A DNA stretch of 51,284 nt from a virus, in the IMG/VR virus record IMGVR_UViG_3300005518_000018, positions 1 through 51,284 of that record; one strand, 5' to 3'. The position numbers and the translations under genes were made by a program. Numbering within the stretch: position 1 is the first letter of the stretch; every line of letters begins with the position of its first letter. A model generated the notes under the pieces. That model did no database searches. It was given only the letters and a program-made list of their open reading frames with translations, and was not told the origin of the DNA. Positions 1-51,284 of the stretch are shown here, in pieces.

Positions 1-47
1 CCGCCTTCGTTCGTGATCCGGCTGGCGTTGGTCAGTTCGAGCTTCAT
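1..47 (-). CDS. Hypothetical protein, N-terminal part (cut by window end)
   Basis: Leftward ATG at 47 with a GGGAGA ribosome-binding sequence about 10 bases upstream and a promoter cassette in front. Fifteen codons (MKLELTNASRITNEG) are visible before the window edge. If the last base of the window is joined directly to the first, the frame continues into 51284-51251 and stops at TGA, giving a 26-aa protein whose stop lies in the next promoter cassette, as for other genes here. Function unknown. The direct join is an inference; joining with the 8-base terminal overlap would change the frame. Confidence 0.5.
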   Translation of the reverse strand, partial: MKLELTNASRITNEG

Positions 48-65
48 TTGCGATTCTCCCGTTGG

Positions 66-123
66 TTCAGTGTGGCGCAAGCATACCGACGAACTCGTCA
101 GTATGCAAGCGACCTACGTCACA
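66..123 (-). promoter_or_regulatory. Leftward promoter with palindromic operator, cassette 1
   Basis: Read on the minus strand: -35 TTGCAT (108-103), 17-bp spacer, -10 TATGCT (85-80). The spacer is an imperfect palindrome, CTGACGAGTTCGTCGG. A second dyad (GACGTAGGTC) lies just upstream of the -35. The cassette begins on the stop codon of the 119-481 gene and drives the short gene starting at 47. Confidence 0.8.
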
Positions 124-481
124 TTGCGAACACGGCGCGAATCGGGCGCGGCTTGGCGGCCTGTGCTGCCGACCAAGCCCGGTATCCTTCGCGGGTCACG
201 GGATACCCGGCGTCGCGCAGCCATTTGCGAATGTGGGGCATAATATAGCCCTTGCTTTCGAGCACCGTCAGCGGGGCCATGACCTCGCGAGCGGCGAAAT
301 ATTCCTCAACGGTGAAATTCTTCATGAGGAAGTTGCGAAAGTCCGCACGACCGCCCCGGCCGTATTTGAATCGGGCTACGAACCGCGTCTCTCGAACGAA
401 AACGCCGTCCCGCATCCCAACGAAGCCGTACGTAAGCGTGTCGCCGTCGTTGTGGAAGTTGTCGAGTGTGAACTTGGTCAT
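119..481 (-). CDS. Hypothetical early protein, 120 aa
   Basis: Leftward ORF with its own promoter cassette (499-555) and an ATG at 481. The protein is mixed alpha/beta in composition, rich in aromatic residues and arginine, with no signal peptide or membrane segment. The N-terminal half (DGDTLTYGFVGMRDGVF) has a beta-strand pattern and the C-terminal half (IRKWLRDAGYPVTREGY) looks helical. I do not recognise a family. The stop codon lies at the upstream edge of cassette 1, the usual arrangement in this region. It is probably an early, host-directed accessory protein by position only. Confidence 0.7.
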   Translation of the reverse strand: MTKFTLDNFHNDGDTLTYGFVGMRDGVFVRETRFVARFKYGRGGRADFRNFLMKNFTVEEYFAAREVMAPLTVLESKGYIMPHIRKWLRDAGYPVTREGYRAWSAAQAAKPRPIRAVFAM

Positions 482-498
482 GTCTGCATCTCCCGCGT

Positions 499-555
499 TT
501 CAGTGTGTGCGTAGCATACCGACGAACTCGTCAGCATGCAAGCGAACTACTTCAT
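499..555 (-). promoter_or_regulatory. Leftward promoter with palindromic operator, cassette 2
   Basis: Minus strand: -35 TTGCAT (541-536), 17-bp spacer containing GACGAGTTCGTC, -10 TATGCT (518-513), then the conserved CACACTGAA at the expected start of transcription. The upstream dyad is degraded in this copy (GAAGTAGTTC). It drives the gene at 481-119. Confidence 0.8.
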
Positions 556-780
556 ACTTTTCGCTTTCATCGCCTCGCGCAAAGCGCCTTCCTTATTGAA
601 GGCCGACACCCGTGCGAGTATGCGCTGATTGCAATTGACCATCTGAAGGTCGTCGTATCGCGACTGATACACGACCGTACGGGGCGGCTCACGCCCCATT
701 ATGTCGATCAGCTCCCATACGGTGTACGGGGTGAGATACGCCGCCGGGGCGGGCGGTGCAACTGTCTTGCGGCGGCTCAT
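547..780 (-). CDS. Hypothetical early protein, 77 aa
   Basis: Leftward ORF whose ATG overlaps the stop of the preceding gene by the ATGA motif (777-780), implying translational coupling. A short basic, proline/alanine-rich N-terminus is followed by a compact segment (YTVWELIDIMGREPPRTVVY). The lysine-rich C-terminus (EAMKAKSMK) ends inside cassette 2. No family recognised. It is the last gene of the three-gene unit behind cassette 3. Confidence 0.65.
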   Translation of the reverse strand: MSRRKTVAPPAPAAYLTPYTVWELIDIMGREPPRTVVYQSRYDDLQMVNCNQRILARVSAFNKEGALREAMKAKSMK

Positions 781-965
781 GACACTACCTCGTAACCAAT
801 GGTGCCGTCGGCAAGCTCACCGTAGCGGCGGCACACTGCAAGCTGTTTCTCGTGCCATGCGAGCGGGGCAGTCATCTCGACGCGTGTCAGGGGCCGCCGG
901 TAGAGGTCGCCGCCTTTCTGCATACGGCTCATCGTGCTGCGCGCCCACGTTTCCATGATGTTCAC
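777..965 (-). CDS. Hypothetical early protein, 62 aa
   Basis: The GTG start at 965 overlaps the TGA of the preceding gene (GTGA), and the end overlaps the next gene's ATG, so it is embedded in a coupled three-gene unit. ATG codons at 959-957 (MET) or 956 region are alternative starts. The protein is short, basic and soluble-looking, with two cysteines at most and no clear motif. Function unknown. Confidence 0.6.
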   Translation of the reverse strand: MNIMETWARSTMSRMQKGGDLYRRPLTRVEMTAPLAWHEKQLAVCRRYGELADGTIGYEVVS

Positions 966-1081
966 GAACGCACCGCCTTGACCAGTTCGCAGGGGTCGAG
1001 GTCACAACGCTCGCACGCGTCGGCCGCTTCCTGCCATGTGTCGAAGGTTCCAACCGGCGTCTCGTACTTGAACTCGTTCAT
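962..1081 (-). CDS. Hypothetical early microprotein, 39 aa
   Basis: Small leftward ORF directly behind cassette 3, with a GAGG sequence about 12 bases before the ATG at 1081. The product is acidic (MNEFKYETPVGTFDTW at the start) with a cysteine cluster CERCDLDPC in its centre (Cys-x2-Cys-x4-Cys), which could bind a metal. Its stop overlaps the next gene's GTG. The tight promoter-RBS-ORF-coupling arrangement supports it being real. No family recognised. Confidence 0.6.
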   Translation of the reverse strand: MNEFKYETPVGTFDTWQEAADACERCDLDPCELVKAVRS

Positions 1082-1097
1082 GTCTGCGGCCTCGCGT

Positions 1098-1157
1098 TTC
1101 AGTGTGTGCGTAGCATACCGACGAGTTCGTCGGGATGCAAGAGACCTACGTCACACT
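1098..1157 (-). promoter_or_regulatory. Leftward promoter with palindromic operator, cassette 3
   Basis: Minus strand: -35 TTGCAT (1140-1135), 17-bp spacer, -10 TATGCT (1117-1112). The operator reads CCGACGAACTCGTCGG, a nearly perfect dyad with a two-base centre. Upstream dyad GACGTAGGTC. It drives the gene at 1081 and the two genes coupled to it. Confidence 0.8.
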
Positions 1158-1158
1158 T

Positions 1159-1485
1159 TCAATACAAGGGGTTCGTCGTTACCTGACCGCCACCCGAGCC
1201 GAAAGAATCTTCAGCAACCCAAAGCCCTTTGGCGACACGCTTCGCGGCGTAGTACACGCTCGTTATGTTCGTGTCCCAAGTTGTGCGCAGGTTCGGGCGG
1301 TCGAGACTTATGCCGGTCAGGCAATAGAACACATTATGCTCACCGCGCCATTCCGACCATGTGGTGCGAATGTGTAACGTGAGGTGGGCTCGGGGCCGTG
1401 GGCATCTGCAACCGGGCGTTCGTATGCAGTCAAAACCCCTGTGACACGGGCACAAGCCGCCGAGTGTAGAGTCTTTAGGTTGCAC
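1159..1485 (-). CDS. Hypothetical early protein, 108 aa
   Basis: The GTG start at 1485 has GAGG 8-11 bases upstream and overlaps the end of the preceding gene by 11 bases. The first 35 residues are rich in cysteine and arginine (CPCHRGFDC, PGCRCPRP), a possible metal site. The rest (LTLHIRTTWSEWRGEHNVFY and on) resembles a small alpha/beta domain. A later start would drop the Cys-rich part, so the start is uncertain. It ends just upstream of cassette 3. Function unknown. Confidence 0.55.
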   Translation of the reverse strand: MQPKDSTLGGLCPCHRGFDCIRTPGCRCPRPRAHLTLHIRTTWSEWRGEHNVFYCLTGISLDRPNLRTTWDTNITSVYYAAKRVAKGLWVAEDSFGSGGGQVTTNPLY

Positions 1486-1636
1486 GGTGTTTGCCTCTCG
1501 TATCCGGTAATACGTTGATGATGTAGTGCCGCCCCTCGGGTGTCGTGACGTAGACCCCTAGCGGCACCTCTTGCGTCTTGAGCCCCAAGCCTTCGAGCGT
1601 TGCCGCTATCGCTTCCGCCAGCCCTTGCGCGTCCAT
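1475..1636 (-). CDS. Hypothetical early protein, 53 aa
   Basis: Leftward ORF from ATG at 1636, three bases after the previous stop, in the unit read from cassette 4. The start reads MDAQGLAEAIAATLEGLGLK, a likely amphipathic helix, followed by a beta-rich part (VPLGVYVTTPEGRHYIINVL). No recognised domain. Supported by its spacing between two other small genes. Confidence 0.6.
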   Translation of the reverse strand: MDAQGLAEAIAATLEGLGLKTQEVPLGVYVTTPEGRHYIINVLPDTRGKHRAT

Positions 1637-1639
1637 GCG

Positions 1640-1804
1640 TTAACCCTCGTTAAGCCAATCGCGTGCGCCTCGCGCGTCCGTACCGAACTCGCGCACCTTG
1701 CGTGTGCCTTCGTAACCGTTCCAATTGCCGTACACATTCATTCTGATACGACGCGCGCCCTTGCGCTCGAACCCGGTGCCGGCGGCTTTGCTTGTGGCGC
1801 TCAT
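1640..1804 (-). CDS. Hypothetical early basic protein, 54 aa
   Basis: Leftward ORF starting at 1804, with ATG overlapping the previous stop (ATGA). The product is strongly basic with an aromatic core (RRIRMNVYGNWNGYEGTRKV) and a C-terminal helix (ARGARDWLNEG). The short beta-rich basic core recalls small nucleic-acid-binding domains such as AP2-like folds, but the match is too weak to name. Function unknown. Confidence 0.6.
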   Translation of the reverse strand: MSATSKAAGTGFERKGARRIRMNVYGNWNGYEGTRKVREFGTDARGARDWLNEG

Positions 1805-2013
1805 GCGTGAAGTTCCATGAGTTCCGAAAATGAGCCGTACAGCATCTCGTGCGCTTCCATCTCTTCGCGCGATTCGCGGTCAGTCTCGTAATGCGCCTGA
1901 AATGCGCGCCGTTCGGCTTCGTGCTCGTACGCGGCTTCGCGGGCTTCCTGTTCCTCGTAAGCCAGAAGCGCGAGGTATTCGGCGTCAAGCGCTAGGGCTA
2001 CCTCTCGTTTCAT
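1801..2013 (-). CDS. Hypothetical early acidic helical protein, 70 aa
   Basis: Leftward ORF between two coupled neighbours (ATGA overlap at the 3' end, TGA/ATG overlap at the 5' end). The whole sequence is Glu/Ala-rich and predicted helical (YLALLAYEEQEAREAAYEHE), very probably a single charged helix or coiled coil with many histidines and tyrosines. The strong negative charge would suit a DNA mimic or a binding partner of a basic protein, but that is speculation. No family recognised. Confidence 0.65.
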   Translation of the reverse strand: MKREVALALDAEYLALLAYEEQEAREAAYEHEAERRAFQAHYETDRESREEMEAHEMLYGSFSELMELHA

Positions 2014-2183
2014 ATGGCACCCGTGAGCATGGCGACGAGCTTCGCGCGGTGCGCCTTGTAGAACTCCAGACGGGCGGCCACGTCAGCCGGGCGCAAGGCA
2101 GGGTTACGCGGCTCTTCCTTCGCAATGTAGCGGTCGCATTCGGCGATGGCTTCGTTAACTCGGCGTGTGCGTTCCGGCGTCAT
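2010..2183 (-). CDS. Hypothetical early protein, 57 aa
   Basis: First gene behind cassette 4, ATG at 2183 with GAGCGAGAG upstream. Basic helical sequence (MTPERTRRVNEAIAECDRYI; later DVAARLEFYKAHRAKLVAML). The pattern resembles short phage helical proteins, but no family is recognised. Its stop overlaps the start of the acidic 70-aa protein, so the two are translated together. Confidence 0.65.
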   Translation of the reverse strand: MTPERTRRVNEAIAECDRYIAKEEPRNPALRPADVAARLEFYKAHRAKLVAMLTGAI

Positions 2184-2197
2184 GTCTCTCGCTCCCG

Positions 2198-2256
2198 TTC
2201 AGTGTGGGCGTAGCATATCGACGAACTCGTCAGCATGCAAGCGACACGCGTCACAC
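2198..2256 (-). promoter_or_regulatory. Leftward promoter with palindromic operator, cassette 4
   Basis: Minus strand: -35 TTGCAT (2240-2235), 17-bp spacer CTGACGAGTTCGTCGA region, -10 TATGCT (2217-2212), conserved CCACACTGAA at the start site. Upstream dyad GACGCGTGTC, its centre about 22 bp from that of the spacer dyad. The stop TGA of the 2251-2499 gene lies within the cassette. It drives five genes, 2183 to 1159. Confidence 0.85.
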
Positions 2257-2499
2257 TTCCACCATCTGAATAACGCACCGGCAGTTGGGGTGCATGGGCG
2301 GCGGGAGCTGCGCCAGCAACTTGAACCGCCTGCGGAAGTCTTCGATTGTGATACACGACACGCGCGCCCGGTGCTGGCGCACCCAACAGCCGTACACGCG
2401 TTGCACGGTCTGAATACGCACGGTGCGAGTGTTGGCCGTTACGATGCCCACGAGGCGGCGCGTCGAGCGTTTCTCAACCCATACGCTGCCGATTCTCAT
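2251..2499 (-). CDS. Hypothetical early protein, 82 aa
   Basis: Leftward ORF starting at ATG 2499, overlapping the stop of the upstream gene. Basic, beta-rich sequence (MRIGSVWVEKRSTRRLVGIV) with a C-terminal HPNCRCVIQ segment. That Cys-Arg-Cys with a preceding His resembles the C-terminal motif of Mu-F-like head proteins, but the protein is far too short and too early in position for that role. Function unknown. Confidence 0.6.
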   Translation of the reverse strand: MRIGSVWVEKRSTRRLVGIVTANTRTVRIQTVQRVYGCWVRQHRARVSCITIEDFRRRFKLLAQLPPPMHPNCRCVIQMVEV

Positions 2500-2627
2500 T
2501 GCGGCTGCCCGTCGATCTTTTTAACGCGCTCCCAATTTCGACCGCTATGCCAGATGAGCCACGAGCCCGTCATGTCGTGCAGCCAATGGAAGAACCGTAG
2601 CAACCTGTAGTACGTGCGCGCCTTCAC
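2496..2627 (-). CDS. Hypothetical early protein, 43 aa
   Basis: GTG start at 2627 overlapping the TGA of the previous gene (GTGA); the end overlaps the next ATG. Very aromatic and basic: VKARTYYRLLRFFHWLHD, then SWLIWHSGRNWERVKK. Amphipathic, possibly membrane-surface-associated; no proper transmembrane segment. Supported by coupling on both sides. Function unknown. Confidence 0.55.
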   Translation of the reverse strand: MKARTYYRLLRFFHWLHDMTGSWLIWHSGRNWERVKKIDGQPQ

Positions 2628-3091
2628 GACTTCTTACCCCCGTCGTATACCTTCAGCACCGGGCCGCCGTTGCCGCGCGTGTACATCTTCGGCTCGGGCT
2701 CGCGGCGCGCTTTCTCGATAGCCTCGCCGACATTGACGAACTCAACGAACGGTGCGGGCATCTCAATCGATACGGTGCCCTCGCTATGCTCGACCGTCTC
2801 GCCGTCCACCGATTGCAGCGTTACCTCGACGTGTACGACAGGCACGGCAACCGAGCCGCGCGCCTTGTTCCACCGCGCAATAACGTCTTCGCAAAACCCT
2901 ATCTGTTCGTCACGGGCGAGGCGTTCGGCGGGGAAGCGCTCGGGGATTACGAGCGCCTTCAGCGCTGCAATCTGTTCGGCGAGCCGGCCGCCTACGTTCT
3001 GCCGCTTGAACTCTTCAGGCGTACCGCCCGTGAGGTCACGGCGAACCCATGCGGCCGTACGAATCACGTCTCTAATTTGGGCAATCTTCAC
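2624..3091 (-). CDS. Hypothetical early protein, 155 aa
   Basis: I choose the GTG at 3091, which overlaps the TGA of the previous gene as GTGA; an upstream start at 3115 would overlap it by 28 bases. The N-terminal half is helical and basic (KIAQIRDVIRTAAWVRRDL). The middle carries a beta-rich stretch (VPVVHVEVTLQSVDG), and the end is Lys/Gly-rich (LKVYDGGKKS). No known domain. Second gene of the unit behind cassette 5. Confidence 0.6.
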   Translation of the reverse strand: MKIAQIRDVIRTAAWVRRDLTGGTPEEFKRQNVGGRLAEQIAALKALVIPERFPAERLARDEQIGFCEDVIARWNKARGSVAVPVVHVEVTLQSVDGETVEHSEGTVSIEMPAPFVEFVNVGEAIEKARREPEPKMYTRGNGGPVLKVYDGGKKS

Positions 3092-3291
3092 GGGGTCACC
3101 CCACGGTCGGCACACACCTTGCGTGCACGTTCAGCAAACGAGAGGCAATCGATATGGCCGACGGGGAAGCCGGGGCCGTTGTAGGCCATCGCGCCAGCGT
3201 AGCGGCCTTCGTGATCTTCGGCGAACGTCACAACGTAGCCAAGGTTACGCAGGGCGGCGGCAAGGCGTTCGAGTTCGCGGCGGTCGGTCAT
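3088..3291 (-). CDS. Hypothetical early protein, 67 aa
   Basis: First gene behind cassette 5; ATG at 3291 with a GAGCGAGAG purine-rich site upstream. Helical N-terminus (ERLAAALRNLGYVVTFAEDH) then short strands (AMAYNGPGFPVGHIDCL). This is a small alpha/beta layout seen in many unknown phage proteins; no specific family. Coupled to the next gene by GTGA. Confidence 0.65.
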   Translation of the reverse strand: MTDRRELERLAAALRNLGYVVTFAEDHEGRYAGAMAYNGPGFPVGHIDCLSFAERARKVCADRGVTP

Positions 3292-3305
3292 GTCTCTCGC
3301 TCCCG

Positions 3306-3363
3306 TTCAGTGTGGAGCGTAGCATACTGACGAACTCGTCGGGATGCAAGAGACGTACGTCAC
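3306..3363 (-). promoter_or_regulatory. Leftward promoter with palindromic operator, cassette 5
   Basis: Minus strand: -35 TTGCAT (3349-3344), 17-bp spacer with GACGAGTTCGTC, -10 TATGCT (3326-3321). The upstream dyad is a perfect palindrome here, GACGTACGTC. It lies directly behind a rho-independent terminator, so it starts an independent unit (3291 to 2251). Confidence 0.85.
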
Positions 3364-3396
3364 AAAACGAAAACGCCGGGCCACAGGCACCCGGCG
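3364..3396 (-). terminator. Rho-independent terminator, leftward
   Basis: On the minus strand CGCCGGG (3396-3390), a 9-base loop, CCCGGCG (3380-3374), then TTTTCGTTTT. It ends the 4438-3424 unit just before cassette 5. Confidence 0.85.
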
Positions 3397-3423
3397 CTTC
3401 GTCTACTGGCGAACGGTCGAGCG

Positions 3424-3765
3424 TTACTTGCCTTTCTTGTCCTTCCGTGCGGCTTCGGCCTTGGGTGCGGTCTCGACGGCCGGCGGCGGGAGGTCGGCGG
3501 GATCGGGGCCGCCCATGTTGCCCACCGCCCCCGGCTGCGCCTGTGTCGGCTCGTTGAGCTTCACGAGGTCAGGGGCGGGGCCGCTCACGGCCGGCGGCAC
3601 TGCCAGTGCGCCCGGTTTCGCGGCGTCCACGGCTGCGGCTTCAACCTCGGCGAGCGCCACGTTGAGGCGGCGCGTTGCCTCTTCGCTGAATGTGACGTGT
3701 ACCGGAGCGTACATCCGCACCGTGTTGTGTACGGCCGCGCGTGCGGCTTCAAGTCTCGTTGTCAT
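3424..3765 (-). CDS. Hypothetical early protein, 113 aa, Pro/Ala-rich
   Basis: ATG at 3765 overlaps the stop of the preceding gene (ATGA). Residues 1-50 are a plausible folded domain (ARAAVHNTVRMYAPVHVTFS, then helix RRLNVALAEVEAAAVDA). Residues 51-113 are low-complexity Pro/Ala/Gly and finish with a basic KDKKGK tail, probably disordered. Last gene before the terminator. No family recognised. Confidence 0.6.
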   Translation of the reverse strand: MTTRLEAARAAVHNTVRMYAPVHVTFSEEATRRLNVALAEVEAAAVDAAKPGALAVPPAVSGPAPDLVKLNEPTQAQPGAVGNMGGPDPADLPPPAVETAPKAEAARKDKKGK

Positions 3766-3998
3766 GTCTTCCTCGGTGTCGTGGGTGAAAGCGGGAATAT
3801 TACCTCATCGTGCACGATCAGCACTACAGACGGTGCGCCGCTGTTGTAGGGGTCGTAACCGGGCGTGAGCTGTTGCGACTGCACCCGATGTATCGCCTTG
3901 AACAATGCCGCGTTCATCGACTGCAACACGGGGCTCATCGCGCGCATGAATACCTCGGCGTCGTACTGACGGCCGATGCTGTTGTAAGGGTCGCTCAT
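3762..3998 (-). CDS. Hypothetical early protein, 78 aa
   Basis: ATG at 3998 overlaps the stop of the upstream zinc-ribbon gene. An N-terminal segment with tyrosines (SDPYNSIGRQYDAEVFMRAM), a central helix (QSMNAALFKAIHRVQSQ), and a hydrophobic strand near the end (PSVVLIVHDEVIFPL). The VHDEV string looks like a family A polymerase motif C but is almost certainly chance in so small a protein. Function unknown. Confidence 0.55.
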   Translation of the reverse strand: MSDPYNSIGRQYDAEVFMRAMSPVLQSMNAALFKAIHRVQSQQLTPGYDPYNSGAPSVVLIVHDEVIFPLSPTTPRKT

Positions 3999-4438
3999 GA
4001 TTGGTTCGCCGTGCTCGGTACAACATCCTCGCAAGCGCGGCAGACCTCCCAACCTTTCGTATCGGGGTTGATGGCGTAGCGTTGACCGTCGCAAACCTTG
4101 CACAGCGGCGGCAGCACATGAGCCGCGTAAGCCGTGACGCACTCTTGTACGTATCTATCCAACCCCGCGAGCTGTTCCGGGGTGAGACGCTTCGAGCGCC
4201 AGAACGGGGCTATAGGAATGTAGGGCACGAGGTCGTGCGAGAACGGATTGCGTGCGCTCAACTGTTGCGCTTGAAAGCGTGTGAGGCAGGCGAGGCAACC
4301 CCCGGTCGTCACGTAGCGCGGTGCGGTGTGGCCGTTTACGCAAGGCTTGCCGGTGAAGTAGACCTTACGCCCTTGCGTAGCGGCTTCCTGTCGCGTGCAA
4401 ACCGTGAAGTTCTCGGGGTTCTTTTGCCATCTAGCCAT
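3995..4438 (-). CDS. Zinc-ribbon protein, HNH/endonuclease VII-like N-terminus
   Basis: 147 aa, first gene of the leftward unit next to the divergent control region. Residues 25-55 (VYFTGKPCVNGHTAPRYV, then GGCLACL) match the Cys-x2-His ... Cys-x2-Cys knuckle widespread in phage HNH or recombination endonuclease VII-like proteins. A second pair of CxxC motifs (LCKVCDGQ, VCRACED) lies near residues 113-136. The catalytic His-Asn-His part of an HNH nuclease is not evident, so it may be a DNA-binding zinc protein rather than a nuclease. Confidence 0.65.
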   Translation of the reverse strand: MARWQKNPENFTVCTRQEAATQGRKVYFTGKPCVNGHTAPRYVTTGGCLACLTRFQAQQLSARNPFSHDLVPYIPIAPFWRSKRLTPEQLAGLDRYVQECVTAYAAHVLPPLCKVCDGQRYAINPDTKGWEVCRACEDVVPSTANQS

Positions 4439-4496
4439 CGTAAAGCCTCATGACGTGACTTTGAATATGCGCAGTCTAATCTAACCTTCAATGTTA

Positions 4497-4543
4497 GTTC
4501 AACGCATATTTAAGAATGACGATTCTTGCAACTAGCGTTGAAC
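4497..4543. repeat. Nested inverted repeat
   Basis: Outer arms GTTCAACGC (4497-4505) and GCGTTGAAC (4535-4543) enclose inner arms AAGAAT (4512-4517) and ATTCTT (4522-4527) around GACG. Both pairs are perfect. Candidate operator or origin structure. Confidence 0.7.
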
Positions 4544-4749
4544 ATCTCAAGAATTATTGCAATATCTTAAATATCACTAGAACTAACTCGTAGGCTAAGT
4601 AATTGGAAAAGTTCAGTCATCGGCGTCATAAACGGGCGAAATGACGTGGGAAACAGTGCGTTAGCGACGTGCCCGAGGTCTATGCCCGAACTATGCCCGA
4701 ACTTCGCGAAAAGTCCCGTCATGTAAATAAACCTTAATGCTGTGCGCTC

Positions 4750-4779
4750 TTGCGTAGCGGTGTGGGCGTTGCGTATGCT
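4750..4779 (+). promoter_or_regulatory. Candidate promoter for the structural block
   Basis: TTGCGT (4750-4755), 18-bp spacer, TATGCT (4774-4779). The -10 is identical to that of the early cassettes but there is no palindrome in the spacer. Transcription would begin at about 4786-4788, directly on the ATG, implying a leaderless message. Confidence 0.4.
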
Positions 4780-4787
4780 AGGCGTAC

Positions 4788-5603
4788 ATGGAAACTACAA
4801 GGCACAAGCTCGCGACCGTCGCAGCGCCCGACGACGACGCGCACGCCGGTACGGCCGACTCGCCATGCACGCCGAAGCAAGAGCTGTTCGCGCGCGTGCT
4901 AGCTGAGACGGGTAACGCTGCCGCTGCGTATCGCAAGGCGTACGCCGTGGGCGACCGCACCTTGCCCACTACGGTATGGGCGGCAGCGTCACGAATCGCA
5001 GCGCTTCCACAGGTGCGCGCACGCGTTCGCCACTACAACGAGCTTGCAACGCTAGAAACGATCATCAGCGTACGCGAGGCGATGCAGTATCAACTCGACA
5101 TAGCGACGGCCGACCCGAACGAGGTCGTACGCGTTGTGCAACGATGCTGCCGCTACTGCCACGGCGTCGGCTTCAAATACCAATGGAAGGACGACGACGA
5201 GTACATTGCCGAGGCGGCCAAGGCTTGCGAAGACCCTGAAGCGACGATGCCTAGCGATGTAGGCGGCTACGGTTTCAACGGTGCGCTCGAACCCAACCCC
5301 ATTTGCCCCTCGTGCTACGGCGTCGGTCACGAACAGGTGATTGTGAACGACACAACGAAGCTCACGGGCAAGGCTCGCAAGCTCTACGCGGGAGCGAAGC
5401 AAGATAGGTTCGGCGCTATCGAGGTGAAGCTGCACGACCAAAAAGCCGCATGGGAGATGGTGTGTAGAATGTTGGGCGCATTCAACGACAAGCTCGACCT
5501 TCGTACGCCTGAAGAGCGCGCGAAGGCGGAAGCGAGTACGCGGTTGCCCGACAACGTGACGGAAGAACAGGCAGCCAAGGCGTATTTGACATTGCTCGGC
5601 TAG
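4788..5603 (+). CDS. terS: Terminase small subunit
   Basis: 271 aa. It recognises phage DNA and hands it to the large subunit for packaging. Residues 28-80 carry the helix-turn-helix layout of small terminases (TPKQELFARVLAETGNAAAA then YRKAYAVGD ... AASRIAALPQVRARV). The central part holds two zinc knuckles, C121-x2-C124-HGVG and C173-x2-C176-YGVG, of the DnaJ CxxCxGxG type, which are unusual but seen in some phage small terminases. Late-block gene order supports the call. No Shine-Dalgarno is evident, and a -10 sequence sits only 8 bases before the ATG. Confidence 0.85.
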   Translation: METTRHKLATVAAPDDDAHAGTADSPCTPKQELFARVLAETGNAAAAYRKAYAVGDRTLPTTVWAAASRIAALPQVRARVRHYNELATLETIISVREAMQYQLDIATADPNEVVRVVQRCCRYCHGVGFKYQWKDDDEYIAEAAKACEDPEATMPSDVGGYGFNGALEPNPICPSCYGVGHEQVIVNDTTKLTGKARKLYAGAKQDRFGAIEVKLHDQKAAWEMVCRMLGAFNDKLDLRTPEERAKAEASTRLPDNVTEEQAAKAYLTLLG

Positions 5604-5648
5604 CGGGTGCTGGCATAGACTGAAGTCTCACCAACAACCGAGGGTGCC

Positions 5649-6008
5649 ATGCGTACCATTTTTGCTGCTCTTGCTCTACTGGCCTGCGGCATCGCAAACG
5701 CTGCAACGTGCAACGTCACCGAGTTCGCAGAACGTCCGCCCGTCACCTATCAGGCCGCATACGCTCCAGCGCTTGCAGCGGCCAACGTCACGTACACAAC
5801 GTCGAGCGTTCAGAGTGCGGTGTTTCAACCTACAACCGCCCTCGTGCGTATCCAGTGCGACGCCGTGGCGTATATTCTTTTCGGTACAAACCCAACCGCG
5901 TTGCTTACGTCGATGCGCGTGCCATCGGGCACCGTTGAATACTTCGCGGTCACGCCCGCACAGTCGCCGCCGTACACGTCGCTACGGCTTGCGGTGATCG
6001 GACCATGA
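5649..6008 (+). CDS. Exported small beta protein, 119 aa
   Basis: Signal peptide at residues 1-18 (MRTIFAALALLACGIANA, cleavage after ANA). The mature part is beta-rich and contains VRIQCDAVAYILFGTNPTAL followed by MRVPSGTVEYFAV. This resembles a motif I associate with small proteins beside phage terminase/head genes (ligand-like beta-sandwich with FGTNPTA). First of three coupled ORFs between the terminase genes (ATGA overlap with the next). An export signal is odd for a virion component; it may be a periplasmic or surface factor. Confidence 0.7.
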   Translation: MRTIFAALALLACGIANAATCNVTEFAERPPVTYQAAYAPALAAANVTYTTSSVQSAVFQPTTALVRIQCDAVAYILFGTNPTALLTSMRVPSGTVEYFAVTPAQSPPYTSLRLAVIGP

Positions 6009-6160
6009 CGCACCTACTTGCGATCATGTTCGGCGTCGGCTTGCTCATGAGCCCCGGCGGTACGGGTAGCATCATGCCCCCGCCCGGCACGTCGCTAATC
6101 ACGACGGAAAGCGGCCTTGCAATCACAACCGAGGCGGGCGTACCGCTACGGACGGAATGA
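6005..6160 (+). CDS. Small hydrophobic protein, 51 aa
   Basis: Its ATG overlaps the previous stop (ATGA) and its TGA overlaps the next ATG, so all three ORFs are coupled. The N-terminus MTHLLAIMFGVGLLMSPGG is a short hydrophobic segment resembling a signal or anchor. The rest is Thr/Gly-rich (PPPGTSLITTESGLAITTEA), like the repetitive tails of phage structural proteins. No family recognised. Confidence 0.55.
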   Translation: MTHLLAIMFGVGLLMSPGGTGSIMPPPGTSLITTESGLAITTEAGVPLRTE

Positions 6161-7242
6161 CAATGAAACGCACACTACTTGCCCTACTGCTCGCGGTTCT
6201 TCCGCTCGCCACGTTCGCACAGACTGTACCGATTAGCGGACTACCCGCAGGCGGCGCGGTCTCGGATACGGACGTACTACCCAACACGCAAGGCGCGACG
6301 ACGGTCAAGACGACGGCCGCGCAGCTCGCTACGTACGTCTTCAGCCCCGCCTCTATTACGGTCGGCCCCGTGGGCACCAACACCGTATTACTCGGCAACG
6401 CTGCGGCCACCACGACGAGCAATGGCGGCAATCTCGTCATGCGTGCGAGCCCCGGCGGCACCGTGTCAGGCAACGCAGGCGCGGCCGAGATAAATGGCGG
6501 CGTTGCAATCGACGGTGTAGGCGGCAATGCCACCATACGCGGTAGCGCTGGCGTTGGAACGAATCGCGCGGGCGGCTCGGTCAATGCACTGGCCGGTGCC
6601 GCAACTGGTACAGCTACGGGCGGCGGTGGATCGTTCACAGCGGGCCAAGGTGGCGCAACGGGTGCAGGCGGACAGTTCACTATTACGGCGGGCGCAGGCG
6701 GCGCGACCTCGGGCAATGGCGGCTCGGTCATTGTTGCCGGCGGCACCCCGACCGATGGCAACGGCGGAAGCGTCACGCTCAACGGTGTGAACGGTGTAGG
6801 AACGAACCGCAACGGCGGCAACGTCAATATCACCACAGGCGCGGCCACGGGCTCGGGCACGGCGGGAACGCTCAACCTCAACGGTACGCCGCTCGTTAAC
6901 GCGGGTACGTTCAGCATGACCGCGACGGCCGGTTTAGCGTCGCCACCTAGCGTCGCTGCGCAATGGGCGCTCGCTGGTAATATCGCTATCGTCTGCACCA
7001 ACACTGTAGGCGGCACGAGCAACGCGACTAATTTCACGTTGGGCACCATCCCTGCGGCGGCACGTCCTGCCAGTGCTCGCGCTACTACGATGAACTTCGG
7101 AACAGACAACAGCGTCAACGGGCTTTACACCGCTGTCGTGAGCAACACGGGCGTACTCACGTTGAATTTCAACGGCGGTAGCTGGACGAACACGGGCACG
7201 AAGGCTAGCGGCAATGCGTGCTTCACGTACCCCATCAACTGA
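6157..7242 (+). CDS. Exported Gly-rich tail-fibre-like protein, 361 aa
   Basis: Signal peptide at residues 1-22 (MTMKRTLLALLLAVLPLATF-AQ). Residues 23-65 match the start of phage fibre proteins (ISGLPAGGAVSDTDVLPNTQ ... TTVKTTAAQLATYV). Residues 80-245 are Gly-rich repeats (GNGGSVTLNG, GTNRNGGNVNI) likely to form a beta-helix. A C-terminal beta-sandwich resembles fibre tip domains. Closely related in repeats and layout to the protein at 29584-31305. Its location between the two terminase genes and its signal peptide are unusual. Function unproven; possibly a receptor-binding or surface decoy protein. Confidence 0.7.
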   Translation: MTMKRTLLALLLAVLPLATFAQTVPISGLPAGGAVSDTDVLPNTQGATTVKTTAAQLATYVFSPASITVGPVGTNTVLLGNAAATTTSNGGNLVMRASPGGTVSGNAGAAEINGGVAIDGVGGNATIRGSAGVGTNRAGGSVNALAGAATGTATGGGGSFTAGQGGATGAGGQFTITAGAGGATSGNGGSVIVAGGTPTDGNGGSVTLNGVNGVGTNRNGGNVNITTGAATGSGTAGTLNLNGTPLVNAGTFSMTATAGLASPPSVAAQWALAGNIAIVCTNTVGGTSNATNFTLGTIPAAARPASARATTMNFGTDNSVNGLYTAVVSNTGVLTLNFNGGSWTNTGTKASGNACFTYPIN

Positions 7243-7251
7243 TTTTGGTAC

Positions 7252-8940
7252 ATGGGCGAACTAGTAGACCTTGGGGGCGTCGGCTTCGACTGGCGCAACC
7301 CTGATTACCTGCCGATATGGCTGCAACGCGAAGCGCGCTTGCGCAAGCTGCGCGCCGACCCCGCGTTGCTCGCTAAGGTACGCGTCTACTATCGCGACCA
7401 CATAGACGACCTCATCAACGATTGGGGCGTGACGGTTGACCCGCGTGTAGCTGCAAACAAAAAGCGACGGGCGATAATGCCCATGCTCTTGTGGCCCAAG
7501 CAACGCGCGTTTATCAAGTTCCTGCAAGCTCGCGTCGATGCCAGCGAAGACGGCGTTGCGGTGAAGTCTCGCGACGTGGGCATCTCGTGGCTAGCGATGG
7601 GGTTTAGCGTCGGCCTGTGTATCGCACGCGACGACGTTTCGATTGGGTTCGGTAGCGAGAAAGAAGACAAGGTTGACCGCTCGGGCGATCCCGACTGCCT
7701 TTTCTACAAGGGCCGGCTCTTTCTTCAATACCTACCCGTTGAGTTCCGTGGCGGCTTCACGCTGAAGAACAACAGCGCACACATGCGCCTGACGTTCCCT
7801 AACACGGGGTCTAGTATCACAGGTGAGGCGGGCAACAACATCGGGCGAGGCGGCCGTAAAATTGTCTACTTCGTTGACGAATCGGCGCATATACCCAACC
7901 CGAAGGCTATCGACGCATCGTTGAGCGCCAACACTGAAATACGCATAGACATGTCGAGCGTGTACGGAATGGCGAACAGCTTCGCCGAGCGTGCACACAA
8001 CGGGAACATAAAACGCTTCGACTTCCATTGGAAGGACGACCCGCGCAAAGACGCGGAATGGGAAAAGAAGAAACGCGCAACGCTAGACCCCGCTATCTTC
8101 GCCAGCGAATACGATTGCAACTTTAGCGCATCGATTGAGGGGCAGGTAATCCCGAGCCTATGGGTGCAGTCAGCTCTCGACGCGCACAAGTTGCTCGGGC
8201 TCGCGTTGCCCACGGGCACGAAGACGGGCGCGCTCGACGTTGCGGATGCGGGCCGCGACTACAACGCATTCGGTGTACGTCAGCAATGGCTCGTGCATTT
8301 CGTCGAGCAATGGAAGGGCTCGGAAGACTTGGACATTTTTCACAGCGTAGAGCATTCATTCGCGCTGTCGGATATGAACGGCCTAGACGGTTTCTTTTAC
8401 GATGCAGACGGGCTAGGTGCTGGCGTGCGCGGCGATGCGCGCAAGGTCAACGAGGCGCGCGTTGGTCGCGAGCTGTCCGTTGAACCGTTCCGGGGTTCGG
8501 GTGAAGTGTTCGAGCCCGAGGCTATCGTAGAGGGCACCGAGCGCACCGCCCTCGACTTTTTCGAGAACGCGAAAGCGCAAGCATGGTGGGCTCTTCGGCA
8601 GCGCTTCAACTGGACGCACCGCCTCATGGAAGCATTCAAGGCGGGCGACGGCTCGTGGCAGGTAGACCTCGAACAGTTCGCCGAGCGTGGTATTAGCATC
8701 AACAGCGACTTCGAGTACCGTGCGCGTCTATCCATCGAACTATCGCAACCCGTATGGATGCTGTCGAAAAACGGTAAATGGATGGTCGATAAATGCCCCG
8801 TCGGCACGAAGACCGAGGTGCGCAACAGCATCGTATCGCCAAATTTGGCCGACACCGTTATGATGCTGTTCGCCCCGCGCTACACGGCGCTTGCGATCAA
8901 TCCCGCCCTACTCGCTGCAATGGCAGGTACACGACGATGA
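7252..8940 (+). CDS. terL: Terminase large subunit
   Basis: 562 aa, the ATPase/nuclease motor that packages DNA into the prohead. N-terminal ATPase: variant Walker A KSRDVGIS (residues 105-112) and Walker B IVYFVDESAH (204-213, D209-E210). C-terminal RNase H-like nuclease: LDVADAGRDYNAF (D329, D332) and FFYDADGLGAGVRG (D384, D386). Length is normal for the family. The start ATG lies 9 bases after the exported protein gene with only a weak ribosome site. Its 3' end overlaps the portal ATG (ATGA). Confidence 0.92.
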   Translation: MGELVDLGGVGFDWRNPDYLPIWLQREARLRKLRADPALLAKVRVYYRDHIDDLINDWGVTVDPRVAANKKRRAIMPMLLWPKQRAFIKFLQARVDASEDGVAVKSRDVGISWLAMGFSVGLCIARDDVSIGFGSEKEDKVDRSGDPDCLFYKGRLFLQYLPVEFRGGFTLKNNSAHMRLTFPNTGSSITGEAGNNIGRGGRKIVYFVDESAHIPNPKAIDASLSANTEIRIDMSSVYGMANSFAERAHNGNIKRFDFHWKDDPRKDAEWEKKKRATLDPAIFASEYDCNFSASIEGQVIPSLWVQSALDAHKLLGLALPTGTKTGALDVADAGRDYNAFGVRQQWLVHFVEQWKGSEDLDIFHSVEHSFALSDMNGLDGFFYDADGLGAGVRGDARKVNEARVGRELSVEPFRGSGEVFEPEAIVEGTERTALDFFENAKAQAWWALRQRFNWTHRLMEAFKAGDGSWQVDLEQFAERGISINSDFEYRARLSIELSQPVWMLSKNGKWMVDKCPVGTKTEVRNSIVSPNLADTVMMLFAPRYTALAINPALLAAMAGTRR

Positions 8941-10709
8941 AACGGCTTCGCAATTGGCTTCGCGCATGGCTTGGCGTACCCGAGGCCGTCGTGCACGTCC
9001 ACGGTCCCGACCCCTTCGCCGTGTCGCCCTCGACGCTCGCGAAGAGCGAAGAGAACGGGCCGACGTTGAGCCGCTTTCAGTCGCAGCTCGCACAGCTCGG
9101 CGAGTTGTTCCTGATCCCCCGCAAGGTGCAGCCGCCCACGCTGCCCGACGCCGTGCGCGCGTTCAAGTACAACGCGAACGACGACGAGGGCAAGCTAGGT
9201 GCCCCGCTTGCGATGGACGACGCCAACAACGCGCCCATGTGGGCGTACATGAATCAAGCCAACTGCGGGCTCGGCTTCGCGGGCTATCCATACCTTGCAG
9301 AGCTTGCGCAGCGTAGCGAGTACCGCGCGCCTACCGAGACGATTGCCGCCGAGGCGACGCGCGAATGGATCGACGTTACGGTAAAGGGCAAAGCCTCGAA
9401 AAAGAAACGTAAAGAGCGTGGCGAGGTCGTCGAGGTTGCGAACGATGCGGATGCCGACGGCAACGGTGTAGACGATGCGCTAGAGGATAAAATCGAAGCG
9501 CTCGAAGCGGCGCTTGAATCGTTCAAGGTGCGCGATTCGTTCCGACGCCTGTCCGAGCAAGACGGATTTTTCGGACGGTCACAGCTCTACATTGACGTAG
9601 ACCCCGGCCGCCTCGACCGTGACCAGCGCGACCAATTGCCGTTGGTCGTCGATCCGAAAACGATACCGAAGGGCTCGTTGAAGGGCTTGCAAGTTGTCGA
9701 ACCCATCTGGACCTCGCCGTATAACTACAACTCGACCGACCCCACGTTGCCGAGCTTCTACAAGCCTAACGCGTGGTTCGTCATGGGGCGGCGCGTGCAC
9801 GCTTCGCGGTTGCTTACGTTCGTGTCGCGCGAGGTGCCCGACATGCTCAAGCCCGCTTACAACTTCGGCGGCCTGTCGCTGTCGCAGCTCATGGAACCGT
9901 ACGTATTCCAATGGCTGCGCACGCGCAACAGCGTGTCGGACCTCATTTACAACTTTTCTATCATCGTACTAAAAACGGACATGGCCGCCGTGCTCGCCGA
10001 CAAAGGCGGCGCAGCGGGTGCCAAGGCCGGCATGGGGTTCTTCGACCGCCTGAAGCTGTTCACGCAAACGCGTAGCAATCAGGGTCTAATGACCATCGAC
10101 AAGACGCGCGAAGAGCTGGAGCAAATTGCGGTCCCGCTGTCGTCGCTCGACAAGTTGCAGGCGCAGGCACAGGAACACATGGCCGCGCCGTCGCATATCC
10201 CGCTCGTGAAGCTCACCGGCATTACGCCGTCAGGGCTCAACGCGTCGAGCGAGGGTGAAATACAGGTGTGGTACGACTGGATTCGTTCGTATCAAATTGC
10301 GTTCTACGCAAAGCACCTGAAGCATGTACTAGACGTGCTACAGCTTCATTTGTTCGGCACGATAGACGAAAGCATCGGTTTTGAGTTCAAGCCGCTGTCG
10401 TCGCCGACCGTCAAAGAGCTGTCGGAAATTCGCAAGGCCAACGCCGAGACCGACGCCGCGTACATCGACAAGGGCGTCATTTCGCCCGAGGAAGTACGCG
10501 AGCGCGTGTCGAGCGACCCGCAAAGCGGGTACGACAACCTTACCGGCCCGGCACCGACGCCGCCTGTACTCGGCGAGGCCGAGCACGGTGCGCAGCTCGA
10601 CGAACAGGGCAAACAAGCCGACCACGAGCGCGCGGGCGAGACGGCCGAGGAAGCACACAAGCGAGCGCTCGAACTCGAAGCAACGAAGGCAGCGAAGAAA
10701 GCAGCGTGA
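8937..10709 (+). CDS. Portal protein, DUF1073 / Phage_portal_3 family
   Basis: 590 aa. It forms the dodecameric ring at the unique capsid vertex. The start ATG overlaps the terminase stop. Features of the DUF1073 (HI1409) family: the early AYMNQANCGLGFAGYPYLAE segment, then YRAPTETIAAEATREWI, and central PANF-like and YVFQWLRTRNSVSDLIYNF segments. The C-terminus (residues 545-590) is Ala/Glu/Lys-rich coiled coil. Families with this N-terminal domain are sometimes labelled Acb1-like in databases; position next to TerL and the Mu-F protein argues for portal. Confidence 0.88.
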   Translation: MKRLRNWLRAWLGVPEAVVHVHGPDPFAVSPSTLAKSEENGPTLSRFQSQLAQLGELFLIPRKVQPPTLPDAVRAFKYNANDDEGKLGAPLAMDDANNAPMWAYMNQANCGLGFAGYPYLAELAQRSEYRAPTETIAAEATREWIDVTVKGKASKKKRKERGEVVEVANDADADGNGVDDALEDKIEALEAALESFKVRDSFRRLSEQDGFFGRSQLYIDVDPGRLDRDQRDQLPLVVDPKTIPKGSLKGLQVVEPIWTSPYNYNSTDPTLPSFYKPNAWFVMGRRVHASRLLTFVSREVPDMLKPAYNFGGLSLSQLMEPYVFQWLRTRNSVSDLIYNFSIIVLKTDMAAVLADKGGAAGAKAGMGFFDRLKLFTQTRSNQGLMTIDKTREELEQIAVPLSSLDKLQAQAQEHMAAPSHIPLVKLTGITPSGLNASSEGEIQVWYDWIRSYQIAFYAKHLKHVLDVLQLHLFGTIDESIGFEFKPLSSPTVKELSEIRKANAETDAAYIDKGVISPEEVRERVSSDPQSGYDNLTGPAPTPPVLGEAEHGAQLDEQGKQADHERAGETAEEAHKRALELEATKAAKKAA

Positions 10710-11896
10710 AGCGGCTACGCGCACCACGGGCGAAGCGTGTCGTTCTCGACCCGGTATGGCCGAACGTCGGCGTACAGTTCTGGTATCAGAACGAACTCGA
10801 CACGCTCATAAGCCAATCGACGGGCGACCTCACGCGCGAGTTGACGCGTGCATGGCACGATACGCCGCCGCTCTTCAGCGGTTTCGCCACCGACTCGGCG
10901 GTCACGGCTGCGGGCGTATGCGTCACGTCACAGGGGCGCGTGCTGCTCTGCCTGCGCAACGATGGCGAGGGTTGGGCGTTCCCCGCCGGCACGGTCGAGC
11001 CCGACGAGACGCCCGAGGCTGCGGCACGGCGCGAGCTGTTCGAGGAAACCCTGCACGTACACAACGGGCCGTTCGATGCGTCCCACGTTCGGGGCAGCTT
11101 TCAGACCTTCACAACTGACGTACTCGAACCGTTTACGCCGCAGCTCAATAGCGAGCACTCGGCGGCGGTGTGGGTGACGGTGCCCGATGCGCTTACGTTG
11201 CAACTCCACCCCGGCGTGCGTGCTGCACTCGAAGACGTTACTAACGCGCGTCTCGCATTCGATGCAGCACCCACGGGTACGAAGGGCTTGCAAGCTGCGC
11301 TCGCTAAATGGGGCGCGCAAACCATAAAGCGCTTTGACCTCATGAGCGCGAAGATTGCGAACGACTTCGCCACGCGCAACGCGCAGGCGACACAGACCGC
11401 GATGATGGCGCAGTTAAAGAAGGCCGGCTTTACGGTGAAATTCAAGCCGAGTGCGAAGAGCGTTGAAGCCTATCGTGCGGTAGCGGCCGAGAACGTGGCG
11501 CTAATTAAGAGCATCCCACGCAAGATGCACGAGCAAGTCGAGCAAAAGGTGTGGAACGCCGTACGACAGGGTTCCGACCTTCACAAGCTCTCGACCGAGT
11601 TGCGCGAGGTACACGGCTCGACGGTGAAGCGTGCAGCGCTCATCGCACGCGATCAGAACGCCAAAGCCAAGGCGACAATCGAACGCGTGCGGCAAATGGA
11701 ACTCGGGATAACGCACGCCATATGGATGCACTCGCACGCGGGGAAGGAACCGAGGCCGACGCACGTAGCGATGAACGACAAAGAGTACGACCTAGCGAAA
11801 GGGCTCTACGACAGCGACGAGGGCGAATGGGTGCACCCCGGCCAGCTCATCAACTGCCGGTGCACGAATCGCCCCGTTATCGAGGGCTTCGAGTGA
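10706..11896 (+). CDS. Minor head protein: Nudix domain fused to Mu-F-like domain
   Basis: 396 aa, GTG start overlapping the portal stop (GTGA). Residues about 65-190 are a Nudix hydrolase: VCVTSQGRVLLCLRNDGEGW leads to the Nudix box G95-x5-E101-x7-R109-E110-L-F-E113-E114, with all consensus acidic residues present. Residues about 200-396 are a Mu gpF/SPP1 gp7-like minor head domain ending in HPGQLINCRC, the usual C-terminal Cys-Arg-Cys. The N-terminal 60 residues look like the normal helical start of Mu-F proteins, so the Nudix unit is inserted in it. Expected virion location: inside the head near the portal. Its substrate is unknown. Confidence 0.85.
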   Translation: MKRLRAPRAKRVVLDPVWPNVGVQFWYQNELDTLISQSTGDLTRELTRAWHDTPPLFSGFATDSAVTAAGVCVTSQGRVLLCLRNDGEGWAFPAGTVEPDETPEAAARRELFEETLHVHNGPFDASHVRGSFQTFTTDVLEPFTPQLNSEHSAAVWVTVPDALTLQLHPGVRAALEDVTNARLAFDAAPTGTKGLQAALAKWGAQTIKRFDLMSAKIANDFATRNAQATQTAMMAQLKKAGFTVKFKPSAKSVEAYRAVAAENVALIKSIPRKMHEQVEQKVWNAVRQGSDLHKLSTELREVHGSTVKRAALIARDQNAKAKATIERVRQMELGITHAIWMHSHAGKEPRPTHVAMNDKEYDLAKGLYDSDEGEWVHPGQLINCRCTNRPVIEGFE

Positions 11897-11937
11897 CGAC
11901 TAGCCATAATGCAAGCCTAGCTGTATCATCGCCGCCC

Positions 11938-13152
11938 ATGCTTGCTTACGACCGTGCGTTGATAGATCGCGACCGCGTTGCCTTTGATCGGGCCAGCGTT
12001 CGCACCTTCGACGCCGACGGCCGCATGCATGTACCGAATTGCCGCATTTCCAAGGCCAACGTATGCCCGTACTACGGGCGCGAAATTCCCAACGCGAAAG
12101 CGCTCGGCCTCGAACCCAACCGGATTTACCAGCTCTACCGCGACCCGGAAGAGTTGAAGCTAGCCGCCGACTCGTTCCGCAACCTTCAGCTCATGATGGT
12201 GCATGCGAAGGTCAACGCGGCGAACCCCAAGAGCGAGATAACCGTTGGCACGGTCGGCAACGTCACGTTCGACAGCGGTTACCTCGTCTCGGATCACCTC
12301 ACCGTATGGGACGCCGACGGCATTACCCTTATCGAGTCCGAGGAAGCGCGCGAACTTTCTTCGAGCTATCGCTACCGCGCCGACATGACGCCGGGTGTAT
12401 CACCTGAAGGCGTTGCGTACGACGGCGTAATGCGCGATATTAAGGGCAATCACGTTGCACTCGTGCGCTCGGGGCGTGCGGGTTCCGATGTTCTCGTACA
12501 CGACGGCCTACCTTTGGAGTTTTCCACCATGCTCAAGCGCCCGAACTTGTTCGCCCGTCTGATGGCTCTCGGCGTTCTTCCCGCCGGCACATACGGCGAG
12601 GCCGAAAAGCTCGCGCTCGACGCGTCGCTTGCCGCAATGACGGCGAAGGACAGCGCGCCCGACGACGACATGGAAGACGACCCCGAGAACCCCGGCCAGC
12701 GTCGCCGCAAGACCGCAGCGGGCAAGCCCGGCAAGACGCGCGACGGTAGCGACAAGCCCGGCCTCGTGGCAATGGACGAAGCGGCCGTTGCGCTCGCCGT
12801 TGATACCGCGATCAAGGCAGGCGGCTATGTATCGAAAGACGATGCGCAGCGCATGGCGAACGATGCGAGCGCCGCAGCCGTTGCCAGCGTGAACGCGCTG
12901 CACGAAGCTCGCGAGCTGGTCAAGCCGCTCGTCGGTGTCGTCGCGATGGACTCGGCCGAGGCCGTGTACCGTTTCGCACTCGATAAGGAAGGTGTCGCCC
13001 TCGACGGCGTGCACGCTTCCGCCTTTCCCGCGCTGGTCCGTGAACGTATCGCCCGCAAGAGCGAAGCGCGCCCGGTCGTCGCCGCTGCGGTCGCCAAAGA
13101 TGCGGCAGCGGCCGTTTCGGCGGCCTTCCCGAACATGCCCGCTCGGGGCTAA
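11938..13152 (+). CDS. DUF2213 protein, probable prohead protease/scaffold
   Basis: 404 aa from the ATG at 11938. The N-terminal 200 residues match DUF2213 (MHVPNCRISKANVCPYYGRE ... LMMVHAKVNAANPKSE ... VRSGRAGSDVLVHD), which in this gene position is thought to be a prohead maturation protease. The C-terminal half is charged and Ala-rich (DDDMEDDPENPGQRRRK, then helices), typical of a scaffold. No clear catalytic triad is visible to me. It lies between the minor head and cement/capsid genes, as expected for protease-scaffold fusions. Confidence 0.75.
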   Translation: MLAYDRALIDRDRVAFDRASVRTFDADGRMHVPNCRISKANVCPYYGREIPNAKALGLEPNRIYQLYRDPEELKLAADSFRNLQLMMVHAKVNAANPKSEITVGTVGNVTFDSGYLVSDHLTVWDADGITLIESEEARELSSSYRYRADMTPGVSPEGVAYDGVMRDIKGNHVALVRSGRAGSDVLVHDGLPLEFSTMLKRPNLFARLMALGVLPAGTYGEAEKLALDASLAAMTAKDSAPDDDMEDDPENPGQRRRKTAAGKPGKTRDGSDKPGLVAMDEAAVALAVDTAIKAGGYVSKDDAQRMANDASAAAVASVNALHEARELVKPLVGVVAMDSAEAVYRFALDKEGVALDGVHASAFPALVRERIARKSEARPVVAAAVAKDAAAAVSAAFPNMPARG

Positions 13153-13180
13153 CCCCACAACGTAACCGAGGTTTTCCATC

Positions 13181-13915
13181 ATGGGTTTTCAGCGCGTAGT
13201 GCAGAATCAGCCGGCCCCGGCAGTTGAAGGCGACTTTGCCTCGTCCAATCCAATGTCGAGCCTTGTGCCGCCGCTTCAGGGCGCATACGTCGTGGGCGAT
13301 GCCAACGTGCGCGTCGGCTACTTCGCATGGGGCTCGAACACCGGCAAGGTGTACAGTTCGCTTGCCGCAGCCACCGCCGACGGCGGCCCGATCATCGGTT
13401 TCGTCGCGCGTCAGCCGAACATTCCCGCCGCGATGATTACCGCATTCCTCGGCGAAGCGATCATGACGCTTCAGGTGGGCCGCGAGGTCACCCTGTTGAG
13501 CGCTGGCGACTTTTACGCCGCGCTGCCGGGTGCAACGCCGTCGGCTATCGCGAACGTCTTCGCGCTCGCCACGACCGGACAGCCGTCGCTCGTTGACGAT
13601 GCGACGACCGAGCCGACCGGCTTCCGCGCCTTGTCCACGGTGCCCGTCAATGGCGTGACGAACGCCGCGACGACCATCGCAGCAAATACCGGCATCATGA
13701 CGATTGCCGCGTTTGCCTCGGGCGGTGGCGAGCCGGGCCAGCGTGTGACGGGTACGGGCGTGCCCGACGGCACGTACATCGTGCGGCAGCTCACGGGCGG
13801 CGCGGGCGGCGCGGGCACGTACCTCACGAACAGCATCAACCGTGCGGCGGTTGCGGCCTTCACCGCGACGCTCATTCAGGGCAACCTCGCGAAGATCGGC
13901 CGGGCTGCGCCGTAA
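13181..13915 (+). CDS. Structural cement (capsid decoration) protein, Gp24-like
   Basis: 244 aa, immediately upstream of the capsid gene. The pattern VRVGYFAW ... IIGFVARQPN ... LGEAIMTLQVGREVTLLSAG followed by DFYAALPG is that of phage cement proteins that clamp capsomers. Residues 150-225 are a Gly-rich insert (GTGVPDGTYIVRQLTGG) of a kind repeated in many phage virion proteins, also present in the sheath here. The 5' GAGG before the ATG supports the start. Confidence 0.72.
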   Translation: MGFQRVVQNQPAPAVEGDFASSNPMSSLVPPLQGAYVVGDANVRVGYFAWGSNTGKVYSSLAAATADGGPIIGFVARQPNIPAAMITAFLGEAIMTLQVGREVTLLSAGDFYAALPGATPSAIANVFALATTGQPSLVDDATTEPTGFRALSTVPVNGVTNAATTIAANTGIMTIAAFASGGGEPGQRVTGTGVPDGTYIVRQLTGGAGGAGTYLTNSINRAAVAAFTATLIQGNLAKIGRAAP

Positions 13916-13957
13916 TCGTCGGCCATCAACACGAACCACTAAGAAGGTAGTCTCAAA

Positions 13958-15097
13958 ATGCGTACTCACGGTCGGCGAATTGACCCGGATCAGCTCATGG
14001 CGGGCGTCAAGGCGGGTCACGCCGTAGCGCTTCTGTCGCAGTTGGATCAGGCTTACGGCTTCGCGCTGGATCAGAAAATCAACGGCGGCCGTTATGCGGG
14101 CATGCTGCCGCGCATGGTGTTCGACCGTGTGAACGCGGAAGGCAAGGTTGTCGGCCGCACCTTCGGCGAGACGGGCGCGTCAGTCGATCAGGTTGCGTTC
14201 GACGCGCAGCCGGAACTCGTTACGGTCTCGAACGCGGGTATTCCTGCGTTCCTGTCGAACTACCTCGACCCTGCCTTGATTGAGGTACTCGTGTCGCCCA
14301 TGAAGGCGGCCGAGATTGCCGGCGAGACCAAAAAAGGCGATTGGGTCACGACCGTTACGACGTTCATCGTTGTGGAAAGCGACGGTGAAGTGAGCGCCTA
14401 CGGTGACTACTCGAACGCCGGCAACGCCGATGCGAACTCGAACTTTCCGCAGCGGCAGAGCTTCCACTACCAGACGTTCACGCGTTGGGGTGAGAAAGAG
14501 CTTGCGTATACCGGCCTCGCTGGTATCGACCTCGCCTCGCGGAAGAACGTCGCCTCGGCGCTCGTGCTGAACAAGTTCCAGAACCGTTCGTATTTCTTCG
14601 GCATCGCGGGCTTGCAGAATTACGGGTTGCTCAACGACCCGAACTTGCTGCCGCCCATCGTCAACCCGACCCCGTGGGATGCTGCTACGGCGGATCAGGT
14701 TTTCGAGTCCATTCGCTTGCTCTACGCGCAGGCTGTTCGACAGGCCAACGGCTTGCTCGACCGCACCGAGCGCATGACGCTGGCAATGTCGCCGGGGTAT
14801 GAGGCGAACCTCGTGAAAACGAATCAGTTCGGCCTCAACGTGTACGACCTCGTTACGAAGAACTTCCCCAATCTCGCGATCAAGACCGCGCCCGAGTACA
14901 GCACGGCGAGCGGCGAGTTGGTGCAGCTCATCGTAGACACCTACGAGGGTCAGGAAACCCTTACGGCGGCCTTCACTGAAAAGATGCGCGCCCACGCTGT
15001 CGTGGTCGGCTCGTCCAACTTCAGTCAGAAAAAGTCGCAGGGCACATGGGGCACGGTCATCTTCCGGCCGTTCCTCGTTGCTCAGATGCTCGGCTAA
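13958..15097 (+). CDS. Major capsid protein, DUF2184 family
   Basis: 379 aa, builds the icosahedral shell. The family signature runs through GIPAFLSNYLDPALIEVL, MKAAEIAGETKKGDWVTTV, SAYGDYSN and, toward the end, a conserved capsid core (SFHYQTFTRWGEKELAYTGL). The length matches DUF2184 capsids of myoviruses. GAAGG lies about 10 bases before the ATG. Flanked by two cement-like proteins. It probably adopts the HK97 fold; no long N-terminal delta domain is seen, in agreement with a separate scaffold gene. Confidence 0.9.
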   Translation: MRTHGRRIDPDQLMAGVKAGHAVALLSQLDQAYGFALDQKINGGRYAGMLPRMVFDRVNAEGKVVGRTFGETGASVDQVAFDAQPELVTVSNAGIPAFLSNYLDPALIEVLVSPMKAAEIAGETKKGDWVTTVTTFIVVESDGEVSAYGDYSNAGNADANSNFPQRQSFHYQTFTRWGEKELAYTGLAGIDLASRKNVASALVLNKFQNRSYFFGIAGLQNYGLLNDPNLLPPIVNPTPWDAATADQVFESIRLLYAQAVRQANGLLDRTERMTLAMSPGYEANLVKTNQFGLNVYDLVTKNFPNLAIKTAPEYSTASGELVQLIVDTYEGQETLTAAFTEKMRAHAVVVGSSNFSQKKSQGTWGTVIFRPFLVAQMLG

Positions 15098-15110
15098 GCA
15101 CCGAGCGGTC

Positions 15111-15611
15111 GTGTACGGACTAGACGCCCTCGGTGTGTACTCACGCACCGAGGGCGTTCCTATTGAGGGACGCTACTTCTTCCGCGCTACGTCGCTCGTC
15201 GCCGGGCCGGAAGGCTCTCTAGTCGCGGGCGTTGGTGGCGCGGGTATCGCTCGTTTCGGGTGGGCCGATACCGACGGACGCGTTACCAACGCTCGCGTCT
15301 TTCCTACTGACTTGCTCGGGCTCGTCGCCTATCAAGGCGGCGACTGGCGGCGTATCTATTGGGACGACACCACGCGCTCGTGGCGCATCCGTCAGGGCAT
15401 GAACCTCACCATGTTGAGCGCTGCGCCCGGCGTGTGGGTGAAGTTTCCCGGCGGTGTCGCACGCCCCAACCTACGCGTATACACGAGCCCGCTAGACGGC
15501 GTTCCTGTCGCGGGGGATACTGGCGGCCTTGAAATTACGCCGTGGGTTGTGGCCCGTCCTATCGGCCCCGGCGGTCTTTCCCTGATAACCACATGGAACC
15601 CGAGCACATGA
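15111..15611 (+). CDS. Second cement-like structural protein, 166 aa
   Basis: I choose the GTG at 15111 (VYGLDALGVYSRTEG), 13 bases after the capsid stop; a longer frame would run back into the capsid gene. The order of motifs mirrors the cement protein upstream: GIARFGWADTDGRVTNARVF, LLGLVAYQGG, MNLTMLSAAPGVWVKFPGG. I therefore infer a diverged paralogue or head decoration protein. The 3' end overlaps the next ATG (ATGA). Confidence 0.6.
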   Translation: MYGLDALGVYSRTEGVPIEGRYFFRATSLVAGPEGSLVAGVGGAGIARFGWADTDGRVTNARVFPTDLLGLVAYQGGDWRRIYWDDTTRSWRIRQGMNLTMLSAAPGVWVKFPGGVARPNLRVYTSPLDGVPVAGDTGGLEITPWVVARPIGPGGLSLITTWNPST

Positions 15612-16036
15612 GCAAAGAGAACTCGACCGGCTTCGTTACCATCGGCTGCAAGCTGCCGCATGGTCTTATCATCAGCGCCCGCAACATGGAAGGCGAAACG
15701 GTCAACGTCACCCTCGCGGGTGCGAATGCCGCGCGCATCGTCGGCGGCTACGGTATCACCGAGAACGTACCCAAAGACCTTTGGGACGCGTGGCTCAAAA
15801 AGAATCACAAGTTGCCGGCCGTGCTCAACGGTGCCGTGTTCATTCACAACGACCTCAAGAGCGCCGAACAGATTGCGAAGGAACGCCGTGACGTTCCGAG
15901 CGGCTTCGAGGCAATCGACCCCATCAAAAACGGCATGCTGAAAGGCGCGACCGGCGAGATGGACGAGGAAGCGCTGAAGAACTACCGCAAGCAACAGCAA
16001 GAGAACCCCGACCGCAATCGGCAGCGCGTGGAGTAA
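15608..16036 (+). CDS. Head-region protein, 142 aa
   Basis: ATG at 15608 overlaps the previous stop; an ATG 15 bases earlier (MEPEHMSKEN) is possible. The N-terminal 80 residues are beta-rich (TGFVTIGCKLPHGLIISARN). The C-terminus is helical and charged (KNYRKQQQENPDRNRQRVE). Similar small proteins occur between capsid and neck genes of related phages, but their function is unknown to me. Confidence 0.65.
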   Translation: MSKENSTGFVTIGCKLPHGLIISARNMEGETVNVTLAGANAARIVGGYGITENVPKDLWDAWLKKNHKLPAVLNGAVFIHNDLKSAEQIAKERRDVPSGFEAIDPIKNGMLKGATGEMDEEALKNYRKQQQENPDRNRQRVE

Positions 16037-16041
16037 TCGCC

Positions 16042-16557
16042 ATGACGATTGCCGCATGCCCGCCTGTACCTACTCCGAATCAGCGAGGCATTGTCGTCTT
16101 CGATGGTCCCGAGTTCGTGGCGGCGTATCCGGCTTTCGCCACGCTGACCAATGCACAGATGGCCGCTGCTTTTGCGGTGGCGGTCATCTTCCTGAACAAC
16201 TCGTGTTGCAGCATCGTCGAAGACGCGCCTACGCGTCAGGTGTTGCTCTACATGCTGACCGCACACGTTTGCGCGTTGATCTACGGCCAGAACGGACAGC
16301 CGCCCTCGGGCATCGTCGGGCGCGTGGACTCGGCCAAAGAGGGCTCGGTGTCTGTGTCGGCGAGCTACGCCAACGACATGAGCATGAGCGAGGCGTACTT
16401 TTCGCAGACGCCATACGGTGCGATGTTCTGGCAAGCGACGGTTGCGTATCGCATGGGTAGCTACTACACGCCCGGCCCGGCGCAAGCGTGCATCGGCGGC
16501 TTGCCGGGCGTTGGGTTGCCCTTCCCGTTCGGCCCCGGCGGTGGCGGCTGCTGTTGA
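16042..16557 (+). CDS. DUF4054 protein, head completion/adaptor
   Basis: 171 aa. DUF4054 proteins sit between capsid and neck genes and are thought to complete the head. The motif FVAAYPAFATLTNAQMAAAF then helices LYMLTAHVCALIYGQ and ASYANDMSMSEAYFSQTPYG are characteristic. The C-terminus is Pro/Gly-rich and ends GGGGCC. The TGA stop is followed at once by the first copy of a 34-bp palindrome. Confidence 0.78.
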   Translation: MTIAACPPVPTPNQRGIVVFDGPEFVAAYPAFATLTNAQMAAAFAVAVIFLNNSCCSIVEDAPTRQVLLYMLTAHVCALIYGQNGQPPSGIVGRVDSAKEGSVSVSASYANDMSMSEAYFSQTPYGAMFWQATVAYRMGSYYTPGPAQACIGGLPGVGLPFPFGPGGGGCC

Positions 16558-16591
16558 CATAACGTAACGGGTCGTGCCCGGCTGGATTATG
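16558..16591. repeat. 34-bp palindromic element, copy 1
   Basis: Outer arms CATAA (16558-16562) and TTATG (16587-16591); inner stem CGGG-TCGTG-CCCG. It begins directly after the TGA of the DUF4054 gene and its last three bases are the ATG of the next gene. Two other 34-bp copies occur at 33258 and 47755. Confidence 0.75.
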
Positions 16592-17173
16592 CAAAAGGCT
16601 ATCAGCGGAAACCTCGAAGGCGGCGAAGCACTGAAGCGCCACCTGAAGCGAATAGAACAACAGCTCGGCCAAGGGGCTCACGTTGTCGTCGGCTTTCTTG
16701 ACTCTGCAACATACCCGGCGAAACACACCGAAGCCGTAAACGAACGCTTCCTCTCGGGCAAGCCAAAAAAGATCAGCGTCGAAGGCAAAGGGCAACACGA
16801 TTTTGAAAGTAACTACGGCTCGGGTGTGTCCGGGCTGCCTGTCGCTCAAGTCGCGTTCTGGAATGAGTTCGGTACGATCCGCGCACCGGCCCGCCCCTTT
16901 TTCCGTACGATGGTCGAAAGCAAGTCGCCGCGTTGGGGTATCGGCCTCGGCGTCGCGCTGAAGAAAACCAACTACAACGCGCGCAACGCTCTCGCGATCA
17001 TGGGCGAAGGTATTCGCGGCCAGCTTCGGCAATCTATTCGGGATTGGAGCACGCCGCCGAACTCGCCGTTGACGGTGAAGCTGAAAGGCTTCAACAAGCC
17101 GCTCATCGATTCGGCTGTCATGATCCGGTCGGCCGAGTATCAGGTGATTGACGGCGATGTAGAGGGCGAATGA
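16589..17173 (+). CDS. Neck/tail-completion protein, HK97 gp10-like
   Basis: 194 aa from the ATG at 16589; a GTG at 16574, inside the palindrome, is an alternative that adds five residues. The pattern LEGGEALKRHLKRIEQQL, VVVGFLDSATYP, VAQVAFWNEFGTIRAPARPF then FFRTMVE is that of HK97 gp10-like or Mu-type virion morphogenesis proteins that join tail to head. The 3' end overlaps the next ATG (ATGATAA). Confidence 0.72.
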   Translation: MQKAISGNLEGGEALKRHLKRIEQQLGQGAHVVVGFLDSATYPAKHTEAVNERFLSGKPKKISVEGKGQHDFESNYGSGVSGLPVAQVAFWNEFGTIRAPARPFFRTMVESKSPRWGIGLGVALKKTNYNARNALAIMGEGIRGQLRQSIRDWSTPPNSPLTVKLKGFNKPLIDSAVMIRSAEYQVIDGDVEGE

Positions 17174-17589
17174 TAAACGTACGCGCTGCGGCCAACGCTG
17201 CAATACAGGTAGTCAACCCGAACGAAGGCGGCTGGCTCTACGGCTCGACCGGCTTCGGCATCGACCCCGCGACACGTAAACAGGTGCCGACCTACACGGC
17301 CGCGACGCCTGTACGCTTGCAGATACAGGCCGTTGACGGCCCGAACTTGCGCCATCTCGACGGCCTCAATATCGAGGGCGTCGTGCGCTCGGTGCACATG
17401 TGGGGCAACACGCAAGGCGTCGTCCGCGTGAACCAGCAAGGCGGCGACCTCTTGTACTTCGCCGAGGTGCCGGGCGGCCCGCCGCGTATCTGGAAAGTCG
17501 TGAAGGTCGTCGAGACGTGGCCCGATTGGTCCCACCTCATCGTGAACCTACAGACTGACACCGCGCCGCCGAGCCCGATACCGCCATGA
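17170..17589 (+). CDS. Neck / head-tail joining protein, 139 aa
   Basis: ATG at 17170 overlaps the previous stop. Beta-rich protein with FGIDPATRKQVPTYTAATPV and, near the end, VVKVVETWPDWSHLIVNLQT, matching the layout of phage neck proteins found before tail terminators. Ends in a Pro-rich PPSPIPP. The specific family is not certain. Confidence 0.65.
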   Translation: MINVRAAANAAIQVVNPNEGGWLYGSTGFGIDPATRKQVPTYTAATPVRLQIQAVDGPNLRHLDGLNIEGVVRSVHMWGNTQGVVRVNQQGGDLLYFAEVPGGPPRIWKVVKVVETWPDWSHLIVNLQTDTAPPSPIPP

Positions 17590-18131
17590 CGCTCACCGTT
17601 ACGCCGAACTTCGACGCGTTGATGGTGAAGCTAGGCGACTTCATTGCGTCGATTCTGCCGAGCGCGCCCGACCCGGTGCCGCCCGTCATTCAGCTACAAG
17701 CCAACCGTACGAGCATGCCGCCGCCGGTTCCCGGCTTCGTGGGAATGACCCCACGCGTGCAAGCGCGCATCGCGACCAACTTCGAGTCGTGGGATGCGGA
17801 CGACCCGCTAGTGGATAGCGTGCAGCTCGAACAGTCGGTGCGCGTAGCCGTGCAGTGCGACTTTTACGGTGCGGCGTCGGCCAATTGGGCGGTCATGTTC
17901 TCGACCGTCATGCGTAGCGAGTACGGCTGCCGGCAGCTCGCGCCCATCGCGGCACCCCTGTACAACGACGACCCACGCCAAGCGCCCCTCGCGAATGGCG
18001 AGGAAGAGTACGAACAGCGCTGGATTGTCACGGCATATGTGCAATACAATCCGGTAACTTCGACCCCCGAGCAATTTGCAACTGTGCTCGAAGCCTCCCT
18101 AATCAACGTGGACGTGAGCTATCCCCCATGA
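17586..18131 (+). CDS. Tail terminator / neck terminator (gp12-like), 181 aa
   Basis: Directly upstream of the sheath gene, where tail terminators lie. Residues 1-45 are helical (FDALMVKLGDFIASILP) and residues 70-175 form the alpha/beta core (QLEQSVRVAVQCDFYGAAS ... EQRWIVTAYVQYNPV), the LIC_12616/phage neck terminator gp12-like layout. It would cap the tube after length determination. Overlaps both neighbours by four bases. Confidence 0.72.
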   Translation: MTLTVTPNFDALMVKLGDFIASILPSAPDPVPPVIQLQANRTSMPPPVPGFVGMTPRVQARIATNFESWDADDPLVDSVQLEQSVRVAVQCDFYGAASANWAVMFSTVMRSEYGCRQLAPIAAPLYNDDPRQAPLANGEEEYEQRWIVTAYVQYNPVTSTPEQFATVLEASLINVDVSYPP

Positions 18132-19861
18132 ACTCAATCCCGGCAAGTCAACTCATCAACGTAATTCCGTCGGTGCTTGCGGCCGGGGGCAATCCGCTCT
18201 CGCTCAACGCCGTGTTTCTTACGTTCGATACGAGCATTCCGATTGGCACCGTTCAGGCGTTCGCCACGCTCGAAGCCGTGCAAGATTGGTTCGGCCCGAC
18301 GAGCGACGAGGCTGCGCTTGCGGCGGTGTACTTCAGCGGGTACGAGGGCACGCTGTCGCTTCCGAGCTTGCTGTACTTTGCTCAGTACAACAATTTCCCG
18401 GCAATCGCGTACCTGCGCTCGGGTAGCTTCGCCGGCTTCACGCTCGCACAGCTTCAGGCGTTGAGCGGTACGCTTATCATCGTCATTGACGGGCGTACGA
18501 TCACCTCGGCCAACATCAATCTCGCGGGCGCGACGAGTTTCAGCAACGCCGCCGCGTTGATTCAGACCGGCATTCAAACGCCCGGCGGTGCCTTCCAAGG
18601 TACGGGCACCATCGACAACGGTGCGGGTGCGGCGGGCAACATTCTCACCATTTCGGCGGTGGGCTCGGGTTCGCTCGTGATTGGTGACACGGTTGTCGGC
18701 GGTGTCGCCCCGGCCGTTATTACGGCGTTCCTGACGGGTACGGGCGGCATCGGTACGTACACGGTCGGCGGTGCGCCGCAGGACTTCAACCCCGGCGGTG
18801 CGCTCACCGTTGCGAGCGGTGCGGCCGTTACGTACGACGCGCAGCTTGCGCGTTTCCTCGTTGAGTCGCCCACGGCCGGCGATGGCAGCACAATCGGTTT
18901 CGCTACCGGCACGCTCTCGGCCGGATTGCGCCTCACGAGCGCGACGGGCGCGGTGTTGTCTCAGGGTCTCGACCCGACGAGCCCGAACGCGGCCATGAAC
19001 GCCATTACGGACGTGACCCAAAATTGGGCCACCTTCCTTACGGTGTTCGAGCCCGCGACCGACGTTATGATGGAATTTGCGGCATGGGTGCAGACGACCA
19101 ACGACCGCTATGCGTACATCGGTTGGTATTCGGATCAGGCACCCCTGAACGGTCCCGCCCCGGCATCGTTCCCCGGCCTCGTGGTCGCGGCTGAAATGTC
19201 GGGCGTTGTACCGATTTACGAGCCGGCCGACGTGAACGGCAACGGACGCAAGGCGGCGCTCATCGCCGGCATTGCGGCTTCGACGGACTACGAACAGGCC
19301 AACGGTTCGCTCGCGTACGCGTACAAGGGTCAGTCGGGGCTCGTGGCCGACATTACCGACGCTACGCAGGCGTTGAACCTGATCGCGAACCAGTCGAATT
19401 TTTATGGTGCCTACGCGACCGCAAACGACCGTTTCGTATTCATTCAGCGCGGCGTCATGCCCGGCCCGTGGCGGTTCATCAATCAGTACATCGACCAAAT
19501 TTGGCTCAACAGTGCGCTACAGCTCGCGCTCATGCTGTTGATGGTGTCGATTCGCAAGCTGCCTTACAACGCGACCGGGTACAACAATATCCGCGCCGCG
19601 ATGCTCGACCCCGTGACGCGCGGGCTGTTCAATGGTGTGATTCAGGCGGGCGTGACCCTCTCGAACTCACAGCGCGCACAGGTGAACACTGACAGCGGTC
19701 TGAACATCGCCGACACGTTGCAGACGAGCGGCTACTACATTCAGATACTCGACGCGTCACCCGAGGTTCGTGCCGTTGGTGGATCGCCTCCCATCAAATT
19801 TTGGTACACGAGCGGCGGGGCCATCCAGAATATCGAACTCGCTTCGATCAACGTACAGTAA
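18128..19861 (+). CDS. Contractile tail sheath protein, DUF3383
   Basis: 577 aa. DUF3383 proteins form the contractile sheath, which defines this phage as a myovirus. The N-terminal signature is PASQLINVIPSVLAAGGNPL followed by LNAVFLTFD. Residues 155-235 are a Gly-rich insert (TGTGGIGTYTVGGAPQDFNP) also seen in the cement protein. The conserved C-terminus includes GVMPGPWRFINQYIDQIWLN and SGYYIQILDASPEVRA. Length is somewhat above average owing to the insert. Confidence 0.88.
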   Translation: MNSIPASQLINVIPSVLAAGGNPLSLNAVFLTFDTSIPIGTVQAFATLEAVQDWFGPTSDEAALAAVYFSGYEGTLSLPSLLYFAQYNNFPAIAYLRSGSFAGFTLAQLQALSGTLIIVIDGRTITSANINLAGATSFSNAAALIQTGIQTPGGAFQGTGTIDNGAGAAGNILTISAVGSGSLVIGDTVVGGVAPAVITAFLTGTGGIGTYTVGGAPQDFNPGGALTVASGAAVTYDAQLARFLVESPTAGDGSTIGFATGTLSAGLRLTSATGAVLSQGLDPTSPNAAMNAITDVTQNWATFLTVFEPATDVMMEFAAWVQTTNDRYAYIGWYSDQAPLNGPAPASFPGLVVAAEMSGVVPIYEPADVNGNGRKAALIAGIAASTDYEQANGSLAYAYKGQSGLVADITDATQALNLIANQSNFYGAYATANDRFVFIQRGVMPGPWRFINQYIDQIWLNSALQLALMLLMVSIRKLPYNATGYNNIRAAMLDPVTRGLFNGVIQAGVTLSNSQRAQVNTDSGLNIADTLQTSGYYIQILDASPEVRAVGGSPPIKFWYTSGGAIQNIELASINVQ

Positions 19862-19887
19862 CGCAACGCGCCGGGGAGTAACGAGCC

Positions 19888-20346
19888 GTGCCGAATCCTA
19901 TTTCAATCACAAGCGCAAACGCGAAGCTAACCCTGACTGTGCGCAGTACGGTCGGCATCGTGGTCGGCCCCTTCACCCTCGAAGGGTATGCGCAGGACGC
20001 CGCCTTTGCGACCGAGACGGTGGACGCCGCCGAGGCGTTGATGGGTGTTGACGGCAAGATGGCCGCCGGCTACCTGCCGCGTATCACGCGGTACACCATC
20101 TCGCTTATGGCGAACTCGCCAAGCATCGCGCTCATGGAAGCATGGGACAACGCGCAAAAGGTGCTCGGCGACGTGCTGGTAGCGGACGGCTTTCTTGCCG
20201 CGCCGTCGCTCGGGCGTGCGTATGCGCTCGTGAAGGGCGTCCTGACTCGCCTTACGCCGATCCCCACGGCCCGCCGAACCTTTTCCGAGCCGGTCGTGTA
20301 CGAGATTGCGTGGGAGTCGGTGACGGCTGCACCTATTCAGGTATAG
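19888..20346 (+). CDS. Tail tube protein, DUF3277-like
   Basis: 152 aa, GTG start preceded by GGGGAG about 9 bases upstream. It follows the sheath gene and has the fold pattern of phage tubes (ANAKLTLTVRSTVGIVVGPF, FTLEGYAQDAAFATE, YTISLMANSPSIALME). Length is typical of DUF3277 tubes. It forms the inner DNA-conducting pipe. Confidence 0.8.
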   Translation: MPNPISITSANAKLTLTVRSTVGIVVGPFTLEGYAQDAAFATETVDAAEALMGVDGKMAAGYLPRITRYTISLMANSPSIALMEAWDNAQKVLGDVLVADGFLAAPSLGRAYALVKGVLTRLTPIPTARRTFSEPVVYEIAWESVTAAPIQV

Positions 20347-20349
20347 CGC

Positions 20350-20847
20350 GTGGCACGTCACACTAAGGTCGTCACGATCACAGCGGCGGGTCGTGACAAG
20401 GGTAAGACGTTCGTTATCACCGAGATGGACGCCGACAAGGGCGAGCGTTGGGCGTTGCGTACGCTCTTCGCTCTCTCGCGCGGTGGCATCGAAGTACCGC
20501 CCGGCATGTTCGATCAAGGTTGGATCGGGCTAGCGAACCTCGTGCCTTATGCGCTCGTGATTGGGCTGCGTTCGTTGCATGGCGCACAATGGCTCGAAGT
20601 CGAGCCGTTGCTTGACGAGATGATGGAATGCGTTCGGTGGCAGCCGCCGGGTTGCGCGGGCAATCCCGAGCTGTTGCAGTCGGTCAGTGCGGGCGCAGCC
20701 GGCGCTATCCAGATTGAGGAAATTTCGACGCGCTTCTTTCTACGCAAAGAGGTGTTACAGCTTCACATGGGTTTTTCGTTGGCCGACGCTCTCTCGACCT
20801 CGGGCCAGACCCCGAGCCCATCCGATACGGGCCAAGCGTCGGCCTAG
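20350..20847 (+). CDS. Tail assembly chaperone, short form
   Basis: 165 aa, GTG start 3 bases after the tube stop. It binds the tape measure during tail assembly. The N-terminal part (GRDKGKTFVITEMDADKGER) and the helical remainder fit T4/P2-type tail chaperones located between tube and tape measure. A slippery G GGT TTT at 20769-20775 lies 24 codons before the stop and permits a -1 frameshift to the long form. Confidence 0.75.
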   Translation: MARHTKVVTITAAGRDKGKTFVITEMDADKGERWALRTLFALSRGGIEVPPGMFDQGWIGLANLVPYALVIGLRSLHGAQWLEVEPLLDEMMECVRWQPPGCAGNPELLQSVSAGAAGAIQIEEISTRFFLRKEVLQLHMGFSLADALSTSGQTPSPSDTGQASA

Positions 20848-21029
20848 TCGATTACGCCAACGTGCCAAAGGTCATTGGCACGCTAGTTTCGAGTCGTCAT
20901 GCATCGTTGCATGAGCTACAGTCGATATACGGCGTGAGCGACGCGTACGACTTGCTCGAAGTCGTCAACGTGGACCTCATCAACGAGCGACGACTAAGGC
21001 GGCCCCGTGGCGAACAAAACCGTAATTGA
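20350..21029 (+). CDS. Tail assembly chaperone, -1 frameshift long form
   Basis: Predicted product of -1 slippage at G GGT TTT (20769-20775). After the shift the frame stays open to TGA at 21027-21029, overlapping the tape measure start at 21007. The added tail includes LVDYANVPKVIGTLVSSRHA, then LHELQSIYGVSDAYDLLEVV, then NVDLINERRLRR. This is the pattern of the frameshifted T part of phage G/GT tail chaperones. Conserved gene order and a canonical heptamer make this convincing, but shift efficiency is unknown. Confidence 0.75.
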
Positions 21030-22587
21030 CGAGCTGATTGTTGCTCTGAAGCTCGACCCCCGAGACTTCGACAAGGGCGCGAAGGCTGCCGCCGCGTCTG
21101 TCATTCGGACCAAAAAAGAGGTCAAGAGCGCCACCGACGAAATGAGCAAGGGTGCCGAGAACGCCGCGCGTTCATTCGGCAACTCGGGCGGCGTCATTGC
21201 AAAGGTGTTCGGTCGAGGCGGTGCGGTGGGGCTCGCCATCGCGGCTATGATCGCCGCCGGTAAGATCGTCAACGACAAGCTGTACGAGGTGTCGGAGCGC
21301 ACGCGGCGGCTCGGGCTCGACGCTCGCGCGTACAACACCTCGGCGGCCGGGCTGCGCAATCTCCAGAATGCGGCAGAGCTGGCCGGCGGTTCGCTCGAAG
21401 ATGCGAATGCAAGCGCGGGCTCGTTGGTCAAGTCTCTCTTCGACCTCAAGTTTAATGGCGCGGTATCCGACCAGCTCGTGCAGCTCGCGCGCCTCGGCGT
21501 GCAGTTCACCGACAACAGCGGCAAGGCGCGCGACTTCAAAGACGTGACGCTCGACACTGCCGCCGCCTTGGAAAAGTTGCAGTCGTCCGGGCAGATGAAT
21601 CGCGCCGAGGCTATCCAGTTCGCACAGTCGGCCGGCTTTACCGGCGGCATGGCGCAACTCGTGGCGGGCGGTCGTGGCGGCGTCGAGGCGGCCCTTGCGA
21701 AACAGCAAGCGCGGCGACAGGTGTCGGGCGAAGACGTAGCCGTGCAGACGGGGCGCGTGAATGACTTCCTGAGCCTCGGGCAAGCGTTCGAGTCTAACGC
21801 GCTCGTACCGGGTGCTACAAAAGAGTCACCGGCCGCAGCGGCGACGAGTCGCGGCTTAGAGTCGGTCATCAACGGTACGCCGGGCGTGGTGGGTGCTATT
21901 GGCGACACGCTGACAGGTGCGGTCGATAAAGCAAGCATCGCGCTCGGCGACCTCGCCGACAACACGAAGAAAGTCGGGCAGAGCTTCAACAGTGCGCTGT
22001 CGTCGCAGGGCTCATGGTTCCGTGGGAAATACGTCTATGGTCCTACGCTCGACCAGACCGCCGACAAGTACGGCATCGACCGCGATGTATTCCGAGGCAT
22101 CGCCCGCACCGAGTCGGGATACGATCCCAACGCCCGCGCAGTTAACAAAAGCGGGACGGTCACGGGTGCCGGTATTATGCAACTCAACCCGAAGTTCTTC
22201 CCGAACGCCGGGAAAAATCCGTATACCGATATTGATACAGCCGGCAAACATTTCGCCGGTTTGCTCGAAGGTGTCGAGGGCACCGAGCAAGAGCGGTACG
22301 TGCAAGCGCTGCGGATGTATCACGCGGGCGAGACCAACGTACGCAACGGTACGAACATCGGCCCGGCTAATCGTGCGTATCCGGGCAAGGTGCTCGCCGG
22401 CACAGGGTTCGCGATGCCCACGCCGAACGCGCAAGGTGCGCTTGCGGGTAATTCGCGCACGGATATTACTTTCGAGAACGTCACGATTCAGACACGCGGC
22501 CAGAATGGCGAACAGATTGCGACCGACTTCGTAGACGGTACGCAACGCAAGTTGATGGCGGCGCAAGCTGACGGCGGAATGCAGTAA
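21007..22587 (+). CDS. Tape measure protein with lytic transglycosylase domain
   Basis: 526 aa, GTG start at 21007. Residues 5-60 are charged helix; a hydrophobic segment (GGAVGLAIAAMIAAGKIV) lies near residues 70-87; the middle is helical with Ala/Gln. Residues about 345-440 are an SLT-type transglycosylase domain (IDRDVFRGIARTESGYDPNA with catalytic Glu; AGIMQLNPKFFPNAG; MYHAGETNVRNG). It sets tail length and probably opens the peptidoglycan at infection. It is short for a tape measure, implying a short contractile tail. Confidence 0.85.
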   Translation: MANKTVIDELIVALKLDPRDFDKGAKAAAASVIRTKKEVKSATDEMSKGAENAARSFGNSGGVIAKVFGRGGAVGLAIAAMIAAGKIVNDKLYEVSERTRRLGLDARAYNTSAAGLRNLQNAAELAGGSLEDANASAGSLVKSLFDLKFNGAVSDQLVQLARLGVQFTDNSGKARDFKDVTLDTAAALEKLQSSGQMNRAEAIQFAQSAGFTGGMAQLVAGGRGGVEAALAKQQARRQVSGEDVAVQTGRVNDFLSLGQAFESNALVPGATKESPAAAATSRGLESVINGTPGVVGAIGDTLTGAVDKASIALGDLADNTKKVGQSFNSALSSQGSWFRGKYVYGPTLDQTADKYGIDRDVFRGIARTESGYDPNARAVNKSGTVTGAGIMQLNPKFFPNAGKNPYTDIDTAGKHFAGLLEGVEGTEQERYVQALRMYHAGETNVRNGTNIGPANRAYPGKVLAGTGFAMPTPNAQGALAGNSRTDITFENVTIQTRGQNGEQIATDFVDGTQRKLMAAQADGGMQ

Positions 22588-23297
22588 TGGCCCTGATACC
22601 GAAGCCTCAGTTTCCGAACGTGCCGAAGCTGCCGGGCGTGCCGCAGCTCTCGCGCTCGTTGCAATTCCCGGCTGCGCCGGCCGCAACTATCGGGCTCGGC
22701 CTCGCGCTCGGCAAGCTGTGGCAATCCGTGTTTGCGCAACCGCAATGGGCTATCTATAAGGCCAACAAGCCGAAGAAAGCTAGCTCACCCGACGATATAG
22801 ACACGGTGACGGTCGTCGCGCAACGCGTGCCGGTTGTCGTGCCCGACAGCTTCGGCGAGTTCTCGTATCGTAATGAGTTCACGGTGTCGGACTTTCCCGT
22901 ACAAGAGGGTTCGTTCGCGTCTTACAACAAGGTTGCGAACCCGTTCGAGATTACGCTACGTCTGTACAAAGGCGGCACGAAGGAAGCCCGTAAGCGCTTC
23001 CTCGACAGTCTCGACGCGATTGCCGGAACGCTTGAGCTGTACGACATTCTCACGCCCGAGCACACGTACCTAAATGTGAACGTGACGCGCGTCGAGGTCA
23101 TGCGGCGCGGCGAAAAGGGCGCTTACTTTCTGTCCGAGGTTGACGTGTACTTTCGCGAAATACGCGAGGTTGCCGCGACGTACACGAACACCGCAGCGAC
23201 GACCGAGAACGCACAGAATCCTTCGGCCGCCTCGGTGCTCAATAACGGCGTGATTCAGCCGCAGCCATTCACGCCCGCGATAGGGGTGCCTTTCTGA
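22587..23297 (+). CDS. Baseplate protein, 236 aa
   Basis: ATG overlaps the tape measure stop (TAATG). The N-terminal 50 residues are Pro-rich, then a beta-rich core (DSFGEFSYRNEFTVSDFPVQ; FEITLRLYKGGTKEARKRFL; YDILTPEHTYLNVNVTRVEV). This arrangement is that of Dit/gp53-like baseplate proteins placed after the tape measure in myoviruses. The C-terminus is a low-complexity Asn/Thr/Ala stretch. Confidence 0.7.
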   Translation: MALIPKPQFPNVPKLPGVPQLSRSLQFPAAPAATIGLGLALGKLWQSVFAQPQWAIYKANKPKKASSPDDIDTVTVVAQRVPVVVPDSFGEFSYRNEFTVSDFPVQEGSFASYNKVANPFEITLRLYKGGTKEARKRFLDSLDAIAGTLELYDILTPEHTYLNVNVTRVEVMRRGEKGAYFLSEVDVYFREIREVAATYTNTAATTENAQNPSAASVLNNGVIQPQPFTPAIGVPF

Positions 23298-23596
23298 TGT
23301 TGCGCATTCCTTTGCAGCCTGTACCGATTCAGACGCTAGCGACAACGCTTGCACGTCAGGCGTGCCAAATTGCCATACGTCAGAATGGCGACAACATGTA
23401 CTTCGACCTTCAGTTAAACGGCGAGTACATCGTACGCACGCGCATCTGTCGCGACCGGCAACGGTTGTTGCTCGACGCCGCGTACCGAGGGTTTCTCGGT
23501 GACTTTGCCTTTGTCGATACACAGGGCACGGACAACCCGCAGTTCGCCGGGCTCGGCGACCGCTACCAACTCGCCTATCTGCCGGTAGGTGAGTAA
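23297..23596 (+). CDS. Baseplate plug protein, Pam3 gp18-like
   Basis: 99 aa, start overlaps the previous stop (TGATG) and end overlaps the next ATG (TAATG). The pattern IPLQPVPIQTLATTLARQAC, MYFDLQLNGEYIVRTRICRD, GDFAFVDTQG matches small baseplate plug proteins (DUF6983). It would seal the tube at the hub. Confidence 0.78.
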   Translation: MLRIPLQPVPIQTLATTLARQACQIAIRQNGDNMYFDLQLNGEYIVRTRICRDRQRLLLDAAYRGFLGDFAFVDTQGTDNPQFAGLGDRYQLAYLPVGE

Positions 23597-24483
23597 TGGC
23601 GTTCACGGCGAAACAACTTCGCGTGACGCTGGTACTCGACGGCGATGCGGCCGTATTCCCCGGCACGAACTCGAACACACTCATAATCGACCGGCTTCGG
23701 ATCGTTGCGCGTGTGCAGGCTGTTGCGCGCCTCGCGACGCAATGCGAGCTGAAAATATTCGGCATGCGTCAGGAAGACATGAACGCGTTGACGGTCGTGT
23801 GGGCGAACCCGACCGCCATCCTTCGGCATACGGTGATACTCGAAGCTAACAACACGGGCAAGGCCGACGGTTGGGTGCAAGTATTCGTCGGCAACTTCAA
23901 AGAGGCGCAACCCGAGTATAGCGCGCAGCCGAACGTATCGTTTTTGATTCTGGCCGTTACGGCGTTGTTCCACAAGATTAACCCCGTACCGCCAACCTCT
24001 TTTACGGAACAGTCGGATATAGGCGCAATCGCTGGCGATATTGTCGAGCGTATGGGCGAGCCGTGGACGCTCACCGTAGCGGACGGCTCTAACGACGTTG
24101 TGTTGAGCAATCAATACCTGTGCGGCACGCTATGGGATCAGCTCGCGCAAGCCTGTCAGGCCGCGCATTGCGACTTCTACGTGCAAGGTAACGAGGTACT
24201 GATTACGCCGAATAATCAACCGCGCTCATCATTGCCCACCGTCGTACTCTCGCCGACCTCGGGGCTTATCGGCTTTCCGATGTTCGAGGCGGCCGGGCTC
24301 AACGTGTCGGCGCTGTTCGATCCGGCTTTCCAGTGCGGCGCGGCTATCGAGATAAAGGACGCCACGCCCGCGAATGCGGTTGGGCGTTGGTATCCGTTCG
24401 CCATGTTCCACGAACTCGAAAGCATCAACCCCAATGGTCGATGGTTCACGAGCTTGCGCTGTCTGAAGGTGATCGTGTCATGA
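23596..24483 (+). CDS. Baseplate hub protein
   Basis: 295 aa. Position between plug and spike, with beta-rich hub sequence (LIIDRLRIVARVQAVARLAT, FVGNFKEAQPEYSAQPNVSF), indicates a gp27/gpD/gp44-like hub that links tube to spike. The C-terminal WYPFAMFHELESINPNGRWF followed by TSLRCLKVIVS is typical of short hub proteins of this phage group. The end overlaps the spike ATG (ATGA). Confidence 0.75.
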   Translation: MAFTAKQLRVTLVLDGDAAVFPGTNSNTLIIDRLRIVARVQAVARLATQCELKIFGMRQEDMNALTVVWANPTAILRHTVILEANNTGKADGWVQVFVGNFKEAQPEYSAQPNVSFLILAVTALFHKINPVPPTSFTEQSDIGAIAGDIVERMGEPWTLTVADGSNDVVLSNQYLCGTLWDQLAQACQAAHCDFYVQGNEVLITPNNQPRSSLPTVVLSPTSGLIGFPMFEAAGLNVSALFDPAFQCGAAIEIKDATPANAVGRWYPFAMFHELESINPNGRWFTSLRCLKVIVS

Positions 24484-25232
24484 CCGCCTCGACGAACCAA
24501 CAGCCGCGCGACGTAGCGACCGAATACGGTACGATTCAATTCGTTGTCGGGCAGCTCATGCTAGGCATGGCTACCGCAACGCTCGTGCGTGTCATGGCGT
24601 GCACGAATGAAGGCGGAGTTGCGGCCGTGGGCACCGTGGACGTGCAATTGCTCGTGGATCAAATTACGGGCGATGGCGAGACCGTGCCACACGGGACCGT
24701 TTTCAAAGCACCGTACAACCGCATTCAGGGCGGTACGTACGCCGTGATTCTCGACCCGCAACCGGGCGACATTGGCGTATGCGTGTTTGCGTCGCGTGAC
24801 ATTTCGGCCATCAAAGCCGACCCGAACGCCGCGCGTAACCGGCAGCCCATTGCAGGCGCAACACCGGGCTCGCGTCGTACGTTCTCATTGTCCGACGCAC
24901 TGTACATCGCCTCGGTGTTGAATCCCACACCGACCGACTACGTGCAATTCAACAGCGACGGCGTTCGTATCGTGTCGCCCTTGCGCGTGCGCGTGGAAAC
25001 TCCTACCGCTGAAATTATCGCCGACACCGTGGCGACGATCCAAGCGCCAACTATCAACCTCAAGGGCAACGTCGTGCAGACCGACGGTGACGTGACGATG
25101 GCTCAAGACCTCGACGTAACGGGCACCGTGACCGGCCACACCGACGTAATTGCGGATACAATCAGCGGGAAGAACCACACGCATAGCGGCGTAACGCCCG
25201 GCGGTGGCAACTCGGGGCCGCCTGTACCATGA
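24480..25232 (+). CDS. Membrane-puncturing spike, Gp138/gpV-like
   Basis: 250 aa from ATG 24480. An N-terminal OB-like domain (ATATLVRVMACTNEGGVAAV, then GTVDVQLLVDQITGDGETV) is followed by a beta-helical stalk (TPTAEIIADTVATIQAPTIN ... VVQTDGDVTMAQDLDV). The apex HTHSGVTPGGGNSG carries the His-x-His pair that binds iron in gpV/gp138 spikes. It pierces the outer membrane. Confidence 0.85.
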   Translation: MTASTNQQPRDVATEYGTIQFVVGQLMLGMATATLVRVMACTNEGGVAAVGTVDVQLLVDQITGDGETVPHGTVFKAPYNRIQGGTYAVILDPQPGDIGVCVFASRDISAIKADPNAARNRQPIAGATPGSRRTFSLSDALYIASVLNPTPTDYVQFNSDGVRIVSPLRVRVETPTAEIIADTVATIQAPTINLKGNVVQTDGDVTMAQDLDVTGTVTGHTDVIADTISGKNHTHSGVTPGGGNSGPPVP

Positions 25233-25582
25233 AGACGCTTTTGCTCGACCTCACGCAATGGGACTTGCTGCCGGATGCGGCCGGCAACATCGCATTCGCC
25301 GAAGACCCGTATGCGAAGGCGCAAGACGTGGCGAGTGCGGTGCGTACCTTTCTGGCCGAGGTCTGGTATGACGTGTCGATAGGGGTGCCTTACTTTCAAG
25401 AGATACTAGGCAAGACGCCGCCGCTAACGATGTTTCAGCAATTGATAGTGCAAACGGCTATGACGGTGCCCGGCGTGGTCTCGGCAGAGTGTACAATCAA
25501 CGCCTTTGTAGACAGGCGCGTCACTGGACAGGTGACATTCACGACAGATAACGGTCAGACCTTCACGGTGGCGCTGCAATGA
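25229..25582 (+). CDS. Baseplate wedge protein, gp25/gpW-like
   Basis: 117 aa, overlaps its neighbours by four bases on both sides. The motif FAEDPYAKAQDVASAVRTFL followed by GVPYFQEILG is that of gp25/P2 gpW-type wedge proteins with lysozyme-derived fold. Gene order spike-W-J supports the call. Confidence 0.8.
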   Translation: MKTLLLDLTQWDLLPDAAGNIAFAEDPYAKAQDVASAVRTFLAEVWYDVSIGVPYFQEILGKTPPLTMFQQLIVQTAMTVPGVVSAECTINAFVDRRVTGQVTFTTDNGQTFTVALQ

Positions 25583-26790
25583 CGACGAACGTACCCCCGG
25601 TTGAGTTCACGCCCGCCGGCCTCGTGGTGCCGCAAGAGTCCGAGATATTGGCCGGCGTACAGGCCGACTATAACGAGGCGTTCGGCGGCAACTTGAACCC
25701 TGCGTTGAACACGCCACAGGGCCAGCTCGCTTCGAGTACGGCGGCCATCGTTGCAGACGCTAACGCCGAGTTCGCCGAGTTCGTCAATCAGGTGAACCCG
25801 GACACGGCTGACGGCTTCATGCAAGACGCCATCGCCCGTATCTATTTCTTGCAGCGCTCGCCCGGTGCGCCGACCAACGTCGCGTGCCAGTGCGTCGGCA
25901 ACTTCGGGACGGTTATTCCCGTGGGCGCGCAGGCACAGGATACGAGCGGCAATCGTTACGTGTGTACTGATGGCGGTACAATCCCGGTCTCGGGAACCAT
26001 TACGCTCAATTTCGCGAACATCGTAGACGGCCCCATCCCGTGCCCCGCGAATACTCTTACGATCATCTTCCGCGCCATTCCGGGGTGGGACACGATCAAC
26101 AATGCGGCACCGGGCGTGCAAGGTCGTCTTATCGAGTCGCGCGCCGAGTTCGAGTTCCGACGAAAGAATAGCGTAGCGCTGAATGCCCACGGCTCTAAGG
26201 AAGCCATCTTTAGCGCTGTCTTTGACGTGCCCGACGTGCTCGACGTGTTCGTGACCGAGAACGTGACCAATGATCCGATTTTCGTCGGGCCGACTCTGTA
26301 CGAGTTGAAACCCCATTCGGTATACGTTGCGGTCGTTGGTGGCGCTGCGCAGGACATAGGCAACGCGATTTACACCAAAAAGGACTTGGGTTGCGACATG
26401 AACGGTAATACGACTGTTACCGTTTTCGATACGTCGTACACGCCGCCGCAACCGTCGTACATTATCACTTTCAATCGGCCGACCCCGTTGCCGATTTTCT
26501 TCCGCGTCGAGCTGACGGATTCGACTAGCCTGCCGAGCGACATTGTAGACCGCGTAAAGGCGGCCATCATTGCGCAGTTCAACGGGCTCGGCGATCAACC
26601 GCGCATCCGTATCGGCGGCCTCATCCTCGCGTCGAAGTTCTACAACGCGGTCAACACGACGGCCGAGGATGTTTCGATTTTGTCGATTCTGATTGGCGTC
26701 ACCGCTCCCGGTGCGCTTAATTCGATACTCGCGGGCATCGATCAAGCGCCGACGGTAGACGCCGATGACATTACGGTCATCCTCACATGA
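25579..26790 (+). CDS. Baseplate J-like wedge protein
   Basis: 403 aa. The family signature is clear: FTPAGLVVPQESEILAGVQA, NTPQGQLASSTAAIVAD, PDTADGFMQDAIARIYFLQR, AQDTSGNRYVCTDGG and RAEFEFRRKNSVALNAHG. gpJ/gp6-like proteins form the peripheral baseplate that triggers sheath contraction. Length is typical. Confidence 0.88.
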   Translation: MTTNVPPVEFTPAGLVVPQESEILAGVQADYNEAFGGNLNPALNTPQGQLASSTAAIVADANAEFAEFVNQVNPDTADGFMQDAIARIYFLQRSPGAPTNVACQCVGNFGTVIPVGAQAQDTSGNRYVCTDGGTIPVSGTITLNFANIVDGPIPCPANTLTIIFRAIPGWDTINNAAPGVQGRLIESRAEFEFRRKNSVALNAHGSKEAIFSAVFDVPDVLDVFVTENVTNDPIFVGPTLYELKPHSVYVAVVGGAAQDIGNAIYTKKDLGCDMNGNTTVTVFDTSYTPPQPSYIITFNRPTPLPIFFRVELTDSTSLPSDIVDRVKAAIIAQFNGLGDQPRIRIGGLILASKFYNAVNTTAEDVSILSILIGVTAPGALNSILAGIDQAPTVDADDITVILT

Positions 26791-27440
26791 TCGACGTTGA
26801 ACAGACAATTATTTCGCAGTACGCGAACTCGCCGACGTTGGTGCAGCTAATCACCAACATGAACGAGTACATAGACCCGCGCGCGAATCTCGACGCGTTC
26901 TTTAACTTCGTGTGGAACGTAGACACCGCGCAAGGCTTCGGGCTCGACATTTGGGGCAACATCGTCGGCGTCGGCCGCTTGCTGCAAATACCCGGCAATG
27001 ACCCTATCGTCGGCTTCGACAATCCGAGCTTCCCGAAAGACTGGTATCCCATGAGCGAAGGTCGCTTCGCTATCGAAGGCGAAGTTACGACCGCGTTCGA
27101 GTTGGCCGACGACGCGTACCGGGTGCTCATCCTGACGAAAGCGCTAGCGAACATCATTACGACCACGGGGCCGGCAATGAACCAGCTTTTGCGCAACATG
27201 TTTCCCGGCCGTGGGCGTGCGTTCGTTCGTGACCTCGGCGGCATGGCGATGCAGTTCGTTTTTAACTTTCGCCTTAGCACGGTCGAGTACGCTATTCTGA
27301 CGCAATCGGGCGCGCTGCCGCACCCGGCGGGCGTGTTCTATTCGGTTGTCGTGATCCCCGGCGGCCTGTTCGGCTTCCAAGGGTACACAGGCGCGCTACC
27401 GTTCAACTTCGGCGTATTTAATTCGAGGCCAGCAATATAA
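26787..27440 (+). CDS. Baseplate protein, DUF2612
   Basis: 217 aa. Matches the DUF2612 layout found after gpJ in place of gpI: LVQLITNMNEYIDPRANLDA, FFNFVWNVDTAQGFGLDIWG and NIVGVGR, then FELADDAYRVLILTKALANI. It links wedge and tail fibres. The end overlaps the fibre ATG (TAATG). Confidence 0.82.
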   Translation: MIDVEQTIISQYANSPTLVQLITNMNEYIDPRANLDAFFNFVWNVDTAQGFGLDIWGNIVGVGRLLQIPGNDPIVGFDNPSFPKDWYPMSEGRFAIEGEVTTAFELADDAYRVLILTKALANIITTTGPAMNQLLRNMFPGRGRAFVRDLGGMAMQFVFNFRLSTVEYAILTQSGALPHPAGVFYSVVVIPGGLFGFQGYTGALPFNFGVFNSRPAI

Positions 27441-28831
27441 TGGGCGCACCATACCCGACAACGATCCCCGAAGCGTTCGCTATCGACGCCGATCCGTCGC
27501 GCCGTAACGTCATTCCAGACACGACGGCGAACCCGCAGCGTGCGTCATGGTCGCTCGGCTTCCCGCCGCAGACCATGACGCCAATCATTGCGGGCGGCAA
27601 GCCAATGCTCGGCCCCGACATGAACGGCACGTTGTACGCGCTGTCGTCGCATACGTTCTATCAACAGACGGGCCAGCCGTACCGATGGAACGCCGACGTA
27701 CTCGTGGCGCTCGGTACGGGCTACGCGGCCGGCACGTTGCTCGGTTCGAGTGCTGCGGTCGTGCTGCCGAACACCGGCCCGACGCTATGGATGAATCTTG
27801 TAGAGGGCAACATTACCGACCCCGACGGCGGCGGTGCGGCAGGTTGGGTGCCTCTATTCTCGTACGGCCTTACGGTCATGCCACCGACCAACGGCGGCGT
27901 CGTTACGCTGTCCGTGGCGCAGGCAGCTAAACCCGTAATCGTGATAAGCGGCGTGCTCGTGGGCAACCTGCAACTCGTGTTGCCTAACGAGCTGCGACGT
28001 TGGCTCATCGTCAATACGACTACAGGCGGTTTCGCCACGACTGCGAAAACGGCGGCCGGCTCGGGTGTCAACATTCCGCAGGGCGGCTTTAACGCACCTG
28101 TTGAGGTGTACGGCGACGGCACGAACCTCTACCCGGTCGTTGCGCCGGTCAATCTGCCAATCGACGTTGCGCCGACGCCGAACACCATCGCGTTGCGGTC
28201 GAATAACGGTTATCTGTTCGCTACGTATCTGAATCAGAACAGCCCGCTAGAAAATTTCAGCATCAACGAAGTGTTCGCGGGTGTCGGTGACGGCTACTTG
28301 CGCAAGATCAACCGCACCAACTTTGCGGCGAACTTCCTGTTGTCGTGGTTCGCGGGACAGGTGGCCGATGCGCAGGTGCCTCTCTCGGCGGTGAATCAGT
28401 ATCGGGGCACCATCCTCGACAATTCAGCGCTCACGGGAACGCCCACGGCGCCCACGCCGCCGGCCGGTGACAGCTCGGCACGCGTCGCTACTACGGCGTT
28501 CGTGACCGGCACCAATATCGGAGTCGTGCACGCGCAGAACGGGCAGTTGACCATACCGAACTCGTCGGGCAATCCTCTCATCATCAAATGGGGTTTTGCC
28601 GTCGGCCCCGGCGGTGGCGGCGCGTTCACGTTCGCGTATCCGCAAGGCGCGTTCCCGAACAACGCCTATGCCGGCTACATGAATACGGCTTGGCGCAACG
28701 GCTCGGGCTCGAATGCGCTAAACTTCGTCGGTCAGGTGCAGCTCGCTACAATGAGCGTCGTTGCGGATCAAGCGCAGTTCGGCCCGTTCGCCGGCTTCGC
28801 GAATTGCTTTTGGCTCGCCATCGGAGATTGA
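27440..28831 (+). CDS. Tail fibre protein, 463 aa
   Basis: Begins with a baseplate-attachment region (KPMLGPDMNGTLYALSSHTF). The middle is beta-rich. Residues about 330-360 hold the fibre linker SALTGTPTAPTPPAGDSSAR then VATTAFV. The last 90 residues (LIIKWGFAVGPGGGGAFTFA ... NCFWLAIGD) are the gp53-like C-terminal receptor-binding domain. It probably determines host range. Confidence 0.83.
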   Translation: MGAPYPTTIPEAFAIDADPSRRNVIPDTTANPQRASWSLGFPPQTMTPIIAGGKPMLGPDMNGTLYALSSHTFYQQTGQPYRWNADVLVALGTGYAAGTLLGSSAAVVLPNTGPTLWMNLVEGNITDPDGGGAAGWVPLFSYGLTVMPPTNGGVVTLSVAQAAKPVIVISGVLVGNLQLVLPNELRRWLIVNTTTGGFATTAKTAAGSGVNIPQGGFNAPVEVYGDGTNLYPVVAPVNLPIDVAPTPNTIALRSNNGYLFATYLNQNSPLENFSINEVFAGVGDGYLRKINRTNFAANFLLSWFAGQVADAQVPLSAVNQYRGTILDNSALTGTPTAPTPPAGDSSARVATTAFVTGTNIGVVHAQNGQLTIPNSSGNPLIIKWGFAVGPGGGGAFTFAYPQGAFPNNAYAGYMNTAWRNGSGSNALNFVGQVQLATMSVVADQAQFGPFAGFANCFWLAIGD

Positions 28832-28837
28832 TACATC

Positions 28838-29587
28838 ATGAGCGGCGTACCTGCCCCCCTTTATCCGGTTGTCCGCGCGTTCGGTAACGACGCAATCCCG
28901 CCGACGGATGCGGGCGGCGCAACGCTTCCTATCCCGGTCGCGTCACAGGTTGGCGTGCTCGTGGGCGCGGCGAGCTTTGAGGATGGTTTCCCCGCTGCGA
29001 CCATGAGCGACCCCGAGGCCGGCGGTATCCCACCGTACGGTCAGGACATGAACGGTTTGTTGTTCATGCTGTCGCAGTACGCCGCGTTGATACAGGCCGG
29101 ACAGACCGCGCCGTATAATGCGGCGGCGGTGGCGGCGTTCGCAGGCTACAAGGTCGGCGCTATCGTTCAGGGCGTCGCTGACCCTTCGCAGTTCTTCTAT
29201 AACATCGTTGACGGGAACAGCAACGACCCCGAGGTGCTAGATACGGGGTGGGTTGCGTTCTCGCCTTTGGCTGCGCCAACATTGGTACAGACGCCCGCCG
29301 CGTTGCCTGCGGGTGCTACCAATGATTTACCTGTCAGCTCGCGCACCGGGTTTATCGACTTGGCCGCCAATGCTGCCGGCTCGGACTTGACCGGGTTTGC
29401 GGGTGGCTTCAATGGTCAGATAATCGTCGCGACCAATGTAAGCGTCAATCCGCTGACCTTCAAAGCGCTGACGGGCTCGGCGGCGGGTAATCAATTTCGC
29501 TTGCCGGCAGATATAACCGTTTTTCAGTACGGCAATTTGACCTTCCGAAAGTCAACGGCTCTTAACGTATGGGTGCCAATGTCATGA
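28838..29587 (+). CDS. Second tail fibre / fibre-base protein, 249 aa
   Basis: Shares its N-terminal attachment motif with the upstream fibre (GIPPYGQDMNGLLFMLSQYA against GPDMNGTLYALSSHTF). The C-terminal 110 residues form a beta domain (FIDLAANAAGSDLTGFAGGF ... QYGNLTFRKSTALNVWVPMS) that may be a second adhesin or chaperone-like tip. The stop overlaps the start of the next gene (ATGA). Confidence 0.7.
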   Translation: MSGVPAPLYPVVRAFGNDAIPPTDAGGATLPIPVASQVGVLVGAASFEDGFPAATMSDPEAGGIPPYGQDMNGLLFMLSQYAALIQAGQTAPYNAAAVAAFAGYKVGAIVQGVADPSQFFYNIVDGNSNDPEVLDTGWVAFSPLAAPTLVQTPAALPAGATNDLPVSSRTGFIDLAANAAGSDLTGFAGGFNGQIIVATNVSVNPLTFKALTGSAAGNQFRLPADITVFQYGNLTFRKSTALNVWVPMS

Positions 29588-31305
29588 TTACTTCAACTCG
29601 CCGCGCGTACGTCGCGCTCGGTGTCGTGCTGGCGGCTATCGCGCTGCCGGTACTCGCCGCTACCTTTAACCTGTTCTCGCCTGCGGCCGGCATTCTCAAG
29701 GGCAACCCCTCGACGTATGTCACGACGGCGGCAACGTCGGCCGATGTTGTCGCGACCTTTTCGGGCGGCGCGGGTTGCACGGGTACAAACTATCTCGCGG
29801 CAAATGGAACGTGTCAGACGGCGGCGACTACTACAGTTCCCGGCGGTGCTACAACTCAAATTCAGTACAACAACGCGGGCGCGTTTGCGGGCTCGTCTGA
29901 CCTCGCATGGCAGAACGGAAGCCGAACGCTCAACATCGGCGCGACGGGCAACGCTCTTATAGAGCCTGTATCAAATTCGGGTACGGGGCGTTTCCTTACG
30001 ATTCGCAGCGGCGCAAGCTCGCTAGCCGGTAGTCAGGGCGGTGCGCTCGACATTCGAGCGGGTGCGAGCAACGGCAGCGGCAACGGCGCGTCGGCCACCT
30101 TTACAGGCGGCCTCGGCGGTTCTACGGGTCAAGGCGGTGCGGCCTTCCTCGTCGGCGGTCCCGGCGGCACTACATCCGGCAATGCCGGCAGCGTGCAGGT
30201 AAACGGCGGCACGCCGACCGATGGCAACGGCGGCGACGTACAGGTGCTCGGTTCCGATGGCGCGGGCACCAACCGCAACGGCGGCAGCGTTACGCTATTC
30301 GCGGGCGCGGCGACAGGTTCGGGCACGCTCGGGCAAATTTCGTTGCAGGGCGGTCGCGGTGTCATCGCCGGGGCTCCCACGGGCGGCGCGCAGGGCGTGG
30401 GCACGATCAACGCTACGGGGCTGTTCGTCAATGGCGTGGCGGTCGGCGGTGCGACGGCGGGCGCTAACCCCACAGCGTCGGTCGGTCTTACGGCGGTGAA
30501 TGGCGTCGCTACGACTTTCTTGCGTAGCGATGGCGCACCCGCGCTATCGCAATCCATCTCACCGACGTGGAGCGGTACGCACACGTTCAGCAACGCGCCC
30601 GTCGTCAATGTTACGAGCGGCTTCAATCTGCTAAGCCTCTCGGGTAACGTCGCGAACGGCAACGGCATACGCATTATCGAGACAGGTGTACAGGACCGAG
30701 GTTACCTCGGGTTCGGTTCGAGTACGTGCGTAGGCGGAACGAATCCGGTGTTGTGTCTTGCGCCCGGTGCAAGCGGCTCGGTTGCAATCGGCAACGCTGG
30801 CGGCTCGACCATCAACACGACGTTCGGCGGCTCGGGCGGCTTGGTCGTAGGTGCAGCGACCGGCGGCAATCAGGGTGCCGGCACGGTCAACGCTACGGGG
30901 TTGTTCGTAAACGGTACAGCCGTCGGCGCTTCAACGACAGCTTCGACGACGTTCACAATGGGCGGGTGCAGCGCAGGCACTACAGGGTCGGTCAACTTCT
31001 ACAAAATCGGCAAGCAAGTACAGGTAATGTGGCAGAACCGTACTTGCACCTCGACGGGCGGTACGCAATTGCTGTTGGCCTTCACGTATCCCGCAGGCTA
31101 CGAGCCGAACATAAACAACTTGCAATCGGCCGCAGTCATTACCAACAACAATATCGAAGTCTTGGGAAAAGTGATTTTCAGCACCTCGACATGCGGCGGC
31201 GGCATCTGCTTTCAGGTTGTGCCGAGCACGACGTTTACGGGCACCGTGGGCAACTATGGCGTCGGCAACGGCGTATACGGCACCGCCTCGTACAACACGA
31301 ACTAA
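29584..31305 (+). CDS. Signal-peptide-bearing Gly-rich fibre-like protein, 573 aa
   Basis: From ATG 29584. Residues 1-28 look like a signal peptide or membrane anchor (TRRAYVALGVVLAAIALPVL then AA). Residues 60-300 are Gly/Asn repeats (GNGGDVQVLGSDGAGTNRNG) similar at protein and DNA level to the 6157-7242 gene. Fibre-type linkers follow, including duplicated NATGLFVNGVAVG / NATGLFVNGTAVG. The last 110 residues are a Cys-containing beta-sandwich (FTMGGCSAGTTGSVNFYKIG, then KQVQVMWQNRTC). Likely a tail spike or adhesin, although the export signal is unexplained. Confidence 0.7.
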   Translation: MITSTRRAYVALGVVLAAIALPVLAATFNLFSPAAGILKGNPSTYVTTAATSADVVATFSGGAGCTGTNYLAANGTCQTAATTTVPGGATTQIQYNNAGAFAGSSDLAWQNGSRTLNIGATGNALIEPVSNSGTGRFLTIRSGASSLAGSQGGALDIRAGASNGSGNGASATFTGGLGGSTGQGGAAFLVGGPGGTTSGNAGSVQVNGGTPTDGNGGDVQVLGSDGAGTNRNGGSVTLFAGAATGSGTLGQISLQGGRGVIAGAPTGGAQGVGTINATGLFVNGVAVGGATAGANPTASVGLTAVNGVATTFLRSDGAPALSQSISPTWSGTHTFSNAPVVNVTSGFNLLSLSGNVANGNGIRIIETGVQDRGYLGFGSSTCVGGTNPVLCLAPGASGSVAIGNAGGSTINTTFGGSGGLVVGAATGGNQGAGTVNATGLFVNGTAVGASTTASTTFTMGGCSAGTTGSVNFYKIGKQVQVMWQNRTCTSTGGTQLLLAFTYPAGYEPNINNLQSAAVITNNNIEVLGKVIFSTSTCGGGICFQVVPSTTFTGTVGNYGVGNGVYGTASYNTN

Positions 31306-31368
31306 ATGAACGCTCGCGAGCTGCACCTTGACCGGCTTCAAATTCGATATAACCTGTACCGGGTCTAA
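31306..31368 (+). CDS. Possible leader peptide, 20 aa
   Basis: ATG follows the fibre TAA stop with no gap and the ORF ends five bases before the holin ATG. It encodes MNARELHLDRLQIRYNLYRV. It may only serve to couple translation into the lysis genes. Support is positional only. Confidence 0.3.
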   Translation: MNARELHLDRLQIRYNLYRV

Positions 31369-31373
31369 ACCCA

Positions 31374-31601
31374 ATGTCTGCAACCCTGACAGTAGACGAG
31401 ATGAACGAAATACAAAGAGACCTCGGGCGGCTCGAAGGGACCGTTGAAGCGCAGGGGGCGAAGCTCGACGTGCAAGGCGAGAAAATAGACCGCATCCTAG
31501 CCTTTCAAGAGCAACAGCGGGGCGCGATGCGCCTCGGGATGATCGCAGCAACGGCACTCGGCGCGCTCGCGGGTTTCGTTGCTTCGCTCTTCAAGCCGTG
31601 A
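31374..31601 (+). CDS. Holin-like protein, XhlA type
   Basis: 75 aa: residues 8-48 form a charged coiled coil (MNEIQRDLGRLEGTVEAQGA) and residues 52-72 one transmembrane helix (LGMIAATALGALAGFVASLF). This coiled coil-then-membrane order is that of XhlA-like holin components. It lies directly before the endolysin, whose GTG start overlaps its stop (GTGA). Confidence 0.7.
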   Translation: MSATLTVDEMNEIQRDLGRLEGTVEAQGAKLDVQGEKIDRILAFQEQQRGAMRLGMIAATALGALAGFVASLFKP

Positions 31602-32080
31602 ACCCGCCGCAGGTTCGCGAGTACATCGTACGCCCGGCGCTGCAACGCATCGGGCTATGGTCGCCGGCCGCTGAAGTTCTCGTTTACGGTACAGGGCTCG
31701 TCGAGTCGGACGGCTACAGATGGCTTGACCAGACGACGCCCGGCCCCGGCCCGGCGTACGGCCCTTGGCAGATGGAAGAGCCAACGCACGACGATATATG
31801 GCTGCGGTACTTGATCGGGCAAACCGACCTCGCCGACACGCTCTTGCGCATGGCCGGCTACGGCATCGTCACGAAGCCCCCGGTGCTCGCGTTGCACGGC
31901 AACCTCTTTTACGGTGCTGCCATGTGCCGGGTACATTACCGACGCGTGAAGCCGGCGTTGCCTGCGGCAGACGACCCGGCGGGCATGGCGGCGTACTGGA
32001 AACAGCACTACAACACGCCGGCCGGCGCTGGTACTATCGCAAAGGCAATACCCTACTTTCGTCAGGCGGTCGCACCATGA
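31598..32080 (+). CDS. Endolysin, lysozyme/transglycosylase-like
   Basis: 160 aa, no signal peptide, so export needs the holin. The motif GTGLVESDGYRWLDQT contains the expected catalytic Glu, followed by AYGPWQMEEPTHDDIW, a pattern seen in phage muramidase/transglycosylase-like lysins. Length fits a single catalytic domain. Placement between holin-like and spanin-like genes supports the call. Confidence 0.72.
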   Translation: MNPPQVREYIVRPALQRIGLWSPAAEVLVYGTGLVESDGYRWLDQTTPGPGPAYGPWQMEEPTHDDIWLRYLIGQTDLADTLLRMAGYGIVTKPPVLALHGNLFYGAAMCRVHYRRVKPALPAADDPAGMAAYWKQHYNTPAGAGTIAKAIPYFRQAVAP

Positions 32081-32784
32081 ACATTCCCGTATGGAAAGAA
32101 CACGGCACAAAGCTACTCGGCGCGCTCGGTGCGATTGCCGGCGGCCTCGCCATGTACCTCACACCCGAACAGCTCGTTTCGTTGCTCGGTGCGAAGGGGC
32201 CGGGCGCGGTGCTACTTGCGGGCGGCGTCCTGACATACCTGCGCGGCCTGCAAAATTCGGGCAAGGTGCCGGGCGGTCCTGCCCCGCCAGCCGACCCGCC
32301 GAGCACGGCCAAAAGCCATTGGCTCGTGGGCATGCTCGTCGCGGTGCTCGCGCTCGTGGGGCTGTTCGGCTGCGCCACGAAGCCCACGCCAACGCAACAG
32401 CTCGGGCTCGACGCGCTCACCTCGGCGGCCGTTTCGATTACCGTGCAGCGTGACTCGTCCGACCCGGCCGTATGGGCGAAGCGAGCGCGGCTCATCCTGT
32501 CGGTGGCGCATCAGCTCGAACCGCTCGCGACCGACGAGGCGGTCAGCGTGCCGGCGCTCGCGGCGGCCGTTGGGCCGTTGCTGGATCAGGCAAAGCTCGC
32601 CCCGGCCGAGCGGATCGCGGCGAACACCCTCGTAACGGCGCTCGCGACCGTGATCGATGCGAACACCAACCCGGACAACCCCACGGCTGCCACGGTGGCC
32701 GCTGTGCTGGCCTCGGCCATTCGGGCGGCCTCGGTGTACGCGCCGCTTGGCGGCCCCGAGGCTTCGCCCTTGACGATTTTCTGA
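32077..32784 (+). CDS. Lysis-region membrane lipoprotein-like fusion, 235 aa
   Basis: ATG overlaps the endolysin stop (ATGA). Residues 10-55 hold a hydrophobic holin-like region (LLGALGAIAGGLAMYL; GAVLLAGGVLTYL). A Pro-rich linker leads to a second hydrophobic segment (WLVGMLVAVLALVGLFGCAT) ending in a lipobox-like LFGC. The C-terminal 125 residues are Ala-rich helices. It could be a holin-lipoprotein fusion or a unimolecular spanin variant; internal initiation at the ATG before LVAVLALVGLFGC would give a normal lipoprotein. Confidence 0.55.
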   Translation: MNIPVWKEHGTKLLGALGAIAGGLAMYLTPEQLVSLLGAKGPGAVLLAGGVLTYLRGLQNSGKVPGGPAPPADPPSTAKSHWLVGMLVAVLALVGLFGCATKPTPTQQLGLDALTSAAVSITVQRDSSDPAVWAKRARLILSVAHQLEPLATDEAVSVPALAAAVGPLLDQAKLAPAERIAANTLVTALATVIDANTNPDNPTAATVAAVLASAIRAASVYAPLGGPEASPLTIF

Positions 32785-32807
32785 ACCCACCCGAAGGAAC
32801 CTTTGAT

Positions 32808-33257
32808 ATGAAGCGCTTTCTGTCTCTACTGGCCGCCGCTGTCGTCGCGGTCGCTGCCACCTCGACCCCTGCGCAGGCGGCCGTGTCCGCACCCCTGACG
32901 CTCAATTGGGCGAACCCCACGACCGGGTGCGCGACGGTCAACGGCGTGACGTTGGTCCCGTGCCAGTCGGTGCCCTTGACGGGTGCCGACGCGCTCGTGG
33001 CCGTGGACGTGTACATCAGTACGGCCGTGATCCCCGACGACTTCGCGGGTGCGCCGACGTTCTCGGTAGTCGCCCCGGCGACGACGGCGAGCACGTCGTA
33101 CAGCCTGAACAGCGGCCAGACGATGCACATTCGCCTGAAGGCGCGCGTAGCCTCGGGCGGCGTCTCGAAGTTCACCAACGAGGTAACGAAGCAAGTCACG
33201 GCCGGCGTCGAGCCCGGCGTACCGACCTCGGTTACCGTAACGCTGAATATCAGTTGA
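32808..33257 (+). CDS. Secreted Ig/Fn3-like protein, 149 aa
   Basis: GAAGGAACC precedes the ATG. Signal peptide residues 1-23 (MKRFLSLLAAAVVAVAATST then PAQA). The mature part is beta-rich, resembling fibronectin type III or Ig-like domains (LTLNWANPTTGCATVNGVTL; TMHIRLKARVASGGVSKFTN). One disulfide is possible (two Cys). Last gene of the structural block; its TGA is followed directly by palindrome copy 2. Role unknown, possibly periplasmic or a surface interaction protein. Confidence 0.65.
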   Translation: MKRFLSLLAAAVVAVAATSTPAQAAVSAPLTLNWANPTTGCATVNGVTLVPCQSVPLTGADALVAVDVYISTAVIPDDFAGAPTFSVVAPATTASTSYSLNSGQTMHIRLKARVASGGVSKFTNEVTKQVTAGVEPGVPTSVTVTLNIS

Positions 33258-33291
33258 CATAAGAAAGCCGGGCACGACCCGGTGGATTATG
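33258..33291. repeat. 34-bp palindromic element, copy 2
   Basis: CATAA (33258-33262) to TTATG (33287-33291), inner stem CCGGG-CACGA-CCCGG. Starts right after a TGA stop. Read leftward, the inner stem is followed by CTTTCTTAT, so this copy could also terminate leftward transcription. Confidence 0.75.
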
Positions 33292-33293
33292 AA

Positions 33294-33333
33294 CGCCCGG
33301 CGGGTTGCCTCCCCGACCGGGCGTTTTCTTTTT
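33294..33333 (+). terminator. Rho-independent terminator of the structural block
   Basis: CGCCCGG (33294-33300), 16-base loop, CCGGGCG (33317-33323), then TTTTCTTTTT. Its T-run touches the stop codon of the convergent leftward gene at 33332. Confidence 0.92.
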
Positions 33334-34171
33334 AGGCCACCGCCTCGGCGGGCTCTTCGATCTTGGGGCGTGCGAGCTTGGTCTGACGGATGCCCTTGTA
33401 CTCGTCGTGCGCCTTCACGCTGAACTTCGCGCGGAACTTGTCGCCACGGTTGCCGACAAAATTGCCGCTGTAGGTCACGAGGTCGCGGCCGTTGTACCGC
33501 ATGAGAGACCAGTAAACGAGCTTGCGGGGCCAGCCGTACGACGACTCGCGGCAGCTCGTGGCAATCACCTCGAACTCACCCGAGATACGCGCACCGACCG
33601 TGCCAACGTGCGTCGAGTTGGTCTTGTCGGCTTCGCGCTGCGCAGTGCGTTCGAGGCTCGACTTGACGGCGGCGAGCTGGCCGGCGGTCAACGAGCCGAA
33701 GCGCTTCACAGCGTTCGCCATCTGCACCATGAAGTCGCCGGGGTTCTCGGGATCGGCGTCGAGTAACAGCTTGTCGAGCATGCTGCACACCATCGGCTCG
33801 GCCGTCGAGAACTCGGCGTAGCGCTGCACGCGGTCGGCCTCCCATTGCGCAAGGCGCGCTTCCGTGCGGGCTTTGCGGCCTGACTCGCGCTTGGTACGGG
33901 CCAGCTCGGCGCGAGCCTTACGGAAGCCTTCCACCTCGGCGTCGGCCTGTTTCTTATCGCCGCCGTAGACCTTCCACACGCAATCGCAGCCAACCTTGAA
34001 CTCGTGGCCGTCTACCGACTTGCAGTGATACTCGTACGCAATCCCGGTGCCGCAGTAGTCGCACGAGCCGCCGGGCTGCCGGTGACCGGGCGCAGCGCTA
34101 TACCAATTCTGCGTAACGCTCGTGCAGCGGAAGGGGGCTTTACCAAGGCCGGCGCGCTCGAAGGGGTGCAT
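33332..34171 (-). CDS. Zinc-binding protein with OB-like C-terminus, 279 aa
   Basis: Driven by cassette 6. Residues 35-66 hold a Cys-rich site (GGSCDYCGTGIAYEYHCKSV, then GHEFKVGCDCVWKVYG). Residues 75-120 are charged coiled coil. The last 85 residues (VIATSCRESSYGWPRKLVYW ... FRAKFSVKAHDEYKGIRQTK) have the strand pattern of an OB fold, including the HDEYKGIRQT segment common in phage DNA-binding proteins. Proposed DNA- or RNA-binding accessory to replication; the exact function is unknown. Confidence 0.7.
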   Translation of the reverse strand: MHPFERAGLGKAPFRCTSVTQNWYSAAPGHRQPGGSCDYCGTGIAYEYHCKSVDGHEFKVGCDCVWKVYGGDKKQADAEVEGFRKARAELARTKRESGRKARTEARLAQWEADRVQRYAEFSTAEPMVCSMLDKLLLDADPENPGDFMVQMANAVKRFGSLTAGQLAAVKSSLERTAQREADKTNSTHVGTVGARISGEFEVIATSCRESSYGWPRKLVYWSLMRYNGRDLVTYSGNFVGNRGDKFRAKFSVKAHDEYKGIRQTKLARPKIEEPAEAVA

Positions 34172-34188
34172 GTGGGCGTCTCCAGAAG

Positions 34189-34247
34189 TTCAGTGTGTCG
34201 CAAGCATACCGACGAACTCGTCAGCATGCAAGCGACACACGTCACAC
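34189..34247 (-). promoter_or_regulatory. Leftward promoter with palindromic operator, cassette 6
   Basis: Minus strand: -35 TTGCAT (34231-34226), 17-bp spacer with CTGACGAGTTCGTCGG, -10 TATGCT (34208-34203). Upstream dyad GACGTGTGTC. Lies between the HTH gene and the gene at 34171. Confidence 0.85.
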
Positions 34248-34255
34248 TTCCCGAG

Positions 34256-34516
34256 TTACGCCGCCGGGGTAGCCTTGGCCGGGGTCAGCCGTACGGCCGC
34301 CTTCAGCTTGAGAGCGACGAGCGCCGACGCCAGCGTGGAAAGCGTCAACGACGTGTCGCGCGGCTTCAACAGACGGTGAACGACTGCCCGGCTCGTGCTC
34401 ATGCGTCGAGCGAGTTCCGACTGTGAAACTTTGTCGCGCTTCATGCGCTTGGCAATCTCGGTCACGAGCTGCGCCTTGATTGTCCGAGAAAGCAACACCT
34501 GTGCCTTTTCCGTCAT
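34256..34516 (-). CDS. Small HTH transcription regulator, candidate repressor of the cassettes
   Basis: 86 aa with an XRE-type helix-turn-helix at residues 32-53 (SQSELARRMSTSRAVVHRLL then KP), a basic N-terminus and a helical tail (TLSTLASALVALKLKAAVRL) for dimerisation. CGAGG lies about 8 bases before the ATG. Cassette 7 is just upstream and cassette 6 just downstream, so it is very likely autoregulated and the protein that binds GACGA-GT-TCGTC. That binding is an inference from location. A HigA-type antitoxin role is less likely, as no toxin partner is seen. Confidence 0.8.
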   Translation of the reverse strand: MTEKAQVLLSRTIKAQLVTEIAKRMKRDKVSQSELARRMSTSRAVVHRLLKPRDTSLTLSTLASALVALKLKAAVRLTPAKATPAA

Positions 34517-34550
34517 ATGTACCTCGTTATGCGTATCAATTTGTACGCTG

Positions 34551-34590
34551 CCGGAAGCATACCGACGAACGCGTCAGGATGCAAGCTAGT
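34551..34590 (-). promoter_or_regulatory. Leftward promoter with operator, cassette 7 (HTH gene)
   Basis: Minus strand: -35 TTGCAT (34584-34579), 17-bp spacer CCTGACGCGTTCGTCGG, -10 TATGCT (34561-34556). The operator has one changed base (GACGC-GT-TCGTC) and the upstream dyad is missing, so this copy may be bound less tightly. Confidence 0.75.
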
Positions 34591-34672
34591 GGCGGTTCTT
34601 TTCGAGCCATGCCGCCCAACGTCGCAGGAACCGAGCTAAAGCGTGATTCAGTCGGCAATACGGACAACGCAT
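34586..34672 (-). CDS. Putative microprotein, 28 aa
   Basis: ATG at 34672, four bases after the polymerase stop, with GAGGA 8 bases upstream. Encodes a basic, Trp-rich peptide beginning MRCPYCRLNHALARFLRRWA, with a CPYC zinc-knuckle-like pair. Its stop lies at the edge of cassette 7. The good ribosome site argues for translation; function unknown. Confidence 0.45.
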   Translation of the reverse strand: MRCPYCRLNHALARFLRRWAAWLEKNRH

Positions 34673-34676
34673 TTTG

Positions 34677-37208
34677 CTAATCCTCCCATTTCCCATAGCG
34701 GTACGCTTCCCAAGCTAGAGGCACCTTAATCGGCCACGGCTGACCGTCGAGGCATACCGCCCACGAGGGCAACGACCGGCGCACTATCTCGGTGTATTCG
34801 GTTGCATTGTATTCGGGACGGTCGGGCACCTCGGCCAATTGTTCGTCGTGCGTGTGCATGACGATGTTGTATTCGCGAGGCTGCGCGTACTCCAACGCCA
34901 CAAGCGCATTCGCCTGTATCTCGCGGCACATGTGAGAGATTACGTTCTGTGTCAGTACGCCGCCGTACAACTTCATAGGTATCCAACCGACCGCCCCTTT
35001 TTGGGTGTTCGTGTTGTAGCCCATGTAGGTTATTTCGTATTCCCACGGCCTTGCATAGTCGCGCGTAGACTGGCGCAACCTCGGCGAATGGTAACGAATG
35101 AAGCCGCCCGATGGTGGACGGCAATACAGAATATCGTCGTGTACCTCGTACAGTACACCTAGCGGCGAACCGGGGCGCGAGCTGAAGCACTGGCCCGGTT
35201 GCTGAATGGCCGAAACAACAGCACCTTCGAGCCCGTAAAGCAACGGCGTTTCGGTATCACCGAACTTATCCCAAGTCTGGCCGCCCCAAAATTGGCGCAC
35301 GTTCGGTATCTCTTCCCAAAGGTCGAGAATTAGCTTTTTTACTTCGGCGTCGGTGCCGAGACATTTTTCTTTGTCGAGCTTGCGCCATCCGCCAATCCAC
35401 GAGCCGAAGTCGCCCGATAGTACGGTCATCTTCCCGTATACCTGTCGGTCGGGATGATGCTTGCCGTGTTGCTTCTTAAAGTCGAGGTAATACTGCAACG
35501 GTTGCTTGCGTAGCTTGCTCATCATGGCTTCGTAAATCTTCCCGTGCGTGCGGAAGACTTCGATACGCCATTGCTCGTTAGCCATGCACGACGTACCGAC
35601 CGCCTGTATAGCGGTGAAGTCGGCCGAGATTAGCTTGTGACCGGGCCGCGCAACGATCATCGACCGTAGACAGCTAGCGATTACTTCGAGCGCGTCGAGC
35701 GCACCAATGTCGGGGTTTTCGCGAGCCCATTGCGAACCCTCGCCATATTCCCATTCTATCAACTCTAGGTTACGCGTCCGAATAAGAGACAGGGCGCGCT
35801 CGACTTGCTCGGGCTTGCTGAAGACGCCTTTATAAAGATTCGCGGGCTGCACGTCGCGCCCGTTCCATAGTGCGGTGTGGGCGCCATAATAGCTGTACTG
35901 ATCGAAGAGCCTGCCATACGGCGTCGTCTGTGCTCGAAGCGCGAAGTATTTGCGGACGCTACCGAACGCCAATTCTTGACGGATGCGAAGCACACGTTGC
36001 ACGACGCGCGGATAGTCTTTGCGACCTAGCGCAGCTTCGAGCGCTTCCTTATCGAGTTTCGCGAGGTACACGCCTTGCGTCTTACACCATTCGACTATAT
36101 CGGCGACCTCGGTGTATTTGCGTACGAAGCCGTTCGTTAGCGTCGTGAGTTCGGCGTTAGCTTTATGCTCGACTTGCAGAATGATCGCAATACAGTCTTC
36201 GACACTTTGCGTATCAATTTGCATCCCGCGCATGTTGCAACGAAGGTCGAAGAGCCATATAGGCAACTCACGGTCGGTAAGATCGGGCGTCTTCGCGCTT
36301 GCCTCGGCCTCGGTGCGACAGTCTTGTATGTTGTAATCGTAGAACTTTTGAAAGTCTTCCTTCGCCGTAAGCGGCGTCCAACGTAGCGCGGGGTTGGCCT
36401 TGGTCGGATTGCGCGGGCGCGTGAGCTTGCCTATCAGCTTCTTTCCGGCCGCGTCTTTCTGTTGAGTCAGGTTGCGCGCTTTACCGAACTCTTCGAGCTG
36501 ACCGGGATACGCTGCGGCGCGAGCCTTCGCCATAGCATCGCGGCATTGTTCCTGTTTCAAAAACGGGGCGTCGAATTTGACGCACATGTGGAAGTTCCAC
36601 ACGACCCATTCAAAATTGATATTCCACGCTTCGAGGATGCCGCCCGCGCGAATGAAGTCGTACAGCTCGCCGGGTTCCCACGGGCTGACGTAATTGCCTC
36701 GACGCGTAGCGGGGAAAAGATCGTCTAGCGTTTCGTCCGTCATAGGACGCCACCAACGGTCGCCCTTGCCGTCTTTCAGGTTCCATGCGAGAGACAACAC
36801 GCGGAACGATGGGTGCTCGACGTAGTTACGTGTACCGACGGCTTTCAGCCCGCGATTCTGGTCACCTAGACCGGGCGGCGACTTCCACGCCTCGCCGTCC
36901 CATCGATACCCGGCCTCGCTGAATGTCTCAAAATCGGCTTCCGGGTAGATCGTCGCTAAACCGTTCTCGCACGCGACTTGATCGTATGCGCGAAGCTCGT
37001 CGAAGGGTACGTTGCGAAGGAAGCCGCGCGAGTCGGCTAGCCATGTGCCGTTGCGCTTAACGTGGTACGTGTTGCCGCGTGCAGGTTGCGACGTGTACGG
37101 AAGGGGCTGTTGCGGCGTGGGCGCTATCGGTCGCGCGTTGTAGTCTATCGGTACGACAATGCCGGGGCCTTGACCCCAATCGCCGTAAGTAATGGTGAAT
37201 GCGGTCAA
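34677..37208 (-). CDS. DNA polymerase, family A, with 3'-5' exonuclease domain
   Basis: 843 aa from a TTG at 37208 with GAGG six bases upstream; no in-frame ATG or GTG lies nearby. Exonuclease motifs: D92-F-E94 (Exo I), N196-I-N-F-E200 (Exo II, usual Asp replaced by Glu), Y292-x3-D296 (Exo III). Polymerase motif A SADFTAIQAVG has D530 but Q535 where Pol I has the steric-gate Glu. Motif B runs R588 to G602 (R588, K593), and motif C is H787-D788-E789. There is no 5'-3' exonuclease. It replicates the phage genome together with the ssDNA-binding, primase-helicase and nuclease genes nearby. Confidence 0.88.
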   Translation of the reverse strand: MTAFTITYGDWGQGPGIVVPIDYNARPIAPTPQQPLPYTSQPARGNTYHVKRNGTWLADSRGFLRNVPFDELRAYDQVACENGLATIYPEADFETFSEAGYRWDGEAWKSPPGLGDQNRGLKAVGTRNYVEHPSFRVLSLAWNLKDGKGDRWWRPMTDETLDDLFPATRRGNYVSPWEPGELYDFIRAGGILEAWNINFEWVVWNFHMCVKFDAPFLKQEQCRDAMAKARAAAYPGQLEEFGKARNLTQQKDAAGKKLIGKLTRPRNPTKANPALRWTPLTAKEDFQKFYDYNIQDCRTEAEASAKTPDLTDRELPIWLFDLRCNMRGMQIDTQSVEDCIAIILQVEHKANAELTTLTNGFVRKYTEVADIVEWCKTQGVYLAKLDKEALEAALGRKDYPRVVQRVLRIRQELAFGSVRKYFALRAQTTPYGRLFDQYSYYGAHTALWNGRDVQPANLYKGVFSKPEQVERALSLIRTRNLELIEWEYGEGSQWARENPDIGALDALEVIASCLRSMIVARPGHKLISADFTAIQAVGTSCMANEQWRIEVFRTHGKIYEAMMSKLRKQPLQYYLDFKKQHGKHHPDRQVYGKMTVLSGDFGSWIGGWRKLDKEKCLGTDAEVKKLILDLWEEIPNVRQFWGGQTWDKFGDTETPLLYGLEGAVVSAIQQPGQCFSSRPGSPLGVLYEVHDDILYCRPPSGGFIRYHSPRLRQSTRDYARPWEYEITYMGYNTNTQKGAVGWIPMKLYGGVLTQNVISHMCREIQANALVALEYAQPREYNIVMHTHDEQLAEVPDRPEYNATEYTEIVRRSLPSWAVCLDGQPWPIKVPLAWEAYRYGKWED

Positions 37209-37225
37209 GCTCGGCCTCGTCCGTT

Positions 37226-37280
37226 CCCGCTGCCATCGTAGCGCCTCCCCTTGTCTACAGGGTGCCCCGGTGGCAGCGGG
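37226..37280 (-). promoter_or_regulatory. Inverted repeat/hairpin ahead of the DNA polymerase gene
   Basis: Leftward transcript: CCCGCTGCCA and TGGCAGCGGG are perfect 10-base arms about 35 bases apart, and an inner CCCT/AGGG pair encloses GTAGACA. The loop contains the strong ribosome site AAGGGGAGG and the ATG at 37236 (out of frame with the polymerase). The structure could mask translation initiation. Confidence 0.5.
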
Positions 37281-37291
37281 TTCGGGTTCAA

Positions 37292-38480
37292 TCAGTACGG
37301 TATATCGGCGTCACCGAACGCAGCGCGGTCGGCTTCACTTTGATACGCCCTCACGTAGTCAAAGTTTCACCATATGGCCGTTCTGAATCAACTGCGCGTC
37401 GCTCCAGTTGTTCGCGCGGTACGCCTCATAACGAGCCCCGGCAGGGTTCGCCATGCGGTAACCAGCCGGTGCCCCCGCCGGGCATACGTACGCCGCTACC
37501 GGGGCCGCCGGGGCTGAAGGGGCCGCCGGGCCGGCAGGCGGCGAGTATGACGACGGTACGCCACCGCCGCCCGGCATTGAAGGGACGCCAGCACCGGCCA
37601 CAGGCGGCGCGATGAATCCCGCGTGAGGCTGCACGGCGACCGGCATGCCGCCGGGGGTGCCACCCGGAACGCCTGCGGCCGGATAACCGCCCGGTACGCC
37701 GTTCGGTACACCGCCGGGAACGCCACCCGGAACGCCTGCGGCCGGATAACCGCCCGGTACGCCGTTCGGTACACCGCCGGGAACGCCACCCGGAACGCCC
37801 GGTACTGCCGCGCCCGGCATGCTCGGCGACGCGCCACCCAACGAGGCAACCTGCACGCCCGCCGGTAACGCAGCCGTACCGAATCCGAGCGAGCTGACCG
37901 GCGTCGAGACCGAGATAACGTCAGACGGGCCGCCACCGCGATACACCACATGCTCGTGATTGATGTACACGCCGGGGTTGCTCGCGCGCTCGTTGCTTGC
38001 GAGGTTCGCGTTGACTTCGACGTAGTACCCGCATTTCACGAGGTCTTTCTGCGGGAGCGCCACGAAGCCACCGTTAGCGACTTCCCACACCTTCGGCGCG
38101 ATGCCCGACGACAGGTTGATAATCCAGCAACCCGGCATACCTTCGGTGCGCGCGTTCACGCGGCCTTTCTTGTTCGGCTTCAGGCTGTCGCCGTCCTGAA
38201 TCTTCCACGCGAACCCCTCGTGCTGCCATTGACCCACCGGCCATGCCTGCTGGCCGAGTGTCAAAATCGGTCCACCCCATGACTCTTCCCACCAATTCGC
38301 GCGCGTCTTCGGCACGGCGATTGCGAAAAAGTACGTCCATTTCGGTTGCCCCGCTTTCGCGTGGCCCGCTTCATAGACGCGCTTCTTACCGTCAATGTCC
38401 GTATCGTCGGGGTTATAGAGGTCACCCTGCACGATACGTGCGAGGGGAAACCGAATTGCGGCGCTTAACTTAGTCGTCAT
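37292..38480 (-). CDS. ssDNA-binding protein, predicted +1 frameshift long form
   Basis: The zero frame ends CTT TGA C (37364-37358), identical to the core of the RF2 (prfB) programmed frameshift site. A +1 slip from CTT to TTT continues through 22 further codons, DYVRAYQSEADRAAFGDADI then PY, to TGA at 37292-37294, giving 395 aa. The new C-terminus DADIPY resembles the acidic tip (DDIPF) by which SSB recruits partner proteins. An RF2-like AGGGGG stimulator is not present; GGTGA upstream might weakly pair with 16S rRNA. Predicted, not proven. Confidence 0.55.
37359..38480 (-). CDS. ssDNA-binding protein, DUF2815-like, zero-frame form
   Basis: 373 aa. The N-terminal 190 residues match phage DUF2815-type ssDNA-binding proteins (LARIVQGDLYNPDDTDIDGK; WTYFFAIAVPKTR; GYYVEVNANLASNERASNPG; VYINHEHVVYRG). 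Residues about 215-320 are Pro/Gly/Val repeats including two identical 21-residue units (GVPGGVPGGVPNGVPGGY then PAA). The last part (WSDAQLIQNGHMVKL) is a short conserved tail motif. It coats single-stranded DNA at the fork. Neighbours are polymerase and nuclease. Confidence 0.8.
   Translation of the reverse strand: MTTKLSAAIRFPLARIVQGDLYNPDDTDIDGKKRVYEAGHAKAGQPKWTYFFAIAVPKTRANWWEESWGGPILTLGQQAWPVGQWQHEGFAWKIQDGDSLKPNKKGRVNARTEGMPGCWIINLSSGIAPKVWEVANGGFVALPQKDLVKCGYYVEVNANLASNERASNPGVYINHEHVVYRGGGPSDVISVSTPVSSLGFGTAALPAGVQVASLGGASPSMPGAAVPGVPGGVPGGVPNGVPGGYPAAGVPGGVPGGVPNGVPGGYPAAGVPGGTPGGMPVAVQPHAGFIAPPVAGAGVPSMPGGGGVPSSYSPPAGPAAPSAPAAPVAAYVCPAGAPAGYRMANPAGARYEAYRANNWSDAQLIQNGHMVKL
37661..37798. 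repeat. Tandem 63-bp repeat in the ssDNA-binding protein gene
   Basis: Two identical 63-bp copies (37661-37723, 37724-37786) and a partial third (37787-37798). They encode a 21-residue Val-Pro-Gly-Gly-rich unit. Perfect identity implies a recent duplication, and the linker length is probably variable. Confidence 0.9.
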
Positions 38481-39727
38481 TTGCTGAACACCTTGCGTGC
38501 AGTGATTGAATTGTCTCGCGCGAGCTTGAGAGCTGCGGGCGGCCGATGAGCGTATGACTTCATTACGCCGGGGTCAATGCCAAGCTGTATCGCTTGCGTG
38601 GGCGTCACGAGTAGGTCTTTACGCGTCTGTTTCTTCCGAACCTCGACGTTGCAAAGTTCGCCGAGGCCGACGAACTCGTCTACGTTAACGTCGTCCTTAT
38701 AAACCAAGCGGGACTCGCCCGCTTCCATGTGATAGAACGCAACCGCTGCGCCTGCGCGCATGTACGCTTCGGCGCGCACCTTCAGCCCCGACTCGCGAGC
38801 TTCGAGGCGCTTAATTGCGTCCTGTACCATTGCAAGCTCTTGGCCCATCGCCTCGGGCGGTAGCTCGACCATCTCGGCGGCTTGCGAAAAATCGATAAAT
38901 GCGCCCGTCGCATACTGCAACGTCTTGCACACATGACGCGCCTTGCAATCGATACACGCGTCATTCGTCGTTGCGCGGGGCTTGCCGTCGCGAAGTTGCG
39001 GCCCTTCACCGAGCGCTTCGTATGCGGCCGAGCGCGCATGATTCAGATACGCAATCAGCTCGTGAGCCTGAATCACCCAACGACGCACGGGGCCGTCTTT
39101 GTGATAACAGCGCGGCTGTACTAGGATCAGTTCGAGCCATAGCGTAGGGTCGTTGAGGTCGAGCCCGAGTCGTTCCATGACGCCGGCCGCGTATCCCACG
39201 AGCTGATAACAGCCGAACACCTCGACGTAACGGTGCCCGTATTTGTAGTCGGCCACGCGCACGAGCTTGATACGACCCGCATCAAAATCGGCTCGTGGCA
39301 GTTCGGGCGGCACGACCCATTGTTGGCCGTTGAAGGTCGCGGTAAGCGCTTCGCGCGCGTCGAGGAAGTAGCGCCACGCGTCGGGCGTTCCATAGCAATG
39401 CGTCGGATGAATCCACGACACTCTAACGGCGTCTTCGAGTCGAAGGTTGGGGTGCACGCCGCCGCACGCCTGCGCGTACATGACCGACCCAACGACCATA
39501 TCAAGGTCGACTTCCCAATCACGGCCGCCGCTCTTGAACTTCGAGCCGACCGGCCAGTTACGACCGTAGCCGCTCGCGTACTGTAGCGCGATCCAATGCG
39601 CGGCGGTGCCTTCCAACTCTTCGTCGGTTGGCGGTAGAGGAACGACGGAAGCCTGAAGGCCGACAGATGCGGCGCAGGCAACGGTAAGCGCTAGCGCGCT
39701 AGGTGCTATCGGTGCATGTGTACTCAT
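38477..39727 (-). CDS. DUF2800 PD-(D/E)XK nuclease (Cas4/RecB-like)
   Basis: 416 aa from ATG 39727. Catalytic pattern: GTPDAW (D116), then VADYKYG (D160, K162), preceded by RDWEVDLDMVV. A Cys set C258-x2-C261-x5-C267 (NDACIDCKARHVC) suggests an iron-sulfur or zinc site as in Cas4/AddB nucleases. DUF2800 proteins are phage recombination/replication nucleases, commonly next to DUF2815 ssDNA-binding proteins as here. The C-terminal 130 residues are helical and charged. Confidence 0.82.
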   Translation of the reverse strand: MSTHAPIAPSALALTVACAASVGLQASVVPLPPTDEELEGTAAHWIALQYASGYGRNWPVGSKFKSGGRDWEVDLDMVVGSVMYAQACGGVHPNLRLEDAVRVSWIHPTHCYGTPDAWRYFLDAREALTATFNGQQWVVPPELPRADFDAGRIKLVRVADYKYGHRYVEVFGCYQLVGYAAGVMERLGLDLNDPTLWLELILVQPRCYHKDGPVRRWVIQAHELIAYLNHARSAAYEALGEGPQLRDGKPRATTNDACIDCKARHVCKTLQYATGAFIDFSQAAEMVELPPEAMGQELAMVQDAIKRLEARESGLKVRAEAYMRAGAAVAFYHMEAGESRLVYKDDVNVDEFVGLGELCNVEVRKKQTRKDLLVTPTQAIQLGIDPGVMKSYAHRPPAALKLARDNSITARKVFSK

Positions 39728-40272
39728 GTGTTCCAAATTTGCGGCAAGAGGTCGCCGGGCAAATATAACGGGTGTTTCGGTATACCCTTCGAGGTCAACG
39801 CGAGGAAGCGAACCTTGTCGGTGCCCGCTGTAGCGGCGCGCACCACGGCCTCGGCTCGACGCGCTAGGATGCGGTCGGCATTCGCTCCCCATGCACAGAC
39901 GACGACGGAAGCCGCCTGTGCATGGGTTACGAGATAGAGGTCGTTCAAGACAACGATAGCCTCGTCAGGCATCCGCGCCTTTTTCGGATCAGTCGAACGA
40001 GAGGGGTTAGTGTTCACGAACTTGAACGACGGATAACCCCACGCCAGCGTGAAGCCCCAACCGCGCCGCTCGGTCGCGTCGTCCGTCTCGCCGTCAGCCG
40101 TCGAAGGGTTGCAGAGCACCCAAAGTACGTAACTGTTCGACGGTGGGACGCCGCGCTTACTCGCCGCTGTACGAAAGGCGGTACACCTCTCGCACGAGCA
40201 ACCGGGCTGCACCGACCGTGTGAGGTCGTATCGGTACAGCCCGTCGGCGCTGATTGTGGCGGAACGCTTCAC
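39724..40272 (-). CDS. DUF1643 family protein
   Basis: 182 aa from the GTG at 40272, which overlaps the preceding stop (GTGA). Signature: YRYDLTRSV, VLWVLCNPSTADGETDDATE, GWGFTLAWGYPSFKFVNTNP, and SKGIPKHPLYLP at the end, all typical of DUF1643. The molecular role is unknown; it is frequent in phages and may act on nucleotides or DNA. Cys-x-Cys-x2-Cys (GCSCERC) occurs near residue 28. Confidence 0.8.
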   Translation of the reverse strand: MKRSATISADGLYRYDLTRSVQPGCSCERCTAFRTAASKRGVPPSNSYVLWVLCNPSTADGETDDATERRGWGFTLAWGYPSFKFVNTNPSRSTDPKKARMPDEAIVVLNDLYLVTHAQAASVVVCAWGANADRILARRAEAVVRAATAGTDKVRFLALTSKGIPKHPLYLPGDLLPQIWNT

Positions 40273-41132
40273 CGAGTCGCAAGCAAGGCGTCGATGTTGG
40301 CCTCTACCGTACCGATGAGGTGCGGCATTGCCATAAGCGCCTGAAGGCCGGGCACGCCCGCAGCGGCAGCGCATGCAATCACTTCTTCCGCCGTGATCCT
40401 TTTCGCGGTGCGCGCTTCGGTAACTTTCTTGACGAGGGCGCGGAACGGGTCGGCTTGCGGCGCGACTGTTTCGGCTTCGGCCGGGGGTGGCGGGGGCGGG
40501 ACGAGACCGACTTGCGCTTGACCGGGGAGCGGCGGGACCGGGGGAAGTGACACCGGAGCAAGAGCCCCCGCCGGTACGGCGTGCATCGGGTTCGGCTCAC
40601 CCGTTACGAGCTGGTTCTGTTGCGCGGGCGGGGCGGCTGGCGTCTTGCGAATACGCGGCGCAAGCTCCTGCATTACAGTCGATACAAGGGCGTCGGCGAT
40701 ACCCTTCTGAAGTTTCCATGTGCCGTCTTTTTTCTGGCCCTTTTTCTTCTGATGGATACGGCCGTCGAACGGAACGCCCGAGCTGTCGTATTCATCGACA
40801 GGCGGGACAACCGACGCACCGGGCGATGCAGGTGCAACGCTCGAAGGGTTCGGTGCGACCGACGTGCCCGGTATCGCGGCAATGGGGGCACTCGTCGGGA
40901 TCGGCGGCACGGGCGGCAGGTTCGACGGTGCCGGCGGCGCGGGAGGTGTCGCGGCCGGCGAGGTGAAAGGCAGTACGTTCGAGGGTACGGGCGGTGCAGG
41001 CGGGGCCGGCGGCGTGGGCATCTCGGGCATTCCAGCACCCGACAACATGGCGCGTTTTAGTGCGGCATGGCCCGCAAGAAAGGCAATCGCGAGGTCGAGC
41101 GTTTCGGGCGTCTCGGCGTTCACGTCGATCAT
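40269..41132 (-). CDS. Pro-rich phage protein, 287 aa
   Basis: I take the ATG at 41132; a TTG at 41144 with GGAG upstream is an alternative. Helical residues 1-35 (NAETPETLDLAIAFLAGHAA), then long Pro/Ala linkers. Between them lies a conserved island (residues about 125-155: YDSSGVPFDGRIHQKKKGQK, then KDGTWKLQKG), a motif I know from many phage proteins of unknown function near replication genes. The C-terminus is helical and basic. First gene of the leftward replication unit. Confidence 0.65.
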   Translation of the reverse strand: MIDVNAETPETLDLAIAFLAGHAALKRAMLSGAGMPEMPTPPAPPAPPVPSNVLPFTSPAATPPAPPAPSNLPPVPPIPTSAPIAAIPGTSVAPNPSSVAPASPGASVVPPVDEYDSSGVPFDGRIHQKKKGQKKDGTWKLQKGIADALVSTVMQELAPRIRKTPAAPPAQQNQLVTGEPNPMHAVPAGALAPVSLPPVPPLPGQAQVGLVPPPPPPAEAETVAPQADPFRALVKKVTEARTAKRITAEEVIACAAAAGVPGLQALMAMPHLIGTVEANIDALLATR

Positions 41133-41176
41133 AATTTGACTCAAGGGGGCTATCTCCAGTGTGTGAGGTGCATACG

Positions 41177-41219
41177 TTGACAAGACCCGACGATACCGTC
41201 ACCCTGACGAACCTGTCAA
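41177..41219. promoter_or_regulatory. Divergent replication promoter region with operator-like dyads
   Basis: Leftward promoter: TTGACA (41219-41214), 18-bp spacer, TATCGT (41195-41190). A plus-strand TTGACA (41177-41182) lies at the other end, so the region is bounded by TTGACA ... TGTCAA, although a rightward -10 is not clear. GACGATACCGTC and CTGACGAACCTG resemble the early operator. It would place the replication genes on both sides under the same regulator. Confidence 0.55.
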
Positions 41220-41234
41220 CCTGCGGGGCTTAAC

Positions 41235-42131
41235 GTGGCATTTCAACAGTACAGAATCGTGCGCTTTACCGACGAGTCGTTGACGATGATCGCCAAAATG
41301 AACGGCATCATAGAAGCCTTCATGCAAAAGGGTTTTGTGCTCACGGTGCGGCAGCTCTATTACCAGCTCGTCGCGCGAGACCTAATCGAGAATAGCGATA
41401 AGTCGTACAAGCGCATAACGTCACTCGTGAATGACGCGCGCATTTCGGGCGAAATAGATTGGGATGCAATCGAAGACCGTACGAGGGCATTCGAGCGGCG
41501 GCAGCGTTGGGGGTCGGGGCGGGACATACTACAGGCTAGCGTCGATTCGTTCCACATGGACATGTGGGAGAATCAGCCGGCTCGCCCGTTTGTCATCATA
41601 GAGAAAGAGGCGCTTGTTGGCGTGCTCGCTCGAACCTGCCGAGGGCTCGACGTTCCGTTGCTTGCGGCTCGCGGTTATCCGTCGGGTACGGTTCTACGAG
41701 AGTTCGCCGTCGAAGACATATTGCCGAATATTCACGACCAACGTATTGTCGTCATTCACCTCGGCGACCACGACCCTAGCGGCCTCGACATGACGCGAGA
41801 CCTACGGGAACGTATCGAGATGTTTTCAGAGTTCGACAGTCACGGCAACGAAGTCGAGATGCGCCGCATAGCGCTCAACATGGAGCAAATTCAAGCCCGC
41901 AAGCCGCCGCCGAATCCCGCCAAGACGACAGACTCACGCTTTGCCGAATACCGTCGCAAGTTCGGCACGAAGTCGTGGGAGCTTGACGCGTTACCGCCCG
42001 AGTATCTTGCCGAGCTTGTCAGCCTCGAAATACGAAGCTGTATCGACGACGATGCGTGGCGCGTTCGACAGGAATACGTCGAAGGCGTACGCTCAAAGCT
42101 CGCGGACACCGCTAAGAAGTTCAAAGCCTGA
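41235..42131 (+). CDS. TOPRIM / topoisomerase VI A-like protein
   Basis: 298 aa, GTG start with CGGGG upstream. N-terminal winged-helix-like part (VLTVRQLYYQLVARDLIENS ... SYKRITSLVNDARISGEI). The C-terminal TOPRIM-like core shows VIIEKEALVGVLARTCRGLD (Glu) and IVVIHLGDHDPSGLDMTRDL (DHD), the metal-binding acid pattern of Spo11/Topo6A proteins. Many phages carry such stand-alone proteins with unknown role. First gene of the rightward replication unit; the start is only 16 bases from the divergent control region. Confidence 0.75.
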   Translation: MAFQQYRIVRFTDESLTMIAKMNGIIEAFMQKGFVLTVRQLYYQLVARDLIENSDKSYKRITSLVNDARISGEIDWDAIEDRTRAFERRQRWGSGRDILQASVDSFHMDMWENQPARPFVIIEKEALVGVLARTCRGLDVPLLAARGYPSGTVLREFAVEDILPNIHDQRIVVIHLGDHDPSGLDMTRDLRERIEMFSEFDSHGNEVEMRRIALNMEQIQARKPPPNPAKTTDSRFAEYRRKFGTKSWELDALPPEYLAELVSLEIRSCIDDDAWRVRQEYVEGVRSKLADTAKKFKA

Positions 42132-42132
42132 C

Positions 42133-43845
42133 ATGCTGCGCGATTTTCAACAGACGGTACAGAATGAATCTTTTCAGGCGTACCGGGAAGGCGACATTGC
42201 CGTTATGCCGGTGTTGCCCACGGGGGCCGGCAAAACGAAGGTGTACACCGATAGTACGCAAAAGTTCGACTGTCCCGCCGTAGCCATCGCGCACCGTCAA
42301 GAGCTTGTGAGCCAAGGTGCGCTCGCATTCAACCGCGAGCGCATCCCGCACGCGATCATGGTGCCCGAGCCCATTCGGCGCATGATTATCGCACTCGAAC
42401 AAGAGACGCACGGCTATTCATGCGAGAACGCCCGCGCACCCGTGCGTATCGCTGGCGTCGATGGCTTGCGCAATCGCGACCCTAAAGACCGTTGGTTTTC
42501 GCAAGTCGGATTCGGCACCATCGACGAGGGGCACCATGTTCTACGTGATAACAAATGGGGCCGGGCCGTGGGCATGTTCCCTAACGCCCGTTGGATGTTC
42601 CCCACGGCGCACGCGGTTCGAGCGGATAACAAAGGGCTCGGGCGCAAAGGTGGCGACGGCTTCGTTGACCGTCTCGTTATCGGGCCGTACGGTCGGCAGC
42701 TTATAGACAGGGGTTACCTTACAGACTACCGCATCATATGCGCGAAGGCTGACATTGATTTTGATTCACTCGAAGTTGGGCCGTCGGGTGAGTTCAGCCA
42801 ACCGAAGTTGCGAGCGCTGACGCACACGTCTAACACCATCGTCGGCAACTCGGCAAAACTCTACATGGAATACGCCGCCGGGAAACTCGGCGTTACGTTC
42901 GTCGTAGACAAAGAGGAAGCGGCGAAGACTCAAGTAGAGTTCCAGAAGTACGGCGTGCCGTGCGCAATCATTACGGACGATACGCCGACCATCGTGCGCG
43001 GCCAGCTCATGCGGAAGTTTCGCGCTCGACAAATTTTGATGCTTATATCTGTCGATTGCCTCGGCGAAGGCGTAGACGTGCCGGCAATCGAGGTCATCAT
43101 TATGGCCCGGCGCACGGCGTCGTGGCAGCTCATGTGCCAGCAATTCGGCCGAGGGTTGCGGGTCATGGTGGACGCCGGTTACGAAGCGCACTGGAATGAA
43201 TACAGCGACCTCGAACGGCTTGCGATCATCGCGCATTCGCAAAAGCCGAAGGCGCTGATAATCGACCTCGTGGGCAACATCATATGGCACGCGAAGTTCC
43301 GAGGCTTGCCCGATTCGCGACAGGACTACAGTTTGCTTGCCGGCGAACGCAACGCGCGCAAGTCCGACGCTATTCCGTTGCGCACATGCCTGTCTTGCAA
43401 ACAACCCTACCCGCAATACTTGCTCGCCTGTAAATGGTGTGGCGCTGTGCCGGTGCCGGCTGGACGTTCGACCCCTGAGCTTGTCGAGGGTGACGTAATC
43501 GAACTCGACCCGGCGATAATCCGGGCACTACTCGGCGAAGCTGCGCGTGTCGTTGGGCCGTTCTACGCACCGGGCGGCACGTCGCCGGCCATCTTGAAGA
43601 GTATCGCGCGTAAGCACCACGACCGATACAGCGCACAGGTTGCGCTTCGGCACGCCATGATGATATGGGGCGGTTGGCAAAAGCATCTCGGTTTAGCTGA
43701 TCGCGAATCGCACAAGCTGTTCTTTATTCGATTCGGGGTTGACGTGCTGACCGCGCAAGGGTTCGGCACGCCCGAAGCTACAAAATTACTCGGCCAGATT
43801 CAGGCCGAACTCGCACGGTATCAAGTACAAGAGGTCGCAGCATGA
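42133..43845 (+). CDS. SF2 DNA helicase, DEAD/DEAH type
   Basis: 570 aa from ATG 42133. Motif I PTGAGKT (29-35), motif II DEGH (131-134) followed by His, motif III FPTAHA (156-161, where TATP is usual), motif VI QQFGRGLR (336-343). A zinc ribbon CLSCKQPY ... LACKWCG lies near residues 415-432. The C-terminal 110 residues (HHDRYSAQVALRHAMMIWGG) are helical and accessory. Probably replication or recombination; coupled to the next gene by ATGA. Confidence 0.85.
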   Translation: MLRDFQQTVQNESFQAYREGDIAVMPVLPTGAGKTKVYTDSTQKFDCPAVAIAHRQELVSQGALAFNRERIPHAIMVPEPIRRMIIALEQETHGYSCENARAPVRIAGVDGLRNRDPKDRWFSQVGFGTIDEGHHVLRDNKWGRAVGMFPNARWMFPTAHAVRADNKGLGRKGGDGFVDRLVIGPYGRQLIDRGYLTDYRIICAKADIDFDSLEVGPSGEFSQPKLRALTHTSNTIVGNSAKLYMEYAAGKLGVTFVVDKEEAAKTQVEFQKYGVPCAIITDDTPTIVRGQLMRKFRARQILMLISVDCLGEGVDVPAIEVIIMARRTASWQLMCQQFGRGLRVMVDAGYEAHWNEYSDLERLAIIAHSQKPKALIIDLVGNIIWHAKFRGLPDSRQDYSLLAGERNARKSDAIPLRTCLSCKQPYPQYLLACKWCGAVPVPAGRSTPELVEGDVIELDPAIIRALLGEAARVVGPFYAPGGTSPAILKSIARKHHDRYSAQVALRHAMMIWGGWQKHLGLADRESHKLFFIRFGVDVLTAQGFGTPEATKLLGQIQAELARYQVQEVAA

Positions 43846-44240
43846 GCCGCAAACTAGACGAACTGTTGAACCCTAACGGCTGTCTCGGAAAAGCCGCAGA
43901 CAATGAGCCGATTTTCGTACTACGCGCCAACGATCCTATCGCGCCAAGCATCGTACGCCGATGGGCTGACGATTACCTGATTGACAAGCGCGAGAACAGC
44001 ACCGACGGTTGCGTGACGCACCGGCAGCTCTCGAAGGCGCAGGAAGCGCGCGGGCTCGCAAACGAAATGGATAGCTGGCGCGATTACCACGACCTCGGCA
44101 CCGTGACCGGCAAGCCGCGCGTGTCGGTGCTGATCGTCCTACACAATCGCGTGCGCTTTTGGAAGATCGTCGCCGTACTCTCGACCGCGATCACCGTCGG
44201 CCATATCGCCGGGTTCATCCTGTGGCGGGTCAACTCGTGA
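43842..44240 (+). CDS. Small membrane-anchored protein, 132 aa
   Basis: ATG overlaps the helicase stop. Soluble helical N-terminal 105 residues (IAPSIVRRWADDYLIDKREN ... LSKAQEARGLANEMDSW) and a single C-terminal transmembrane helix (IVAVLSTAITVGHIAGFIL), so it is a tail-anchored protein facing the cytoplasm. No family recognised. Being inside a replication operon, it might tether the replisome to the membrane; this is speculation. Confidence 0.65.
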   Translation: MSRKLDELLNPNGCLGKAADNEPIFVLRANDPIAPSIVRRWADDYLIDKRENSTDGCVTHRQLSKAQEARGLANEMDSWRDYHDLGTVTGKPRVSVLIVLHNRVRFWKIVAVLSTAITVGHIAGFILWRVNS

Positions 44241-44758
44241 CGGTCACAGAATGGGCGGCACGGTGGGGCATCCCGGCGCAAGCCCTTGCAGAACTCGCAC
44301 GGTGTAGTATCGTCGAGCCTGACCCTGACAACCTCGTCGGGGGTAAGACTGAGGCATATGTACAGAGTGCAATTCGCGGGCTCGAAGCCCCGAGCAAGGG
44401 CGTTTTCCTTTGGCGTAACAACGTCGGGGCGGGCTCACTGTACAAAGATGCCGACCTTTGCGATTCGTGCCGCATGAACTTGCAGCACAAAAAGCGGCCC
44501 GTGCGTTGGGGTCTTGCCAACGATTCGTCGAAGGTCAACAAGGTCATAAAGTCGGCCGACTTGATCGGGCTGCGGCCTATCACGATCACGGCCGACATGG
44601 TAGGTAAACGCGTCGGGCAATTCGTCTCGCGGGAATGCAAGCGCGAAGACTGGAATTATTCCGGCAGCGAAGCGGAGCTTGCGCAACTGGCGTGGGCGAC
44701 CATCATCAACGACAACGGCGGCGATGCGAAGATTGTCAAAGCCGTGGGCTCGCTATAG
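44237..44758 (+). CDS. VRR-NUC domain nuclease
   Basis: 173 aa, GTG start overlapping the previous stop (GTGA). Matches VRR-NUC (PD-(D/E)XK) nucleases: FLWRNNVGAGSL (residues 57-68), VRWGLANDSSKVNKVIKSAD ending in D108-LIG, catalytic E133-C-K135, and the C-terminal IINDNGGDAKIVKAV. It carries an extra CDSC motif (75-78). These nucleases cut branched DNA. N-terminal residues 1-25 resemble a small HTH. Confidence 0.8.
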   Translation: MTVTEWAARWGIPAQALAELARCSIVEPDPDNLVGGKTEAYVQSAIRGLEAPSKGVFLWRNNVGAGSLYKDADLCDSCRMNLQHKKRPVRWGLANDSSKVNKVIKSADLIGLRPITITADMVGKRVGQFVSRECKREDWNYSGSEAELAQLAWATIINDNGGDAKIVKAVGSL

Positions 44759-44769
44759 GATCGACAGAC

Positions 44770-45072
44770 ATGCCACGCGTCTACAAGTCATCTCGAAAAG
44801 TCGTGCTCGAAGCGGCCGTTGCGGTCGCACGCGAGCGTGGCCTGTTCTCTTTTTCGCGCATCCATGTTGCGAAAGCTGCCGGCGTCGCCGAGTCTACGGT
44901 CTCGAACAACCTCGGCAACATGGACGAGTTGCGCACCGCTGTCGCACAGCATGCGGTCGATAACGAAATAATCACGCTACTTACGGACGTGGCGGGCATC
45001 AATCGCGCGGGGGTTTCGATCCCGGCGGTACTGAGGGAAAAGATAGCGACGTACATCGCACCCGCCCGCTGA
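44770..45072 (+). CDS. TetR-like HTH DNA-binding protein, 100 aa
   Basis: N-terminal TetR-type domain: SSRKVVLEAAVAVARERGLF, then HVAKAAGVAESTVSNNLGNM (HTH at residues 31-52) and DELRTAVAQHAV. The usual C-terminal ligand domain is absent; about 45 residues remain. It may regulate the replication genes or be an alternative regulator to the XRE-type protein. In the middle of a replication operon. Confidence 0.72.
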   Translation: MPRVYKSSRKVVLEAAVAVARERGLFSFSRIHVAKAAGVAESTVSNNLGNMDELRTAVAQHAVDNEIITLLTDVAGINRAGVSIPAVLREKIATYIAPAR

Positions 45073-45094
45073 ACATCCGCCCATAAACGAGAAA

Positions 45095-45125
45095 GGCCGC
45101 CCCCACCGCTACAGCAAGGGCGGCC
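45095..45125 (-). terminator. Hairpin between HTH and primase genes, terminator-like on the minus strand
   Basis: GGCCGCCC (45095-45102) and GGGCGGCC (45118-45125), 15-base loop. A T-rich run (TTTCTCGTTTAT) follows it only on the minus strand, where no gene is seen. On the plus strand it might act as an attenuator or processing site ahead of the primase. Confidence 0.5.
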
Positions 45126-45143
45126 CCGGACACCGCACGCACA

Positions 45144-47621
45144 ATGGCGGACACTAGCGACATTCGCGCAGCTTTGCAAGGCGTTCGCGCATTCATCCTG
45201 TACCGGCTCGTGCCGACGACAGACGCGCAGGGACGACCGAAGCTCGACAAGGTTCCCACGAGCCCCGTAACGGGTTGGGACATTACACCGCACGACCCGG
45301 CGAACTGGATGCAGGCAGACGAGGCCGGCATGTGGGCCGAGCAATGGGGCCAAGGCTACGGCGTCGGCGTTATCATCAGCGAAGACGTGATTTTACCGGG
45401 CGGCCGGCGGCTGTTCGCGCTCGACATAGACAAATGCCGCGACGGTAATTCATGGCTTCCGCACGCGTCGGCGTTCCTCGGCAAGCTCGAAGGCGGCGGG
45501 GTCGAGGTCTCGGTTAGCGGCAACGGCTTGCACGTCTTCGGTACTTATATCGGGCCACGTCCCGACCACGGTACACGCAACAAGACGTACGGCCTCGAAC
45601 TCTACACGCGGCTTCGGTTCATCGCCGTGACCGGGCTCGGGGCCGTGGGCGATCCCCTCAAAGACTTAACGCGCGAGCTTCACAAGCTGGCGGCCGATTA
45701 TTTCCCACCGCACGACGACGCCGAGTACGGCGATACGCTGACGACCGTACCATGCCCGGAATGGCTCGGGCCGGAAGACGACGACGAGCTATTGAGGCGC
45801 GCGTTGCGTTCCCACAGCGCGGCGCAAGTCTTCGGCGGCAAGGCAACCTTCGCGTCGCTGTTCAACGCTGACGAGCGCTCGCTTTCGACCGTGTTCCCGC
45901 CTCAACAGCATGGCGCATGGGACGGAAGCGCGGCAGACCTCGCCTTAGCGAATCACCTCGCGTTCTGGACGGGGAACCACGGCGAGCGAATGTTACGCCT
46001 CATGCTGCGTTCTCGCCTCGTACGCGAAAAATGGGAGCGTCCCGGCTACCTTCACAACACGATACAGCGCGCGTGCGGATCGCAGCGGCAATGGTATCGC
46101 GACCCTAGACAGACGCCGACGAATCCGGCACCATCCGCAACAGCTTCGCACAATGCGATACCGGCGTCTCCCGGTGCATCAGAAGCTGAAACCGCGCCGC
46201 ATGGTGTTCAAGGCGGCCCCGCAGCTCCCCCGGCCCCGAACGGTTGGACACCCGACGCACCGGCAGCACCGGGAACACGGCCGCCAATCGGCGACTATCT
46301 CACGCTCGAACAACAGCTCTCGCTCTTTGCGGGGTGTGTCTATATTCAAGACATACACCAAGTCATGATGCCGCAGGGCCATACCCTGTCGTCGGAAAAG
46401 TTCGACGCCGAGTTTAGCGGCTACACGTTCGCCGTCACACCCGACGGACAGCGACCGGCTAAACGAGCTTGGGAAGCCTTCCTTTTCAGTGAAACGTACC
46501 CGTTCCCGAAAGTGAAGGGTATGTTTTTCGATCCGCGTAAAGAACCGAAGGCGGTCGAGATACGCGACGGCTTCACCCTCATAAACTCGTACGTTCCGTC
46601 GATCATCGTACGCCGCTCGGGTGACGTGTCACCGTTCCTAACCCATCTCTACAAGTTGCTACCGCTCGGGCATGACGCGCAAATTTTGCTCGCCTACTTC
46701 GCGGCGTGTGTGCAGCATGCGGGCGAAAAGTTCCAATGGTGGCCGCTGATACAGGGCGTCGAGGGTAACGGCAAGTCTACGCTGTCGTACCTATTAGAAT
46801 ACGCCATCGGTGAGCGCTACTCGCATTGGCCGAAGTCGGCCGAGCTTGGCTCGAAGTTCAACAGCGCGTTCTATGGAAAGCTGTTGATATGCTGCGAAGA
46901 TGTGTATGTCAGTGAGGCGCGCGGCAGCATGTGGGAAACCCTGAAGCCGATGATTACTAGCCCACGGCTCGAAATAGAGGGCAAGGGCGTAGACAAGGTA
47001 ACGCGTGACGTTTGCTTTAACGGCGTCATGAACACGAACCATAAAAGCGCCATCCGCAAGACAGCGAACGACCGGCGCATTGGTCCGTTTTTCTGCGCAC
47101 AGCAGCGTAAAGCCGACCTCGTGCGCGATGGCATGACGATAGATTATTTTCGCAAGCTGCGCTCGTGGCGACTCGGTGAGGGTAAAGAGATTGTCGCCGA
47201 CTTCCTCATACGGTACGAGATACCCGACGAATGGAACCCGGCCCGAGATTGCATAGTCTGCCCGGACACGACCGCCACGAAGGAAGCGATAACCGCCGGC
47301 CTCGGTGCGGCCGAGCAAGAGGTCTTAGAGGCGGTCGCACAGGGCACCCCCGGCTTCCGGGGTGGGTGGATCAGTTCAACCGCCCTCGACCGTGTGCTAG
47401 CGGCCATTGGCAAGGGTCAGGTGCTCGCACGGAACAAACGGCGCGAGATGCTAGAGGCTATGGGCTACGTGCCGCACCCGGCGCTTCCCGAGGGCCGTGC
47501 GACGACGTTCGACACCGACGGGACACGACCACACCTGTACCTGTTACCGGGCACCTCGGGCTTCGACGAGCGCAACCCGGCGAACGTCATGTTGTGGTAT
47601 CAGGGCGCACAGAAGTTATAG
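45144..47621 (+). CDS. Primase-polymerase fused to SF3-type helicase
   Basis: 825 aa. N-terminal Prim-Pol domain: FALDIDKC (D94, D96) and SVSGNGLHVFG (125-133), then a helical part. A Pro/Ala linker lies at residues about 325-382. C-terminal D5/SF3-like helicase: Walker A GVEGNGKST (538-546), Walker B LLICCEDVYV (580-589), and GVMNTNHKSAIRKTANDRRI with the sensor region. Combined primase and helicase of the fork, working with the family A polymerase. Followed by a hairpin at 47620. Confidence 0.88.
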   Translation: MADTSDIRAALQGVRAFILYRLVPTTDAQGRPKLDKVPTSPVTGWDITPHDPANWMQADEAGMWAEQWGQGYGVGVIISEDVILPGGRRLFALDIDKCRDGNSWLPHASAFLGKLEGGGVEVSVSGNGLHVFGTYIGPRPDHGTRNKTYGLELYTRLRFIAVTGLGAVGDPLKDLTRELHKLAADYFPPHDDAEYGDTLTTVPCPEWLGPEDDDELLRRALRSHSAAQVFGGKATFASLFNADERSLSTVFPPQQHGAWDGSAADLALANHLAFWTGNHGERMLRLMLRSRLVREKWERPGYLHNTIQRACGSQRQWYRDPRQTPTNPAPSATASHNAIPASPGASEAETAPHGVQGGPAAPPAPNGWTPDAPAAPGTRPPIGDYLTLEQQLSLFAGCVYIQDIHQVMMPQGHTLSSEKFDAEFSGYTFAVTPDGQRPAKRAWEAFLFSETYPFPKVKGMFFDPRKEPKAVEIRDGFTLINSYVPSIIVRRSGDVSPFLTHLYKLLPLGHDAQILLAYFAACVQHAGEKFQWWPLIQGVEGNGKSTLSYLLEYAIGERYSHWPKSAELGSKFNSAFYGKLLICCEDVYVSEARGSMWETLKPMITSPRLEIEGKGVDKVTRDVCFNGVMNTNHKSAIRKTANDRRIGPFFCAQQRKADLVRDGMTIDYFRKLRSWRLGEGKEIVADFLIRYEIPDEWNPARDCIVCPDTTATKEAITAGLGAAEQEVLEAVAQGTPGFRGGWISSTALDRVLAAIGKGQVLARNKRREMLEAMGYVPHPALPEGRATTFDTDGTRPHLYLLPGTSGFDERNPANVMLWYQGAQKL

Positions 47622-47665
47622 CCCGGTCGCGATTGCCGACGGTTAGGCGTCGGGTCGGCCGGGCT
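47620..47665 (+). terminator. Nested hairpin after the primase-helicase gene
   Basis: AGCCCGG (47620-47626) with CCGGGCT (47659-47665), enclosing CCGAC/GTCGG. It starts on the stop codon. No real T-run follows (CTTGAGG), so it may be a factor-dependent end or RNA-stability element. Confidence 0.5.
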
Positions 47666-47754
47666 CTTGAGGGGCGCGGTTACTGACTTTAATTTGAGTC
47701 GTCCGTGCTACCTATCCCCGGATTAGACGCGCCGGGCGAGTTCCGCGTCTCGGA

Positions 47755-47788
47755 CATAACGCAACGGGTCGTGCCCCGCTTCATTATG
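47755..47788. repeat. 34-bp palindromic element, copy 3
   Basis: CATAA (47755-47759) to TTATG (47784-47788), inner CGGG-TCGTG-CCCCG. It lies directly after the TGA of the leftward gene at 47789, so read leftward it again begins TGA-CATAA. Outer symmetry extends to GACATAA/TTATGTC in this copy. Confidence 0.75.
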
Positions 47789-47998
47789 TCAAAAGGGAAT
47801 GTCGTCGGTCTCGGCCGCTTTCGACACGACCGGGTGCCACGCCCAATAGACGGCCGTTGCGGTCGTAGCGTCCCATTTGCGTTCGTGCACGAGGCGCACG
47901 TAAAGGCGGTGGGCGCGTTCAGTGCTGGCCCACGGCCCGCGCTTACCCTCGGCAATGATCGCCGCAACGTCGGCGTTTAATGCGTCAGAAAGGAACAT
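47789..47998 (-). CDS. Small protein with SSB-like C-terminal tip, 69 aa
   Basis: From ATG 47998, overlapping the previous gene by 14 bases. Helical: MFLSDALNADVAAIIAEGKR, then TERAHRLYVRLVHERKWDAT. The last residues AETDDIPF reproduce the conserved acidic tip of bacterial SSB. It is too small for an OB fold, so it may bind SSB-partner proteins such as exonuclease I, RecQ or PriA; this is an inference. Ends at palindrome copy 3. Confidence 0.65.
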   Translation of the reverse strand: MFLSDALNADVAAIIAEGKRGPWASTERAHRLYVRLVHERKWDATTATAVYWAWHPVVSKAAETDDIPF

Positions 47999-48548
47999 CG
48001 GGGCCGGGCTCACCGCTGAAGCCTGAGACCCCCGGCGCACTGTGTACGTGTTCAAAGTCATCCGTCTCGTACTCACGCGCCCAACGTCGCGAGGCGAAGT
48101 ACAGGCGGTTGCGCTCGGCAACGTTCTCGACGTGCGGCGCTATGCGGACGTTGCCAACCTTGTACGGCCCCTCGTCACCGTGGCGAGCCATGACGTAACC
48201 GTCGGCACAGTTACCGCGCTCGTCCCAATGCCCCGAGGCTTCCCATATCTCGCACCATTCGGCGTAGCTCAATTCCCACGGCACGCCGCGCGTGTCGGCG
48301 TTGTCCTTCTGTTGCTTGAACTTACCCCGAGGTGATTGCGCGAAACGCTTACGCGCGGCTGCCTGCCGGGCTGCGCGCTCGGCCGGGGTCTTGGCGTGGG
48401 TTCGCGGGATACGCCGCGCTAGCCATTCGTCGAGCGCGTAGGGAAAGGGTTTACCTCGACCCTCGGCCTTTCGCTTTGCGTCGAGGTATTGCCGTCGATT
48501 CAGACGTGCCGTTTTATCCACGGCGCTACGGCGAAGATTAGAGCCCAT
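47985..48548 (-). CDS. HNH-type phage protein, 187 aa
   Basis: From ATG 48548. The N-terminal half is very basic (KTARLNRRQYLDAKRKAEGR; ARRIPRTHAKTPAERAARQA). The second half has the pattern WELSYAEWCEIWEASGHWDE, YVMARHGDEGPYKVGNVRIA, PHVENVAERNRLYF, common to phage HNH-like/homing-type proteins; a complete HNH zinc centre is not obvious. The C-terminus GPDVPF again loosely resembles an SSB tip. Confidence 0.62.
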   Translation of the reverse strand: MGSNLRRSAVDKTARLNRRQYLDAKRKAEGRGKPFPYALDEWLARRIPRTHAKTPAERAARQAAARKRFAQSPRGKFKQQKDNADTRGVPWELSYAEWCEIWEASGHWDERGNCADGYVMARHGDEGPYKVGNVRIAPHVENVAERNRLYFASRRWAREYETDDFEHVHSAPGVSGFSGEPGPDVPF

Positions 48549-48607
48549 AGAATCAACCCGCCGACGATACCGATTATGATACCGCCGCCCTCTTGTACTT
48601 GTCGCAT
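48500..48607 (-). CDS. Putative single-span membrane microprotein, 35 aa
   Basis: ATG at 48607, first ORF behind the operator-bearing promoter at 48637-48665. The sequence MRQVQEGGGIIIGIVGGLIL and on forms one transmembrane helix with a basic C-terminus (WIKRHV). It overlaps the next gene by 49 bases in another frame. A weak GGGGCGG precedes it. Function unknown. Confidence 0.45.
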   Translation of the reverse strand: MRQVQEGGGIIIGIVGGLILWALIFAVAPWIKRHV

Positions 48608-48636
48608 TGACCGCCCCGCCCGTTTGTGCCGTGTTT

Positions 48637-48665
48637 ATCTTGCGGCACTCCGACGAGACCGTCAA
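48637..48665 (-). promoter_or_regulatory. Degenerate leftward promoter with operator-like dyad
   Basis: Minus strand: TTGACG (48665-48660), 17-bp spacer, weak -10 CAAGAT (48642-48637). GACGGTCTCGTC resembles the operator but overlaps the -35 instead of filling the spacer. It would drive the genes at 48607 to 47789. Confidence 0.45.
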
Positions 48666-48901
48666 CTCTTTGACATGCGTTTCTGCGCTGCGACCGCTCG
48701 CCGGGCTTTCCGGTTCGGCTTTTGTAACATCGGCGGCGCACTCGGCGGCTTGAACCTCGCCCAATCGGCCGCGCTCGCCGGGAACGTGTCGAACGACTGA
48801 GCCATTGACGCGAGCAATGCAAGCCGCGTGTTAACGACGGGTGAGGCTCTTGCGGAGTCTCCCGGTGTTGACGGGCTTCGAGGTTTTGCGTCTGTCTTCA
48901 T
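48662..48901 (-). CDS. Hypothetical basic protein, 79 aa
   Basis: From ATG 48901. Basic and Ser/Pro/Ala-rich (MKTDAKPRSPSTPGDSARAS) with one helical segment (LALLASMAQSFDTFPASAAD) and a Lys/Arg-rich end (NRKARRAVAAQKRMSKS). Largely disordered and probably nucleic-acid-binding by charge. Its stop lies in the downstream operator-like promoter. Confidence 0.5.
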   Translation of the reverse strand: MKTDAKPRSPSTPGDSARASPVVNTRLALLASMAQSFDTFPASAADWARFKPPSAPPMLQKPNRKARRAVAAQKRMSKS

Positions 48902-49142
48902 TGTGTTCGCTCCGCATGTATAGCAACGATGCAGGCACAGGATACCCCGCAACGCGGTCGCTTAGATACTCGGCCGTGTGCACCCTATGCAGCAACGAGT
49001 ATGCGGCTTGATGTGGGCGTCGCGCTTTGCGGTAGCCGGTCACGCGGTCGAATATTTCGGCGTCGTTCGGGAACGGGCTTTTGTCGGGCGTCGCGCGTAC
49101 GGTGTATCGGGGTTTCATCTTCACGGTTACGACGATGGACAT
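48831..49142 (-). CDS. Hypothetical protein, 103 aa
   Basis: ATG at 49142 with GGGAGG five bases upstream; the longer frame upstream is only a shadow of the hexanucleotide repeat. Basic, with two copies of a DRVTGY/DRVAGY motif (residues near 33 and 67), suggesting a short internal duplication: DAEIFDRVTGYRKARR and EYLSDRVAGYPVPASL. No family recognised. Confidence 0.55.
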   Translation of the reverse strand: MSIVVTVKMKPRYTVRATPDKSPFPNDAEIFDRVTGYRKARRPHQAAYSLLHRVHTAEYLSDRVAGYPVPASLLYMRSEHNEDRRKTSKPVNTGRLRKSLTRR

Positions 49143-49333
49143 GCGACCTCCCGCGCAAGCGCGGCTTCGGCTTCGGCTTCGGCTTCGGCTTCGGCTTCGG
49201 CTTCGGCTTCGGTGATTGCCTTCGCGACGCTCTTCACGCCGGGGCATTGTGTCAGTGTGCGCTTCCCCGCCTGTACCTCGATTATTTCGAGCTTTGCAAA
49301 CGCTAGCGCTAGTCTCAGTTCGGCGTCGCTCAC
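49127..49333 (-). CDS. Hypothetical protein with Glu-Ala repeat, 68 aa
   Basis: GTG start at 49333 overlaps the previous stop (GTGA). Residues 1-40 are helical (LALAFAKLEIIEVQAGKRTL); residues 42-58 are eight or more Glu-Ala dipeptides encoded by a tandem hexanucleotide repeat. The repeat would form a rigid acidic helix. Function unknown. Confidence 0.58.
   Translation of the reverse strand: MSDAELRLALAFAKLEIIEVQAGKRTLTQCPGVKSVAKAITEAEAEAEAEAEAEAEAALAREVACPSS
49163..49212. repeat. Tandem GGCTTC hexanucleotide repeat
   Basis: Eight perfect copies of GGCTTC (49163-49210), read on the minus strand as GAAGCC (Glu-Ala). Slippage would change the protein by two residues per unit without breaking the frame. 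Confidence 0.9.
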
Positions 49334-49470
49334 AACGGCGGCAACTCTACGGGGTCGGCCAGCACCGGAAAGCGTCGGTCACCCGTCCACAAGTGGCGGC
49401 TCGGCTCGTCGGTCGCGTCCCTGTACGCCATACGTACCGAATCGCGTACATCATCTCGTATCACTTCCAT
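49330..49470 (-). CDS. Hypothetical protein, 46 aa
   Basis: ATG at 49470 with GGGAG ten bases upstream, overlapping the previous gene's end. Charged sequence MEVIRDDVRDSVRMAYRDAT, then DEPSRHLWTGDRRFPVLADP. Coupled to the repeat-containing gene by GTGA. No family recognised. Confidence 0.55.
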   Translation of the reverse strand: MEVIRDDVRDSVRMAYRDATDEPSRHLWTGDRRFPVLADPVELPPL

Positions 49471-49724
49471 TTCGGCAATCTCCCGTTGCAGTAGTACATG
49501 TTGAGCGTGTCGTTGCTCATCTCAGGATAGAGACGGCACGAGCCGACCTTGATCGCCTCGGCGATACGCTCGCCGTTGTAGACGCACACGGCCGCCATGA
49601 TGGTGTCGCTATCGCGCACAGCTTCACGCGCCTGAGCTTCGCACAGTTGCGTCGGCACCTCTTGCGTACTCATCAGGCGTACGTCACCAAGCGCGACCCA
49701 CGTTATGAGTATGGCGAACATCAT
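49461..49724 (-). CDS. Exported or membrane-anchored small protein, 87 aa
   Basis: A hydrophobic N-terminus (MMFAILITWVALGDVRL) works as signal or anchor, followed by a small domain with four cysteines (LCEAQAREA, AAVCVYNGE, GSCRLYPE, YYCNGRLPKWK) likely to form two disulfides in the periplasm. ATG overlaps the upstream stop. Function unknown; perhaps superinfection exclusion by analogy only. Confidence 0.58.
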   Translation of the reverse strand: MMFAILITWVALGDVRLMSTQEVPTQLCEAQAREAVRDSDTIMAAVCVYNGERIAEAIKVGSCRLYPEMSNDTLNMYYCNGRLPKWK

Positions 49725-49894
49725 TCAGCCTGCCGCCGCGAAAAGATGGGCGCAAGCTCGCGGGGCGGCGTGGGTTCACGCGGTTCGCTGCGACGCTCTT
49801 CGCCGTAGACGCGTGCCATGTCAGCCTGTACGGCCTCGCGAATGATCCTATCCACGGGGTCGGCTTCGAGCTGCGGTCGTGCGTGTCTGTTCAT
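49721..49894 (-). CDS. Hypothetical protein, 57 aa
   Basis: ATG at 49894, first gene behind the promoter at 49904. Charged: MNRHARPQLEADPVDRIIRE, then AVQADMARVYGEERRSEP. The Pro/Glu/Arg-rich tail (REPTPPRELAPIFSRR) looks disordered. Coupled to the cysteine-rich small protein gene. No SD of note, and the message leader would be very short (about 3-5 bases). Confidence 0.5.
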   Translation of the reverse strand: MNRHARPQLEADPVDRIIREAVQADMARVYGEERRSEPREPTPPRELAPIFSRRQAE

Positions 49895-49946
49895 AGTGTG
49901 CGTAGGATACTGACGAGTTCGTCAGGGTGGCGTGACGCTAGTCACA
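49895..49946 (-). promoter_or_regulatory. Variant promoter-operator, cassette 8
   Basis: Minus strand -10 TATCCT (49909-49904) with a perfect 7-bp dyad CTGACGA-AC-TCGTCAG (49925-49910). The -35 position is GCCACC rather than TTGCAT, so activity may be weak or need help. The upstream dyad is partly kept (GTGACTAGCGTCAC, itself a palindrome). Confidence 0.65.
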
Positions 49947-50090
49947 GTTCAGCGTAATGAACTCTTGCCGGTGCCATTTGTCGAGCGAGCACCAACGCAC
50001 CCAAGGGTCGAAGCCGTCGCACCGTAGCGGCAACGTCCAGAACTCGAACGCCTCGACGGCCTCGACGACCTCGGGTAACGCTTCCTTCAT
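49938..50090 (-). CDS. Hypothetical protein, 50 aa
   Basis: ATG at 50090 overlaps the previous stop (ATGA). Acidic then Trp/Cys-rich: MKEALPEVVEAVEAFEFWTL, then PLRCDGFDPWVRWCSLDKWH. Three cysteines. Its TAG stop lies in cassette 8. No family recognised. Confidence 0.55.
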   Translation of the reverse strand: MKEALPEVVEAVEAFEFWTLPLRCDGFDPWVRWCSLDKWHRQEFITLNCD

Positions 50091-50545
50091 AGGTCTTCAC
50101 CGTACCTCGGGCTATCGTTCTGGTAATTGGTCTTGAGGCCGGGGCTGTTGCCTTCCTCGCGGATCACTTCGAGCGGCCACGTCAGCCCCGTGACGTTGTG
50201 CTCATCCTCGAACTTGTGCAGAGCTATCGCCATCGTCTGCGCGTCGCGTGCGCTGTCGTATGCGCCCACGGCGTTATACCCGCCGACCAGCGTCAGGAAG
50301 AACTCGCGCATGTTGAGCACGAGCGCACGCACGTCTTCGGGCTCTTCGGCCATCTGGAAACCCGACGGCACCATTTTCGCGACCGTGGCCGGGTCGATGA
50401 AATTTTCCAGCTCAGGCGGCGGCCGACTCGCTTCGAGAATCGCCTGCACCGCCCATTCGGGCACGTCGAACGGTTCGCCGTTCGTCGGGAAGTTGAACCC
50501 TACGTAATACTTGCGAGCCGTTGCAATGGCGTCTTCGCGTGTCAT
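50087..50545 (-). CDS. Hypothetical early protein, 152 aa
   Basis: ATG at 50545 with GAGG eight bases upstream. Helical N-terminus (TREDAIATARKYYVGFNFPT), a central Pro-rich region (EASRPPPELENFIDPATVAK) and a helical region (DVRALVLNMREFFLTLVGGY, then SARDAQTMAIALHKFEDEH). Soluble; no family recognised. A terminator-like hairpin lies just upstream (50556-50584), so read-through or an unseen promoter is needed. Confidence 0.65.
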   Translation of the reverse strand: MTREDAIATARKYYVGFNFPTNGEPFDVPEWAVQAILEASRPPPELENFIDPATVAKMVPSGFQMAEEPEDVRALVLNMREFFLTLVGGYNAVGAYDSARDAQTMAIALHKFEDEHNVTGLTWPLEVIREEGNSPGLKTNYQNDSPRYGEDL

Positions 50546-50555
50546 GGTGTACCTC

Positions 50556-50584
50556 AAAAGACCCCCGGCCGTGGGCACCGGGGG
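50556..50584 (-). terminator. Rho-independent terminator, leftward
   Basis: Minus strand: CCCCCGG (50584-50578), 9-base loop, CCGGGGG (50568-50562), then TCTTTT. Located between the 50592 and 50545 genes; may act as a partial attenuator within the unit. Confidence 0.75.
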
Positions 50585-50591
50585 CGGTTGG

Positions 50592-50990
50592 TTAGTCGGT
50601 TGGCGGGTCGAGTATGTCAACGATCCTGCGCAATGCTCCCCCGAGCTGCGCGTTAATTTCGTCGGTGTCTCCCGGCCGCGTCGCTGCGGCTAGGGCTTCC
50701 TTCGCTTCGTGCAAAGCGCTCTTCAATTCCCCCTCGGCGTCGTGAAAGGCGCGCATCATCAACGAGTCAACGCGGCGCGGCTTCGCTTGGTGTTGCGGGT
50801 TCGCGATCCCGAGCCGCTTGCATTGTTTGCAAGTCACCTCGGCGAACTCGCCCGCCACCTGTACCGACGAAAGCGGCTGGCCGCATAGCGTGTTGGTCAT
50901 GTGGAGCGACGCCACGCGCACCCAATGCAGCGCTACGGGCTTCTTTTCGATCACCGTGCCGCGTGGGGGTCGGCCCCTTCCGCGCGTCAC
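50592..50990 (-). CDS. Hypothetical zinc-knuckle protein, 132 aa
   Basis: GTG at 50990 overlaps the previous stop. Basic N-terminus (TRGRGRPPRGTVIEKKPVAL), then HWVRVASLHMTNTLCGQ and VTCKQCKRLG, giving His/Cys ligands for one zinc (layout of the zinc-finger proteins common in actino- and proteophages). The C-terminal 60 residues are a long helix (DAEGELKSALHEAKEALAAA). DNA or RNA binding is possible. Function unknown. Confidence 0.6.
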   Translation of the reverse strand: MTRGRGRPPRGTVIEKKPVALHWVRVASLHMTNTLCGQPLSSVQVAGEFAEVTCKQCKRLGIANPQHQAKPRRVDSLMMRAFHDAEGELKSALHEAKEALAAATRPGDTDEINAQLGGALRRIVDILDPPTD

Positions 50991-51178
50991 AGGCCGCCAC
51001 CGTCGGGCAGTTGCGGCACGCCAATCGCACGCAGCGCTTCGGCCTTGTCGGGCGTAATTGTCAGCTCTACAACCGCGTCGGTCGTCGTGCTCGCGATCCG
51101 AAGAAACCAGTAGCCGCCGGGGCTTTGGAAGGTGTTCGGCTTGCTGCGATAGATCGCCGCTAGGGTCGTGCGTTCCAT
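50987..51178 (-). CDS. Hypothetical early protein, 63 aa
   Basis: First gene behind cassette 10; ATG at 51178 with GAGG upstream. Beta-rich (YWFLRIASTTTDAVVELTIT) with a short helix (PDKAEALRAIGVPQL). Coupled to the next gene by GTGA. No family recognised. Confidence 0.62.
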   Translation of the reverse strand: MERTTLAAIYRSKPNTFQSPGGYWFLRIASTTTDAVVELTITPDKAEALRAIGVPQLPDGGGL

Positions 51179-51197
51179 GTGTTACCTCATGTTTGTG

Positions 51198-51256
51198 TCA
51201 GTGCCCCGCAAGCATACCGACGAACTCGTCAGCATGCAAGGGGGCGTCTGTCACAC
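51198..51256 (-). promoter_or_regulatory. Leftward promoter with palindromic operator, cassette 10
   Basis: Minus strand: -35 TTGCAT (51239-51234), 17-bp spacer CTGACGAGTTCGTCGG region, -10 TATGCT (51216-51211). Upstream GTGTGACAGAC keeps the conserved start but the second dyad is altered. It drives the genes from 51178. Confidence 0.82.
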
Positions 51257-51284
51257 TTTGAGCGATTCGGCGTGCGCCGCCTTC
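51251..51284 (-). CDS. C-terminal part of the end-spanning 26-aa ORF
   Basis: If the window is circular without overlap, the reading frame that starts at 47 and leaves at base 1 continues here as GKAAHAESLKV and stops at TGA (51253-51251), inside cassette 10 at the same GTGTGA that ends the 2251-2499 gene. This is the evidence for closure. Confidence 0.45.
   Translation of the reverse strand, partial: KAAHAESLKV

Follow-up and report, generated by a model that had tools for sequence, protein, structure and literature searches.

A comparison of homologous gene ends makes it very probable that a phage ssDNA-binding protein (SSB) is made in two forms by a +1 slip at the end of its gene, the long form carrying a C-terminal tip. 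The gene lies in an uncultured viral contig (IMG/VR record IMGVR_UViG_3300005518_000018, positions 1-51,284), and the whole stretch of 51,284 nucleotides that was analysed is called the window in the following. The features of the gene and of its end are:

37359..38480, minus strand: predicted ssDNA-binding protein, zero-frame product of 373 aa (ORF, PHROG 7011, AlphaFold model)
37648..37799, minus strand: 63-bp tandem repeat, 2.4 copies, coding part of the Pro/Gly-rich linker (Val-Pro-Gly-Gly-type repeats)
37365..37373, minus strand: ATG GTG AAA ahead of the shift codon, with a putative role in the shift; ATG GTG is invariant in the closest group
37358..37364, minus strand: candidate shift site CTT TGA C (P-site CUU, A-site stop UGA, +4 base C); CTT + stop in 10/10 of the closest group and in 0/141 tipless relatives
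37359..37361, minus strand: zero-frame stop TGA; TGA, TAG or TAA among relatives
37295..37360, minus strand: +1-frame extension of 22 codons, DYVRAYQSEADRAAFGDADIPY, which begins GAC TAC GTG on skipping T37361
37295..37312, minus strand: acidic SSB-like tip DADIPY; each of the nine other members of the closest group has an acidic IPF tip in its +1 frame
37292..37294, minus strand: stop of the +1 extension, TGA

The zero frame of the ORF 38480..37359 (373 codons) ends GGC CAT ATG GTG AAA CTT TGA and is followed by C. The first-pass annotation was right that this end, CTT TGA C (37364..37358, minus strand), is identical to the core of the prfB signal and that the +1 frame stays open for 22 codons, up to DADIPY and a stop at 37294..37292. 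A bacterial-SSB-like tip has acidic residues followed by I-P-aromatic at the extreme C terminus, and DADIPY has this form. The window SSB has an acidic C-terminal tail in its +1-frame product only, the zero-frame product being without one. The heptamer CTTTGAC is found six times in the window against 4.8 expected and taken alone is no rarer than chance, therefore the case rests on the position of the site and on its conservation.

Identity of the SSB gene

By family and predicted fold the window gene is a T7/Enc34-type SSB, and ssDNA binding is predicted for its product. The 373-aa protein consists of an OB-fold domain (residues ~1-205), a Pro/Gly-rich linker and the C-terminal motif YEAYRANNWSDAQLIQNGHMVKL. 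It matches PHROG 7011, 'Gp2.5-like ssDNA binding protein and ssDNA annealing protein', with E=2e-48. The AlphaFold model of residues 1-219 has a pLDDT of 84, and Foldseek finds for it nine matches with E<1e-3 in the PDB, every one a DUF2815/Enc34/T7 gp2.5 SSB, including the DUF2815 proteins 4klk (6e-10) and 4jg2 (5e-7), the Enc34 entries 5odj/k/l (3e-8 for 5odl) and T7 gp2.5 (1je5, 1e-5). The assignment to DUF2815 in the first-pass annotation thus holds for the fold, but not for the Pfam profile PF10991 (Enc34 ssDNA-binding protein, formerly DUF2815), with which the window protein has no match. Two relatives score 16.5 bits (contig L088) and 24.6 bits (phage 9NA) against a gathering cut-off of 26. 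The window SSB is not filed under PF10991 because its sequence is distant, although the fold is the same.

In the window the ssb gene is flanked by a DUF2800/exonuclease gene on one side and a DNA polymerase gene on the other, a gene order which is also found in Vibrio CP-T1, 9NA and others. The frame of the polymerase gene itself opens at TTG (37208), and out of frame with it lies a 59-aa ORF (37057-37236, minus strand) which starts with ATG behind a strong Shine-Dalgarno sequence (AGGGGAGG). As with the 63-bp repeat in the linker of the window ssb, a repeat region is annotated within ssb in phage Sasha (L114).

Conservation of the gene end in the closest group

Used as a single query against viral and genome contigs, the window protein gave no matches; alignment-based scans of viral contigs yielded nine relatives (L088, L115, L116, L119, L120, L121, L122, L221, L223), which together with the window form a group of ten distinct sequences called branch A here. 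Its members have the C-terminal motif GAPAG[YFH]RM...GHMV[KR]L in common. Homologue comparison had been set beforehand as a test that could refute the proposed frameshift, and every close homologue turned out to have CTT + stop and an acidic +1 tip: the zero frame ends ATG GTG NNN CTT + stop in 10/10, with the +1 frame open past the stop. Seven members have the tip DDDIPF, the window has DADIPY, and the remaining two have DDPIPF and DDEIPF. DADIPY resembles the C-terminal tip of bacterial SSB, as had been noticed from the single sequence, and also the acidic tail of T7 gp2.5. The stop codon is TGA in seven members, TAG in two (L088, L115) and TAA in one (L120). UGA with C at position +4 is found in the window and in L223, whereas the other members have UGA G, UAG C or UAA C.

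CTT as last codon is found in 10/10 members of branch A and in 0/141 tipless relatives (Fisher p = 8e-16, phylogeny ignored), while CTT accounts for 9% of the Leu codons in the branch A ORFs and for 15% in the long genes of the window. Weak stops are enriched in branch A, TGA or TAG being present in 9/10 against 42/141 (p=2.5e-4, phylogeny ignored), and the +4 base in branch A is C or G, T being found in 0/10 against 56/141 (p=0.014, phylogeny ignored). These p-values overstate independence, because branch A is close to one clade. The sounder argument from the sequences is that CTT is constant within branch A while the stop, the flanks and the linker vary.

The stretch between stop and tip comprises 11-26 codons in branch A and is barely alignable, and the tip is retained. 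Among the tip codons 12 columns are variable, of which seven lie at the third, four at the second and one at the first position of the +1 frame. Counted pair by pair, the members differ 136/48/9 times at +1-frame positions 3/2/1. Differences mainly at third positions of the +1 frame indicate constraint on the +1 peptide.

Sequences around the site

The prfB gene carries its stimulator AGGGGG three bases before CUU. This classical upstream stimulator is absent before CUU in the window, as had been noted before; instead branch A has an invariant GGUG three bases ahead of CUU, which is weakly Shine-Dalgarno-like. Its duplex with the anti-Shine-Dalgarno sequence has an energy of -5.8 kcal/mol against -10.7 kcal/mol for the prfB control, and in the anti-Shine-Dalgarno register it lies about two bases further upstream than the prfB stimulator. 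From this weak pairing a modest shift efficiency would be expected, which suits a minority form bearing the tip. Strong, stable downstream hairpins within the +1 extension are found in L119, L121, L122 and L221 (z about -4 to -5), but the hairpin is weak in the window (z -1.5) and absent in L223. Because hairpin strength differs among the members, branch A has no shared 3' stimulator.

Tips in more distant relatives

The second group with +1 tips, branch B, comprises 9NA-like and Gorgan-like phages, most of them cultured: Salmonella 9NA, Sasha and SP069, Klebsiella e270.1, Carvaje and BU9, Escherichia Bas82, Morganella Henu15, Proteus 2207-N35, Tbat2_2 and one IMG/VR contig (L012). UUU_C and a +1 tip of the type WD[DN]IPL are present in 11/11 examined. 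In these genes the zero frame has a PxFLxG-type motif near its end and stops soon after, and the +1 frame crosses this stop. The Phe codon of the motif is TTT followed by C in 11/11, while tipless relatives with the same motif use TTC; the contrast is modest, since these are mostly close kin of SppYZU01. We infer that UUU_C is the shift site of branch B, where tRNA-Phe could move from UUU to UUC. The +1 continuation would read STVTVTDSYWNWDNIPL after PNF in Bas82 and SQVTVTDSYWNWDDIPL after PGF in 9NA, the zero-frame C terminus being NGNGY. The end region of 9NA is matched without gaps by 24 records, and many of the branch B sequences come from cultured isolates that were sequenced independently.

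Branch C consists of Rhizobium P106B, X2_24 and contig L176. The zero frame ends CGA TAA in 3/3. Its +1 counterpart contains a Cys-rich stretch, with CxxC...CxxC in P106B and X2_24, ahead of a tip that reads DDDIPF or DDCIPW. CGA_UAA is the candidate for the exact shift site of this branch, with less certainty than the sites of the other branches. In these Rhizobium-type sequences (L008, L103, L176) the Cys-rich stretch before the acidic tip is zinc-knuckle-like (CVKCGRPNRYGRPFSNGLCFIC in L008).

In the trees the three branches are located at three separate places among tipless relatives, which points to several gains or losses. Branch B is on one side of a branch at 94 and branch C of one at 100; branch A requires two changes, as the N-terminal domain of the window groups with tipless contigs. 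The comparison suggested by the first-pass annotation, whether homologues encode the tip in frame, gave a positive answer for some distant ones: three relatives (L049, L072, L079) have it in the zero frame, which supports the tip as a feature of this SSB family.

In total 164 distinct closed ORFs were classified, of which 20 carry a +1 tip and three a zero-frame tip; L086 has a weak -1 candidate, and all others are without a tip. Two regex matches, L084 (DKLPRG) and L206 (FDYVP), were dropped from this tally on inspection as false positives. In L086 an open stretch in the -1 frame runs past the ssb stop and ends PVCDAIPF; this single weak case is possibly due to chance and was counted as tipless in the statistical tests. 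Since 141/164 ORFs are tipless, the tip is inessential to the family. Four later +1 cases (L221, L223, L233, L234) bring the distinct +1 tips to 24. A search for prophages found two tipless Acetobacteraceae MAG loci only.

As a background set we used the ends of 1191 other ORFs from the same DNA, in which the strict tip pattern occurs in shifted frames only as re-readings of the ssb tips, of the tip of a polymerase-half ORF in contig L161 and of an ORF at window 47789-48139. The latter, on the minus strand, starts from TTG, encodes 110 aa with an SSB-like tip at the end (WHPVVSKAAETDDIPF), belongs to no PHROG family and is located downstream of the primase gene, where ORFs on the plus strand lie opposite it. 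The ORF L161:4528-5586 is a truncated polymerase ORF (exonuclease half) ending PDFDYDNEIPF, an acidic IPF tip, and apparently represents a split polymerase.

ALTERNATIVES

The first-pass annotation had proposed a ratio of the two forms that is set by RF2 or by termination efficiency. If regulation were specific for RF2 as in prfB, the ratio would sense the RF2 of the host. CUU UGA C is indeed identical to the prfB core (PMC5289835), and TGA is the stop in 7/10 of branch A. However, L088 and L115 have TAG, which is read by RF1, and L120 has TAA within the same layout, and branches B and C use other sites. RF2-specific regulation was therefore rejected as a general rule, and we give it a small chance; the other half of the proposal, slow termination, fits the mixture of stops better. 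It is the variability of the stop codon that distinguishes slippage on CUU from regulation by RF2.

The tip could also be a fossil, an ancestral in-frame tip that was lost by a frameshift mutation and left behind a tipless protein only. In its favour, most relatives are tipless and the linkers between stop and tip can barely be aligned. But decay predicts deterioration of the tip and drift of the last codon to other Leu codons, while the +1 tips are intact across members whose upstream proteins are 49-86% identical to that of L088, and CTT + stop is kept in all of branch A. That changes in the +1 frame fall mostly on third positions disfavours a decayed gene as well, so that we regard this origin as quite improbable.

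A separate small gene in the +1 stretch, translated by re-initiation after the ssb stop, we consider highly improbable. Two codons past the shift the +1 frame of the window does contain a GTG (a 20-aa ORF), and ATG, GTG or TTG codons are found in the +1 stretch of some relatives. The stretches of L088, L115, L008 and L176, however, contain none of the three, which disfavours re-initiation, and re-initiation gives no need for a conserved CTT.

Being an uncultured IMG/VR contig, the window might contain a sequencing or assembly error, and a one-base indel in TTT would suffice to hide a true gene that reads CTTGAC in frame and always has the tip. In ten distinct contigs, however, the frame is broken at one and the same codon, by TGA, TAG or TAA, and branch B has its many independently sequenced isolates; judged on these sequences an error is excluded for the family as a whole, and we hardly credit it at all. 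Transcriptional slippage, which gives two products per gene in some mobile elements, is extremely improbable as the source of a shifted mRNA, as it normally needs a long run while the longest homopolymer at the site has three bases, and it leaves the stop directly after CTT unexplained.

Proposed mechanism and comparison with known systems

For the +1 slip on CUU, the reading we prefer, we infer the slippage itself, its rate and the binding partners of the tip as follows. Most ribosomes would terminate at the UGA that follows CUU, with the tipless 373-aa form as their product. In some, while the stop in the A site is slow to be read, peptidyl-tRNA-Leu would slip from CUU to UUU as in prfB; GAC UAC GUG would then be read and 22 residues added, giving a 395-aa form that ends DADIPY. 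Any stop that is read slowly after the slippery CUU, rather than RF2 specifically, would set the ratio. The short form may coat or anneal ssDNA, while the long form may hold DNA binding in check and recruit replication or repair partners (the adjacent phage polymerase or SSB-binding proteins of the host). The shift rate would fix the number of tips per filament or oligomer, mixed filaments carrying a set fraction.

In prfB CUU UGA CNN is read as CUU GAC NNN (PMC5289835). The window shares with it the identical core CUU UGA C, the direction, the proposed slip on CUU U and the stop in the A site. The prfB shift, however, is needed for most of the protein, while the window site is 3'-terminal and would append only a short tail; and prfB combines AGGGGG and UGA with autoregulation of a release factor, whereas here AGGGGG is missing, UAG and UAA are allowed in relatives, and the product is an SSB. 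The site would thus work like prfB but is not filed as a member of RF2 autoregulation. Programmed +1 frameshifting is also known from structural genes of Listeria phage PSA (cited in PMC4759687). PSA and the window would have +1 shifts in phage genes in common, but those of PSA concern structural proteins and that of the window a replication/recombination protein with a protein-interaction tip.

In the tau/gamma system of dnaX frameshifting sets the ratio of replication-protein forms with and without a partner-binding C terminus. There a -1 shift yields the short form, whereas in the window ssb a +1 shift would yield the long one. Bacterial SSBs have the acidic tip (DDDIPF type) in frame on every subunit, and the phage tips DDDIPF and DADIPY are likewise located at the extreme C terminus. 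As DDDIPF, found in most of branch A, is the bacterial SSB tip, capture of host SSB-binding proteins by these tips is plausible by analogy.

An acidic C-terminal tail is typical of T7 gp2.5/Enc34-type SSBs (PMC5686142). In those proteins, which by AlphaFold and Foldseek have the same fold as the window SSB, it is encoded in frame, while the zero-frame product of the window is tipless and a tip is encoded in the +1 frame only. Enc34 SSB deprived of its acidic tail binds dsDNA in addition to ssDNA, and the tail of the T7 protein has been implicated in contacts with the polymerase and the primase-helicase (PMC5686142). These data suggest that tipped and tipless subunits would differ in how they recruit partners and in the specificity with which they bind DNA. 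The Enc34 paper (PMC5686142) does not mention a frameshift, and no description of one in this SSB family was found in the open-licence full-text literature searched; the first-pass annotation, too, knew of no case in DUF2815 proteins.

Significance

Conserved programmed +1 frameshifts are rare. Programmed +1 frameshifting as in prfB and PSA and SSB tips are each known, while no +1 shift that would attach an SSB tip, conserved in several phage lineages at different sites, was found in the open-licence literature searched. For the branch B phages 9NA, Sasha, Carvaje, Bas82 and others the tipless form alone is annotated, which suggests that annotation pipelines miss such tips.

Taking the three branches together, we lean towards the wider view that a tip added by frameshift is a recurrent, convergent control of the fraction of tipped subunits in T7/Enc34-type phage SSBs, with at least three lineages and three +1 sites (CUU_stop, UUU_C, CGA_UAA), and that in some of them DDDIPF serves as a mimic of the host SSB tip by which SSB-binding proteins of the host are captured. 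The +1 shift would here decide whether a central protein of replication and recombination carries the SSB tip by which it meets its partners. The long-standing question of how many SSB tails are needed, and why, thereby becomes testable in a natural system, in which point changes of the shift site should lock the phage as tipless-only or tip-only.
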